Positions 1 through 64,000 of a stretch of 64,000 bases of DNA are shown here, in pieces. Source of the DNA: Lobosporangium transversale (taxonomy: Eukaryota; Mortierellomycota; Mortierellomycetes; Mortierellales; Mortierellaceae); NCBI RefSeq assembly GCF_002105155.1, contig NW_019028987.1:798501-862500 (forward strand), in the 5' to 3' direction. Within the stretch, counting starts at the first letter, position 1; each line of letters starts with the position of its first letter. The notes below the pieces were generated by a model. It was not told where the DNA came from and made no database searches. It was given only the letters and a program-made list of their open reading frames with translations. The translations under genes and the position numbers were made by a program.

Positions 1-456
1 TTGGGTTATCTGGACGAAGATGGAAATGAGGATGAAGATGAGGTTCGAGATAGGGATGAACCAGACGAGGTGAAAGAACATGAGGCCCAGGCCTATGGAC
101 GGGCCCCATTATTCAGACCAACGTCCTTGATTGACTTTGGGGATGCAGTCTTTGAAAGTGACCCATTAATCGATATTATTTCAGTGTTCATCACCATTGT
201 CGACTGCCAACAGGACAAGAAACTTTGTTCAAGATTGCTGGACTACTGGAGGGAATTGACAAAATCATCCTCGTACTCAGGTTCTGCAGGGACAAAGCTG
301 GCTAGAAGATGTATGTGGCATGTCCTTCTATGGCCCGGTGACGGACTGAGTACACATCTTGTTAGATGTATGCCAGAGATTGGGACGATGTTAACATGGG
401 AACAGGTAGAGGAAGAAGTCTTTGGATGGTGGAAAGACGCTCATGTTGAAGGTTGA
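1..456 (+). CDS. C-terminal part of an APH-like (kinase-fold) protein, 5' truncated by the window
   Basis: The frame is open from base 1 to a TGA at 454-456, so only the last ~151 residues are visible and the true start lies outside the window. The N-terminal part is acidic (Glu/Asp-rich linker). It is followed by LIDFGDAVFESDPLIDI, which resembles the metal-binding IDFGD motif of aminoglycoside-phosphotransferase-like kinases. A helical tail with conserved-looking tryptophans follows. In some fungal proteins such a domain sits behind F-box or JmjC domains; whether that holds here cannot be seen. The substrate is unknown. Recognition rests on a single motif, so confidence in the family is moderate. 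Confidence 0.5.
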   Translation: MGYLDEDGNEDEDEVRDRDEPDEVKEHEAQAYGRAPLFRPTSLIDFGDAVFESDPLIDIISVFITIVDCQQDKKLCSRLLDYWRELTKSSSYSGSAGTKLARRCMWHVLLWPGDGLSTHLVRCMPEIGTMLTWEQVEEEVFGWWKDAHVEG

Positions 457-632
457 TACAGGAAATATAGGAGATATACCATTTTTTTTTAAGCAAGCCT
501 ATTACACAAATTGTTCGATTCAATGTTCCGTTTGTCCTGAATATTCAATTATGCACAATAAAAAAGTATTCCTTGAAATATAACTTTATGGCACATGGTG
601 ATGTATGAACAGATGATGCAGCTGCAACGCTA

Positions 633-1079
633 TCATATTTTGTTTCCTTCTCCTGTTTCCCCTCCATTTCCCTGCATCTAAGCAACTTTGCCGCTCTATG
701 ACAATACAACAAGAGAAAAAAAAAAAAAAAAAAAAAAAAAAAACAAGTAATATTATTAGCGTAAATGAGTGAAAGCACCCTTTTGAAACTATCAAATTAT
801 TTGAATGAAAGAGAAGTGATACTTACGACCAATAAACCAACAATCAAACCAAAGAGACCAACGATACTTCCGAAAATTTCAATGACCAATACTTTGACAA
901 AGAGCTGTCCATCATGAGCGTCCGCCAAGGCAGCGCTGCTTCCAGTAATACCCACAGAAACGCCACAAACCAAGTTGCACAGTCCGGTCGTCAATCCAGC
1001 CCAGAACAAAGCAAATCCTATTCATATATCCAACGGGTGTAAATACCAGACCTTCAATGTAAATTGGTAATTTTGTAAA

Positions 1080-1116
<37 letters not shown>

Positions 1117-1834
1117 TTTATAATACGTCTCTGAAGAGGTAATAGTCGCGTCCTGCACGTCGTTAAGCTTGCCTGTAAAGACGATTGCCATGATGAGACC
1201 GTAAATAGCAACAACCTCGCAAAAGATAATACTGAGATAGATTGATCACACATACATACACCACGTCACTCAAGGTCAGTTGACAGATTGTTATTAGCGG
1301 GTAGAAAAAAAAAAGGGGGAGGGGGAGATAATCAGATGTGTACAGACTGGCTCTATGCTCAAAGTGATACCTGATCAAGTTTTTAGTGACAATCCTTGGG
1401 ACACGAACACCTCCTCCGACTAAACTTGCTCCTGTAATAAAGATTCCCCTAATAAAGAATAGAGTATGGCAGAATTATAAACGTTTAGGGGCATTATTAT
1501 AGAGAACATAGACAAGTCAACTCGAGGAGTTGATCAGGAGGACAAGAAAGTAATTGATGAGCCAACTAACTAGCAAAAAAAAAAAAAAAAAAAAAAGCCA
1601 ACTGTCTCTTTACCATGCAGCTCCGCCGACACTCAGACCCACGCAGAGAGCAATGCCCAGTAAAGACCATTGATGTGGCGAAATACTCATCAGAAAGTCG
1701 CCGACATTGAAGGACTCTCCTGAGCCAGTCAGGAGCATGTACAAGCCCACTAGCGACAAGCCCGAGAGCGAAAGATACAAGTAAAGAGCCAGGGTCGAAG
1801 GGCCACCATTCTCGCGCGCAGAGTAGATGCCCAT
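633..1834 (-). CDS. VMA16: V-type proton ATPase proteolipid subunit c'' (five exons)
   Basis: Membrane rotor subunit of the vacuolar proton pump. Exons on the minus strand: 1834-1614, 1448-1371, 1231-1116, 1017-827 and 677-633, all with GT-AG borders, giving 216 residues in frame. The N-terminus carries the extra transmembrane helix that separates c'' from subunit c. Then come [19 protein letters not shown], a segment with the buried glutamate ([11 protein letters not shown]), and a last helix pair ending [18 protein letters not shown]. The last exon adds only a short glycine-rich tail ([14 protein letters not shown]). An upstream in-frame ATG at 1885 exists, but the start at 1834 gives the usual N-terminus. 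Introns 1 and 3 hold A/T homopolymers. VMA21, needed to assemble this same V0 ring, lies at 34 kb. Confidence 0.93.
1084..1113. repeat. T30 homopolymer in VMA16 intron 3
   Basis: An uninterrupted run of about 30 T on the plus strand (A on the sense strand of VMA16), starting right after the splice donor. It is one of dozens of such runs in introns and UTRs here. Confidence 0.9.
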
Positions 1835-2101
1835 TTTATAGTAGTCAAAAATAAGAAGATAAAGTAAAAAGCAATGGAACGGCAAACAGGGGAAAAGCTA
1901 TTGAAATGAAGGGGGAAAGAGCGATGGTAAATGGGGATGGTGTAAGGTACAATAAAGAGTGGGAGTGAGCTGAGAAAATTACAAAGGAGATTAAAAAATC
2001 ACGTTAGTGACGTGTCTTTTCATCCTAAAGACCTCTCTTTACATTTTTTTTATTCAAGTTGGGGGAGATACATCCTATGTTATTCCCTATTAAAGCGTTA
2101 T

Positions 2102-2259
2102 CTATTTTAACAATGCTGTTCCAAACTTCTCCTTCGCTGTCTGATACGCCTGGATCAAAGTCTGCTCTGACAATGGAACATCAGACAGGTTCTCTCTTGG
2201 TTTTGAGACTCTGGCCACAATTGCTGATGGATCCGTCTCCAGAACAATACTGTCGAGAG

Positions 2260-2290
<31 letters not shown>

Positions 2291-2928
2291 TATCATGTTG
2301 GCATTACAGAATATAAACCAAAGAGAAGGTGCTGAACATTGTACATTATGTTTGCCCCCTTTTGTCCGAAAAGCCTTCCGCTTAATTTCTTGTCCTAGAT
2401 CAATAATCCTTACCCTTCGTCAATCGTCTCGTCCAATGCCAGGACAACAAGGTCCAGATTTTCCAGAATTACTCTCTTTGAAATTTGATGTCTAGCAAGG
2501 TTGTATGTAGTTTAATATATCATGCATTAAGATTAGTATAATCATTTTGATATTCTCAAACACATCTCCAGCGAGCATTTGAAAGTAGAGTGCATATGCC
2601 TTAATTGCATGATAGCTCACCTTAGCAACATCGAGACAGCATCGGAGAAGGCATTAAGGATAACTAAAAGCATTGCTTCGTTCTCTTCAGGCATGCCGAC
2701 AATATAAAAGAACACGTCCTCATGGAAGCGGTAAAGTACAACCTGATTGTCAAACAAGAGAATCTCGCCATGAGGTGCCCGTTTGGTCTTGTCGTAAAGA
2801 CCTTTCTCGAAGGCCTTCTGGTCCTTCGCAGAGGCGTAGTCAGGGCCAAAGTACTTTGCGAGCACGCGTCCTCCCTCGCTATCAAGCATAATAACGGCTT
2901 TGACTGTGTATAGCGTAAGGTTGACCAT
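2102..2928 (-). CDS. RET3: Coatomer subunit zeta (three exons)
   Basis: Small longin-fold subunit of the COPI coat, which drives retrograde Golgi-to-ER vesicle traffic. Exons 2928-2621, 2491-2414 and 2249-2102 join in phase to 177 residues, the normal family length. The first exon begins MVNLTLYTVKAVIMLDSEG and contains the longin-core segment VVLYRFHEDVFFYIVG. The second encodes ISKRVILENLDLVVLALDE, and the third runs through IVLETDPSAIVARVS to a short C-terminal helix. Start and splice sites are unambiguous. It is divergent from the DysF-domain gene, with 343 bp between the two start codons. Confidence 0.93.
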
Positions 2929-3271
2929 GATGTATATGAGCTACGAAATGAGCGGATCTGACTGGTATGCTTATGTATTGATGAATATATATGGGTCAAC
3001 TAGTTCAAGCCGTTACAGTGCTGCTGCAGTGTGTCCAATGTGTCCCCTGTCGTTGTGTGTTCCCGTTAGAATGAGAAGGAAGATGGTGAAGATGAAAAGG
3101 TGCGTGCCTATTCCACTATTGTGCAGGATGATGAGAGCTGCATTCGTGGCGGGATATAGGAAACTGAGTTTCTAATTCAACGTCACATGCTCACATTCTT
3201 TTTTTTTTTTTTTTTTTTTTTTCGTTCAGGTGTTCATTCTTTTTTAATACTTATTCTTCTTTCCTGTCAAC
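2929..3271. promoter_or_regulatory. Divergent intergenic region RET3 / DysF gene
   Basis: 343 bp between two divergent start codons. It contains a T run near 3200-3222 and pyrimidine stretches just before the plus-strand ATG. No TATA box stands out. Confidence 0.5.
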
Positions 3272-4732
3272 ATGTCCACAACCGATTCACCCACTGCTCT
3301 GCCCATCAAAGTCAAGTCTGAACCAGAACTGGCATGCCCAAAAACTTCACTGCCAGAGACAGGTCTACTCACTCGTCAAAAACCAGACCAAGAGGCTGCC
3401 CAAAAAGATAACCAACTCAGCACTACCAGGACACAAAAGAGCGGCAGCAGTAACAGCCAGGCGTCCTTGGCATCTTCCTATGAGCCATTATCATTCATCC
3501 AGAAAGTTGTGGGGGATGAAGCTTTAAAAGAAGAGGAACGTGCTGCTGAAAAGATCAAGCAAAAATTACGGGCCATGCCCATGCTTCATAAGAATAAAAC
3601 TCAGGCCCCCCAAAATGAAGACCGCATGCCTCAGCAACCTTATTCTTCTCAGGATTCACAGACAGAGCTACCAGAATTGTCTTCGAATGAGCAGGGAAAT
3701 ATTTCAATTGAGCAAACATTCAGTAGTAAACTTGATTTGGGTCAGGAACAACGTAGATCAATACCTAACATAGACGATCTCAGCGTTGAAAATGTTTCAT
3801 CTATAACAGAGACCAGCCAACTGAAAGGAAAGCAAAAGAGCAAGAAAGCAAACAAAGATCCCGCATTGATTGAGATAGAGGCACCTAAGCTTATCGATGC
3901 TCAAACAGAACCGGGTGATCGTCGCTATTTCCAATGCCCTGGTGATCCAAAGCCAGAGAAGGATTTCGAATATGATTTTTTATACCAGCATCAGAGGGGC
4001 GCTTTCTTCTTGGGAACGCCCAAGTTCAGCTCCAAGTCATTATTACCTATCGATCCGGATGAATGGACGAATGAAAAGTTTGAAATATCTGCAATGAATA
4101 TCTCTAATTATGTGGTACCAGATCCTAGCTGGGAATGGGTTCACAAAAGTTGGCTGGTCGACATGACTGGCGATGTAGATGAGGATGGTTGGGAGTATGC
4201 AATGGCATTTCATGGGTCATCATGGCATGGGAATTATGAAGTTTTTCGATCTTTTGCTCGTCGGCGTCGATGGATTCGTCTTCGAAAACGAAAAGTAAGT
4301 TGTATTCTACTATATTTTTTTTTAAAAAAAATAAAAATGATAAAAAAAAAAAAACTTATATCACGTTCATGTAAACGTTTCATTGTCTCAATTGTAGGGC
4401 AAAACTCTACAAAAGCCATGTCCTTTACCGGAAAGAACATATCCAACTTCTGTTGATTTTTCGACATGGACTAAACGTGATATGGATGGTTCATCGCCTT
4501 TCCCATCAGATGACATTGCTTCAAATGATGATGATCCACATACACAGACAAAACCAGTTGACTTGTATAAGGTTCTGAAAAAGGCACGGTCAGACCGTGA
4601 AAAGCTGGCGTATATTGCACAATATGTAGTGCGATATCCTGGACAGCTCAATGAAATAGAACAGCGATTGGATCGCTATTTAAACCTTCTGGATTACGAG
4701 GCTTCACGTCGTGATTTTCTAATTGTATGTTT

Positions 4733-4770
<38 letters not shown>

Positions 4771-4832
4771 AATAATATTGAGATCGGTATATGATCAAAG
4801 ATAGTGCTTACATTCTAAACCATGCTTTTTTC

Positions 4833-4868
<36 letters not shown>

Positions 4869-4974
4869 CTTCTAGCTTCTTAACACCTATTCACCAACGA
4901 AAAAGGATGTTGTAACACGAACAGCTGAACAACTTGAGTTTTATTCTGATCGTAAGAAGTTAAACCAACTGTAA
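3272..4974 (+). CDS. DysF (peroxin/ferlin) domain protein, probably soluble
   Basis: Three exons (3272-4294, 4398-4724, 4876-4974) give 482 residues. Residues 1-210 are polar and low in complexity, with long Gln/Ser/Glu stretches. From about residue 216 a DysF-type module is visible: RRYFQCPGD, FFLGTPKF, then WEWVHKSWLVDM, DEDGWEYAMAF and a RRRRWIRLRKRK stretch, the Trp/Arg signature of this fold. The C-terminus is helical and charged. No transmembrane segment is seen, unlike Pex23/Pex30-type peroxins, so Spo73/Mug65-like soluble DysF proteins are the better comparison. Exact function is unknown; roles in membrane remodelling are typical of the family. Both introns carry long A/T runs. Confidence 0.75.
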
Positions 4975-5111
4975 CATGAAATCATGTTGAGTCACACAAA
5001 AAGGAATAGAATAAAGAATAAGCCACTTTTTAAATCTTACAAAAGGAGTTGTTAGAGGATTACATTCCAACAATTATTTCTTCACCAATCCATTAATTGA
5101 ACATTGCTGAA

Positions 5112-7257
5112 ATGGAGGCCCTTGACAAGCGCATTAGCGAACAGGGAGATCTTGTGAGATCTCTCAAAGCATCCAAGGCCGATAAAGCTCAAATTGCTGC
5201 CGAAGTAGAGACTTTGAAAGCCCTGAAGGCAGAGAGAGAGGATCTGAACCCTAAGGACAACCTTATTTCCACTACAGCTCCAAAGTCTACAGCACCCAAG
5301 AACGACGATAAAAAAGCTAAATCCAGCTTCACGCTCAAGAATGCCAAGGTATTGTCTTGGTTTTATTTTCAATTGAGCCGTGGATCAGTCTTTTTTCCTT
5401 TTTTTTTTTTTTTTTTTTTAAACCCGAAATATAAGATTTTGAGACTTAATTTTACGTTATTTGTTGATGTCTTTTTTCTTTTCTTTTCTTTTAAACCATG
5501 CTCATTCATAGGGCACCAAAGATTATACACCACAAGAAATGGCTGTGCGTGAAAAGATCTTCTCGACGATCATCTCCGTTTTCAAGAAGCACGGAGGCAT
5601 CACCATTGACACACCAGTATTTGAGCTTAAAGAGATCCTTGCAGGCAAATATGGCGAGGACAGTAAATTGATCTATGATCTTCAGGATCAGGGAGGCGAA
5701 ATGTGTTCTTTACGTTATGACCTGACAGTTCCTTTTGCTCGTTTCCTCGCTATGAATGGCAAGGAATATCAGAACATTAAGCGCTACCACATTGCAAAAG
5801 TCTATCGTCGTGATCAGCCTGCAATGACCAAAGGTCGCATGAGAGAGTTTTATCAATGCGTAAGTCATTGATGATATTTGTATAAAAAAAGAAACGCTAG
5901 TTTGTCAGTTTATCAGGTTCTGAAGGCTTGGAAATAACCTTGCTTTATTTATATATATAGGATTTTGATATAGCCGGAACATATGATCCTATGATTCCAG
6001 ATAGCGAGGTCCTGAGAATTTTAACCGAGTGCTTAACTGCATTAGATCTTGGTGACTTTACGATAAAAATCAATCACCGAAAGATCCTGGATGGAATTTT
6101 CGAAGTGTGCGGCGTTCCTGAAGACAAGATTCGCACTATTTCGTCTGCGGTTGATAAGTTGGATAAGTTGCCTTGGGCAGATGTTCGTAAAGAGATGACA
6201 GAAGATAAAGGATTGGACCCGAAGGCTGCTGACCTCATTGGCGAATACGTGCAACTAAAGGGTAAATATACTTACTGAAAGTCTTGTTTTACTGTTGTTT
6301 ATTTCATCTTGATTGCCATCTGATCAATTGTTTAATCGAATGGGCCATCATTAGGTGGTGAAGAGTTGCTGGAGCGGCTCTATAACGATGCTAAGCTTGG
6401 CGCTAATGCTCGTGCAAAGGAAGGCTTGGATGACATGACCTTGCTTTTCAAATACCTAAACGTTTTCAATGTTACTCGCTACACATCATTCGATTTGTCG
6501 CTTGCACGTGGATTGGACTACTATACTGGTTTGATTTATGAGGCCGTACTTGAAGGATCTGCTCCTCCCAGTAAGTTAATACAAACAGAATTTAAAATAA
6601 AAAATAAAAAAAAAACATTCCTCTTTCGCTTAAGGCATGAATTATCTTGAAGCATTTATTTAACAATCTGATACTCTCTGATCATTTTAACGTGTAGCTC
6701 TTGCTAATGGTGAAAAAGCACGTGCCACTGTCAGGGAGGGCACGGATGAGTTGGATGAGAATACTGTTGGTGTTGGTTCTATATCAGCCGGTGGACGCTA
6801 CGATAATTTGGTTGGAATGTTCTCTGGCGTCAACAAAAAGGGCCAGCCTAATTTGGTAATCCCTTGTGTTGGCGTCTCTATCGGAGTGGAACGTGTGTTC
6901 TCGATCCTGATGCAGAAGCAAAAGAAGGAGCAGATTAAAAGCAACGAAACTGAAGTCTATGTCGTGGGTCTCGGTGGAGTCTCGGTAGAGGAACGTATGA
7001 AGATCTGTACCGAGCTCTGGGATGCAGGTATCAAAGCCGAGTTTGCTTACAAGCTCAAGCCCAGGACCCAAAATCAATGGGATGCTTGCGACCGTGACAT
7101 GATTCCATTTGCTGTTATTGTTGGTGGAGAAGAAATTGAAAAGGGTCTGATCAAGATCAAGGATATGCGCGCAAAAGACGAAACACAGAAGGGTGGTATT
7201 GAATATCCTCGCACTGAGATGGTTTCAGAGTTGAAGAAACGCCTTGCAGAATTATAA
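5112..7257 (+). CDS. HTS1: Histidyl-tRNA synthetase with N-terminal WHEP domain
   Basis: Class II synthetase that charges tRNA-His in the cytosol and, in many fungi, mitochondria. Exons 5112-5348, 5512-5859, 5961-6261, 6355-6570 and 6698-7257 join to 553 residues. The first ~45 residues form a WHEP-type helical hairpin ([11 protein letters not shown] to [11 protein letters not shown]). The core shows motif 1, motif 2 with [19 protein letters not shown], the histidine signature [13 protein letters not shown], motif 3 GVSIGVERV, and a C-terminal anticodon-binding domain ending RLAEL. The first ATG of this frame is 5112; the frame extends to a TTG at 5097, which is not used here as the start. 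No clear mitochondrial presequence is visible, so dual targeting would need another start. Confidence 0.95.
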
Positions 7258-7301
7258 ACTCTAGAAAATAATCGTCAATAAATGTTGAAGCAGGCGTATC
7301 G

Positions 7302-7339
<38 letters not shown>

Positions 7340-7740
7340 CTTAATAATGCCTTGTATTGGCTTGGTCAGGTTCAGTTAGCACGTTATAGAAAAAAGAAAT
7401 TTAAAAAGTCTAATGCTTCAAGTGCTTCAAATGCTTCAGTTTTCAATCCAAATTAGAACAATCCATGGCTTGTTTCTATTGTCGAAAGTTTATTATTATG
7501 TACAAAAATAATGAACGCAAAGGCAATTGCTCGACATTCTAGCTCCACTCCTTGATAAAGAATCCTGAAGAGAAAATTGAATCAAATGGAACTTGGAAGT
7601 TGATGGACGTTTGCGAGGTATGTATGAAATACAAGAGACTGTGCGAAATAAAAAGAGGAAAATGGGTGCCGAAACTGAAACTATCCCAATGGTCAATGAT
7701 TGCACTGGATTCCGGTTGACTTTCTTTATCCTCCTTTGCA
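7258..7740. other. Convergent 3' region between HTS1 and H2A
   Basis: About 480 bp between two converging genes. It contains a T run of about 36 at 7304-7339 and a small direct repeat of TGCTTCAA-like units near 7412-7438. No gene was seen. Confidence 0.5.
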
Positions 7741-8142
7741 TTACATCTCCTGGGAGGGAGCACCGCCCTTCTTGCTCTTCTTGGGCAAGAGAGAGTCGTG
7801 GATGTTGGGCAAGACACCACCCTGAGCGATGGTAACGTGTCCGAGCAACTTGTTCAATTCCTCGTCGTTACGGATGGCGAGCTGCAAGTGGCGGGGAATG
7901 ATACGGGACTTCTTGTTATCGCGAGCAGCGTTACCAGCCAACTCAAGAATTTCAGCGGCAAGGTACTCAAGAACAGCAGCCAAGTAGACGGGAGCACCAG
8001 CACCAACACGCTGAGCATAGTTACCCTTGCGGAGATGACGGTGGATACGACCGACAGGGAACTGAAGACCGGCCTTGGAAGAGCGAGAGGTCGAGTTCTT
8101 AGGAGCAGAAGCAGACTTGCCACCAGATTTGCCGCCAGACAT
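7741..8142 (-). CDS. H2A: Histone H2A
   Basis: Core nucleosome histone, 133 residues, no intron. The histone fold is complete, with [20 protein letters not shown], the acidic-patch helix and the docking domain ([13 protein letters not shown]). The C-terminus ends PSQEM, carrying the SQE motif that is phosphorylated at DNA breaks in yeast-type H2A, so this gene probably also does the H2A.X job. The ATG at 8142 is followed by SGGKSGGK; a longer reading from upstream is not needed. It is divergent from H2B with about 600 bp shared upstream DNA. Confidence 0.97.
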
Positions 8143-8740
8143 TGTAATTAGTTTTTTGTGATGATGAAGTTTAAAAAAAAGTGAAATGAGTTGTGAAGCT
8201 GGTTTCAATTGATGAACCAAAAGTGAGTTTTTTTGTGAAAGAGAGGAAAGAGAGAATTACTAGAGTAAAACAGAACAGTAGCTCAAGTATTTATATGAGG
8301 CACTTCAGAGCACATGAATGGAAGAAATAATGGGACTGTTTCCCTAAAAAAGCATTTTAGGACGCGTCTAAATTTTTTTTTTTGTGCGAATGGCCAAAAA
8401 TTTGAGATGCGTGCACTTAGGGAACAAATTTAATTCGAAATATTTAGGGGTGTCTAAAAAGAAAAATTCAAAAAAGCTAAAAAAAAAAAAAAAATATTTT
8501 TCGCCGCGTCTTTCTTCTCTTTCTTCCTTGCCGCGCACTATTTTTTATTTTTTTTTGATTCCTTGTTTTAATAATGATCTTTCAAATTATATAAGAACTT
8601 CCTCTCTCCTCCATTTTTTTAACTTTTTTTCCTTTTTTTTTCTTTCTAATCTCTTCCCTTTCTCTTTCATACATTCTTTCATTCACGCCAAAAAAACACA
8701 TTTTTTCCCCCCACCAAACGACTCGGAATAATCACTCAAC
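8143..8740. promoter_or_regulatory. Bidirectional H2A/H2B promoter
   Basis: 598 bp between the two start codons. TATA-like boxes lie about 150 bp from each ATG: ATATAAATA on the minus strand at 8288-8296 for H2A and TATATAAG at 8588-8595 for H2B. Near the middle are GACGCGTCTAAA (about 8361) and the related GGTGTCTAAAA (about 8450), candidate shared elements. Long pyrimidine tracts precede H2B. Confidence 0.6.
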
Positions 8741-9151
8741 ATGCCACCAAAAGCCGTTGCTGAAAAGAAGCCTTCCACTGGAGGCAAGGCTCCTGCCAAG
8801 ACTGCTGCTTCCTCTGAGAAGAAGGAGCGCAAGCCCAAGGCCGAGGGTGGAAAGGGACGCAAGAAGTCCCGCTCTGAGACTTACTCTTCTTACATCTACA
8901 AGGTCTTGAAGCAGGTCCACCCCGATACCGGTATCTCCAACAAGGCTATGTCCATTCTCAACTCGTTCGTCAACGATATCTTTGAGCGCATTGCCGGTGA
9001 GGCTTCCAAGCTTGCTGCCTACAACAAGCGCTCCACTATCTCTTCGCGCGAGATTCAGACCGCTGTTCGCCTCATCCTTCCCGGTGAACTTGCCAAGCAC
9101 GCCGTCTCTGAGGGTACCAAGGCTGTTACTAAGTACACTTCCTCCAAGTAA
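8741..9151 (+). CDS. H2B: Histone H2B
   Basis: Core histone of 136 residues, intronless. The lysine-rich tail ([20 protein letters not shown]) is followed by the fold with [20 protein letters not shown] and the C-terminal helix [19 protein letters not shown], which contains the lysine that is ubiquitinated by Bre1/Rad6-type ligases in other fungi. Codon use is GC-richer than in the surrounding genes, as is normal for highly expressed histones. It is paired head-to-head with H2A. Confidence 0.97.
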
Positions 9152-9672
9152 AAAAACAGTGGGGAAAAAACGGGATGACATAGGTGGAGCACGGACATGG
9201 ATTAGTACACCTATTCCTAGTTCATTTCCAATCTCCATTACTCGCTCTCCTTTGGTCTCAGCACTCGAACGATAACCTGTTTTATAATTTCTCAACCAAT
9301 CCAACTGACTCTCGTTTGTTTAATAAGTTCAAGTCATTCATGACGTTCAAGAGCCGTAGACCACCAGTCTTTTTTTCTTTTTCTCTATCAATCAACTATT
9401 GTACATCATAGCCCTGTTTTTTTTGTAGAAACACATTAAAACAAATAACAAAAAATGCTTATTATTTAAGGACTTGTGGTTGTGACAAAGTGCGTCACTT
9501 TTGATTTTTTTTTTATTTTGTTTTTCTTTGATTCTCCATTCATTATGTTTCATTGCTTGAATTCCACCGCTTACCATTAAACATTTTATAACAAAACAGC
9601 AACCTCTCAACTTTAGAATTCCAAGGAATTATTGTATGAGAAGGGATTCATTGATTGCCACTCCAATTTCAC
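9152..9672. other. Intergenic, H2B to SANTA gene
   Basis: About 520 bp holding the H2B 3' UTR and the upstream region of the next gene. It is AT-rich with short T runs. No gene, tRNA or repeat was recognised. Confidence 0.4.
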
Positions 9673-11212
9673 ATGCTGGACTCTGAGGATAATGACGATG
9701 CCCGTCAGCGACTAAGGAGTACATCTATGCCCTCTGTTAGGCTCAACTCATCTGATGTAGGAAGTGAAAGAGATGAATACCATCAACAAGGTCTCAATTT
9801 ACTTGAAACCTCAACAAGTTCACTCATTCCTCAATGGGAATTACTTCAGACGCAGGATGAACCTCCAATGGTCAGAAGACACACTGTAATTAGCTTTCCT
9901 ACCATTGGACAAACTCAAACTATGGACAACAACAAAGAAAAACATTACGACAGTGTGTCATCAGTAATGGTTTGTTTTATTCATTCATTTGCGCTGTCCG
10001 ATTATGCGATGAATGGTACACATTTGGTGTTTTTTAAAAGGCTTCAATTTTGCTAACCCTACGGCTTTTTTTTTTTTTTTTTTTTTTTTTACACTGATAA
10101 TGACTGCGATTAGAATGCACAACAATCAAACCAGCCGAACAATCAGGACAACCCACCATCACCTGCGGAAGAATTCTATACCCTAAAATATCCAGAACAT
10201 GCTTGGGGGCAAAAGATGCATAAGAGGCTACATCAACTCAAACCCAAACATATCATATCATCCTTAATTGGATTGAAACAAGGTCACCTTGCTCGTCGCA
10301 CAGCACATACACAGTACAAAGGAGACCTGGCAAGTAGTCGGGAATCTTCCGTATCCAGGACTTCCACTAGGATCCCCGCCAGAACCCGTGTACGACCACC
10401 TTCTCGAGCACGATCACGGGCATCGTCCCAAGATTCTGATTATATTCCATCAGGAACGTCCACTACATCATCTCGCGTATCTGCAGGGTCTCGATCAGGA
10501 GCGACGCGGATGATACGTAGCAAACTGCATGAACAGCAACGTGAACTAGGAAAGGATAATCTTCATGGCAGCAAATTCGATGAGATACAGTCAGTGGCCG
10601 GTTCCACCATATCTATTCATCTACCCACAAAACAACAGCTAAAGCGAAGGAGAGAGTCACCACACAATCGAGGCGAGAAGGCACAGGAAGGATCGCCACC
10701 AAATGTACATGTTGCCAAAATGTCATCGTCAAAGTATGCGGCACGTCGTGGTTTTGGTACAGTCTTTAGGAGGTTCGAATGTGTTTTGATTCCGGTATGG
10801 GATAAACATCAAGGAAAACCACTTGCAAGGGATACTAAGTCGAAAGCTTCAGCACAGCTGCATAAATCGCCACCGCTACAACCACAAACACACTTTCACA
10901 TTCAACTTCCTCAGATCGAGGGGCCACAACCACTGTCTCATATTCAATCTTCTCAGATCAAGGCGCCAGAACTTTATAACTGGTGGTTAGAAGTAAAGCC
11001 TTTACAGGAACAGGTAAAAACCATAGCGCCTTAATGCAAATTAATGACAGCCGCAAGCATGTTCCAAGTTTTAACATGTGTATTTCTTGACCGTACCCTT
11101 CTGTAGATTAATGGATGTTACAAATGGATCATACTACGTGGTCAACTTCCTGAAAAGGACATTATGGTAACATACCATGTTTCGTGAAGTATCTCGAATT
11201 GAAGATCAAGAC

Positions 11213-11243
<31 letters not shown>

Positions 11244-12993
11244 TTTTCTCCTGATATTAATATTGTGATTTGTATTACCTCCTGATAGGCATGGCGTACC
11301 TCATTTATCATAGAGGCTTTAAAGCCAACTCTTGTCGCTACCATATCAAAATCGTACTATAGATTAAAAGGATCCATTGATGTAGACGGCATGGTACGCA
11401 ACGGTATGTCTATATGCAGAATGATTATTGAGAACCCTACAGTTTTTCTTCATATACTCATGCCAGACCGAATTTACGCTTGATTTTTAAAGGCTTTCCA
11501 GGGAATATTGTGGATGCTTTTAAAGAAGGATTTCCGCCTGATTGGCAAACGATTTTGTGCTCCCACTTCAATACCGAACTAAATACGCGAGTATCGGCTG
11601 AGAGTGATCAACATCAAATTAGGGAGCCGCAGCAATCAGCAATGATCATGACTTCCCCTACCGAAGTTTTAAAAAAGGTATAGAGCTTCTCCGATATAGA
11701 TGATGCTGGCATTTTTATTAAAATTTATCACAGGCATCCTTCACCAACGTCGAACTTTACATAACCGCTAAATTTCCTTAACTTTACAAGCTGGAATCTG
11801 ATTCAAGGCATCGGCGTGGCGAACCTCATCTACATAGGCGGAGAAAGGAAGTTGTCGAGGCCGTGGTAATCCCACAAGTTCAGTCTCTACATCGACGACC
11901 GCAATCTCAAGCATCTCCAGGCTCAGTGAATTTGCAATCAAAAGGTTACAATCCTGGGCCAAGCCTCAAGACCTTTTCTACAGACGAAGCCTTGATCACG
12001 ACATTAGGCTTTGATACAAACCAGCAGACTATGGATGACGTGTCGCCCTTTGATTCACAGCAAAAATTAATATCGCAAAAGGATAGCAATGACGCTTCTA
12101 ATAGTATAGTCAATAGCTTAAAAGTGAACCGGCCCATCTTGAACGAGAATAAGTCTGGACAGGAGAACAATCTGTCTCTCACCTCTATCAAATCTCAGAA
12201 ACCGATCCTTCCCACGTCCTCACCATCAAAACCACTATTCAAGTCGTTATCATCAATATCCGCATCGTCACAGTCCTCGCTGCAAAGATTGAGTATGGAT
12301 GAAAGTCTAGATGCCGATCTAGGTTCTGATAATTATGATGCCTTTTCAAACGATATGGCCACAGGGAGAAGCGCTGTTCCTTCATTGAGCATATTCGGAT
12401 CAAATTCTAAATCCCATAGTTTGTTGCAAAGGAACAATTCAAATCTTGACAACTATAACTCTCCCTTTTCCAGTCAGATCATATTGCTTGAGGATGAGAC
12501 CTCAAACCGATCAGAAGTGCTGGAATCAGCGACTGAAATGGATATAACGACGAAAGCTATGGATCCGTCATCAGAGATGATAGATCTAACGCAAGAAACT
12601 GAGGAGGAGGAGATGGAGTCAGGAAGGGTACAGTTGGCACCAGCAGGGATGAACGACAAAAGAGCTGTATCTGAAGTTGACATGGATCTTTCAAAGAATG
12701 ATCAAGCTACAGAAGTATTAGGTGAACACTTGCGTAACAAGACAAACAGTCCAAAGGCTATAGCAAGCACAACAAGTGACGTGGCCCAAACTCTACAAGA
12801 GCGTATTGCAAAAGATACAGCTGTAGATAACGAGGTAGCGACAACTTCAAGCGTTCGTAAAGAATGGCCAAGGATATCGTTTGGACCACGCTTTGCGAGT
12901 GTTCGAGATATTCAAGCAAAAGCCAGAATCAAGCGTTCTTCTCAGTCAGGGTTTAGTCCTCTTCCGCGACATTCACATTCAAATATAGAATAG
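9673..12993 (+). CDS. SANTA-domain protein, putative KNL2/Mis18BP1-like
   Basis: Six exons (9673-9969, 10114-11013, 11107-11166, 11289-11403, 11493-11677, 11791-12993) give about 919 residues; an alternative donor at 9964 would remove two. Exon 1 starts at the first ATG of its frame. Across exons 2-5, residues ~385-478 match the SANTA pattern: ELYNWWLEV, CYKWIILRGQLPE, WRTSFIIEALKP, YYRLKGSIDVDGM, then GFPGNIVDAFKEGFPPDW. Known SANTA proteins (Mis18BP1/KNL2) load centromeric histone H3. Flanks are disordered and rich in Ser, Arg and Gln; a SUMO-binding-like IDLTQETEEEE lies near residue 782. No Myb/SANT repeat is seen. The gene lies between the H2A/H2B and H4/H3 pairs. The domain call is inference from pattern. 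Confidence 0.72.
11215..11242 (+). repeat. (TTA)n microsatellite in an intron
   Basis: Nine or so TTA units inside intron 3 of the SANTA-domain gene. Confidence 0.85.
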
Positions 12994-13331
12994 AAATAAC
13001 TGAAGTGTAATATTATTACCAATCTACATCATTACATGTACAAACTTTTTTTTTTTTTTTTTTATAAAAAAACACAATTGGATTTTATTTTATTTTACAA
13101 GAGAGCCTAAATGAGGACGATTAGAGATGAAAGGAGATTTGATGGGGGCGAGATAAAGTGCAGTGGTTCTATACAATGAGCAGGAATACAAAGAACAAGT
13201 TCTTGAAGGGAATATGAGGAACCTAGAAGAGACTCGGCCCAGGCCCTTCCTGACGAAGTACAGTAAAAGACACAGAGCAGAGCAACAGGCCGTCTCTAAA
13301 CGACTTGCTGTGGACATGCCAGGCGAATAAT
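12994..13331. other. Convergent 3' region, SANTA gene and H4
   Basis: 338 bp between converging genes. A T run lies at about 13048-13063. Nothing resembling a metazoan histone 3' stem-loop was seen, so H4 is probably polyadenylated. Confidence 0.4.
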
Positions 13332-14851
<1,520 letters not shown>

Positions 14852-15526
14852 AAAAAAAATTGTCTTGTCGCTTTTTTTCCTCTATTCTGCCATCATAATC
14901 CTGAATAGCAAAGATTTTTTTTTTCTCCCAAATCTTTTTTGTAACATTAATTCAATTTGTATTACTTCATAGAAGTTATTTTTTTTTTTTCTTTTATTTT
15001 GATTGTTGCTTGGATCCGAGCAAACATACCACTTGTACAGCAAAAACTGAATAAAATAAAAAAAAAAATAAAATAATGAATGATATTGGTTATCAATACA
15101 TATATTATAGTCACGTGACAGCTATGTGCCAACATTGTAGTGAAGTAATATCCCATCATCATTTCATCGCATTCAAGAAAAATAAAAAAATAAAATAAAA
15201 TCCTTTCTTGTTACATGAAGCTTTTTTTTTTTATTTTTTTGTTCTATTTACTTTCATCATCTCTGTATCTTATCTTGTTTTTTTACATTCAGCTGTTTTT
15301 TTTTAACACCAGCGTCTGTGTACGCTCATGACTTTCTTCAGACTTTTTAAGAAACAGCGTCTGTAATTTCTCACCACAGCAACCGCGTTTCATTTGCTCT
15401 TTTTTAATATAAGCTTGGATTGAACTAGTCAACATAAAGAAAACAATCCCCATCCTGATCCGATATTGGTCTGAATTATATCTCCTCGACGCCCATTTCT
15501 GTAATAAAAAAGATTAAAAAAAAAAA
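14852..15526. other. Intergenic, H3 to SNF5
   Basis: 675 AT-rich bases with many short A and T runs. No gene or RNA was recognised. Confidence 0.4.
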
Positions 15527-16085
15527 ATGACCACAATGCCTGATGCAACCTTGCCAAATGGTCCAATGGTCCCGGCAGTAGGAGGAATAGGATCCTCAGT
15601 GTTGTCACAACAAAGTTCAGCAACGGCAGCGGCAACAACTACACCAACAACAGCAACAACAACAACAGTTCTGGTCGGTCCGGCGCCACCCTTGACAGAT
15701 TTGCAGCGATCAGAACTCGAAGGATACATGCGACGAGATAATATTTTCGTGTCTGCATTTGAACGTCAAAGACAACATCAAGTTGATTTACTGAATGAAA
15801 AACAACTCGAGATCGTTCAGGCAGCACAAGCTGGGGTGGATATTTTTGGACCTGGATACCATCCTGCTTATCGAAACGGACACGGTATCATTGGCGCGTC
15901 TACAAATGCACTTCAAATCGTCTATCCTTCACAACGGAGGCGGGTCAGGAAATCCAAGGAGTTTACGTTGTAAGTGCGAAAAAAAATAAAAAATAAAAAA
16001 AATTCTTCAGCCGCCTGTTCAAAAGACCTCAAGACCACAATTATGTTTGGACCTTCACCACCTCAGCACAGCTCATCAAGACTCC

Positions 16086-16117
<32 letters not shown>

Positions 16118-16669
16118 GAAAGAATGAAAGAAAAAAAAAAAAAAGGGAACAAAAAGAGTGTTTAGAAATCTGGCTAATGCAACGTATAATATCGTCCTAC
16201 TGCTATCAAACTTATTTGCTCATCACAGCACTAAAGCCATGATCGAGGAGCAAGCTGCCAAGGAGGATGTTCTGGTACCGATTCGACTTGAGATTGATGT
16301 GGATGGACTTGTATTACGAGACACTTTTACATGGAACTTACACGGTAATACTTTACTCAATGTTCTATCAATGTTTTTTAAAATAACTCGGTCATATTCA
16401 TCAGCTCTTTTTTCTTTTTTCTTTTTTTTAGAGACATTGATCACACCAGAACACTTTGCTGAAGTCTTGTGTGAGGATCTACAGTTTCCTGTTCAACAAT
16501 TTGCACCTCAAGTATCAAGAGCGATTCGTGATCAGATCCAGGATTATCATTTGCCAGCATTGAGCGTGGTTGAGGACTCGACGGGTGAGAACGACAAAGT
16601 GGCTACAGAAGAATCTAGGCCTGCTCAAGAACTTCGAATTTTAATCAAGGTATGCTTTCTTTCTTTCTT

Positions 16670-16705
<36 letters not shown>

Positions 16706-18517
16706 ACATTGCAATGACTTTTTTCTTTCTTTCTTTCCTAGATTGACATAACGGTAGAGAATGTATCACTGGTGGACCAGTTTGAATGGGATATCTCATG
16801 TCCTAATAACGACCCGGAACACTTTGCAGAGGTGCTTGCAGCAGAATTGGGATTGGGTGGTGAATTCAGGTAAGATAGTTTATATGCAATCTTCTTTTTT
16901 TTTTTTCTTTCTTCCTCTTAAAGAATAAAAAGCTTCGGACCTATTATCATAATGACATGGGACTAACAAAAACCGAGCTTTCTTGGCCATTAATACGACA
17001 TTCTATATATTACCACAACTTTCGAAACAGGACGGCAATTGCACACTCAATCCGGGAACAAGTTCAAACGCATACAAAGTGTCTTAACTTGATTGGATAC
17101 AACTACGACGGAAGCTCAGTCCATGATGAAGATCTTCGAGGCAGCTTTTTGCCAAAAATTACCAGTATCTTACGCGAGGAAGAGGCAGTTGAGCAATTTA
17201 CGCCCATACTTGAAAAACTTACTGAACCAGAAATGGATAAGCTCGAAAGAGATCGTGAACGTGATAAAAGGTACAAGACAAAAAAAAAAATGAATTTCAA
17301 CGAAGAACAAAGGATTGTTTACCAAATACTCAACACTTGCCTTGATACTTATCATTCAATGATGCGATGGCACTTTTTTTTTTTCATTATAATTATTATA
17401 ATTTTCCTTTCTAGACGGAAGCGTAGACAGACTCGTGGTCGGAGAGGAGTTATTTTGCCTGATAGAGAACCAACAAAGACAAAAAGGACATTATTGCATC
17501 AAAGACACACACCTGAGACAATAGATCCTCTCTTGGACCTTCAGCAATATGATCCAGCTCAGATTAATAGACTAGGTCCAACAACGAGGAGAACGACCAT
17601 GGCACACGATCACTTGCCTGTTGGCTTGGCTACTGCACCGGCTTCATCCCTGGCTGGCCAGGGTTTACCATCCCATTACCGCGTAACTCGGAAATTAAGA
17701 GGCTCGGGGTCTGATCTGTCTGTCCACCACCTAGGAGTACCAGGTTCAGGAGGTATCATGCAATCCTACTCTAGAGATTCGCTTCATGGATCAAAGGATA
17801 AACTCACCGGTGGTAGCCGGGAACAACTTATACACTCACCAATGCGAGAGACTACGCCAGTTCAAAGCAGTAAAGAAGGTGAATAATCCCCATCCTGCTA
17901 ATATAATGAAGAAGAAGAAAAAAAGGAATAAAAGAAACAACGAAAGAAAGAAAGGACGAGAAAGAAACAACAGCGATAGAAATGAAAAGAAAAGAAAAGA
18001 AAAGAAAAAGAAAAAAAAAAAAAAAAAAAAAAAAGCACGAGATTGAGCGATCGGACAGACGAGCGGGTGACCTAAGAGTGCGCGCGTGTGGATGATCCGA
18101 CGATAGAACGGTGTTTTGACAACAAAGGGTATATGAGAAGGTCAAGATGATATAGCTTGCACTTCTAATTGTACCGCCTAATCCGATTTAATATAATCTG
18201 TTCCTGTGGGCAATCATTTGGCAAAATATATTATACATACACATATCAACAGCTAGTCATCTGTCGCCCATGGAACTGCGGGTACCGCAGCAACAGATAA
18301 GTAGGTTAGGATATTCAACTGTCCCGGACCCAAGCCTACAGTATTCACAACCAACCCTTGCGCACAATCGACGGCCCGCAATGACTGCGTCTAACTCTAG
18401 CTCTAGTTCTGTGGACACTGCCGCTCAGGTTAAGTTTGTAGTGGTGGAGGTAAACTGAGTAGATTGAAAACAAACGATAGATAGACATTTGGCATGCACA
18501 CGGTCACTATAGCATTG

Positions 18518-18555
<38 letters not shown>

Positions 18556-19110
18556 TTTATTTTATTTTTAACGAACAACGGGCTGTAAAAAACCCCATCG
18601 ACTAATTTTTTTTTTTTTTTTTTTTTTTTGACGCTGGGATTTTGCATGCAATAGAACTTGCCCGAAAGTCTTGCTCAAGACAAAGCTCGTCTTCATCAAT
18701 TATACCCATCAGATCATTTTGAAATTCGTGTCCGGGTTGGTAGTGCTTCAGAAGGTGCTATAAACACTGGCGAGGTCTCAATAGCAGACTATCGCGTCCG
18801 ATGTTTGGATTGTCCACCAGGGAAACTCTATAACGCAGGTCCCGACGGTACCTTACAAAATTTTGAAGTGCATCTCAAGTCTAATCGGGCTCATCGGTCA
18901 TACGTTGAACAGAAAAAACTACAGGGGAACCAACAAGGGTCCTCTCATCCTCCACAACTACAGTCTCAGCTTCAGTCCCAGCCCCAGTCTCAATCCCAAC
19001 CTCAGCCTCATCCTCAGCCTCAACCTCATCTTCACCACCCTATGCTTCCATATTCGCTTCCACAATCGCACCAAAACCTATCTCTGTCTCCTTCTATGCT
19101 CAATTCATAG
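15527..19110 (+). CDS. SNF5: SNF5/SMARCB1 family subunit of SWI/SNF-type remodelers
   Basis: Eight exons (15527-15969, 16229-16344, 16432-16649, 16742-16869, 17031-17270, 17415-17878, 18253-18449, 18655-19110) give 753 residues. After a Thr/Ala-rich N-terminus the two SNF5 repeats are clear: repeat 1 with [19 protein letters not shown] and [14 protein letters not shown], repeat 2 with [19 protein letters not shown] and EQVQTHT. A basic [11 protein letters not shown] patch, a disordered region and the C-terminal block [20 protein letters not shown] plus VRCLDCP...NFEVHLKSN follow. The tail is Pro/Gln/His-rich. The exon 7 donor could be 18429 or 18450; both keep frame, and the second has the better GTAAAC site. 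It would act in nucleosome remodeling complexes; whether it is Snf5 or Sfh1 proper is unresolved. Confidence 0.9.
18522..18553 (+). repeat. T32 homopolymer in SNF5 intron 7
   Basis: An uninterrupted T run of about 32, followed within 60 bp by a second run at about 18607-18629, both inside the last intron. Confidence 0.85.
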
Positions 19111-20065
19111 TGCTCAACCTTCTCATGAGCCTGACAGGATGGCGTTAAGGGTCCTATTCGATAATGAAGGGTAGAATAGTTGTCTCACGATGCATTGCCA
19201 TAAAACGGGTTACCAAGTGCCTATTAAAGCTACAGACTACATAATAACTGGATTTGGGGACAGATAAAGGAAAGAAAAGACTATATATTACGCTGTAGAC
19301 CCATCTATGATATGACGTTTGAGAGTATATAATGTCTGTAGTCTCCTTGAATGCTGATAAGAAACTGTCGTGTTTGGATTTGCCCGATGCTTTGTATGCT
19401 GGAGAGACTAAAATAAGGAACTAAATAATGATATGTCGATTTACATTGTCGAAGCACACGATCATTAAAAAACAAAGGTGAGTTCTACATTCCTACTTTT
19501 GCCTGTTGTTGGGTCTCTTTGAGATTAGGGCGTCGAGCCTCTTCTTCTCTTGAGCCAATTTCTACAAGCAGACAAATCTATACAACCCAATATCAAGGTG
19601 TTTGTGGCAATGGATCACAATAAGTCGTTCGTTCCAACCCTCATGCAAGGGCATACCGGAACTCAGAGCGATGCGAAATTACAAGATGAAAGGGGGATAA
19701 TGAAGAAGAAAAAGGAGAGGACTCGGAATCACTTTCTACTTCCCATGTCTTGCTCTTTCTCCTTCTCTCTTTTCCCCTCTCTCTTACCTATCCTTCCATC
19801 GATTCTCATACATCAACTGGTGGTTTATTGATTATCCATTTCTCTAGCAGCAGCAATTCCTATGCATCTTAAACCGATCAATCCTGTGTGGATATAATTC
19901 CAACTTAAGCTTTACTATTTCTATCCCTCTATCCCTGCCTTGTCTTCAAATCCTTTATACTTTGGAAACAAAAGACGCGTTGTATTCCTCTTGTTCCGAC
20001 TTCCTTTTTTTTTTTTTATTATTTTTATTATTTTTTATCTTTATTTATTTATACAGAGCAGAGCG
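19111..20065. other. Intergenic, SNF5 to MFS transporter
   Basis: 955 bp. The second half is pyrimidine-rich and probably holds the transporter promoter and a 5' UTR intron ending in ATACAG near 20056. A weak reading frame at 19550-19831 starts at TTG and looks spurious. No RNA gene was recognised. Confidence 0.4.
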
Positions 20066-21486
20066 ATGGCGTCCAGCACCCATAGTACTCAACACAGTCC
20101 ATCAACCCAGGCCACTGTGGCTACTTCACAAGAACCTAGTCCTAGAAGCATTCTTCTTCCTCCAGTGGAGATAGAGGTGAGCCCAGCACAATCTACCATA
20201 TCTGTGCGATCCACCCGTCATTTCCGTGTACATCCTCCTCCTATCCATGTGGAACAATTACGGCGACAACGGTCTCAATCTTTTGGTGTCACAGTAGACG
20301 AAAGGCTAGAAGGCGATGAATATAATGAAATGGAAGCCGCGATGCGTGCAAAGGATCATCACATGAAGCGAACCACTAGCAATATCAGTCTTCCTATCAA
20401 GAAAAGAGGATGCTTTGGGCGACTCCGAAGATCACCCAATTTTATCTTGTTCACAATTTTTCTTGCACTCTTTGTGGATATGGCAACGGTAAATTTTTCT
20501 TTCTTTCTTTTTTTTTTTTTTTTGTACGGTTCGCTTACCATTTATACAGCTTCGTCATTGACACTATATTAATGGATATGGCTTATATATAGTATGGAAT
20601 CATTGTACCGATTCTCCCATTTATTGTGAAAGAAAAGACTCATGGAGGAGCAACAGACGCAGGTTTACTGTTAGCAATATATGCAATTGGAGTCTTGCTG
20701 TCTTCACCTATATTTGGTGTCCTTGGTGATCACTTCGTATCACGTCGAACGCCTATGCTGATCGGTCTAGTTGGAATGTTCTTGTCGACAATCTTATTTA
20801 TGGTGTCAACCAATTTCTATGTGTTCTTGGGAGCTCGACTTCTTCAAGGGGTTGCAGGAGGATCTGTCTGGACCCTGGGATTAGCGTTGATCACTGATGT
20901 ATTCCCCGCAGAAACACTGGGTCTCCAGATGGGCAAAGTATTGATCGGTTACACTCTAGGTATGATGATGGGACCACCTCTGGGTGGGTTTCTATATCAA
21001 CAGGCGGGGTACCGAGCGCCCTTTCTGTTTTGTAGTTTGATCACTCTAATTGACTTCATCTGCCGTGCCTTGATTGTGGAGGAACGAGAAGAGATTGTGA
21101 AGGCTCTTCGAGAACAAGGAATGCAGGCTGAAGCAAATGAGGAGGAAGCAGAGGTGGCAGCGCTCCGAAAACAAGAACGAATGGAACAAAGGACCAGTTT
21201 CTGGAAGCTGATCAAAGAGAAACGACTGCTAGGCTCTATCATTCTCACTGCCTGCACTGCGAGTGCATTTGCGGGCGCAGAACCAACGCTCCCTTTATAC
21301 CTTGCCAGCAATTTCGATTTGACTTCAGAGCGTATTGGACTAATTTTTATGGCTTTTTCTCTTCCAACACTTACGGCTCCTTTGGCAGGTGAGTAAAATC
21401 ATGATGTTTATACGTATCTTTATATATATATATACGTTTGTTGCAGTAGATGGGGGCAGTTTCAATATTAACATGTTAGTCTTTTG

Positions 21487-21520
<34 letters not shown>

Positions 21521-22228
21521 GGGGCGGATATCGTTGAATAAGGCGCATTATCGGATAAATTTGGCGCCAAGATCATCTGTGTGATCTCACTGTTCCTATG
21601 TACAGGCTCGATTGTATTAGGAGGCCTGGTCTTCAAGGGTTCTCTTGCAATGGCGGTTGTCGTCTTCATTGTTGTCGGCTTCACAGGAACAGCGGTTTTA
21701 ACGCCAGTGCTTGGAGAACTATCAGCTGTTGTGCGGATGACAGGCGCAGGAGATGGGTTCGCAAGAGCCTATGCAATGTTTAATATGGCATTTTCGCTTG
21801 GTATTATAGTTGGTCCAGTTGCCTGTGGCATGGTCTATGAACATTTTGGATTCACGCCTTTAGCATTGACCATGGCTGGATTTCTCGGCTCGGCCATCCC
21901 AGTGGGGATCATCTGTTTAGGTGGAGCGGAGGAAAAGAGAAAGGATATAGCAAAGTACAAAGAGGATCAAGAGAAAAGAAATAACCAGCTACATCATAAT
22001 GTGAAAAGCTCCAGGTACAGCTTTGAGTTCACAAACATGAATGGAGAAGAAAAAAGAATGGAGGATGAACAAAGTCTGGATATCAAGCTATCGCCAGGCG
22101 AGAATGCATTAATTGGGAAGCAGTCATTTGAAGAGAGAGGCATTGGGGGTGGTGGTAGTGGGCTTATCGGTATGAGCCGAGGTGGTGGTACAAGAGAGGA
22201 GATACTGAAAACAGCACGCATGGAATAG
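20066..22228 (+). CDS. Major facilitator superfamily transporter, SLC18/DHA-like
   Basis: Three exons (20066-20488, 20593-21388, 21543-22228) give 634 residues. A Ser/Thr/Pro-rich cytosolic N-terminus of about 130 residues precedes the first helix. Twelve helices follow, with the MFS motif A in GVLGDHFVSRRTPMLIG and a long charged central loop (EEREEIVKALREQGMQ to LIKEKR) between helices 6 and 7. The overall pattern resembles vesicular amine and drug:proton antiporters. The C-terminus is polar with a Gly/Ser-rich stretch. The substrate cannot be told from sequence. Intron 2 contains a TA run and an (ATT)n microsatellite. Confidence 0.85.
21489..21520 (+). repeat. (ATT)n microsatellite in MFS intron 2
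   Basis: About ten trinucleotide units, shortly downstream of a TATATA run at 21422-21434. Confidence 0.9.
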
Positions 22229-22289
22229 TTAAATCTTCAAATTAATAAAGACTGCAAGATACATCAATAGCAAAATATTACACGACATC

Positions 22290-22321
<32 letters not shown>

Positions 22322-22380
22322 TCTTTTCATTTAATGCTGGTGATGACAATGATGAATGAATGGGTTTTTTTTTGTTTTTT

Positions 22381-23752
22381 TTAAAACAAGGTATCTTCCT
22401 GGCGAAGATACTCTCCAATATCGGCTTGATGGAAGACTACAATGGCTGTGGGCTCCAGCTTGCGAGTGTCAGATGTTGATCGAGCTGTTACTCCAAAGCC
22501 AAGGGGGACATCTGTCATGGAATAGACAATGACTCCCTGATGCTCTGGAGTATCTTCTGTAACACGGCCGATATGAGCTTTCACTACGTGGTTTCCATAC
22601 AAAAAGGGCATCTCGCCGTTGGGCTTGATCCAGACCTTGTGCTGTGGATATTGGCAAGGGAGGGGAAGAGGGAGAAAGAGAGAGAAAAAAAAGAGTAAGG
22701 AATATCCATATCAGCATTACGTAAGATTGGAGGGCCTGCCAGCGAAATCCTTTCCATAGACAAGCATAGCCGTGTATATATCCTGTTGTTCCTGCTATAA
22801 GCAGTCATTTATAGATATCAACGTCCTTGATAATGCGCATAGACTATAGTATGGAAATCCAAGGCCGAGAAGGTACGTGGATACAATAAATACCCATAAA
22901 GTTGACTAGAGGATCTTTTCTAAATACTGTATTTCCAATGACACTTATGATGTAGCAAGCAACAAATCCTTGTCTCTCATCTTAGCGCTTCCTCTTTTTT
23001 TTTTTTTTTTTTTTTTTTTCTGTTTGTCGTATTTCCTGTTCATGTCAATTCGTAGGCGATACAAATTCAGAGTGATGCTTTTGTTGATATGATCTCCGGA
23101 AACCTAGGAAAGCTAAGACTATGCTGAGATATGCCGCCACTGTGAAATCATTAGAGTATATTTACCTTGGCATACTGAGCGATATAATCCAAACAAGTGA
23201 CATGCATACGGAACTTTCCAGTCTTTGTGAATTTCCCGAAGCAAATACCAAGCGAGATCAACTGATCACGCCCAACACTTGTAGCCTTTCTCATTACAGC
23301 TTCACTATCTCACATAAAAAATAAATAAATAAATAAAGAAAAGAAGAGGATGAGCAATTGAAATTGTTGATCCATGCAAATGTACCATAGACAAAGCCAG
23401 GTAATGTATCATACAATAGGCCCTATACACTAAGAAACCGAATCTAAGTCCACATTACTTACCTGACATAGTATACTCGATCACGATGAAGTCGGAAGCA
23501 GTATGTTTCATCACCTCTGTCAATTAGATGCGTAATGTTGCGTCCAATGCTAGGGGAGGAAAAGGTAATATGTGGGCAAAGAAATAGGGTAAAGTCAGTA
23601 GCAGATCAGGAGTTGCTTTTGGTAACCAGGAGAGAAGAAAAAAAAAATGCGATCCTTCCAATAATTGACTAAGTGCTTTTCTTTTTTCCTGCTTACTATT
23701 TGGCCAACTTTTCGAAAAATGTCTTCGTTTCCTGCTCAGTCAAAGGTCTCAT
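22381..23752 (-). CDS. NIP7: 60S ribosome biogenesis factor NIP7
   Basis: Four exons on the minus strand (23752-23697, 23549-23463, 23304-23166, 22641-22381) give exactly 180 residues, the standard NIP7 length. It begins [20 protein letters not shown], continues [20 protein letters not shown], and has the C-terminal PUA domain from [20 protein letters not shown] through [19 protein letters not shown] to [12 protein letters not shown]7 binds pre-60S particles and is required for 27S pre-rRNA processing in the nucleolus. The third intron is unusually long for this window (524 bp) and holds a T run. All splice borders are GT-AG. Confidence 0.95.
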
Positions 23753-24202
23753 GGTGCAAAATGAAAAGGATTGATAAATTAAGTTTTATCTTAAGGATAT
23801 CCCACTTTATATATATATATATATATTCTTTTATAGCAGAGAACAGAAGTTGAACAGCAAAGTTGGATGATGACAAGAGTTGAGATGAGAACTGTGAATG
23901 AACCCTGCTTTCTGACTGAATATTTTCTATGGCTTTGTTTTTTATAAATGGGCTAAATAAATATTAAAAGGCATTTTTTTTTTTTTTTTTTTTACTTCAT
24001 GAAAAAAGTAAGCATTTGTTTTTCTAAGCCACATCAAACATGTGACTGCTACGCTCATATGATAAGAATTTCTGCGGGACTAAAGAGACTAAAACTGTCT
24101 CGACGCATTCTTTAATTCGCCTTTTTTGGAGTGTTGCTTTATTGTCAGCTCTTTCTCTTCCATTCAATTATTCAATTTCATTCAAACAACTTTTATCACA
24201 TA
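23753..24202. promoter_or_regulatory. Divergent intergenic region NIP7/ISU1
   Basis: 450 bp between divergent starts, with a (TA)n stretch at about 23811-23826 and a T run near 23973-23993. No other element was recognised. Confidence 0.45.
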
Positions 24203-24811
24203 ATGCTTCGTTCAACCATTTTCACTGCCTCCCGCTCGCTTTTCGCAAAGCCTTCAACTGTCGTTGCTGCTCGCTTTTATCACCCCAAGGTAAGAAAACA
24301 AGCAAAAAATCGCACTGAAAGCTTTATCTGAGCCTTTTTCCATACTATATACATATGACTAATAGCGACAAATATTCTTAAACTTTCTTTTTTAAAAGGT
24401 GATTGACCATTATGAGCGTCCTCGCAATGTCGGTTCACTCAACAAGTCAGATCCGTTTGTCGGAACTGGTCTTGTGGGTGCTCCTGCCTGTGGTGATGTC
24501 ATGAAGTTGCAGATCAAGGTCGATGAGGCCACAGGAAAAATTGTCGATGTTAAATTCAAGACATTTGGTTGTGGTTCTGCCATCGCTTCCTCTTCATATA
24601 TGACTGAACGTGTCCGTGGAATGACACTCGAGGATGCTGGCGCCATCAAGAACACAGAAGTGGCCAAGGAGTTGTGTTTGCCTCCTGTCAAACTGCACTG
24701 CTCCAGTAAGTAGTTTACGAGATTAAGGAGTTTGGACCCTGAGTTTTAGTTGCGCAGCGTTGATATTTGCCCGCATCCCCCGCATCCAGCCAATATAATG
24801 CAGAAAGATTG

Positions 24812-24842
<31 letters not shown>

Positions 24843-25009
24843 GAAGCTCATAACCTCAACGCTTAACGCACCTCTTTTTCATCTCATTACTGTTAACTTT
24901 TCTAGTGCTTGCTGAAGATGCCATCAAGTCAGCTATTAACGATTATAAGCGCAAGCGTGCTGCTGCCACTGGAACAGCAACTGGTGCAACTGCCAGTGCT
25001 TCGGCTTAA
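24203..25009 (+). CDS. ISU1: Mitochondrial iron-sulfur cluster scaffold
   Basis: Three exons (24203-24289, 24399-24705, 24906-25009) give 165 residues. The first exon is a mitochondrial presequence rich in Arg, Ser and Ala (MLRSTIFTASRSLFAKPS), ending FYHPK before VIDHYERPRNVG. The three cluster-ligand cysteines are present in APACGDVMK, GCGSAIASSS and PVKLHCS, and LPPVK is the chaperone-docking motif recognised by mitochondrial Hsp70. The C-terminus extends past the usual end with an Ala/Thr-rich tail. It would assemble 2Fe-2S clusters with Nfs1 in the mitochondrial matrix. Confidence 0.96.
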
Positions 25010-26468
25010 AAAAATCGTGAGCAACCGGACTCGTCCGACAACTTCCCCCATTTCTCCACACTCCAACGCCATTTTTTCCCTTCTACACAAACTATTTGAA
25101 ATATGAATAACCAGAACGCCAAAACATTATCAGCCGGCTTTTTATAACATCAGCATGGCGAACCTCTCAGCTCATCTCATTCAATGTATTTTACAGCGCC
25201 AATGCCACGCACAAAAAAAAAAAAAAAAAAAAAAAAACTACTTTATCAGCTCAGATATAATATCTTGGAAAGTATTCGACAGCACTATTTCAGCGACTCG
25301 TCATTGACAACACAACTCAGCAAACACACTGTAGATTGTCCTTGGGATAGTCTGTTTGCTTATTCTCTCACAATGCTTGGAGTAGAGAAGAATAAAGCCA
25401 GTATCATACGTATTATCATGTAGTATACGGCCCAACTCTTCCTACTTTGTAAATAAACAACATGTAGTGCTCTCAAGATATCTTTCATCAATCAAAGGAT
25501 TTTTTGTGTCATCAGTGATTGCTCCGTGTGACAATAAATGATTAACATTCATGTAGAAAGTACTGATAAGTTCGGAATGAAAAAACTCATCTAGCAGTAT
25601 TTATAATGTTGAAGAATGCCATCTCTATTGTTGTAACAAGGCATTGTGCATCTCACTAGTGATTATATTTCTTACTTACTCTTATTGATTCAACGGACGA
25701 AGTAGCTTTCCTAACTGATCCATCTCACGTTAAACTTTTTTTTTTCTGTCGGAAAAATTATGTGTTCTCACCATCTTTATTGAAAAAAGATCTTTACTGG
25801 CCTGGGTGATATAGGTACCTTCTCATTCAGGGCTAGCTCTTGAGAAGTTTCGCCACATCTTGTAATCGGGATCTTTGGACAAACATCCTCCTTCGTAGAA
25901 TTTAGGGTGGTGCACAGATGAAAGAATAAAACACATTGGTTTTAACCACCAATTCAATAAGTATTGTGAAACATGCTTTGAACATGCCTATTTGAGAATG
26001 TCATCATAAATTGCTATCCATGAAGAGCTTCTGTGCCTGCTCCAGAATAAGATAACAGGTTCCTAATGGTTGAGTTGACACTGAAAGATGCTGTATATCG
26101 GTTTTTTGTTTTCTACTTTGCATGGCATCTCTCTCTCATTCTGAAACGGGCTTGGGCCTGGATGATTGATATGGACAGATAGGGGAGACCAGCATCAGTG
26201 GAACAATGGTAGTCTCAATAATGTCAATTGGCGGGAACAGACCATGTTGAGCATTGCTTTTTATATACTTCAAGGTATTGATAGGACTGAGGAAGATCAA
26301 CAGTGGACATAGATTGGCTACCGCCTCAATTCCCCATTGCCATGGATGAAAATTACAAGTTTTCAGAACCGATGATTTTAAGTCTTCTTTGACAATCTTC
26401 GCCTGCCTTCTTATTTAACAAAGATTTGTTTATGATTAGACAATATTCTTTAAGTAATTGAATCATAG
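25010..26468. other. Gene-poor 1.46 kb between ISU1 and the F-box gene
   Basis: Contains the ISU1 3' UTR and an A run near 25212-25236. The rest is AT-rich unique-looking sequence with stops in all frames. No RNA gene, inverted repeat or transposon end was recognised. Confidence 0.4.
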
Positions 26469-29457
26469 TTAAGAACAATCTACTAAAATCTTGTTGGAGT
26501 AAACTTGGTATCGTTTGCCTTTGAAAACATAAATGCATCGCAACCTGTCATGAACCTCCGCCTTCACGAACCCTTGATCTTCTTGTGCCTCCTTTTCGCG
26601 CTTTTTCTTCAGCATTTCTAGTTCTGCCTCACCTTCTGCTCTCTCTTTCAGCTGTTGTTGTTTCCTCTCCATCAAATATCCATCTTCATCAACTTTTGCG
26701 TCGGTGTCTTCCTCTGGGAAATCAAAGAGTCCAGAAGAAAAGGCCGGAGCGATAGTTTCCTCCCATGGATCGAAATTCTTACATCGCCTCTGTTCTCTCC
26801 GTTGCTCTTGATGTTCTAGCTGTCGTTCACTAATACGAAAAAGCTCTCGACGTCTACGAGCCTCTGCCTCTATGAACTGAACACGAGATTTTTGATCCCA
26901 GTCATGAGGCGCTTTGGGTGCAGCTTCCTTCAGCCCAAATTCCCAAAGCTCATACCCTGACAAGCGACAGCCTCGAATGTTGGATTTCCGGAGATGCTTT
27001 AGTGATAACAGGCCCTCCATCAGCCATCTGTTGCTCGGAATTCGTGGCACGCCCATCTTTAAATAACGAACATTGCTGAACCATGTCCGCATGAACCAAA
27101 GGAATATATTTGAATCACAATGCATGAACTCCCATCGACCTGTTAGTGTAAGCGAGTGGACTGGAGATTCAAAGCGAGGAGCAGCAAGCAATGGAGCATC
27201 TCGAGACTCGGATACAACGCGTGGAGCCCGATCCAGATCTAGATGTAGCCTTTTCAAATTGGGGCATCTCTCCAGGAATGATAACTGGAATAAATGTGCT
27301 GCATGGCCCTTTAGCCACAATGAGCCAAGTGCGGACATGTTCCAGTTCCTGGCGATATGAGAATAGGACAAAAAATCATATCAAATTAAGTCTCAACTTT
27401 CCTAATTAAAATCTTTTATCCAGCCAGTCAGATGCAATAACTCACCATGACCAGGAAGGCTGAGACAGAGTGCTGAGGTAGTCTTTATGGAGGACATGGT
27501 CGAGGTGAATGCTACGCACATTGGGCGTATTTATGAATGTTTCATAGTTGAAAATTGTGCAAACTGGTCCAATAATCCTGAGATGTTTTAGCTTGGGTAG
27601 ATACCACGGCTCTTGGAGTGACCCTAACTCGTCATAAGACGGCGATGTAGGGGACCCTTCGTTCCCACTCTCCAAATGAATGTGCTCTAATGTAGAGCAC
27701 CCCTTCAGGAATCCAACGTTGCAAGTGAAGTAGGCTGGCGAGTTGATAAAGATTTCCAGTCGGGTCAGGTGAGGCATGTCATGAATAAGACCCAAGGGAA
27801 CCTCACATACTGTAAAACGAATCCGCACTTGGACTGAAACTAGCGTGCTGCTGAAAGCTAAACAGACATCTCGTAATACAGGGATGATGGGGTCATTAGC
27901 CTCCCTGTCCCCCAAATGGATCTTACGAAGCGGCACGGGATCCGGTACAGGCCCTAGTAGTCTAAGGCCTGCATTCTGTGATGCAACAGAAGCGCAACCT
28001 TTAAGGACGAGGTTCTCAAAGAGGGTACGTTCCTCATGTTCTTTCACAGCCCAAGCAAACGCTGATGGTGAGCTCTTAATCTGGCCACAGAAGCGTTCCA
28101 AGCTTCGGCATTGTTGTAGCAGCTCTCCCTGGCTCCACGTTGCCTCCATCAATGCAGGCACATTGAAAGAGCGAATGCGCTTAATACCATTGAGAGGGAT
28201 GTCGCTCAGGGTAGGGGGGTGTCTCCAGTCCTGAAAGTCGATATTCGCAGGAGACTGCAATGCTTTTAAAAGCCCAAGGTAGCGTGCGTCATCTGAGCTA
28301 TTCCAGCCTCGGGGAGCTGTAACTCCTTGTAGCCCAGATCCCGGTTGGTGATGGTCTGAAGGAGAGGAATGGTTAACGTTGTTTTTAGAGCCGAATAGCT
28401 CGCGATGTAACTTCAAAAAAGCTGCTCCTCGTGATGCAGGGTCTGAAGCAGGAACAGGAGAAGAAGGAGAAGTGCCAGGCTGGGGATCAATGGGCTCATT
28501 CCCTGCCGCTACTATAATTTCATTCACACCAGGCGGTGGAACCTCTACAATTTGATCTGCTACCACTTCTTGATTAGTTTGTTCAGCTTCGTTCTGTGCC
28601 TGTGCTGCCTCTGCTTCTGCTTGCTCCTGTCCTTGGTTGTTGTGAGGCTGATCTTGATGCTGTTCTTGAATGTTGTTTCCATCGACGCCTTCATTGCCAT
28701 TTCTCCTTTGAGTATTATCTTCGGCCTGTTGCTCTTGTTCATTCTGATCCTCAGCTTGATCGTGTGTGCCATCGAGCCCATCTTCATAAAATGAGATCCA
28801 CCGAAGGTTCTTAAGCCGAGGAAGAAGCGGTTTATAGGGTGCAAGATGCGTAACTGGAATTAAAAGGGTCTGGACGCGCTCTGCATGGTGATCCAAAAAG
28901 ATGATACGTAGCAGCCTCATGAGGAGTGCTCCTACTCCATTGTCACTGTCTGGTGCTATGGATTTAAGTGTATGAGCCCAGCGATCATAATCAAGATCCC
29001 CAAGGTAATCGACATAGCAGGCCATCAATGGTTGGTCAGCAGTGACAAAAGGCGATATAGGATCCCGCCAATCGGGAGTGAGGAATGGAACGAGATCATC
29101 GGAACGACGACAAGAGAGAAGTAATGTGTAGAGTAATTTCTTGGCTGCCGTAGAATATGCGAAAATTGATTTTGATTTGCGATAATGCAATAGATTTCGT
29201 CGTTGGATCTGTTTTTCTAATGCTCTATAAGGGTCACGGTAGAGGATAGGAAGTGTTGCTTTGAAGAAGGAGCTATGGACAGTTAATAAATGGAAAAGCG
29301 TAAAGATATCGCCATCCAGATGGGAGATGACGCACTGAATGCATTCCAGCGGTAATTTTGGTGAATATGATGTAGAAATGCTGTCGACGGATATTGGTGG
29401 CGCATTCAATGTAATGGTCATCTCTTGATGAGAACAGGTATCAGTGTGTGTCGACAT
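26469..29457 (-). CDS. Large F-box protein with leucine-rich C-terminus
   Basis: Two exons (29457-27446 and 27348-26469) give 963 residues. An F-box-like motif lies near residues 32-72 (LPLECIQCVISHLDG to LPILYRDPY), expected to bind Skp1 in an SCF ubiquitin ligase. The middle has a low-complexity Gln/Glu/Asn region (about 235-310). Irregular leucine-rich segments such as LTRLEIFINSPAYFTCNVGF and CPNLKRLHLDLDRAPR suggest a substrate-binding LRR fold, and the end is a charged coiled coil (KERAEGEAELEMLKKKREKE). F-box/LRR proteins are very numerous in Mortierella-like genomes; the substrate is unknown. Confidence 0.8.
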
Positions 29458-30301
29458 GAAGTGGAAGAGTTAAAAAAAAAAAAAAAGGAGATAAGAATAA
29501 GAATAATGAGAGTGAAAGTGAGAAAGAAGGAGAGTGTGTGCAAGAGAGAAAGTAGAATGAAGAAGAAAGAAGGAGCAGAAAAAAAAAAAAGATCCTTAAA
29601 GGGAGGTGGTTTTGTTTTTTCTAAAGAGTTGCTTGGAGGCGCGGTTAATCGCGCCAGGGTGCTGATACTCATTTGAGTGTTGCCACAGACGAGCGAGAAG
29701 GGTCCTTGCAAAGCCCTTTGCCTCGCGTGTTTTAAACTTGTGTTACATCGCTTTGATTTGATGCGCATAGGTTAACTATCATGGTGCTAACGGCTGCGCC
29801 CTCACTGTTGACCCAATGTAAGAAGAAACTGCGGCAGCCATTGTTTCTTCTTTTGGATTAATTGGACCTTTTAGTTTGGACCAGAGGGCTCTTTTTGGCT
29901 AGACTCTTTCAAATATAAATGGTTTACTTAACAAAATCCTTATAATTGAAAAAGGACTAACCAAAAAGAGCGACAAGCTTGACCCTCTGGTTTGGACCGA
30001 TCTATTAGTCATAAACATGCTGTGATAGTCGTTTATGGATGTAGTATCACTGAGACATTTTTAAGAAACAAAAGGATTACATCTGGAATCATGTCTCTCA
30101 GAATTTTTTTTTACAACAGTTGCTGTAGAGCTCATTTATTCACACGGCAACACACAAATATCCTAGCGACTTGTCAGTTGTCTTTAGAGGTCTTTTTCTT
30201 TTTATTTTCTAAACTTAGTTCTAACTGTAGCTCGCTTAGGATATTTATTCTCTCTTCAAAAGCGATAGGACCTGCAAACAACATTGCTCCTTAAGTCATC
30301 T
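29458..30301. other. Intergenic, F-box gene to GNAT gene
   Basis: 844 bp. It holds the F-box promoter (purine-rich next to the gene) and a small inverted-repeat element at 29875-29996, listed separately. No gene was recognised. Confidence 0.4.
29881..29990. mobile_element. Small MITE-like inverted-repeat element
   Basis: The two ends are inverted copies: CCAGAGGG then CTCTTTTTGGCTAG on the left, and CTAACCAAAAAGAG then CCCTCTGG on the right, with 11 extra bases in the right arm. TTTGGA flanks both sides directly (29875-29880 and 29991-29996), as a target duplication would. It has no coding capacity. The family is unknown. Confidence 0.5.
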
Positions 30302-31264
30302 TTACAAAGCGAGGCGAAGCACAGAAAAATACGTGTCCTCCTGCTTGGTACGGCTATTATCAGGGAATGGGACTCTCTCACCATAATCCACGAACCCAAG
30401 CTTCTTATACCACCTGATCAATTCCTCGCGCATGTAAAGAACATATACCACACATTGGGTACGATTCATTTGCTCTTTTGCATATTTCAATGAGGTCTCG
30501 ACTAGTTTTCGACCGATACCTCGAGATTGCTGTGTAGGATCAACAGAAAAAAGTCCGAGGAAAACTTGTTGTTCTTTGGGTAATCTTTCAGTATAGGGCG
30601 ACACGTAGCCATCCTTGGTGTACACGCCAAAATCAGGAAAATGCTCCACAGCTTCGAGTTGAATAGTTCCGAGAGGTTGACCTGATTCGGAATCGAAAGC
30701 GAGAAATAATGGGTTGATCTTATCAACAAGGACTTCTTTCAGTTCATCAATCGGGATACGCTCGTCACGGACTAAAAATATGAAATATGCAAAGAAAAAA
30801 ATTTAGGGAATCAAAAAGAAAACAAAATAAATAAATAAATAAAAAAAAGCATTATAACGGATCACTTACTCAAATGTGCCTCTGTCGTCCATCCGCCCTC
30901 TAGAAAGATTGTATTTTTACATTTACGTATAAAAAGAAGATCATTTAGTATCTCACCAAAGGTGCATAGTGTTTGATCCCCAGAACAATGTCGCTCACAA
31001 GCTGACAGAGCAGTTTAATTGACAGCTGTGATGCACACTAACGGAAAGTTTGGTCATGCTACAAGGCCGCTATTAACTGTCATTGCTATAGCTGGTTTGA
31101 AGCTGATGAGCTTTTTTTTATTCACCTGATCTGTATGCGCGGTTGATGACAGAATGAATGAGGTCGATTTGACTGATGTCTTCAGCAATGGCTCGACGGA
31201 CAGTGACTGTGGTCTTCTTCTCTGGACGAGATGAATGTGAAGAAGCCGAAGGAGAAGAAGTCAT
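30302..31264 (-). CDS. GNAT-family N-acetyltransferase
   Basis: Three exons (31264-31126, 30899-30870, 30771-30302) give 212 residues; the middle exon is only 30 nt. After a Ser-rich start the fold begins TVTVRRAIAEDISQIDLIH. The central strand reads FLGLFSVDPTQQSRGIGRKL, with the acetyl-CoA pyrophosphate-binding QSRGIG loop, and the C-terminal strands contain RWYKKLGFVDYGERVPFP. The substrate (a small molecule amine or a protein N-terminus) cannot be inferred. Predicted soluble. Confidence 0.85.
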
Positions 31265-31587
31265 GAGGGATGAAATGTAAAATATACAAATACGGAGTGA
31301 GGAAAAGTCAAGAAAGGAGAAGAGAATACTAAAGAAGGAAAGGATAGATTTTATTTCCCCCAAGGCCCAGACAGTGACCGCTGAGGGCAACTTTATTGAG
31401 GGAGGTACTAAAAAGAAGCCCGTTCTACCAGGATCACTTGGGTTATATCTCGTGATGAGATCGTGGGAAACTCAGCCATGAGTAATAACTGTCACGAAGC
31501 CACTTTTATTGGTCCCTGAACAGAAAAAAAAAACTTTTGGCCTCTCAATGCATAAAATGCATTCCTTAGTTTTTTGCATCGGATCCC
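31265..31587. promoter_or_regulatory. Divergent intergenic region, GNAT / S4-PrmC fusion gene
   Basis: 323 bp between divergent start codons. It is purine-rich next to the GNAT gene and has a short A run near 31524. No defined element. Confidence 0.4.
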
Positions 31588-33857
31588 ATGAGGTCATTCC
31601 AGGCACAAGTCAAGCAGGAGGACAATGGGACCCGAGTCTGGAAATTCGTGCTCGCACAATGGAAGACCGTTGTCAAGTCTCGAGAACAGATGCGTCGATG
31701 CTTTAAACGAGGCGAGGTACATGATCTTATCACTGTGACTCCGTTCTCTCTTCTGTCCACAAACAAAAAGTGAGCTAAGATAATTCACATTGTACTCTAT
31801 AATATTATTGATGCTGGCTAGGTGTCTGTCAATGGCGTAGTTGCGGAAGTAACTAGGATCCTTGTAACAGGCGATCTGGTCCAAATCAAATTTGATGCTC
31901 AGGCTGCACATGAGTCCGTCTATGGGAAAGAAAAACTTGAGATCTGCTATGAAGATAATGATCTCGCAGTAATCATCAAGCCCTCGGGAAAAACAATGGT
32001 TGCTGTGGGATTTATGTTGCCCTTCTCACTCACTCCGAGTATTAATGCTGAGCCAGGAAATGGAGAGGAGAAGATGGATGAAAATAAAAGCCAGCTCAAG
32101 ATGGACGCAACTTCGACAGTACTGCTTGAACTTGACAAGCAAGGCACATCTCCAACCTCAAATGAAGATGAGTGGACTTCTCCGGAGCATGATCTCGGAC
32201 AAGAGAATGAGCTTAGTGATGATGATAGCGACGAGTTCGCTGCATTTGATGTACCTTCCAACATTTCGCCAACTCTTGGGCAACAGAATTGCCTCCCATG
32301 TGCAATCCATGGGGTTGAAAAGGCTTCAAACGGACTTGTAAGTGTGCTCATAGTGAATTTATGTTTTTTTAAGCGCTCCAAAGAAGTGTTTCCTCTTTGG
32401 GACTAAAGCTTTGTTGTTGACTCTACTTTTTGTTATGCCGATATAGGTTCTTATTGCAAAGACTGCAGAGATGCGCTCAACGCTTATGCAGATGCACAAC
32501 AGCGGCAAAATCACCAGAACTTTCAGGGTCATATGTCATGGAGGTTGGTCACGAGATGGGGCTCAGGAAATAGAAAATGATATGCAGCATCCTCTCGTTT
32601 ATGATGAAGGAAGTATGATTCCTGTGAATCCTGGATTTTTAGATGCAAAGTGTATAGAGTCTATACGTGTTGTTAAAGTGACTCCATCCAACGAAGCAGG
32701 AAGTCTCTCTACTCTGGATGTCGTGCTACGGTCGCCATTTTTGGGTGTCAATGTACGTCGGTACCTCATGTCCGCACACCATCCTGTTATAGGAGACAGC
32801 GGCAATACAAAACCTCTCAAAGCAAATCGCAACAAAGGCCTGCTATCATGCCTTGCCAAGGTAGAATTTATCCATCCTAATCTCAACATTCCCATCACTG
32901 TCCATTTGGAGGAGCCAGTCAAATTTGAGCAGCTGAGGATACGTGAGCAAAAGGCGTGTCTACGTCGTCAGGCGAATGACCTGGCGGAACTCAAAAAAGG
33001 GGGTTTGGAACTTACACAAACATATAGTCGTGCTTCCGAGTTACCTATCGCATATCTGGTGGGCGAGAAGGTCGGTTCACTTTTAATTTTTGATCTGATC
33101 TACAGATGAGTGTTTTCTTGTGATGCCTCGCTGACTTTTACACATTACACATTTACTCAATGTTAATGATGCTTGCAAACAGGATTTTTGTGATATGCGG
33201 TTCAAAGTATCACCATCGACGTTAATCCCCCGCGCCAGCACAGAAACACTTGTTCATACTGCCATCTCACTTGCAAAGGATCGATCGATCAAAATCCTTG
33301 ATGTGGGGACAGGAAGCGGCTGTTTGCTATTGGCTTTGCTAAAGAACCTTCCTACATCTATTGGAGTTGGTATAGATATCAGCCAAGAGGCACTCGAAAT
33401 AGCCCAAATCAACTGTCAAATGCATGGCCTGACAAATCGAGCTTTATTCGAGATAGGGGATCTTGGACAGCTGGATAGCACTCCTAGTCTTTTCAAATCA
33501 TTTGATCTCCTTGTGTGTAACCCACCTTACTTGGATAGCAGTAAAGCAGAAAAGCTGAAGAAACTATTTGATGGCACGGAGCATGAACCACCAATAGCCC
33601 TATTTGCAAGTAGTGAAGGCTATGGAGCATATGAACTATTGGCTGCAAGCTTGTTCCGCAACCTTTGCACTCCTGCTGAGCGCCGTGTTATGGCCGATGG
33701 AGCGCACGTCATCCTAGAAATTGGCAGTGGAATGGGCCAACGTGTCCGGGAATTATTCAAGTTTTTACGTTTTGTAGAATCATTTAGGGACAAGCAAGAC
33801 TCTGAGCGATGCCTTGTGTTTGCGCTACCAGAGGCTAGGCCTGTAGATTATCAATAA
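31588..33857 (+). CDS. Fusion protein: S4 domain + degenerate RluA-like pseudouridine synthase + PrmC/HemK-like methyltransferase
   Basis: Four exons (31588-31716, 31822-32337, 32447-33070, 33183-33857) give 647 residues. Residues ~12-65 look like an S4 RNA-binding domain (MRRCFKRGEVSVNG, GDLVQIK). Residues ~75-395 follow the RluA fold: DNDLAVIIKPSGK, IHGVEKASNGLVLIAKT, HHPVIGDSG, a long acidic insert (110-195), then FEQLR. The family's catalytic HRLDxxTSG is HGVEKASNG here, so the essential Asp is replaced by Glu and activity is doubtful. Residues ~408-647 match PrmC: FKVSPSTLIPRASTETL, LDVGTGSG, and the catalytic NPPY at 536-539. PrmC methylates the GGQ glutamine of release factors. The joins are ordinary in-phase introns. 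Location and activity are inferred, not shown. Confidence 0.8.
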
Positions 33858-33879
33858 AAGACACGTAAAAAAAAAAGTT

Positions 33880-34468
33880 TTATTGCTGTTTTTTAACGTT
33901 AATCGGGGGTCGAGAGCTTTGAGAATCTTCCAAAACAGCGGCGACTACATATGCAAAAAGGACCACATTGGCCATCACTGCAGCACTGATACCAGCATAC
34001 GTCGTGTTGCCTAAAGTTATTTCAACATATTGTAGTTTAAAATGATCTGATGTTTAGGGAAGATGGACAGGCCAGTTTTTGAAATTGGTTTTTTTTTTTT
34101 TTTATTTTTTTTATAGCACACGCCAAAAGGCTACCAAACATACCATCAAAGTACCGGTCCACACTGATAAAGTAAGTTCCTATAGGAAAAAAAATCATGG
34201 CTACGGTGAAGAAGGCGAGCTTAACAAGGGTCGACCTAGATATAGATTGAGGTAAAATGAAGATATCAGTTGAGTTAATGCTTGCAACATCTTGCAGATC
34301 TCTATTTTTTTTTTTACTGTAGAAATAGCAATAGTAAAAATGGTTGGAAGGTTACGTAGACACGGCTGGGGAGGTTGAGCGCACTGGTGTCGACGACGAC
34401 GAGTCGGATGAGCTGAATGGCGTTTGCTGTGCTGTGGCGGATGCGGATGCTTTCCCTTTAGAAGACAT
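33880..34468 (-). CDS. VMA21: V-ATPase assembly factor Vma21
   Basis: Three exons (34468-34356, 34235-34144, 34010-33880) give 111 residues. A Ser/Thr-rich cytosolic N-terminus is followed by two transmembrane helices, STLVKLAFFTVAMIFFPIG and the one beginning NTTYAGISAAVMANVVLF. The protein ends VKKQQ, a KKXX dilysine signal for return to the ER, as in the yeast protein. Vma21 chaperones V0 assembly in the ER, including subunit c'' (VMA16 at 0.6-1.8 kb). The family is too short and divergent for most ORF finders. It converges with the S4-PrmC fusion gene, with only about 22 bp between the stop codons. Confidence 0.9.
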
Positions 34469-34666
34469 GATGTTGGAGACGTATGCGTGAGCAAGTGAAT
34501 GAAGACAATGCTTTGAGACACCTTCCTTTTAATTTGGCCGAACCCCTCAAATTTTAATATTCTTTTCTGTTCAATTTGCTTCCATTCTGTTAATCTGCGG
34601 CAATCAATAGCCTCTTTCTATTGTCCATCGACACATCGACTTCTCAAATCATCAGCACCATCCACC

Positions 34667-36580
34667 ATGGTCAATCCTCGTGTCTTTTTTGACATCGACA
34701 TCGATGGTCACCGGATTGGAAGGCATGTTACTGCCTTTGATTTAGAACTGACATTGCAACAACTTGTCGTATTTTATAGGCATATTGACACTCTCTCAAC
34801 TTTACTTTTCCTCATTCTTCTAGGATCGTCATGGAGTTGTTTGCGGATGAGGTGCCACGTACTGCAGAGAATTTCCGTGCACTTTGCACTGGTAAGAAGT
34901 CAAAGGATTTAGTTCGTTATGCAGTGATCAAGGAAGTATCCAAACAATGATCAGCTAACTGTGTATCCACACTTTTATTTTCAATTTTAGGTGAAAAAGG
35001 TGTAAGTAAAACTAGCAGCGTACCCCTACACTACCGAGGTTCTATCTTTCATCGGTACGAAGCACTCAAGTTTGTGAAACAAGTGAGTGAATAATGATGA
35101 TTATTAACTTGGTTAAAAAAGTTCATATTCTTACTACCATTGTCTTGTTTGACCATTGTAGTGTTATCAAGGGCTTTATGGTTCAAGGAGGAGGCAAGTG
35201 AGACCATTGAATTGGGACGCCTTTACAAGTCAGCTTCAACATTAGCCCACTGTTTGTATGATCGCCATGGATATGGATTACTTACTATACTATACTATTC
35301 ATTCATGCTCAATTAACAACAGACTTTATCAGGAGGGATGGATCAGGAGGCGAGAGTATTTATGGTGGGCCAATGCCAGATGAAGGAGGCTTCAAGCGAA
35401 AGCATGATATTGAAGGTATGTTGCACAACAATCAAATATTTCGCCATGTGTTGTTTGCAGTAAGCGAGAACTCGATGTAATTATCACTAATTCTTTATAA
35501 TGCTTTTTTTTTTTTTTTTTTTTTTTTTAAATTGTGTAGGACTCTTATCGATGGCAAACAAAGGACCCAATTCCTCCACCTCTCAATTTTTCTTGACCAC
35601 TCGACCAACTCCTCATTTAGATGGTATGTTTGAGCGGCTTTCGGTTCTGTATATGAACCATATAGTTTATCGTGGCCTAGTCTCAGTGGATTAATTTCTA
35701 AACATGTTTTCGCCCCCTTCATGAATAGGGAAGCATGTTGTTTTCGGACGTGTTGTAAAAGGTTATGACGTGGTCGAGAAAATTGAAAACACGCCCACGG
35801 ATGAAAGAAACGATAGACCGCTGAGCATCGTCATGATCTCCAATTGCGGCGAGCTTGAACTAAGGATACCACCAAAGCTACTAGAACAGCAACGACAACA
35901 GCAGGTAGCGGCAGCAGCAGAGAAAACGCAAGGAAGTACTTCTAAAGATGACAGAAGTCGTGGTAGCGACAACGACAGCGATAGTGATAGTGACAGCAAT
36001 AGCGACAGCGACAGTGATAGTCATTCTGTATCTCGAAAACGCCGACAGAGACGCCGAAGCCGCCACAACCGCTCAAAGTCAAGGAGCAGCAGTGAGTCTA
36101 ACTCCGATAGACATAGCTCTCGTCGAAGAGATCGTTCTTCCAGACACAGGAGGAAGCATGAGCGTTCGTCTCGAAGGACTCGCAGTCGTAGTGACAGCCG
36201 TAGTCCTAGTCGCAGCCGCAATAGTCGTCACACCAGGCGTCGTTCCCGCTCTGGCTCTAGATCGCCCCGCTTAAAAAACGAAGTGCGCAAGCAAGAATCG
36301 AGGGCTGAACCTGAAAATCGTCAAACCAATAATGCCAATGACGATGCTCGCTATTCTGAACGTCGACATGAGGCTGTGCGTCCACATCCAAGAACACGCT
36401 CGCGCTCACCTGAAGTCAAGTATAAAGGACGAGGATTGATGGTATGCAAAGGAAGGAAAATTGGAAGGAAAATGGGTTACTGTGCCACTTCAAGAAATTA
36501 CCATCTAACCTTAAATGCTCTATTATTTTTCTGCGTTGCTTTTCACATTGGATTAGAAATACCGCGAAAAATATCGGTAG
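34667..36580 (+). CDS. RS-rich nuclear cyclophilin (PPIase), CypG-like
   Basis: Eight exons (34667-34722, 34824-34891, 34991-35054, 35162-35193, 35323-35415, 35540-35623, 35729-36441, 36557-36580) give 377 residues. The N-terminal ~175 residues are a cyclophilin: [47 protein letters not shown], and [14 protein letters not shown]; key catalytic residues appear intact. The rest is an Arg/Ser domain with RSRSxSR blocks, ending GRGLMKYREKYR. This architecture is typical of spliceosome-associated cyclophilins (PPIG/SRCyp). Introns 1 and 4 need GC donors (AAG|GCATGT and GAG|GCAAGT) to keep the cyclophilin frame. The last coding exon is only 24 nt. Confidence 0.9.
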
Positions 36581-37277
36581 ACATGTCATCGATTGAAACA
36601 GATTATTTGCCGCAGCCTCCTTGGATCATGTCATAATAAATATCTATGACAGCGCACTTGATTAAAAAAAAAAAAAAAAATAGGAGACATCAATTGGAAA
36701 CACTGCTGCATGATGCTTAGCTTATGCTGTGCCCCCTCAGCCCTCTTTTTTATTCTTTTTTTGTATTTTTTTTATGTTGTTTGTCTGTTTTCTTTTTTCG
36801 ACTGCGCCCGCGGGACGATGCTCAAATGTTAAAATCCTAATGTGGTCGGCGGGATTTTTGATGGAACAGACGAATTCTTTCCTCCCCACTTGTTGCCACC
36901 ATCCAGCTTTGATGATTCTCTTCGCCACATCACGTGGTGAGTCCAAAGTGGCAGGTATAAAAGGAAGCGCAGCATTGGCCACACTCCGCCACCTGTTCCC
37001 TTTCTTTTCTCTTCTTTTTTTTATCATCCCTCCTTACCCCCTTCACTTCCGTCTTGCCAAAGCGACATCACTCATCATTACTTCACATCCTTCTTGTAAA
37101 AAAAAAAATACAATCTAACTGCATTCATTTCGCATTTGTGCCCTTTTGTCCTTTTTGCCATACCAAGCTCCTTTCAAACGCATCACTACAAAAACCTTTT
37201 TTTTTTTTTTTTCCTACTACATATTAAATATCCTGTATCCTACCAAGTTTAACACAGCGGAATAAACGTTACTAAAA
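36581..37277. promoter_or_regulatory. Intergenic/promoter region of the ariadne-type gene
   Basis: 697 bp with a TATAAAAGG box at about 36956, some 320 bp before the ATG at 37278. Pyrimidine-rich tracts and a T run lie between them, which suggests a long 5' UTR. Confidence 0.5.
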
Positions 37278-37400
37278 ATGAGCACAGGAAGCATCAGCGA
37301 GGACGATTTTGCTGGTATGTTTGTGCTGAGGAGAGTTCTTTAACAGTTTTTGACTATTGACTATCACTGTTGATGCTCAACCTTTATCATTCGTCAACCA

Positions 37401-37446
<46 letters not shown>

Positions 37447-39304
37447 CTCTGATTTCGACAACTACGAGTCCGAAGATGATAACTATGGTATGTGGCCGGG
37501 AAAATTCTAGACTCAGATCAAATACAGGGGCAGGCCGAACTTTTATTATTTTACTAACCAATAACATGATATGTGGTTATATCCTTGTAGATATGGAGTA
37601 TGAGCAAGCTGAGGACCTTGACTTTGCGGATACGATTAGTGAAAAGCAGCAAAAAAAGGCATATGAGGTTGACTTTACGGTGCTGCCTCTGTCAGAGATT
37701 GTTGCCACACAGTCAAACTCATCGAATCAAGTAGCAGGCATCCTCGGGGTCACACAAGATCAGGCAGCTGCACTCCTGAGGACCTTCAAGTGGAACAAAG
37801 AGCGTCTCATTGAGCGATATATGGAAACACCTGAAGAGATTTTAGAACAAGCTGGCTTAGACTTGAGTGATAACCACACATCAATTCAAAAGCGTCCAAA
37901 GGGATTTGTCTGTACAATCTGCTTTGATGACGATGACAATGGTTCTGCGGTTGGACTCAAATGTGGCCACTTCTTTTGTCAACCCTGCTATGAGCAGTAT
38001 CTGACACAAAAGGTTGCAGAAGAGGGTGAATGCCGAAGAATTTTGTGCCCAGAATCAGGTTGCAGTGTTGTTGTAGACGAACCGACGATCCTTAAAGTGA
38101 TTGAGGAACCAATTGTAAAGAAGTAAGTCAATCATTTATAGTCTATTATTTGGTGATGATTTTTTCCTTTTGTGTTGCTCTTAACTAATTTTTTTTTTTT
38201 TTTTTTTTTTAAAAAAAATGACTAGATATCGAAAGCTTCAGGACAAAGCATATGTGGCTGATGTGGATACTCTACGGTGGTGCCCTGCACCGAATTGCGA
38301 GAATGCGGTCGAGTGTCGTCTTTCTCATTCATCCTTCTCGATTATTGTACCGACTGTTGCATGCGCATGCGGAAGCAAGTTCTGTTTTGGATGTGGTCTG
38401 GGCGATCATCAGCCAGCCCAATGCTCCTTGGTTAAGCTTTGGCTTAAAAAGTGCGCTGACGACTCTGAGACAGCCAATTGGATATCTGCTAATACAAAAG
38501 AGTGTAGCAAATGCCAATCGACAATTGAGAAGAATGGAGGTTGCAACCACATGACGTGCCGTAAATGTAAATACGAATTCTGCTGGGTATGCATGGGCCC
38601 TTGGACCGAGCACGGGACAAATTGGTATAATTGTAATCGATTTGACGAATCTAGCAGTACTGATGCTCGCGATCAGCAAGCAAAGTCTCGTGCCTCTCTC
38701 GAAAGATATCTTCATGTATGTATTATTTTTATTATTTTTATTTTTATTTCTTTATTTTTTATTTTTTTTTTCAGTGCACTGTGCACTGTGCACTGTGCCT
38801 CCTCTTGTGATGTGTCTGTGTAACTAATATTTCTATTTTTAAATAATGTTATTTTGGTGATAGTATTATAATCGTTTTGCGAATCATGAGCAATCCGCAA
38901 AATTGGACCGAGATTTGTACACGAAAACAGAGAAAAAAATGGAGGAGATGCAGCGGACGAGCGACTTATCATGGATTGAAGTTCAATTCCTCAAGAAAGC
39001 GGTGGATGTGCTTACAACGTGCCGCACGACGCTTCAGTGGACGTATGCATTTGCATTCTATCTTGCCAAGAATAATATGACAGAATTGTTTGAAGATAAC
39101 CAGCGTGATCTTGAGGTGGCTGTAGAAGCACTGAGTGAATTGCTGGAGAAGCCAATTGAGAAGGAAAAGATTGCAGAGTTGAGACAACAAGTTCTTGACA
39201 AGACGGTGTATGTTGGAATCCGCCGTGAAGTCGTCCTGGAGGATACAGCTAAAGGTCTTGCAGAGGGACGATGGGAATTCCGAGTTGAACCTGAAAAATT
39301 GTAA
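37278..39304 (+). CDS. RING-between-RING E3 ubiquitin ligase, ariadne type
   Basis: Five exons (37278-37314, 37446-37487, 37591-38122, 38226-38715, 38864-39304) give 513 residues. An acidic N-terminus precedes a UBA-like region (VAGILGVTQDQAAALLRTFKW). RING1 starts CTICFDDDDNG and has LKCGHFFCQPCYEQYL. The IBR has CACGSKFCFGCG and DHQPAQC. RING2 (Rcat) has CSKCQSTIEKNGGCNHMTC, whose NGGCNHM contains the catalytic cysteine, then CKYEFCWVCMG. The C-terminal ariadne domain (SLERYLHYYNRFANHEQS, TLQWTYAFAFYL) normally autoinhibits and responds to neddylated cullins. The SCF-type F-box gene in the window is a thematic neighbour only. Two very short first exons are supported by phase. Confidence 0.92.
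37412..37444 (+). repeat. A33 homopolymer before an acceptor
   Basis: A T10 run then about 33 A directly abutting the AG acceptor of exon 2 of the ariadne gene. An A tract in the place of a polypyrimidine tract is unusual. Confidence 0.8.
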
Positions 39305-39501
39305 AATTTGAAAGTAGTTTGTCATCCATTAATTATTTTTTTTTTAATAATAAAAACAAAAAAAAAAAAAAAAAAAAAAAAGATAAAAGACGCGTGGTGT
39401 CTAATACAAGATCTACATATTCACATTGTGGAGAATTAATCTGCATACGCTACACTTTATTCTCAATAGAGGACACAGATAGTCTCGAGGGGATGATAAT
39501 C

Positions 39502-39540
<39 letters not shown>

Positions 39541-39590
39541 AAAAAAAAAATGTATATACAAGTGAAATAAAGAGAGAGAAAAAGAAAGAG

Positions 39591-39658
<68 letters not shown>

Positions 39659-39664
39659 GGTTCT
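39305..39664. other. Convergent 3' region with homopolymers and (GA)n
   Basis: 360 bp between two converging genes. It holds an A run at about 39358-39380, a T31 run at about 39506-39536 and the (GA)n tract listed separately. No gene. Confidence 0.6.
39571..39658 (+). repeat. (GA)n / (GAAA)n microsatellite
   Basis: About 88 bp of AG-rich simple repeat, with a pure (GA)n core of about 50 bp at 39604-39652, a few bases from the stop codon of the minus-strand gene. Confidence 0.9.
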
Positions 39665-40155
39665 TTAGACATGGTCCCAAGTGGCATCTTCATCATCATC
39701 GTCGTCATCATCATTATCGGTTAGGATCGCACGGGCCTTGGAAGAATTGGTAATGTGTGTCCATCCAGAACGTGCCGGTTTAGACTTTGATCGATGACGG
39801 GTTGAATGAAGCTTATCAGGAACGGGAGAGAGATTGGAACTAGCCTGTGGCTGTGGGGAGGGCGCAGTTGAGGACAAGATGGTTGATTCTGTCGCTGAAG
39901 AAAAAGAAGATGAAGGAGAGGTATGTAGCTTGGGACGGGATGGTCTTTTGCTCCTATAGGTCAATTCTTGATCCAGAGAGCCCAGACGTGGTGGTCCCTT
40001 GGACCGGATGTGGATGATTTGGGTCTGAGGGTCTTGGTCTGCTCCAACAGCAGAGATCAATGCATGGGCGATCCAAACCGCGATCCCTACATGAAATAAA
40101 TAGAAAAGCAAAAAAAAAAAAAAAAAAAAAAAACTAAATAAACGTCTAATTATCC

Positions 40156-40186
<31 letters not shown>

Positions 40187-40989
40187 GGGTGCCTACCTCC
40201 TATGACAATTCCAATCAAGGCAGCAATTGTGAAAAATGAATACAGAGGCAAGAATGCATTCCAGATGTCACGAGTGACGGTGAAGGGAGTCTCTACTATG
40301 TCAACGGTGATGCGTACTGGTTTTGCAACTACAAAGGCGACGGATCGATAAGCTTTTTTAATTAGCCAGAGCTTCACATCGAAGCCCTTCTTTGCAAGCT
40401 GGAGAACAAGAGGCATGATTGTGAGACCCTGGACTGGAGAATAGACCATCTGAGCATGGTCCTGTTCTTGCCTTTGCGCTTGCCAACTCTCCGTTGCCTT
40501 TGTTTGAGAAGATGAAGAAGGAGAGAAAGAGAGAGGGGGTGTTGGATGGATAGGTAAGGGATCATCGGGGTTGAATTTGTCATTGTTATTCCCTAAATGG
40601 GTTGTTGGAAAGAGGGCTGCAGACTGAGAGTCGACCTTGGTGACTACACCCACGCGTTTATCCTGAGGATGAATTACGGCCACTAAGCCTTTGCGTGAGC
40701 TCTGAGTCTGTTGAGGACGTGAAGAAGGTTCCTGAGGTTGTTGAGCCGAGAAGATGGTTGGTGCAGAAGAAGTGAGGAACGTGACAAACGTTACAATAGC
40801 GATTAAGAGGAAGAGTTTGTTACAACAAGAAGGCTCCGTCCCTAGGTCTAGTTCCTGGTGTTGTTGTTGGCGCTGTTGTTGCGGTTGATGAGGTAGTAGC
40901 TCAGAGTCGGGCTCCAAGTGGGTTTGGCTAGGGTGTCGGATATGGGAGCCTCTACGCCTGGTTAGACCGTGTGTTGTTGCGGAAGACAT
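39665..40989 (-). CDS. Unrecognised membrane protein
   Basis: Two exons (40989-40197 and 40086-39665) give 404 residues. I do not recognise the family. A basic, Gln/His-rich N-terminus (about 50 residues) precedes a hydrophobic helix (LFLLIAIVTFVTFLTSS). A long Ser/Pro-rich segment follows, then a conserved-looking block from GLTIMPLVLQLAKKGFDVKL through FVVAKPVRITVDIVETPFTV to a second helix (FFTIAALIGIVIGGGIAVW). The tail is Ser-rich and ends in a run of eight Asp plus EDATWDHV. Two-helix topology with both ends cytosolic is likely. Confidence 0.7.
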
Positions 40990-41852
40990 GATGAAAAGGT
41001 AATATCTTTGTATCTGAGTAGAAACTCTGTCCGCTTGCTCGATAGTTCAGTTGTTAATGAATAAAAGATTGCAGATAAAAAAGAATAAAAGAATGAAGAT
41101 GGACAGAATCGAGACGGATTGAGACAATGAGTCTGTCCGGGTGTTGTAAAAATGAGAAAAACGAGCATGAGGAAGCAAGCAAGGCAAAGGACACGAGACA
41201 AAAGGACAGGTTTGTGACTTTGCTTTTTTTTTTTTGTCCGAGTAGAGTTTCCCTTGAAAGAAAGATTCGCCTGGACAGGCTTTTACCATTTAGAAAAATA
41301 AAAAAAAAAAATAATTAATCAAACATTTTTCACACACTCTCACACACACTCGCACAAGCTCACACGCCTCCAATGCGGCCAAAGGGCAAACATGGCAAAA
41401 ATTGTTGAGATCAAAAGACCTTGCACATTCAATGTTAATACTGTTAATACTCGTTAATATGTCTCCACACTTTAATCCTCTCCACCTCATCCTCATCCCT
41501 TTCCTTTCTCCTCCTTTCCCTCCATCCTCCTTCTCTTCTTCTTCCTCTCTTTCCCCTTCGTCTTCTTCTTTATCTTCCCAACCATCTCTTTCTTCTACCC
41601 CGTTTTACTTTTTTTTAATTTTTAAAACATCCTCAAGAAACGCACGCGCTTCATTGATTACGTTGATCAATCTTTTTTATTTAAACCTGTTTCTTGTTCT
41701 TTTCTTCTTACCCTTTCTTACTCTGGCAACACATTCCCTCTTCCTGAAAGGGAATTCGCATTCTTTTTTTTTTTTTTTTTTTTTCAAATTCCATTTCTTT
41801 TTTTCATTCCATTCCATTCATATTAATAAAAAAAAAATACAAAAGATATACC
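40990..41852. promoter_or_regulatory. Divergent intergenic region, 863 bp
   Basis: Upstream DNA shared by the membrane-protein gene and the LARP7-like gene. The half next to the latter is strongly pyrimidine-rich (CTCCTTTCCCTCC-type, 41480-41600) with a T run at about 41765-41784. There is a short (CACACT)n-like stretch near 41331-41360. No gene. Confidence 0.45.
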
Positions 41853-42480
41853 ATGCCTGACATACCTTCTGGACGCCAACGTCTCAAACTCTGTGCACGG
41901 CTTATCCAGCATCATCTCTCGGACTTGCAGCTCATCTTTGACAAGGACCTGGCTACGACCGTTGGACCGGACGGAACTCAGTGTAGGCTTAAACCCCCCT
42001 TCCTTCTCTCCACTGCATGCATGCATTAACATCTATAATACTTTTTTTTTTTTTGATTTGTTGTCATATCAATGCTCACATCAACTTGGATCTTTTTTTT
42101 TTTTTTGTCTTCTTTTCATTTAAAAAAAAAAAAAAAAAAAAAAAAAACTCAATACCATCAACATCCATCACACAAAATTACAAACAAACAAAACAAATAA
42201 ACAAACAAACAAATGAACATCTGTATCAGACGTTGACTTTGACTATCTTCAAGGCGCCATTCCAGCACTCACAGACCTGTCACCAGCTCAATTGCGACGT
42301 GCCATCAAGTACGATGCCAAAGGCGTGCTCGAGGTCAGTGTCTATGTCGAATGATGATAATAAATTGTGAATTGTGGGGAAGGAGGAATGTAGGGGAAGG
42401 ATCTACATCTTGCATCTTTCTCCTATATAAATCTAAAGATTAAGTCCAGGCACATCATTACTGTCATCATCATCTATTTT

Positions 42481-42515
<35 letters not shown>

Positions 42516-43196
42516 TTCTCTTCATTTCTTCCTCCCTCTTTATTCTTTTGTTCTTTTCCTTTCATCTTTGATATTTTTAAAGTTTCTGACAACCCTTTTT
42601 TGGTTCATCATGTTTAGCTGCACCCGGAATTGGACATGGTCCGCAGATGTCGCCCCTTTTCAGAAGACGAAGCAGTAGATCGGATGTTGTTTGTGGATGA
42701 TATCGATATTGGAGGATTTGAGAGCGATCCAACAGAAGTCTTTGAACAACTGCTCCTTCCATATCCAAATATGACTTCCGACTCGCCGACAGATGAAGAT
42801 ACCAACAACAGTAATAATAATAACAATGACAATAATGAAGGTGATAGACAAGAACAGGATGGCGAATCAACGTTGGATCAGCAACAACGGCTTAACCATC
42901 AAACCATTATTCGGCCATATGGTTACAAACCAACACGGTTCTTCCAGGGCTTCTGCTATGTTGAGTTTGCAACCAAAGAGCTTAGCTCGGAAATGTCTAG
43001 TAAGATTCTTGCTCGTAACAACTCTGTCCGCGTCATGCCCATGTAAGCAATCAATTATCACATCCAAAAAAATTCTTTGCCCTGTCCTTCCTTTGATGAT
43101 CAAAACCTTAACGCAATAAGCTTATTTCTTTCTTGGATTAGGAAACAATGGCGTAAACTAGAAAACGAATATTTGAGCCTCAGGAGAAAGGCTTGA
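41853..43196 (+). CDS. Short La-related protein, LARP7/Pof8-like (La motif + RRM1)
   Basis: Four exons (41853-41982, 42230-42333, 42618-43042, 43142-43196) give 237 residues. Residues ~8-85 fit a La motif (LKLCARLIQHHLSDLQLIFD, YVDFDYLQGAIPALT, LRRAIKYDAKGVLELHPE). An RRM follows, with RNP2-like MLFVDDIDI and RNP1-like GFCYVEFAT, interrupted by an Asn/Asp/Gln-rich insert. The end (VRVMPMKQWRKLENEYLSLR) resembles the segment after RRM1 in LARP7 proteins, which stabilise 7SK, telomerase or U6 RNAs. The C-terminal xRRM of that family is missing: the frame stops at 43194-43196 exactly where a GAAA microsatellite begins. The family assignment is moderate. Confidence 0.68.
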
Positions 43197-43203
43197 AGAA
43201 AAA

Positions 43204-43271
<68 letters not shown>

Positions 43272-43290
43272 AAAAAAGAAAGAAAAAAAA
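43197..43290 (+). repeat. (GAAA)n microsatellite at the LARP7-like stop codon
   Basis: About 94 bp of AAAG units beginning directly after the TGA of the upstream gene. Its expansion may have changed the end of that reading frame. Confidence 0.92.
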
Positions 43291-43600
43291 AAAAAGAAAA
43301 CTCTCAATCAAGCGACTTTTTCCTTTCACGGCATGCGATGAAACACCCATCTTGCATATCTTTGTATTCAGTAAACCCATCTATTTTATTTAAAACCTCG
43401 ATTGAAATGATTTCATGACTGATCAGTGGTTTTGAATATGGATTTGCCACCAGGCACATGCAACATGAGACGAGGTGTATTATGCGAAAGCAAAAGGCTT
43501 TCGTCTACTGCGTGAAGTAACAAAGCAATAAAGCAATAGTAATAAACCTGACCATTTCCAACACACCTTAATTTCCATGTCATATCTCGGCGTTCCTGAA

Positions 43601-43634
<34 letters not shown>

Positions 43635-43818
43635 CAGTTTAACAAAGAGTGGCTCAAAAAAACAAACGTTTCCATATTTATACTACCCAAACGGCCGATC
43701 TTGCTCCTCATTATAGTTCATTCCTTTAAAAATTGTCTCCATTCACTTGGTCACCCTCATAATCTTCTCCATTCCTTTTCCTCCTTGGGTTACTCCTGTC
43801 CCCCCAAAAAGAAGAGCA
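43291..43818. other. Intergenic, LARP7-like to second GNAT
   Basis: About 530 bp including a T run at about 43606-43634 and pyrimidine-rich sequence before the next ATG. No gene was recognised. Confidence 0.4.
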
Positions 43819-44496
43819 ATGACTATCAGCACAGCCCGATCCTTTCCTCGCGAGTCTGCCCTTTGCATGGGACCATATACAATTGCAAAAGATCCACCTC
43901 TTTACCTCTCTGCAGTCGAGTTCTCAGATATGCCAGAGATGGTCCGAATTCTCAATCTCAACCGGGATGTATACAACGGTTCTGCACTTTTTCAGTATCC
44001 ATATCTCGAGTCCCATGCTCGAGAACGGATCCAGCTTGCCTATGACCATATTGCCGCTACTGGGATCAACACTCATTGGGCCATGCGTTTGTCGCCCTCT
44101 GGTCCTTTGATTGGGTGGGCCCATCTGCACTTCGAACATTACGATGATAAGCACCCTCAACCGGTACATCCTACCACTGGAAAGCCATTGAAGGTAGCTG
44201 ATATTGGATACTGGTTAAGCCCTGAGCACACGGGGAAGGGATATGCAGCGAAGGTGGGCAAGTTTTTGGTCCAAGAGATTGCACAGAAGGAAATGGACTG
44301 TGACATCGTAAGAGCTGTGTCCTATGTTGAGAACCTTCCCTCAAGAAAGGTCGCTGAAAAGGCTGGGATGACAATTGAATTAGAGAAAAAGTCGATTCTG
44401 ATTCCGAAGCTTGGAGTGTTCAGAGATGTATGCTGCTATGCGTCTCATAGAGACGAAGCCACAAGAGGGATCATTAAAGAGAACTATGACTACTAA
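43819..44496 (+). CDS. RimJ/RimL-type GNAT acetyltransferase
   Basis: A single-exon gene of 225 residues from the first ATG of the frame. GNAT features: an N-terminal strand-helix with FSDMPEMVRILNLNRDVYNG, ADIGYWLSPEHTGKGYAAKV, in which HTGKGYA is the acetyl-CoA-binding loop, and the C-terminal VSYVENLPSRKVAEKAGM, the NxxSxxxxEKxGM motif of the RimJ/RimL group. The target is unknown. It is one of the few intronless genes here besides the histones. Confidence 0.85.
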   Translation: MTISTARSFPRESALCMGPYTIAKDPPLYLSAVEFSDMPEMVRILNLNRDVYNGSALFQYPYLESHARERIQLAYDHIAATGINTHWAMRLSPSGPLIGWAHLHFEHYDDKHPQPVHPTTGKPLKVADIGYWLSPEHTGKGYAAKVGKFLVQEIAQKEMDCDIVRAVSYVENLPSRKVAEKAGMTIELEKKSILIPKLGVFRDVCCYASHRDEATRGIIKENYDY

Positions 44497-44967
44497 AAGC
44501 AAATAAAATGCAATGTCTATGCATTACAACCTCACAAAACTTTGGACACAAGACAAATATCAGAGCTTGCCTGGCAGGCACACAGAGGATTCTTCATATT
44601 GGTTATCTCCACCATCTAACTTGATCAAAGGGACACTGTCGATCCAGAGTCCTGAGGCAAAGCAGTCATACCAACGTGGTGGAGAAAAGTTGGGTCATTA
44701 TTTCATGTTCCTATACTATTTAAAGCAAAAAAAAAAAAAAAAAAAAAAAAGCCTAGCGATTGCTTGGTTTCCTTTGATTGCTGTGAATAAACTATCATAC
44801 ATACTATGAACGGATAAACCGCGGCATTTAGCCACGCGTCGTGTATGGAGTCCAATTAATTCTGCAGTTTTTGTGACTGTGACGATCCATGTCTCCATCG
44901 AGTTTCTTTTAAAAAACACACAGACCTTATTCTTTTGACAATAACTTTCATCAGTCTAATCAATGCA
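44497..44967. other. Intergenic, GNAT to CLASRP-like gene
   Basis: 471 bp with an A run at about 44727-44750. Unique-looking otherwise; no gene. Confidence 0.4.
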
Positions 44968-45145
44968 ATGTGGAAAGCGTATGCACAGCAAACCAACATG
45001 CAAAAAAAAAAAAATAAAATAAAATAAAAGAGAAAATGAATCAATGGCGTCTTCGTTACCAACCTCTGTTTTCGGGATTCGCAAACCAATGGATTGAATA
45101 ACTTTTTTTTTTTTTTTTTTTTTTTTATCTCTTTATTCTTTCCTC

Positions 45146-45197
<52 letters not shown>

Positions 45198-48033
45198 GTG
45201 AATAAGGAAGAAAAGCGGGTTAAAGAGTTACTTGGCAACGCTAGACGTCGAGCCCAGAGAAGAAGGGCGTATTACGATTCCAAGGTAAAAAAAATCCCAA
45301 GTTGAATTGGCTAGTGGGGGGGTTGATTTAAATTTACATGAACGTTTATCCTAATACTTTTTACAACTGAATAGCTTGGTGACCCTATGCAGCTTCTGCG
45401 TGTCTCCGGAACTGCGGTTCAGCTTGGTAAAAAATAAAATAAAATAGAAAGCCTTTTTTTTTCTTTTCTTCATTTATTTGCAATGGGAGCTTACAGTTTA
45501 CATTTTTAACCTTTTTAACTCCTACAGTTACCAATCCTGAGATCTATACATTCAATGAGGACATGAAAAACTTGTAAGTGTTTAGGGATCGACCTTTAAA
45601 GTGTCTGTTACAAGTAGTAGTAGGCAGCAGTGGTTTAACCGAGATTGATGAAACTAAAACTATATTTTTTCTTCTTCTTTTATTTATCTTGTAATACTCG
45701 TATTAGAATGCCATGGGCGAGCGATCCATCTGTGAAAATTGATCGGTTTGATGGAAGGGCATTGCTGGATTTTATACCTACAGCAACACAAGCCATGATT
45801 GAATCTGGTCTGAAGCCAGACAAGGATGAAGATGGGATTGGAAATGAACTTCGATTCCAACGCTGGCATGATCTAGTTGATAAGATTCGTTTAGGAGGTA
45901 ATAAAGCAACAGTGATAATGGTAACAAAAAATAAAAATGTAGTGACATGGAAAGTCAGTTATATATATCAATAGTCAATAATTGGATTTTAACTCTTTAA
46001 TTTTTTTCTTTTAGTGTCTGAGGAACAATGTATTAGGAACAACGAGGAAGAGTGGAACGACCTTGTAGCTAGGCATCATGCATTGATTGGAAAAGTCTCT
46101 GAAAAGTATGTATATTCTTGAGCTAACGGTATATATCTCCGGATTCCGTTTAGTCTCACTCTACTAAAAACAAGGAGACTGCCGTTGCATCCTGGAAAAC
46201 TTGAATGAAATGTTAGGAAGCAAGAATCCAATGAAACACCTGCAGCCACTTCCAGCTTTGCATTTGATTATGGCACAGGAGCCAGTACAGGTGCAGGTAC
46301 AGGCACAAGCGCAGGCACAGATGCTGCTGTACAGAATGATAATGATATTGGAAAATTGGCCGATCGTGAGCTCACTACATTGGAGGAAGAAAATATACTG
46401 GACCATTTGGATGAATTGACAGCGCGTGAGCGAAACACTCTGGATGCCTTGGGTGCAGAATATCATATCCAAGACTATTACAGATTACTACGAGTTGCCA
46501 AGCAGGAAGAAGATGCTAGGGTTTTGCAACTCAAAGTCACAGCTGTGGTAACACCCCAGAGCTACTTTATAATGACTATGACTATACATTCTACAGATAC
46601 CAAAGATACTGAATAATTTTTTTTTTTTCTCTTATTTTAGAATCTAGAAAGGGTACTTGCTGGAAAGAAACCATTAAAAGCATCTGAAATTGAGGCAATG
46701 AGCAACGTGGGTGGTCAAGACAAGAGTAACAACTCATCAAACAGATCAAGACGTAGAAGACGTCGTGATCGCTCAATGTCACCATCATACCGTACTTATC
46801 GGCGCTCAAGCCCTTCATATGAGCCATTCCGAAGAAGGTTAATGATTTTACTTTTTTTTTTTTGAAAAAAAAAAAAAAAGAGTAATGTTGCGACTAATAT
46901 GACGGACGACTTTCGTACTTTTTTTTTTTTATTTTATTTTATTTTTTTAGCCCTTCTCGCTCAGATTCTGAATCACCAAAGTCTGAAAATGTAGAATTCA
47001 TTATGGAGTTTGAGGGCGGGAAAAGCGAAGGTGGAGGCGATTCACCTGGATATGGAATGGACTTGGAGAGCACATCGTCTTACAGGTCAAGGTTAACGCC
47101 ATCTAAGGAGACTGGTACAGCAAACCGCTCTCGTTTAGGCACCCTTGGCGTCAATTCAAGTACCTCTGGAGCATCTGTCTCTATTGCACCTACCAAGATG
47201 AGCCTTGCTGAAAAGCTTAAGCAAAGGATGCGACAAGGGTTGGATCAATCCAGTAAGTTCGTCTGTCTTTTTAGGAACATGATGGTCAAAGGAGGATGGC
47301 ATATTGCTTATTTATTATTTATTTATTTATTTTTGTTCTCTCTTTTTTTTTTTTTTTTTTTTTTTTTATTCCTTATTTCTTTGCAGTTCGTTCCAATGAG
47401 ATTAAACGTCAAGCCAAAGAGCGGGAGCAGGAATTGTCCCAAGCGCGCCAGAAAGGAGAAGGTGTAATTGCAGATCAGGACGGTATCTTATTACCACATT
47501 CATTGGATTATTCCAGGCATGATCATTCAATAGATCAAAGTAATAGTCTTAGCAAGAGTGAAAACAAGAGCAGGAGCAGGAGCAGGAGCAGGAGCAGCGG
47601 CAGGGACATGAACAAGAGTAAAGATAGAAGCAGGAGTAGAAGTAGAGGTAGAAAGAGGAGCCCAAGTCCTCCTGGCAAAGATAATGATCGTGCAACCACA
47701 CACCAGCGGTCGCGTCAAAACCGTAGCCGCTCCAGACAAAGAAGTAATCGTGACAAAAGCCGTAGTAGAGATCGTAAACAGCGACGTGGTCGTAGTAGGA
47801 GCTACAGTAGAGAGCGTAATGGAAGAAGTCAATACAAGCGTCGGAGGGTAAGCACGAGTCGAGATCGCCGTCCTCGTAGTCGGTCAAGAGATCGAGCCAG
47901 AAGGCGATCAAGAAGTTTCACGCGAGAACGGACCCGCTCCCGCTCTCGATCTCGCTCTCGCTCACCAATGAATGCAAGATCCAGATCCAGATCCAGATCC
48001 AGACAGAGATATGAAAGGCATCGGCGTAGATAA
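44968..48033 (+). CDS. CLASRP/SWAP2-type SR-rich splicing protein
   Basis: Ten exons (44968-44978, 45197-45284, 45375-45426, 45528-45573, 45707-45897, 46015-46105, 46217-46547, 46641-46837, 46951-47252, 47387-48033) give 651 residues. The first coding exon is only 11 nt (MWKA) and joins in phase 2 to AVNKEEKRVKELL. Diagnostic segments are ARRRAQRRRAYYDSKLGDP, MPWASDPSVKIDRFDGRALL, SEEQC, MSLAEKLKQRMRQGL, and a long C-terminal RS domain. This order matches metazoan CLASRP (CLK4-associating SR protein), a regulator of alternative splicing. Introns contain several long A/T runs; intron 1 is nearly all homopolymer near its 3' end. Confidence 0.87.
45144..45195 (+). repeat. T/A homopolymer pair in CLASRP-like intron 1
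   Basis: About 16 T (from 45146) followed by about 34 A that abuts the AG acceptor at 45195-45196; a further T run lies at 45103-45126. Confidence 0.8.
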
Positions 48034-48356
48034 TCTTATAAACGAATAAATAATATATGCTGCTGGTCATACTGAAGGATACAAACTCGATGTATTGGTT
48101 GATTGTGGAGCTACTGCGTCGTGCAAATCGGGTTCTAAAACTGTCCCGAATGTTTGAGTGTCTTTTAAGTCCGATAGCCATTTTTCGACAGACGACTAAA
48201 GATTAGATGCTTATAATGATCCTACGCGAATTTATATCAAGTCTGGTTAAGATTGAGGAGCCCCATACACCAGCTTCCAAAATCTCTCTTTTTTTTTTTT
48301 TTTTTGTTTTGGATTAGAACTTCGTACAACACAGAATTTATAAGACGTTCGGATAG

Positions 48357-48392
<36 letters not shown>

Positions 48393-48421
48393 CATCAAAA
48401 ATAAAAATCAACATATTGGAG
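48034..48421. other. Intergenic with possible retroelement protease remnant
   Basis: In one frame 48058-48125 reads GHTEGYKLDVLVDCGATASC, which resembles a retroelement aspartic protease active site (VLxDSGATA) with Cys in the second position. It has stop codons soon after. Two T runs follow (about 48289-48305 and 48361-48392). Confidence 0.35.
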
Positions 48422-48949
48422 ATGAGAGCACACAAACCTAGTACTGTTCAACAGGTCCTTGATCTTCTTGCACAAGACAAATCTATCCGTCAAGTGGCAA
48501 AAGAACTCAATCTTCCCAAGTCAACCGTTCACCAAATGTCCAAAAAACTTCCCCACATCCGTAAAAAGATCAAAGGAGGTCGACCAAGGAAGTTGTCACA
48601 TCAAAACGCTTCCTATTTACGACTTCTTTTCAAGAGAGGACATATTGACACGGTCACTGAGGCAGCAGAGTTGTTAAATAGTGGCCATAAAGACACAATC
48701 TCCACCGGCACAATTAGACGGGCCCTTCGTGATATCGGAATGATGGCCAAAAGGGTCAAGGACGAGCCACTGTTGAAAGCACGTCGCAAGGAAGCTCGAC
48801 TTGAGGCACATCAGCATCTTACTGAAGATGACAAGAGCCTCCTCCTTGGGTCCGCTGCAATAAAGATAAAAAGGTTTGGCTCAGAGGGCAATGGTTACAG
48901 ATGGGTGGATTCTAAGGAGGATCCAAAAGTTAAAGTAGAAGAGAACTGA
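48422..48949 (+). pseudogene. Degenerate Tc1/mariner-like transposase fragment
   Basis: An open frame of 175 residues from the ATG at 48422. Residues ~5-110 look like the paired helix-turn-helix of Tc1-type transposases (VLDLLAQDKSIRQVAKELNL, GRPRKLSHQN, ISTGTIRRALRDIG). After LKARRKEARLEAHQ the linker is shortened. The block that should hold the first catalytic Asp (WSDE in the family) reads GSAA, followed by the recognisable IKRFGSEGNGYRWV. The rest of the catalytic domain is missing. So it is an inactive fragment, or just possibly a DNA-binding derivative. No terminal repeats were found around it. Confidence 0.65.
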
Positions 48950-49513
48950 TCGAGGCATAGTATTCACCAAGAACACTCCTGATGCAATGTGTGTATTATA
49001 TCCAGCATTATGTTACCACGCACTCTATTCCCAAACTTGACTCGCAGTTCTCACGCTCCATCCTTTTCTCATCAACTTTCTTTTTTAGATGCCATTCAAC
49101 ATTCAATGCATTGGTTCTCCTCTTCATTAAGCTCTTATTAGATCTCTGACCTCAGCTTGTTTTAAATTACAAATGAAATTTCATCCTTGAAATAAATTAC
49201 AATTACATGCTTGAATCTTTAGTGACGATAACGAGAAAAGTTCACAAGGGTTGGACAAAGGATAAGGAGGAACCATAATGACAGAGCAAGAATATGATGA
49301 AGTGCAACAATACTAGCAAGTGCCATTTGTCGCTATCCAATGTCGTTTGAAAAAAAAGGTTAAAAAACTAGAGGCGCCAGTGAGGGCACAGCACAGTTGA
49401 GCATGTTGCATCCTTGGATTGATTTCAATCATTCTTGCTTTCATACATCACTGCATCCCAATTACATAACTTTAACCCCCACTCTGGGATATCCTCTCTT
49501 TTAAAGACCATTC

Positions 49514-49549
<36 letters not shown>

Positions 49550-49904
49550 CATTAATTTAATGCACATAGCTGTTTTCGCTACAGGTTTGGACATTGATGA
49601 ATAATCCTTGGCTAGAATACATTGCGGCAGAGAGCATTTTATAGGCTTTATCAAAACCGAGATGCCTCCAGCCCCACTTAAATAGGAGATCTTAGTTTTT
49701 ATGTAGAAAAATGAAGTAATAAATATCCAGAAATTGTGGCGCTGTGATCCACATCCAATTTTTATTATTTTCCACAATATCTTGCAGCAGTATTGGCCCT
49801 CTCTTTAACCTACTGAAGTTTAGTTCTATGATTCTTTAAAACATTGCACTGGCCTTCTTGGATGTATATGGTACTGGATGATACTGTCCTTTCACTTCTG
49901 TTTG
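48950..49904. other. Gene-poor sequence
   Basis: 955 bp with no supported gene. An A run of about 30 lies near 49516-49544. Frames are broken throughout; probably decayed transposon or intergenic DNA. Confidence 0.4.
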
Positions 49905-50215
49905 GAATGCTTGATTAATTGTTCCGTGCTTTTTTTCCTCCCCTGCTCCCTCATTCTTTGATGCAAGTTTTGTCTGTCAAGCCAAGTCGCGTCTGATAGT
50001 TTTCAAGCTCCGTGGATAGCTTCTAGAGTCCTGAAAAAGATATAGACCAATGATGGCTCATGATATCAAGGAATCTTGAAACAAGATTGCGCCTTCGATC
50101 CCTTGTAATAACTTAGCCCAGCACTTGGAGTTCCGCGAATGGTAAAAGTATTTTAAGAAAGCTTTAATTAACGTTCATTGAACGCGTCTCTGCTTCAGAT
50201 ATTCAAGTATAACTA
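49905..50215 (+). repeat. Dispersed repeat, copy 1
   Basis: About 310 bp similar to 59605-59925. Shared segments include GCTTGATTAATT at the start, CTGTCAAGCCAAGTCGCGTC, CACTTGGAGTTCCGC and GCGTCTC(T/C)GCTTCAG. It ends where the Tc1/mariner-like element is inserted. Nature unknown: a solo LTR or a duplicated promoter segment are both possible. Confidence 0.6.
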
Positions 50216-50760
50216 CAGTCCTCCAAAAAAGTGTTGGCATGTTTCAATAATTTTACTTTATTCTTCGTAATCTCCATACCGTAGCGTTGCATTGTGCCCT
50301 TATAAGTATCGCATAATCTCCGGTATTATAGGTTGCCTTCTAGAAATTTCTAGCTCTCTCTGCCTTATGGATATGGCGGGAAGGCTCATGAAAGTTGACC
50401 GGTCCATTCTAACACTTTTTCGAAAAGCTATAAATTTCAGCTTCTTCCTCTCTACTAAGGCTGCCTTTGAGCCTTATCCACTATTAAGCATACCACTCAA
50501 TTGCCCCGTCTGAGATATTTTATGGCGAGTCCGAAGTCAAGGAGATCAAAAAAGTTGTTTATTATTTTAGCTAGGTCGGAGCCTTATATAGGCTCCAACA
50601 TAACCGTCACTAATTGCTCTGATCTATGAATAAAAAGGGGAGTGCTCCATTTGGGTACACTCCCTAGCCTCAGGACGTAACGCCGTCTCCTCTCTCTTAT
50701 AATCCCATTATTCTCAAGACACCATGAGGGCCATTACCATCACAAACAGTCAAGGATGCT

Positions 50761-51129
50761 ATGGCCATGCTTCGACAAGGAAAATCTGTCCGTGAAATAT
50801 CCAGAACTCTCCATATCTCTACTTTTTCAGTTTCTAAGATTTATCAAAGAGGCAAAGCAAACATCCCACGCCCTAAAATGGGTCGCCCTACGAAAGTTAC
50901 CAGGAGGACGAAGACCTTACTTGCTCGTTACTTTGATATTGGGAAAATTGTAACCTTAAAGGAAGGCCAGCGTTTCATCAAATCGACTGACGGAGTACAG
51001 ATTCACGTAGAGAGCGTCCGAAATTACCTTGCACAAGAGAGCTTGAAAGAATATGTCAAGCGAAAGAAGCAGGATCTCACTGCGGATCAAATTGCCGCAC
51101 GGTACCAGCAGTGCTCCTATTCGAATTGA
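50761..51129 (+). pseudogene. Truncated Tc1-like transposase N-terminus
   Basis: 122 codons from an in-frame ATG. It shows the double HTH of Tc1-type transposases (AMLRQGKSVREISRTLHIST, KMGRPTKVTRRTKTLLARYF). A TGA lies upstream in the same frame, and an ATG at 50724 is in a different frame, so the original start may be lost. The frame ends a few codons after the point (51109) where a MITE begins: the last residues and stop codon are MITE-derived. It lies inside the terminal repeats of the 50216-53320 element, which identifies it as that element's own transposase remnant. Confidence 0.7.
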
Positions 51130-51188
51130 ATTATGATGTTTCAGATTAAAAAAATAAATATCAATTGACAAAATTTCAGTTTGAATAC
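51109..51188 (-). mobile_element. hAT-type MITE, copy A (one end lost)
   Basis: Starts CAGTGCTCCTATTCGAATTG and continues with the same interior as the copy at 61844-61941 in opposite orientation (ATTATGATGTTTCAGATTAA). The far end stops at TTTGAATAC, so the terminal GGAGCACTG is missing. It interrupts the Tc1-like transposase frame. Confidence 0.7.
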
Positions 51189-51350
51189 TAAGACAAGTCA
51201 GAGTAAACTTCCACACATATTTTGGCTCACATGACCCACATAGCCCACATGACTTAATGGAAACATCCACTATTTTTAATGGAAGGGTGTTGCAAACAAG
51301 GCAAACTCGAGCATCAAAGGGGACACCCCATTTTCGCACGCTGCGGCTCA

Positions 51351-52818
51351 TTTCACTCGTCATGCCAGGTTTCACTTGCAATTTCACTCGCTGTGGCCGC
51401 TGCGCCTGATTTCACTCACATTTCACTCGCTGTGGCTGATTTCACTCACATTTCACTCGCTGTGCCTGATTTCACTCACATTTCACTCGCTGTGCCTGAT
51501 TTCACTCACATTTCACTCGCTGTGTCTGATTTCACTCACATTTCACTCGCTGTGCCTGATTTCACTCACATTTCACTCGCTCTGCCAGGTTTCACTTGCA
51601 TTTTCACTCGCTGTGGCTGATTTCACTCACATTTTCACTCGCTGTGGCTGATTTCACTCACATTTCACTCGCTGTGCCTGATTTCACTCACATTTTCACT
51701 CGCTGTGCCTGATTTCACTCACATTTCACTCGCTGTGCCTGATTTCACTCACATTTTCACTCGCTGTGGCTGATTTCACTCACATTTTCACTCGCTGTGT
51801 CTGATTTCACTCACATTTCACTCGCTGTGGCTGATTTCACTCACATTTTCACTCGCTGTGTCTGATTTCACTCACATTTTCACTCGCTGTGTCTGATTTC
51901 ACTCACATTTTCACTCGCTGTGTCTGATTTCACTCACATTTTCACTCGCTGTGTCTGATTTCACTCACATTTCACTCGCTGTGCCTGATTTCACTCACAT
52001 TTTCACTCGCTGTGTCTGATTTCACTCACATTTCACTCGCTGTGCCTGATTTCACTCACATTTCACTCGCTCTGCCAGGTTTCACTTGCATTTTCACTCG
52101 CTGTGGCTGATTTCACTCACATTTTCACTCGCTGTGCCTGATTTCACTCACATTTCACTCGCTGTGTCTGATTTCACTCACATTTTCACTCGCTGTGTCT
52201 GATTTCACTCACATTTCACTCGCTGTGGCTGATTTCACTCACATTTCACTCGCTGTGCCTGATTTCACTCACATTTCACTCGCTGTGCCTGATTTCACTC
52301 ACATTTCACTCGCTCTGCCAGGTTTCACTTGCATTTTCACTCGCTGTGGCTGATTTCACTCACATTTTCACTCGCTGTGGCTGATTTCACTCACATTTCA
52401 CTCGCTGTGGCTGATTTCACTCACATTTCACTCGCTGTGCCTGATTTCACTCACATTTCACTCGCTGTGCCTGATTTCACTCACATTTTCACTCGCTCTG
52501 CCAGGTTTCACTTGCATTTTCACTTGCTGTGGCTGATTTCACTCACATTTTCACTCGCTGTGGCTGATTTCACTCACATTTTCACTCGCTGTGTCTGATT
52601 TCACTCACATTTCACTCGCTGTGTCTGATTTCACTCACATTTCACTCGCTGTGCCTGATTTCACTCACATTTCACTCGCTGTGCCTGATTTCACTCACAT
52701 TTTCACTCGCTGTGCCTGATTTCACTCACATTTCACTCGCTGTGGCTGATTTCACTCACATTTCACTCGCTGTGCCTGAATTCATTCACATTTCATTCGC
52801 CATGCCAGTTTTCATGTA
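51351..52818 (+). repeat. Minisatellite with 30/31-bp unit
   Basis: About 48 tandem units of the form TTTCACTCGCTGTG(C/G/T)CTGAT + TTCACTCACA, alternating between 30 and 31 bp through an extra T. The variable base gives three main unit types. A marker variant (TCTGCCAGGTTTCACTTGCA) recurs at 51581, 52071, 52314 and 52497, giving spacings of 490, 243 and 183 bp, near 16, 8 and 6 units. Edge units at both ends are diverged and share CATGCCAG. The unit contains no stop in two frames, so long ORFs across it are artefacts. Confidence 0.95.
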
Positions 52819-53416
52819 ACCGGTCCTGAGCATGAAAGGTCATCTTAATTTTGTTGTCTTTTCAAGCCTTTTTGCAAGCGAAGTTACTGTAATAATTTTG
52901 TAATAGGGGAAGTCAAAAGGTGATTTCATTACAATAATTAAAACAAACCTTTTTATAGGCTTAAGACAATATACTGTTACAGACATACAAGGAATTCAGG
53001 GACTGGATGAAAGCGTGCCCAGTAGGATAAAGAAGCTCTATGACAACAAAGGAGGCTTTTTAGACTATTAAAGTGGAAAATATGAGAAATAAAGTTCGAG
53101 ATGTCATTTTTCTAAAAAGGTGTTATAATGGATGGCGCAATTTTATAAGTTTCTAAAAGCAGCCTAAACCGCCTTTACTTAAAGCTGAAGCCCGCTACAG
53201 GCTCTAGTGATATACCAGATTATATACATTTAACTTCAGGGCAAACGCAGGTAACATGGAAGAGATTGAAGAGAAAAGCCAGAAAAGCGACATACATGCT
53301 CACACTTTTTTGGAGGACTGTTGTAACAGTATATAGCCTTAAGCTCTTGTTTTAATAATTATTTGTACCTTGCCACAGTTAAACTCCCTCAATCCTCACC
53401 AAACACCGCCACCAAC
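52819..53416. other. Right part of the Tc1-like element and flank
   Basis: Non-coding sequence between the minisatellite and the right terminal repeat (ends 53320), then about 95 bp that resemble the end of the dispersed repeat copy 2 (TTGTAACA(G)TA) before a small candidate gene. Confidence 0.5.
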
Positions 53417-53683
53417 ATGCACCCTGATATTGCTTCAATGTATTACAATGATCGTGAGCGCGTTTGCGAAAAGAAAGCTGTGGTAAGTGAGGCGATAAGA
53501 TCATATGGAAGTCACGTTAATTTGCCACTGACGAATGCTTCCTGTCTCTATTCTGATCTTTCCATAAAGGGGAGTCGGCAAGCGGAGGCGCAGACTTTAT
53601 TTTCTTATTTAAAATTTTGTCTCTTCCAGATTGTAAAAGGACCATCTTTCTCTCAGCTTCCTTTCGAACCAATCCATCGTTAA
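53417..53683 (+). CDS. Possible 39-residue two-exon gene
   Basis: Exon 53417-53482 (MHPDIASMYYNDRERVCEKK + AV), a GTAAGT donor, a CTTCCAG acceptor and exon 53630-53683 (IVKGPSFSQLPFEPIHR, stop) join in phase. I do not recognise the peptide. The intron is 147 bp, and good splice sites plus an ATG in ACCAACATGC context are the only support. It could also be a 5' non-coding exon of the zinc-finger gene that follows. Confidence 0.3.
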   Translation: MHPDIASMYYNDRERVCEKKAVVSEAIRSYGSHVNLPLTNASCLYSDLSIKGSRQAEAQTLFSYLKFCLFQIVKGPSFSQLPFEPIHR

Positions 53684-53787
53684 TTTTCTTTTATCCATTT
53701 CGACCTGCCGCTTTATTTATACGATAGCCACGCTCATTTATATTTATCTTACCCTCACTCGTACTTACATTACCACTTTATATAATC

Positions 53788-54219
53788 ATGTCGCAAAATT
53801 CAGGTGAATCAATGGAAAACGCCACTGCTCATGGCTGCCCGGATTGCGAACGCTCGTTCCCGACACCAGTACAGGCAAAGTATCACTGGAATGATCACCA
53901 TAAGCAGGAATGCGCTATAACTCTTTCTGAGGGCACTGTCATCGAGTTGAGACGGCTCGACAACTATGATAACCATTTTCAATGCCCTGTCTGCGAATCG
54001 GGATTCTCCACTAAGTCTGCGGTGTTCAAACATTTGAGGTCCGCGTTACCATGTATTGAGTCTTTAGAATCCTCCTCCTCCCGCCCCACCACGACAAGCG
54101 ATACTACGCAACCCCCTATGCCTTGGCCGGAGTACGACACCGCGCTACTCCGAGCCTGCCAAGGCTTAGAAAGCTCAGAGCCAAGCAGGGCAGCACTGTT
54201 GGTGCTGTTAAAGCAAGGT
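53788..54219 (+). pseudogene. C2H2 zinc-finger gene disrupted by the chromovirus
   Basis: The frame starts at ATG 53788. Residues ~16-39 form a C2H2 finger (CPDCERSFPTPVQAKYHWND, ligands C-C-H-H) and a second finger-like CPVCESGFSTKSAVFKHLRS ends in Cys. A Ser/Thr/Pro linker and a helical segment (LLRACQGLESSEPSRAALL) follow. The LTR begins at 54220 inside the frame, replacing the rest with LTR-encoded residues up to 54360. On the far side of the element (from 59493) the original frame continues for about 22 codons to a TGA, so only the short tail was cut off. The target was probably a small DNA-binding protein gene; function unknown. Confidence 0.65.
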
Positions 54220-54414
54220 TGCAAAAGTCAAGGTAGTGTTCTAGGGGGATCTAAGGGTGCAATGAAGGTATCTTTATTCAGGGGGAACTATGCTACAGAA
54301 CTAGATAGAAAAGTAGACCTATTTATACTAGTTAATATCCTGTTGCAAGGAATGCTCTAGAAATATGGGCGAAATACTATGTTGCACAAAATTATTATAG
54401 TGATTTCGCTTGCA
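54220..54414 (-). repeat. 3' LTR of the chromovirus
   Basis: 195 bp, identical by eye to 59293-59487. On the element strand it begins TGCAAGCGAAATC and ends GACTTTTGCA. Confidence 0.95.
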
Positions 54415-54422
54415 TCCTTCCC
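54415..54422 (-). other. Polypurine tract
   Basis: GGGAAGGA on the element strand, directly before the 3' LTR; the expected plus-strand primer site. Confidence 0.7.
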
Positions 54423-54438
54423 GTCATGAAGAAACCTA

Positions 54439-57400
54439 TTATCTTGTTTTTCTTGAAGCCTCAAAGACGGCAAGCGCCTCTTTAGCGTTTGTGAGCGAAG
54501 ATTTTGTTTCCCAAGTGGCTTCATCTAATGGATAGCCTTTCCAAAGAACGAGCCACTTAGGAGTTTTGCCAAACATTTTGAAGTCAATGATTTTGTCGAC
54601 TTCATACTCCTCTTCTCCATCTACAAGCTCGGGGGCAGGGCGTGGTGGTAAGCGGTCGCCGAATTCACGAGGTGACTCAATATAGGGGCGAAGCAGATCG
54701 GCATTAAAGACTGGATGCTGATGCATGTCAGGCGGTAGTTCCAGCTTGTAGGCATTTTCATTGACCTTCGAAATGATCTTGTAAGGGCCTATGTACTCAG
54801 GTTCCAGTTTCTGCGACGGCCTATTTTTATGTCCCGCGACAGAGATGTTTTCCGAGCTTAAGAGCACCATGTCGCCCACAGCAAACGTAGCAGGCCTGCG
54901 AGTTTTGTCCGCTTGGGCCTTTTGCCTATTCTGCGCTTCGATGATGGCATCCTGAGCTAGCGCCAAATTCATCGACTGGGTTCGAACAAAATCACTGACA
55001 GCCGGAACATTGGTATCAGGTGGCTTTAAAAGAGATCCAGGGACTAGTGGATGGTGACCATAGTTCAGAAAGAATGGGGAGAAGCCTGTCGTAGGATTGA
55101 CAGAGTTGTTGTATGCGAACTCCATCATAGGCAGTAAAAGATCCCAGTCGTTTTGCTTGTACGATATGTAAGAGCGGAGCATTTCTTCTAATGTTCTGTT
55201 GGCGCGCTCTGTTTGTCCGTCTGATTGTGGATGGAAGGCAGTAGACATGTTAAGTTTGGTGCCCATGAGCTTCATCAACGTTGTCCAGAACTTGCCGGTG
55301 AAACGTGAATCTCTATCTGACACAATTGTCCGAGGCATGCCGTGCAGTCTAAAAACATTGTCGAAAAAGAGTCGTGCAACATCAGAGGCAGTGTCGGTAG
55401 TTCGGCTAGCGCAGAAATGAACTTGCTTGGACAGTTTGTCCACAAAGACCGTAATCGCGTCAAAACCTCTGGCTGTCTTCGGAAGCTTGACAATGAAGTC
55501 CATTGTTACAGTATCCCATCGTTGGCTTGGAATTGCCAAAGGTTGGAAAAGCCCTGCAGGAGGCTTTAGTGAAGGCTTGTTACGCTGGCATTGCTCACAG
55601 GAAGCAATGTATTTTTTTATATCCCTCGCCATGCGTGGCCAAAAATATGTTCGTCGCATGCTACTGTACGTTTTATCGAATCCCAAGTGGCCTGATATAG
55701 GAGCGTCGTGAGCGTCATGCAAGAGTTGTGAACGGAGTCCGTCGTCCTTGGGTATGCAGAGGCGAGGGCCTTGTCCAGCGTTGATCCAGAGTAGACCATC
55801 CACCACGAAGTAACGATCCGAGGTAGAGGCATCCTTATACTGATGCACGAGGGGACCTAGAATTGGATCGTGTAGGTAGCAACTGGCTAGTTGTTTTCGA
55901 ATGCCAGGGTCTAGATTGATATCCAAGGAGTTCAAAGTAGTAGGTGTAGCCTCCAAGTCCTTGAGGTCCGGTCTTCGTGAAAGAGCATCAGGGACGACGT
56001 TATCTTTACCAGGTTTATACTTGAATACGAAATCATACTCTTGAAGCAACTCCATCCATCTTGCTTGTCTGCGAGTCAAGTTCGGCTGGCTAGGAAAATG
56101 TTGTAGAGTGGCATGGTCGGTATAAACGACAAAGTGAGAACCATCAAGGTAGTATCGCCATGTCTTCAGAGCATGCACCACAGCCAGCAGTTCTTGTTCG
56201 TGTGTAGGATAGTTGCGTTCCGCTGGGTTGAGCTTGCGTGAAGTAAAAGCTACTGGTCGTGATTCACCATTTTGGTCCGTCTGGAACAGGACAGCACCAA
56301 TTGCAAAGCCTGAAGCGTCTGTTTCGACTGCTGTAGAGAGGGCAGGATCGAATATCCTAAGAACTGGTGCTGAGCTCACTGCTCTTTTCAAAGTCTCAAA
56401 GGCGTCTTGTTGAGATTTTCCCCAGTGGAATTCCTTATTGGAGCCTAACAATTGTGTGAGGGGAAGAGCAATATCAGCGTAATGAGAAATGTACTGATGG
56501 TAAAAATTAGTCAAACCAAGGAATTGCATCACATGTCGTTGGGTTGTTGGTACTGGCCATTCCCTTATTGCCTTGACAAGTCCGCCATTCGTCTTGAGTC
56601 CATCCTTGGAGATGACATGGCCTAGGAACTCAGTCTCTTCCTGCATGAAGGAACACTTGGATAATTTACAATAAAGCCCAGCTTGACGCAAGAGGGAGAG
56701 TACTTGTCGGATGTGCTCTAAGTGATCTTTCTCGTTATCGGAGTAAATTAAAATATCATCGAGATACACAACAACACATTTATCAAGAAGTGGATCAAGT
56801 ACGTTACGCATCATAGTCGAGAACGCTGCTGGTGCATTTGTAAGACCGAAAGGTACGACGTTAAACTCGTAGTGGCCATAGCGAGTTCGGAACGCGGTCT
56901 TGTGTTTATCATCAGGATGGACACGCATTTGATGATAGCCCGAGAGTAGATCCAGCTTGGTAAAACATTTAGCTGTTCTGAATCTGTCGATCAATTCATC
57001 GATCCGTGGTAAGGGGTACCTGTTTTTCTTTGTGATCTTGTTCAGGCCCCGATAATCAACACACATTCGAAGCGAGCCATCCTTTTTCTTCACAAAGAGG
57101 ACTGGAGCACCGTATGGTGAGGTGCTCGGTGAGATTAATCCTTTTTGTAAAAGATCAGTTAGCTGCTTCTTCAGTTCATCAAGCTCAGCGATCGACAATC
57201 TGATGACAGGTCGGACAGGTGGGTCAGCATAAGGGTCAGTCTCTATACGCATGCTATCACCTCTGTCAGGGGGAAGGCCATCGGGAAGTGTTGTAGGAAA
57301 GACATCAGGGAATTCGACTTGAACGATTTGCTTGATAGAGTCCGGTAGTTCAGAACTACTGCTAGAGACAGGTACTGGAACTCGAACTTGGGCGAGGAAT

Positions 57401-58179
57401 ACCGAGGCATCAGGTTCCGAGGCAACGGTAAGGAAGTTAAGAGCAGATATGACGGAAGATCGCTGTCTAGGCTTCCTGTCGATGCCAGTGCAAGGCCACA
57501 AGACCGGGGTACCTTGGTATTCAAAATGCAGATCATTTGTTCGCCAATTGATGCGAGGGTTGATATCCGTCAGCCATGGTTTACCCAAAATTAGGTCGTA
57601 TTTGGATAGAGGATAAACAATGGCGTTGATTTTATCCTGATACGCGTTGCGGGCGAGGGTGAACGTGGCTGTGTGCTGAGCAATTGTCTCGGTACCGTTG
57701 GGAAGAATGACAGGAATGGGTCTACCCTCAATTAGCGGAACATGTGTGTTCTCGCAGAAAGAGGAACTTATGACATTGCCTTCGGCCCCTCCATCTACAA
57801 GAATGCGCGCAGGTCGACCATTCACTGCTCCAATGAAAGTAAGAAGTCGGCGAGAGTTTTTATGTTTGTCATAGGTAAGGCTGAAGGATTGAAGGCGAAT
57901 TTCGTTACGACAATGGGAGTGGCGATTGGATGAACTAGGGGTAGATGAATGAGTGGAAGTGAGTGAAGTGGAAACAGTGAAAGGATCAGTGGAGGGGAAA
58001 ATAGGGTCGGAGAGGGGATTGTTTTTTAGCAATGAGGAATGAGTAGGGGAATGGGGATCAGGATGAGGTGAATACTTAGCGAGTAGATGTAAGGAAGTAG
58101 ATGCAGTGGGAGCAATAGAGTGATCAGAAAGGGGCATGGATGTTATATTTGTGCACAAAGGATTTTTATTTGTAGTCAT
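54439..58179 (-). CDS. pol: Pol polyprotein: protease, RT, RNase H, integrase, chromodomain
   Basis: 1246 residues from the first ATG (58179). Order: protease with ARILVDGGAEGNVISSSF (catalytic Asp kept, but DGG instead of the usual DSG/DTG), reverse transcriptase with LRMCVDYRGLNKITKKNRYP and YLDDILIYS, RNase H (VETDASGFAIGAVLFQ, TDHATLQHF), integrase with an HHCC zinc module (HLGFDKTYSSMRRTYFW, CEQCQRNK) and the DDE core (DFIVKLPKTARG, IVSDRDSRFTGKFW). A C-terminal chromodomain follows (YEVDKIIDFKMFG, WLVLWKGYPLDEATWE), which in chromoviruses targets integration to marked chromatin. No stops or frameshifts were seen. The frame differs from gag. Confidence 0.96.
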   Translation of the reverse strand: MTTNKNPLCTNITSMPLSDHSIAPTASTSLHLLAKYSPHPDPHSPTHSSLLKNNPLSDPIFPSTDPFTVSTSLTSTHSSTPSSSNRHSHCRNEIRLQSFSLTYDKHKNSRRLLTFIGAVNGRPARILVDGGAEGNVISSSFCENTHVPLIEGRPIPVILPNGTETIAQHTATFTLARNAYQDKINAIVYPLSKYDLILGKPWLTDINPRINWRTNDLHFEYQGTPVLWPCTGIDRKPRQRSSVISALNFLTVASEPDASVFLAQVRVPVPVSSSSSELPDSIKQIVQVEFPDVFPTTLPDGLPPDRGDSMRIETDPYADPPVRPVIRLSIAELDELKKQLTDLLQKGLISPSTSPYGAPVLFVKKKDGSLRMCVDYRGLNKITKKNRYPLPRIDELIDRFRTAKCFTKLDLLSGYHQMRVHPDDKHKTAFRTRYGHYEFNVVPFGLTNAPAAFSTMMRNVLDPLLDKCVVVYLDDILIYSDNEKDHLEHIRQVLSLLRQAGLYCKLSKCSFMQEETEFLGHVISKDGLKTNGGLVKAIREWPVPTTQRHVMQFLGLTNFYHQYISHYADIALPLTQLLGSNKEFHWGKSQQDAFETLKRAVSSAPVLRIFDPALSTAVETDASGFAIGAVLFQTDQNGESRPVAFTSRKLNPAERNYPTHEQELLAVVHALKTWRYYLDGSHFVVYTDHATLQHFPSQPNLTRRQARWMELLQEYDFVFKYKPGKDNVVPDALSRRPDLKDLEATPTTLNSLDINLDPGIRKQLASCYLHDPILGPLVHQYKDASTSDRYFVVDGLLWINAGQGPRLCIPKDDGLRSQLLHDAHDAPISGHLGFDKTYSSMRRTYFWPRMARDIKKYIASCEQCQRNKPSLKPPAGLFQPLAIPSQRWDTVTMDFIVKLPKTARGFDAITVFVDKLSKQVHFCASRTTDTASDVARLFFDNVFRLHGMPRTIVSDRDSRFTGKFWTTLMKLMGTKLNMSTAFHPQSDGQTERANRTLEEMLRSYISYKQNDWDLLLPMMEFAYNNSVNPTTGFSPFFLNYGHHPLVPGSLLKPPDTNVPAVSDFVRTQSMNLALAQDAIIEAQNRQKAQADKTRRPATFAVGDMVLLSSENISVAGHKNRPSQKLEPEYIGPYKIISKVNENAYKLELPPDMHQHPVFNADLLRPYIESPREFGDRLPPRPAPELVDGEEEYEVDKIIDFKMFGKTPKWLVLWKGYPLDEATWETKSSLTNAKEALAVFEASRKTR

Positions 58180-58253
58180 CAACTGTAACTGACCATGCCC
58201 TCTATTATCCAGGGCTTGAAGGCTGGGGCTAGAGGGGGCGAGGCAGGCCTGGT

Positions 58254-59225
58254 TTACTGCTCGCCCTCCTCTTTTCCCGACTCAGAAAGCGTATGGTCAT
58301 TGTTTTCTATATTAAAGACAGAGGTGCGTTGGCATTGTTCGGCTCTATGACCTCGGTTCCGGCATCTGAAACAACGCCCCTCACGAACGCAACGTTCTCG
58401 TTCAGCTGCTGTGAGCTTGGGTAGCGAGCTTGGCTTGGAGTGGTTTCTGTTTGGTCGTTGCTGATGGAGAGAGGTGTACAGGTTGGCAACCAACATTCTC
58501 ATGCTATCGAGATCCATTGGTGTAGGGCCAGAATTATTCTCATGATGGGGTGATAAGGCGTTCGGGGTAGCGGATACAGGGGTGGCATCGATGGGATGTA
58601 GAATACTGTGGACAATGGTCGCCTGCTCAATGGCATCGTCCAACGTCTCTGGCTGTCTAAGTCTTACCTGCTTGCTTGTTTCGGGCTCAAGGCCTAGCAT
58701 GTATTTTTGCAAAGCAGAGTCTTTGTCGAGATTTGTAGCCAGACGTAGGTGGCTTCTAAACTTGCTCGTATATTCTGCCACACTCATCCTTCCCTGACGA
58801 AGTTTATCCAACGCTCGGCGAGCTGCATTCGCAGAATCTGGAGGGGTGAACTGACGGAGGAATGCTTTACGGAAGTCAGCCCAAGGTGTATCGAGATTCA
58901 ACCCGGAATCTCTCCACCATGCCTTGGCTTCGCCATTGAGACTGAGGACAGCGTATCGAACCCATTTGGATGGCGTGAGTGTGACAATAGTGTAATACTC
59001 CTCCAGGCTGTCGACAAAGTTTAAGGCTGCAACAGCGTTAATAGCTCCTTCGTAAGGCGTAGGCTTCTGTGGCTTTAGGACCGTGGCGAGGGTTCTGGCT
59101 AGGTCATTCTCAGCGGCTTCGTTGGCTTTAGCAGTAGAGAGGGCCTGATTAAAAGCAGTAGCTATGGCTTCGCGAATGTTCAGAGGAAGATCGATGGACG
59201 AAAGGGCGTTATTCAAGTGTTCCAT
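58254..59225 (-). CDS. gag: Gag capsid/nucleocapsid protein
   Basis: 323 residues. The retrotransposon gag core is visible (WVRYAVLSLNGEAKAWWRDS, FRKAFLRQFTPPD, GRMSVAEYTSKFRSHLRLAT) and a CCHC zinc knuckle near the C-terminus (CFRCRNRGHRAEQC). It forms the cytoplasmic particle that packages the element RNA. The stop (TAA at 58254-58256) lies 74 nt before the pol ATG, which is in another frame. Confidence 0.93.
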   Translation of the reverse strand: MEHLNNALSSIDLPLNIREAIATAFNQALSTAKANEAAENDLARTLATVLKPQKPTPYEGAINAVAALNFVDSLEEYYTIVTLTPSKWVRYAVLSLNGEAKAWWRDSGLNLDTPWADFRKAFLRQFTPPDSANAARRALDKLRQGRMSVAEYTSKFRSHLRLATNLDKDSALQKYMLGLEPETSKQVRLRQPETLDDAIEQATIVHSILHPIDATPVSATPNALSPHHENNSGPTPMDLDSMRMLVANLYTSLHQQRPNRNHSKPSSLPKLTAAERERCVREGRCFRCRNRGHRAEQCQRTSVFNIENNDHTLSESGKEEGEQ

Positions 59226-59273
59226 GGCGAGGGGTGAAATTCAATGGTAATTGTAGTTCTCTGGGTGTAGTCG

Positions 59274-59291
59274 TGGTTTCCTTTGCTACCA
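59274..59291 (-). other. Primer-binding site
   Basis: TGGTAGCAAAGGAAACC follows the 5' LTR by one base on the element strand. TGGTAGC complements the GCTACCA end expected of initiator tRNA-Met, the common primer for fungal LTR elements. Confidence 0.7.
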
Positions 59292-59292
59292 A

Positions 59293-59487
59293 TGCAAAAG
59301 TCAAGGTAGTGTTCTAGGGGGATCTAAGGGTGCAATGAAGGTATCTTTATTCAGGGGGAACTATGCTACAGAACTAGATAGAAAAGTAGACCTATTTATA
59401 CTAGTTAATATCCTGTTGCAAGGAATGCTCTAGAAATATGGGCGAAATACTATGTTGCACAAAATTATTATAGTGATTTCGCTTGCA
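59293..59487 (-). repeat. 5' LTR of the chromovirus
   Basis: 195 bp, identical by eye to the other LTR. It would carry the promoter for minus-strand transcription. Confidence 0.95.
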
Positions 59488-59604
59488 AAGGTGGTTTCCG
59501 CCCGGCCTCACTGCTTGGTGAGTGTCACGAACAGCAAGCAATGTCTAGCTCATGAATTGATGAATGACTTTTGTCTGATTCGAATCTGAAAAAGATCACG
59601 TGTG
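59488..59604. other. Continuation of the disrupted zinc-finger gene and its 3' flank
   Basis: Begins with the second AAGGT target copy. The original reading frame runs on for about 22 codons to TGA (about 59556), followed by about 50 bp of flank before the dispersed repeat copy 2. Confidence 0.5.
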
Positions 59605-59925
59605 CTTGATTAATTTGTTCCGCTCATTTCCTTCACTCATTCCTCCATGCATAGTTTGCCTGTCAAGCCAAGTCGCGTCTCCTAGTTTTCTAGCTCCGTG
59701 AATAGCTCCAAGGATTCTAGAAGAGCTATAAACCAATAACCAAGGCTTATAGTGCCAAGGAACCTTGAAATAAGATTGCACCAGATATCTTCCTCGGATC
59801 CTGTGTATTAAGTTAACTCAACACTTGGAGTTCCGCATATGGTAAAAGTCCTTAGGAAATATTTGAGTAAGCTTTATTTAGAGTTCTTGAAGCGCGTCTC
59901 CGCTTCAGTCAAACAAGTATAAATA
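59605..59925 (+). repeat. Dispersed repeat, copy 2
   Basis: About 320 bp related to 49905-50215, perhaps 75 percent identical by eye. Here the sequence after CAAGTATAA continues uninterrupted to TTTGTAACATAG, so this copy lacks the Tc1-like insertion seen in copy 1. Confidence 0.6.
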
Positions 59926-60280
59926 TGATAGATTTGTAACATAGTAAACCTCAGTCTGCAATAAAACTATTCGTGAATCCATTCTAGTTCTCAGCTCATT
60001 ATCATTCTTGTTATTCATTCACTTACCTTTCCTTGCAAACCCTTTGTCAGTCCTTGACAGTGAGGACGGGAAAGTTATTGATGCGATTATACCGTCTCAT
60101 CAGGTTGCTGGCCAAGCTAACGGCCCATGGCACACAGTGGCTAATCTACCAAGCCCCTCCAAGCGTAAGTGGGGAAGCGATTCGCCCTGTCAGAATTGTA
60201 CGCCTCTTCCCGCCCTCGGACTAGAAGATATCTGGTCCAAAACACAATATCGGGTCCTGTGTGGCAGGTCGTTTGCGGAA

Positions 60281-61384
60281 ATGACAAATGACACTCATCT
60301 CCTCGTCGATAAGGATTGGACGTTAAATCCTCAAATGATATTTGTGCTGGCGCGGCTATTTTCAGGCGCAATATTATTGAACACCAACAATGGTGAAGCT
60401 GTCATAGTCAACACAGTAGAGGCCTATGCAAGAACCCTTTGGCTGGACGCACACCATGAGCCTCTCAAGACCTCGAAGGGAATTGCATTGGAGACCTCAC
60501 TGCCAGGCGTCAAGGGCAAGGATCGATATAAAGGATTCCGGCCTATTACGATGAACAGTGGTGATGGTTGCCAGCTTGTGATCGGGGCTTCATTTGCAAA
60601 CCTCCTTGTGACATCCTCTTTACGGCTTGATAATAAGAATGTAGGAAGTGCTTGTTCTGTAGGAGGGATAACAGCATCCTTTGTAATCAGCAGTGTGAAG
60701 GATTCCCAAGCAATTAGGATCTATCTGGATGAAGAAAGCATTGAAGCAGCCAGGGCCCTAGCACTGAACACCGACAGTTGGGGTGTGCAAGAGAGTGCCA
60801 TCGTGTACCAGCTTCGTCAACTAAGGACCAAGTTTCACGAGGCGTCCACGTTTATGTTCTGCAGAGCATCAGGTCCTCTTACAAACCTGCACCCATTCAT
60901 GCCATATACTGTCTTCACCATATTTGACAAGATGGTTGGCTCGAGTGGGTGCGCTTATGCAGGAGCCGCCTTGTTTCGCTTCCTTGGCGACGCAATGCTT
61001 TTCTACAGGGCTAAACGTTCGCCTACTTTAGTCCTTCCGCGTAATGTTACTGAGCGGTACCGAGGCTACTGCAAAGAGGAAAGTGAGATGATTTCGCACT
61101 TTGACGCCATCCTTGAGCTCTTTACGCCTGGATTGGATTCGGTGCCAATTTTGGGAAATATGAACTTGAATAAGCCTTTGGAGAAAATCGCGAAATTGCT
61201 TATGCCCTCGATTACAATTGCCAACCAGAAGGTAGCTTGCTTTATCAGCCAGCAGGCATTTGGACCAAATACGAGTGACGAGAAGGATGCGCATGTACAG
61301 TTTGAAAGGTCTACCAAGCTCATCAGATCCAGTGATCCTGCCAAGCGCCAAAATCCCAAGGATGAGGATTGTCTCAAACAATAG
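60281..61384 (+). CDS. Unrecognised protein, possibly 5' incomplete
   Basis: A long uninterrupted frame runs from about 60008 to a stop at 61382-61384. The first ATG in it is 60281 (MTNDTHLLVDKDWTLNPQM), giving 367 residues; upstream in-frame sequence (DSEDGKVIDAIIPSHQV) also looks coding, so the true start may be in a missing or undetected exon, with an acceptor such as TTTGTCAG near 60049. Composition is that of a globular protein, with no signal peptide or clear transmembrane helix. I recognise no family. It sits in a transposon-rich stretch about 350 bp downstream of dispersed repeat copy 2. It could be a lineage-specific gene, a remnant, or an effector-type gene. Confidence 0.5.
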   Translation: MTNDTHLLVDKDWTLNPQMIFVLARLFSGAILLNTNNGEAVIVNTVEAYARTLWLDAHHEPLKTSKGIALETSLPGVKGKDRYKGFRPITMNSGDGCQLVIGASFANLLVTSSLRLDNKNVGSACSVGGITASFVISSVKDSQAIRIYLDEESIEAARALALNTDSWGVQESAIVYQLRQLRTKFHEASTFMFCRASGPLTNLHPFMPYTVFTIFDKMVGSSGCAYAGAALFRFLGDAMLFYRAKRSPTLVLPRNVTERYRGYCKEESEMISHFDAILELFTPGLDSVPILGNMNLNKPLEKIAKLLMPSITIANQKVACFISQQAFGPNTSDEKDAHVQFERSTKLIRSSDPAKRQNPKDEDCLKQ

Positions 61385-61835
61385 CTCACCCACTGTCTCA
61401 TTACATGCATTCCACGGTTCCCATCGCGCCGCCATATACCTGCACGTCATTATACTGACGTTTCTCATAACGTATTTTAATAAATTCTCTTTTAAAGATA
61501 TCCATGTACATCCTGTTCTTTGCCCCCACTTCTTTTGAGTTGCGTATTCCTTCTACTAACGTTTGAACAATGCACATGCTCACCACGGTTAACCAGGGCT
61601 ACACATGCCTCCTCGGCAATTCATAATGCATCACATGATATGGCGATAGGATCATGGCATTGGGAGATGGTATGCGTGCACCCATGTGCACAAATGTATA
61701 TCCAAACGCGATCGATGCTGAGTAGTATAGCCTTTAACTATATATGCAGTATAAAGGTCCTGAGTGGAGCTAAACCCTTTGGATGGGAATTACTGGGACA
61801 AAGACGACAGGATTGACATTGTGAAGGCTGCCCTG
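61385..61835. other. Gene-poor sequence
   Basis: About 450 bp after the unrecognised ORF. No gene or repeat was recognised. Confidence 0.4.
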
Positions 61836-61843
61836 GGTACGAC

Positions 61844-61941
61844 CAGTGCTCCCATTCGAACTGAAATTTTGTCAATTGAAATTTATTTTTTTAATCTGAA
61901 ACATCATAATTGACAATATTTCAGTTCGAATGGGAGCACTG
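61844..61941 (+). mobile_element. hAT-type MITE, copy B (complete)
   Basis: 98 bp with terminal inverted repeats of about 35 bp (CAGTGCTCCCATTCGAACTG at both ends) and a perfect 8-bp target duplication GGTACGAC (61836-61843 and 61942-61949). The 8-bp duplication plus CAGTG ends point to the hAT superfamily. It can fold almost completely into a hairpin. Confidence 0.85.
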
Positions 61942-62067
61942 GGTACGACCAAAAAACCATAGACTGCTTCCACGGAATAGCCAGTAAACACTTCCCGAGG
62001 GTCTCCTTAATAGGAAAGGTATGGACATACATGTACACTGACATGCAAACCTGAATGAATGTTGTAA

Positions 62068-62105
<38 letters not shown>

Positions 62106-62130
62106 AAATAAATTTTAGCAAGAACTTGTC

Positions 62131-62665
62131 TCATTACCATGGTTACCATGGATGTTGACTGCATGGTATCCTTTGATCTTGGTAGAAGGATTGCTAGCCT
62201 AGGAGGATATGGTCTATCCCCGTTATTATGGTATTGGTAAGAAAAGTATACCTAGTCATGTACTCAGTTCTGGAAGTGCAAGCCGAACAAAACAAACTAT
62301 TGCTTTCTATCAGTCCTGTCCCGCCTATATAAAAGCTCATGCTCCATAGCAGTGCTCCTATTCGATGAAACTGTGTCAGTTATGAACGGATGATATTCAG
62401 ATTAAAAAAATATATATCAATTGACAAAGTTTCATTTCGAATAGGAGTACTGTTATGGAGCATGAGCTTTTATATAGGCGGGCCAGGACTGATAGAAAGC
62501 AATAGTTTGTTTTGTTCGGCTTGCACTTCCAGAACTGAGTACATGACTAGGTATACTTTTCTTACCAATACCATAATAACGGGGATAGACCATATCCTCC
62601 TAGGCTAGCAGTCCTTCTACCAAGATCAAAGGATACCATGCAGCCAACATTCATGGTAATGAGGC
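62131..62665. repeat. Long palindrome with a MITE at its centre
   Basis: The arms (about 62137-62349 and 62453-62660) are inverted copies differing at only a few single bases and one 9-bp gap by eye. Examples: GGAGCATGAGCTTTTATATA on the right is matched in reverse complement on the left, as are the TAGGTATACTTTTCTTACCA segments. Similarity fades outward to about 62085 and 62700, including A/T runs. The centre is MITE copy C (62350-62452). Confidence 0.88.
62350..62452 (+). mobile_element. hAT-type MITE, copy C (palindrome centre)
   Basis: 103 bp, from CAGTGCTCCTATTCG to CGAATAGGAGTACTG, with the same interior AATTGACAAA and CAGATTAAAAAAAT words as copies A and B. The flanks are inverted copies of each other, not direct 8-bp repeats. 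Confidence 0.8.
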
Positions 62666-63368
62666 GAGCTATCGTTAAGATTTATTTTTAAAAAAAAAAA
62701 TCAGCAAAGACCACAATCCAGACAAGCCGAAGAACAATAAAGAAGCCTTGGGACCGAAATCAAGAGACATGGACAACATCGCACCTGAGGATTTACAAGG
62801 GCTGTATAGAGTGCATTAATAAGGATACTGGAGCAGCATTAGGGCAAAGAAAAGTAAAAGGAAGAAGAAGAAGAAGAAAAAAAAAAAAAAAAAAAAAAAA
62901 ACACAAAGAGTCATTCTTTTGGCAATGATGTAATGAACAATGACTCATTACATTCCAACCTGAGTCACAAATATCAAAGCAAAGAGGGTGCAAGGAGCCA
63001 GACAAAGAAGATTGAGAAGGCATGGTGACAAGGAAGAACGGTGGAAAGAATATTGAGAAGGATGAAAGAATGAAATGCAATCCATCAGCTGCCTTTTGAG
63101 CCTGTCAAGCAAGCTTTCTCCAGAGTTATTTTTGACAGAAAGCTTAATGGTGTAAAATTTGCAGTGCCGTCACAGTTTGCTTCGTGATGCTTTGTATAAA
63201 ACAATGGCTACAGGCAAGGAATGATGTGTTTTAGTCTCTTTTAAGAAAAGATAACTTTACCTGCATTATTTGAAGAAACAGGTGGGGATAACCAATACGG
63301 ATGCCCGCCTTACCTCCATATCTCAAAGAAGGCGTACAGCAAGCTCTCTGATGACAAAGGGCGACATT
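62666..63368. other. Gene-poor sequence
   Basis: About 700 bp with an A run at about 62877-62901 after a (GAA)n stretch. The only sizable minus-strand frame (62793-63080) translates this low-complexity tract and is not credible. No gene was recognised. Confidence 0.4.
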
Positions 63369-63696
63369 TGTTGTATATTTCAATATACAAGATAATAACG
63401 GCCCAGCTATAAGATTAAGAAAAATACTAAAAACGCACTAGGAACACACTAGGGGAATTCCTAAAATTAATACGCTAAGAAAAGTATAATAATAATAACG
63501 CGTCACTAGAGACGCGACAAAACACCGACATGGTTCCTGAATAATCCCATGTCGCTTCTAGATAGATATGTAGTTACTTGGTACGAGTCTCTCTACCAGA
63601 AAATGAATAAATACCCCATGGATGTGGTGTGTGGACCCACATCTTATTCTCACTTATCTTAGCTTCTGATAACTACTGTCTAAATATTTTTCAACA
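63369..63696 (+). repeat. Candidate Ty1/copia-type LTR
   Basis: 328 bp beginning TGTTGTATATTTC and ending TTTTTCAACA, so with TGTTG/CAACA ends as in copia LTRs, plus an AATAAATA box about 80 bp before the end. No matching second LTR or clear target duplication is seen in the window, so it may be a solo LTR or the 5' LTR of an element that continues past the end. Confidence 0.4.
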
Positions 63697-63875
63697 TTGA
63701 TTGTCGCCCATAGTAATGAGCAGTAATAGTGTCGGTTGCAGGCGATATTTTCTATTTATTTTTTTCCAATACTCTCTGCGAACACATGCTTCACGTTAGA
63801 AAAAACTTTAGAGAAAAGGTTCGCCATGGCTCGCAGAATAACATCAGCCTTTGAAGTCTTCTCGACATTCAAGCC

Positions 63876-64000
63876 ATGATCCATAAAAAGTCACGGCTTT
63901 GTAAGTTCTTCGGAGGGCTCATCAATGCCCAATATCCTCAAAATGATCCAACTATACAAAGTGAACAACGTTGCTGGGGTTTTACCCAAGTGGCCGGATC
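63876..64000 (+). CDS. 5' part of an unrecognised ORF running off the window
   Basis: Open from ATG 63876 (MIHKKSRLCKFFGGLINAQY) to the last base. The fragment is about 41 residues and contains CWGFTQVAG. It starts about 180 bp after the candidate LTR, so it could be the beginning of a retroelement gag-like protein, or an unrelated gene. The family was not recognised. Confidence 0.3.
   Translation, partial: MIHKKSRLCKFFGGLINAQYPQNDPTIQSEQRCWGFTQVAG

Follow-up and report, generated by a model that had tools for sequence, protein, structure and literature searches.

Does a single fungal gene join an S4 domain, a degenerate RluA-like pseudouridine synthase and a PrmC-like methyltransferase, and if so, what might the combination be for? 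The question was raised by a locus in Lobosporangium transversale, within a 64,000-nucleotide stretch of DNA (the window) that sits on contig 117 of a 42.7 Mb assembly of 127 contigs. The original prediction was that a dead synthase and S4 may have been kept as an RNA or ribosome tether delivering the methyltransferase to the translation termination site. The gene, at window positions 31588–33857 (+), consists of four exons encoding a single predicted protein of 647 residues:

31588..31716 (+): exon 1, residues 1–43; start codon and first half of the S4 domain; donor GTACAT
31717..31821 (+): intron 1, phase 0, after residue 43, within the S4 domain
31822..32337 (+): exon 2, residues 44–215; remainder of S4, start of the RluA fold, acidic disordered loop and motif HGVEKASNG
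32338..32446 (+): intron 2, phase 0, after residue 215, within the RluA fold; donor GTAAGT
32447..33070 (+): exon 3, residues 216–423; RluA motifs TRTFRVICHG, GVNVRRYL and HPVIGD, linking helix 373–399, and start of the PrmC domain (PIAYLVGEK)
33071..33182 (+): intron 3, phase 0, after residue 423, within the PrmC domain; weak donor GTCGGT
33183..33857 (+): exon 4, residues 424–647; SAM-binding LDVGTGSG, NPPY motif (VCNPPYL) and stop codon

The exon borders were set by trying GT or GC donors against AG acceptors near the expected borders. Three of the splice combinations tried gave open models, two of which were longer by 2 and 5 residues due to later intron 2 donors. The chosen model, with GT–AG introns and all joins in phase 0, is the one that agrees with the public L. 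transversale protein P0001 (BX616_006796), which it matches at 100% over 647 residues. Reading through any of the three introns leads to an in-frame stop, showing that splicing is required. The coordinates and frame of the continuous four-exon gene originally proposed therefore hold.

A contrary reading is that two adjacent genes were merged during annotation. The exon model was built solely from the DNA sequence and the public protein model, the intron 3 donor is weak, and merged models seem to be present among related proteins: the public model P0005 (Mortierella sp. 14UC) runs on into a cyclophilin, and P0101 (Entophlyctis luteolus) has an extra C-terminal PF04045 region, perhaps from a merged neighboring gene. 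However, all three introns are interior to domains (S4, the pseudouridine-synthase fold and PrmC), so that no intron parts one domain from the next. The same domain order recurs in genomes of seven phyla, each half forms a single clade in the trees that we made, and the predicted structure fits both RluD and PrmC. We consider a merger very unlikely, to the point of being negligible.

The surrounding DNA contains a GNAT acetyltransferase exon (PF00583, E 1.5e-9) upstream on the opposite strand (30305–30802, −), and a divergent promoter may serve both this gene and the fusion. Downstream are VMA21-like exons (PF09446, slightly under the cut-off; 33883–34351, −) and a cyclophilin exon (PF00160; 34789–34947, +). 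In light of the latter, the cyclophilin merger in P0005 suggests a conserved neighborhood.

From the N- to the C-terminus, the protein comprises an S4 domain, an RluD/RluC-like pseudouridine-synthase domain, a long connecting helix and a PrmC/HemK methyltransferase domain with NPPY. The S4 and RluA-fold combination typical of RluA-family synthases is present, at low scores: the RluA_subfam profile TIGR00005 matched with E 4.5e-14 and 52.4 bits, below its cut-off of 192.7 (best stretch, residues 13–99), and PseudoU_synth_2 matched with E 6e-5, under its curated cut-off. A profile of the family matched RluD over profile positions 5–307 (E 3e-22). Over residues 406–634, the PrmC profile TIGR03534 gave E 1e-51 and 175.8 bits, short of its equivalog cut-off of 199.1, while the HemK-family profile TIGR00536 scored 131.4 bits, above its cut-off of 115.5. 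An AlphaFold2 model, the kind of structure prediction recommended with the original reading, had a pLDDT of 86 and resembled RluD and PrmC, with E. coli PrmC (2b3t) as the best fold match of the methyltransferase half. Where the PrmC_N domain (PF17827) would be expected, the model has a single long helix (residues 373–399), and PrmC_N was absent at E ≤ 1 from the profile matches of the window protein and six orthologs. In controls, PrmC_N appeared only below threshold, both in the fungal Mtq1 protein P0083 and in the Mtq1-like exon of the L. transversale genome itself, which makes this domain a weak criterion in fungi.

Database searches returned 185 proteins, 72 of which we counted as members of the same family: 42 from Mortierellomycota, six from Glomeromycota, five each from Neocallimastigomycota and Chytridiomycota, one from Mucoromycota, two from Kickxellomycota, one from Entomophthoromycota and ten without a species name. 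Phyla were assigned by name, except for P0029, P0090 and P0091, which were placed by close similarity. Lineages were looked up for nine species, covering all seven phyla; the remaining placements follow from the genus names. In the residue counts below, Kickxellomycota and Entomophthoromycota are pooled as Zoopagomycota. The partial rows are P0039–P0042, P0095, P0099 and P0103, together with six species-less rows that do not cover the Asp region. The NCBIfam PrmC profile was listed for 19/19 members scanned and RluA_subfam for 16/19 (listing limits of E 1, 1e-5 or 1e-4, depending on the scan); P0048, P0100 and P0103 lacked the latter. The sole Entomophthoromycota member is among these, so its RluA half rests on the family alignment. 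A profile of the family RluA half matched all 72 members, a result that is partly circular, since the profile was made from them.

The domain order recurs far beyond L. transversale; its range covers seven phyla and is wider than the Mucoromycota across which a search was proposed at the outset. No published description of an S4–RluD–PrmC fusion was found in the literature searched, in keeping with the original remark that no such protein was known. The fusion is a conserved, under-reported family across many early-branching fungi and not a single odd gene.

The ten species-less proteins (P0047, P0048, P0102, P0108, P0117, P0119, P0167, P0171, P0176 and P0179) contain either this fusion or a downstream portion of it. 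Those placed in trees mostly sit on branches separate from those of named fungi and so may come from non-fungal eukaryotes. Polychytrium aggregatum has two entries, P0098 and P0099, both with the catalytic Asp; S4 is missing from the P0099 model. In a scan of prokaryotic genomes, all 80 of the best loci among the matches listed had a PrmC-like ORF, and none (0/80) had both halves in one ORF. Alphaproteobacteria accounted for 63 of these 80, a share that may be biased by the listing of the best 80 and by one of the two search patterns, which required CNPPY. We also noted many proteins of ≈590 residues (P0109, P0112–P0163 and similar) with PF07136 and PrmC-type domains, the named ones from Clostridium or Clostridia, indicating that PrmC has further fusion partners in bacteria.

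Residue columns in the synthase half were numbered by alignment to E. coli RluD, which upheld the motif reading of the original prediction: the window protein has HGVEKASNG at the position of HRLDxxTSG, with Glu in place of the catalytic Asp required of RluA synthases. At the Asp139 column, Mortierellomycota have Glu in 38/42 rows, a gap in three and Ile in one (P0023, which looks misaligned). Glomeromycota have Gln (four) or Pro (two), the Mucoromycota row has Gln, and the three pooled Kickxellomycota and Entomophthoromycota rows have Glu. The Asp is present in 5/5 Neocallimastigomycota and 4/5 Chytridiomycota, with Ser in Entophlyctis. The species-less rows have Asp, Glu, Ala and Pro once each, and six do not cover the region (P0048, P0117, P0119, P0167, P0171 and P0179). 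Overall, Asp is found in 10/72 rows, another residue in 53 and nothing aligned in nine.

The Asp is thus replaced in all 49 aligned rows of terrestrial fungi (three more are gapped) and kept in 9/10 rows of chytrids and Neocallimastigomycota, which weakens the claim of a dead synthase. Asp-bearing orthologs had been named beforehand as the finding that would overturn the prediction; their existence suggests that the synthase domain was not yet dead at the time of fusion and that the word "dead" applies to terrestrial fungi. Similarly, the segment described as an eroded GRTHQIRVH does read GVNVRRYL at the position of RluD THQIRVHM, but it is not erased: the HQIR Arg (Arg237) is present in 42/42 Mortierellomycota, with Lys in 4/6 Glomeromycota. 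The Tyr171 column has Phe in 35/42 Mortierellomycota, Tyr in 5/5 Neocallimastigomycota and, among the five chytrid rows, Tyr (two), Trp (two) or His (one). The HRLD Arg is kept in only 2/72 members, P0097 and P0108, so that activity may be weak or altered even where the Asp is present. The Asp-bearing Anaeromyces protein scored 108.0 bits with TIGR00005, below the 192.7 cut-off. The species-less P0108 has kept the Asp in the motif YRLDKCMYG.

Because the Asp is replaced in terrestrial rows and kept in most chytrid and Neocallimastigomycota rows, decay of the synthase half probably came later than the fusion itself. With the motif masked, 32 RluA halves were placed in a tree that contained no eukaryotic stand-alone RluA proteins; its 17 terrestrial rows formed one clade (97/94), and six rows had long branches. 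The Asp state changed four times on this tree, compared to a mean of 9.4 with shuffled labels. The simplest reading would be that Asp was lost once in the common ancestor of the terrestrial fungi and independently in other lineages.

As the original prediction supposed, the dead-looking half has been retained. Across 37 rows from Mortierellomycota, the most frequent residue at a position had an average share of 0.76 in S4, 0.80, 0.74 and 0.73 in three parts of the RluA half, and 0.76 in the methyltransferase. The RluA half is thus held as tightly as the methyltransferase half, except for two variable loops, at residues 119–195 (0.28) and 251–283 (0.34). The first of these, encoded at window positions 32047–32277, is acidic, with a net charge of −17 and pLDDT below 50 at residues 125–193. 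It was found in all 37 Mortierellomycota rows measured (37–77 residues, net charge −9 to −22), while the same position spans 1–7 residues in five other rows examined. This disordered, fast-changing loop lies near the dead Asp site and could act by RNA mimicry or by inhibition of the cleft.

The methyltransferase half looks intact. NPPY is present in 70/72 members (not P0042 or P0103), preceded by Cys or Ser, and a DxGTG-type SAM motif in 69/72 (not P0039, P0042 or P0054); judged from the protein models, the four exceptions look partial or faulty. PrmC, Mtq1 and HEMK1 are reported to have a small residue (Ser or Gly) before NPPY, where HEMK2 and Mtq2 have Phe (PMC8904536). The window protein, with VCNPPYL, has the small residue of the PrmC type, and the intact NPPY originally reported is borne out. 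It does not resemble Mtq2/HEMK2, having Cys instead of Phe at this position and scoring 22 bits with TIGR00537 against a cut-off of 87.

The TIGR03534 equivalog cut-off of 199.1 bits was reached by none of 18 orthologs scanned. Among the controls, Dictyostelium P0104 (226.8) and Pythium P0106 (203) passed, and the Mortierella-type Mtq1 P0083 (161.3) failed, so falling below this cut-off does not exclude a release-factor methyltransferase function. No presequence was visible in the fusion protein, and none was clear by eye in P0083. Since P0083 shares the equivalog failure, the sub-threshold PrmC_N and the lack of a clear presequence, none of these alone separates the fusion from fungal Mtq1. 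What sets it apart, on sequence grounds, is the S4–RluD half and a separate clade. A bootstrapped tree (62 rows) put 17 fusion rows in one clade (100/99) and three fungal Mtq1 rows in another (100/97), with the deeper order left open. In a quicker tree, 32 fusion rows formed one clade (99), adjoining Dictyostelium HemK and one species-less row (support 82).

Two further HemK-family loci lie elsewhere in the L. transversale genome: an Mtq1-like gene on contig 69 (TIGR03534 E 7.6e-33), of which Linnemannia P0083 is a close relative in the quicker tree, and a partial Mtq2-like exon with the motif FNPPYV on contig 13 (40 bits with TIGR00537, E 3.1e-10, under the cut-off). The fusion therefore looks like a third HemK-family enzyme in one genome, and methylation of mitochondrial or cytosolic release factors can be explained without it.

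These results support the tether proposal only in part. Its favorable points are the joining in one protein, the dead-looking yet conserved RluA half and the intact NPPY; the Asp-bearing orthologs and the separate Mtq1-like and Mtq2-like genes weaken it. The proposed function is plausible in broad terms but calls for revision: the synthase half was probably alive at first, and the substrate is probably not just the release factors that Mtq1 and Mtq2 already serve. The reading that we prefer, tentatively and at somewhat less than an even chance, is that the protein is an RNA-docked PrmC-type methyltransferase. Its ancestor would have been bifunctional, with both activities; in terrestrial fungi, what is left of the synthase would serve to grip RNA, probably large-subunit rRNA or a ribosome precursor, and the S4–RluD half would set the methyltransferase beside its target. 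The likeliest target would be a glutamine in some protein of translation, either in place of mitochondrial RF1 and eRF1 or besides them, and the site of action is probably the cytosol or nucleus. The fusion is kept in Neocallimastigomycota, which are not known to have mitochondrial translation or a genome in their hydrogenosomes; this hints at a cytosolic or nuclear role but does not prove it. Hydrogenosomes in general are stated to have lost their genome in part or whole (PMC9026988). In E. coli K-12, the defects caused by loss of prmC and of rluD are both relieved by the same RF2 variant (PMC5373646). This lends some outside support to a link with termination, and since the two parent activities are joined via release factor 2, the fusion suggests a common site of action. 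Counting against the termination link, catalytically dead RluC did not help ribosome assembly and worsened growth in E. coli lacking ten 23S-modification enzymes (PMC11194073).

A bolder version, which we regard as unlikely, is that an ancient eukaryotic enzyme coupled rRNA pseudouridylation to factor glutamine methylation at the same ribosomal site, as a third, cytosolic HemK system beside Mtq1 and Mtq2, and that land fungi switched off the first activity and kept that half as an address label; the Asp-bearing chytrid forms and Asp-less land forms would then be natural before-and-after versions. We also doubt, if slightly less, that the fusion serves mitochondria as a further release-factor methyltransferase, overlapping Mtq1 or acting on ICT1/C12orf65-type GGQ proteins, with the RluD-like half on mitochondrial 21S rRNA. 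The small residue ahead of NPPY is as expected for such an enzyme, and four mitochondrial GGQ proteins are substrates of HEMK1 in mammals (PMC8904536). The alphaproteobacterial share of the best prokaryotic loci, its possible bias notwithstanding, is what mitochondrial ancestry would give, and Dictyostelium HemK lies near the fusion clade in the quicker tree, a grouping left open by the bootstrapped one. However, the separate Mtq1-like gene and the retention in Neocallimastigomycota argue against this location; the lack of a visible presequence counts little, given that the Mtq1 comparator has none either.

That the methyltransferase half instead acts on RNA, for example as an N6-adenine methylase of rRNA guided by the RluD-like half, strikes us as rather improbable: by sequence, this half is much closer to PrmC (E 1e-38, besides the TIGR03534 match) and groups with PrmC proteins in our trees, which contain no RNA methylases. 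Less probable still is that the protein is mainly a ribosome-assembly factor, with neither activity mattering, like mt-LAF3 of trypanosome mitoribosome precursors. mt-LAF3 (6yxx/7aoi) was matched both by sequence (E about 1e-4) and by fold, and the fold matches included 7bl5, RluD on a pre-50S particle. Nevertheless, given the near-universal SAM and NPPY motifs, the methyltransferase seems to be under selection. If the RNA-docked methyltransferase that we favor is real, translation in fungi would involve a third member of the HemK family, acting on a substrate of its own, and the conversion of an RNA-modifying enzyme into a targeting module could be traced.

Compared with known systems, the fusion resembles mt-LAF3 in having a pseudouridine-synthase fold of a kind found on a large-subunit assembly intermediate, but mt-LAF3 is mitochondrial, belongs to a different eukaryote group and showed no PrmC match. 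TlyA-type proteins likewise combine an S4 RNA-binding domain with a class I methyltransferase; TlyA, however, has an FtsJ-type RNA methyltransferase and is not known to contain an RluA domain. With the release-factor glutamine methyltransferases PrmC/HemK and HEMK1/Mtq1, the fusion shares the methyltransferase fold, the SAM motif and NPPY after a small residue, while differing in its S4 and RluD-like domains in front, in having no detected PrmC_N and in forming a clade apart from fungal Mtq1. Like the 23S rRNA pseudouridine synthases RluD and RluC, it has S4 followed by an RluA fold; unlike them, it has Glu for Asp in the L. transversale protein, mostly Phe at Tyr171 in Mortierellomycota and the HRLD Arg in just two members, and it carries an inserted acidic loop and a fused methyltransferase.
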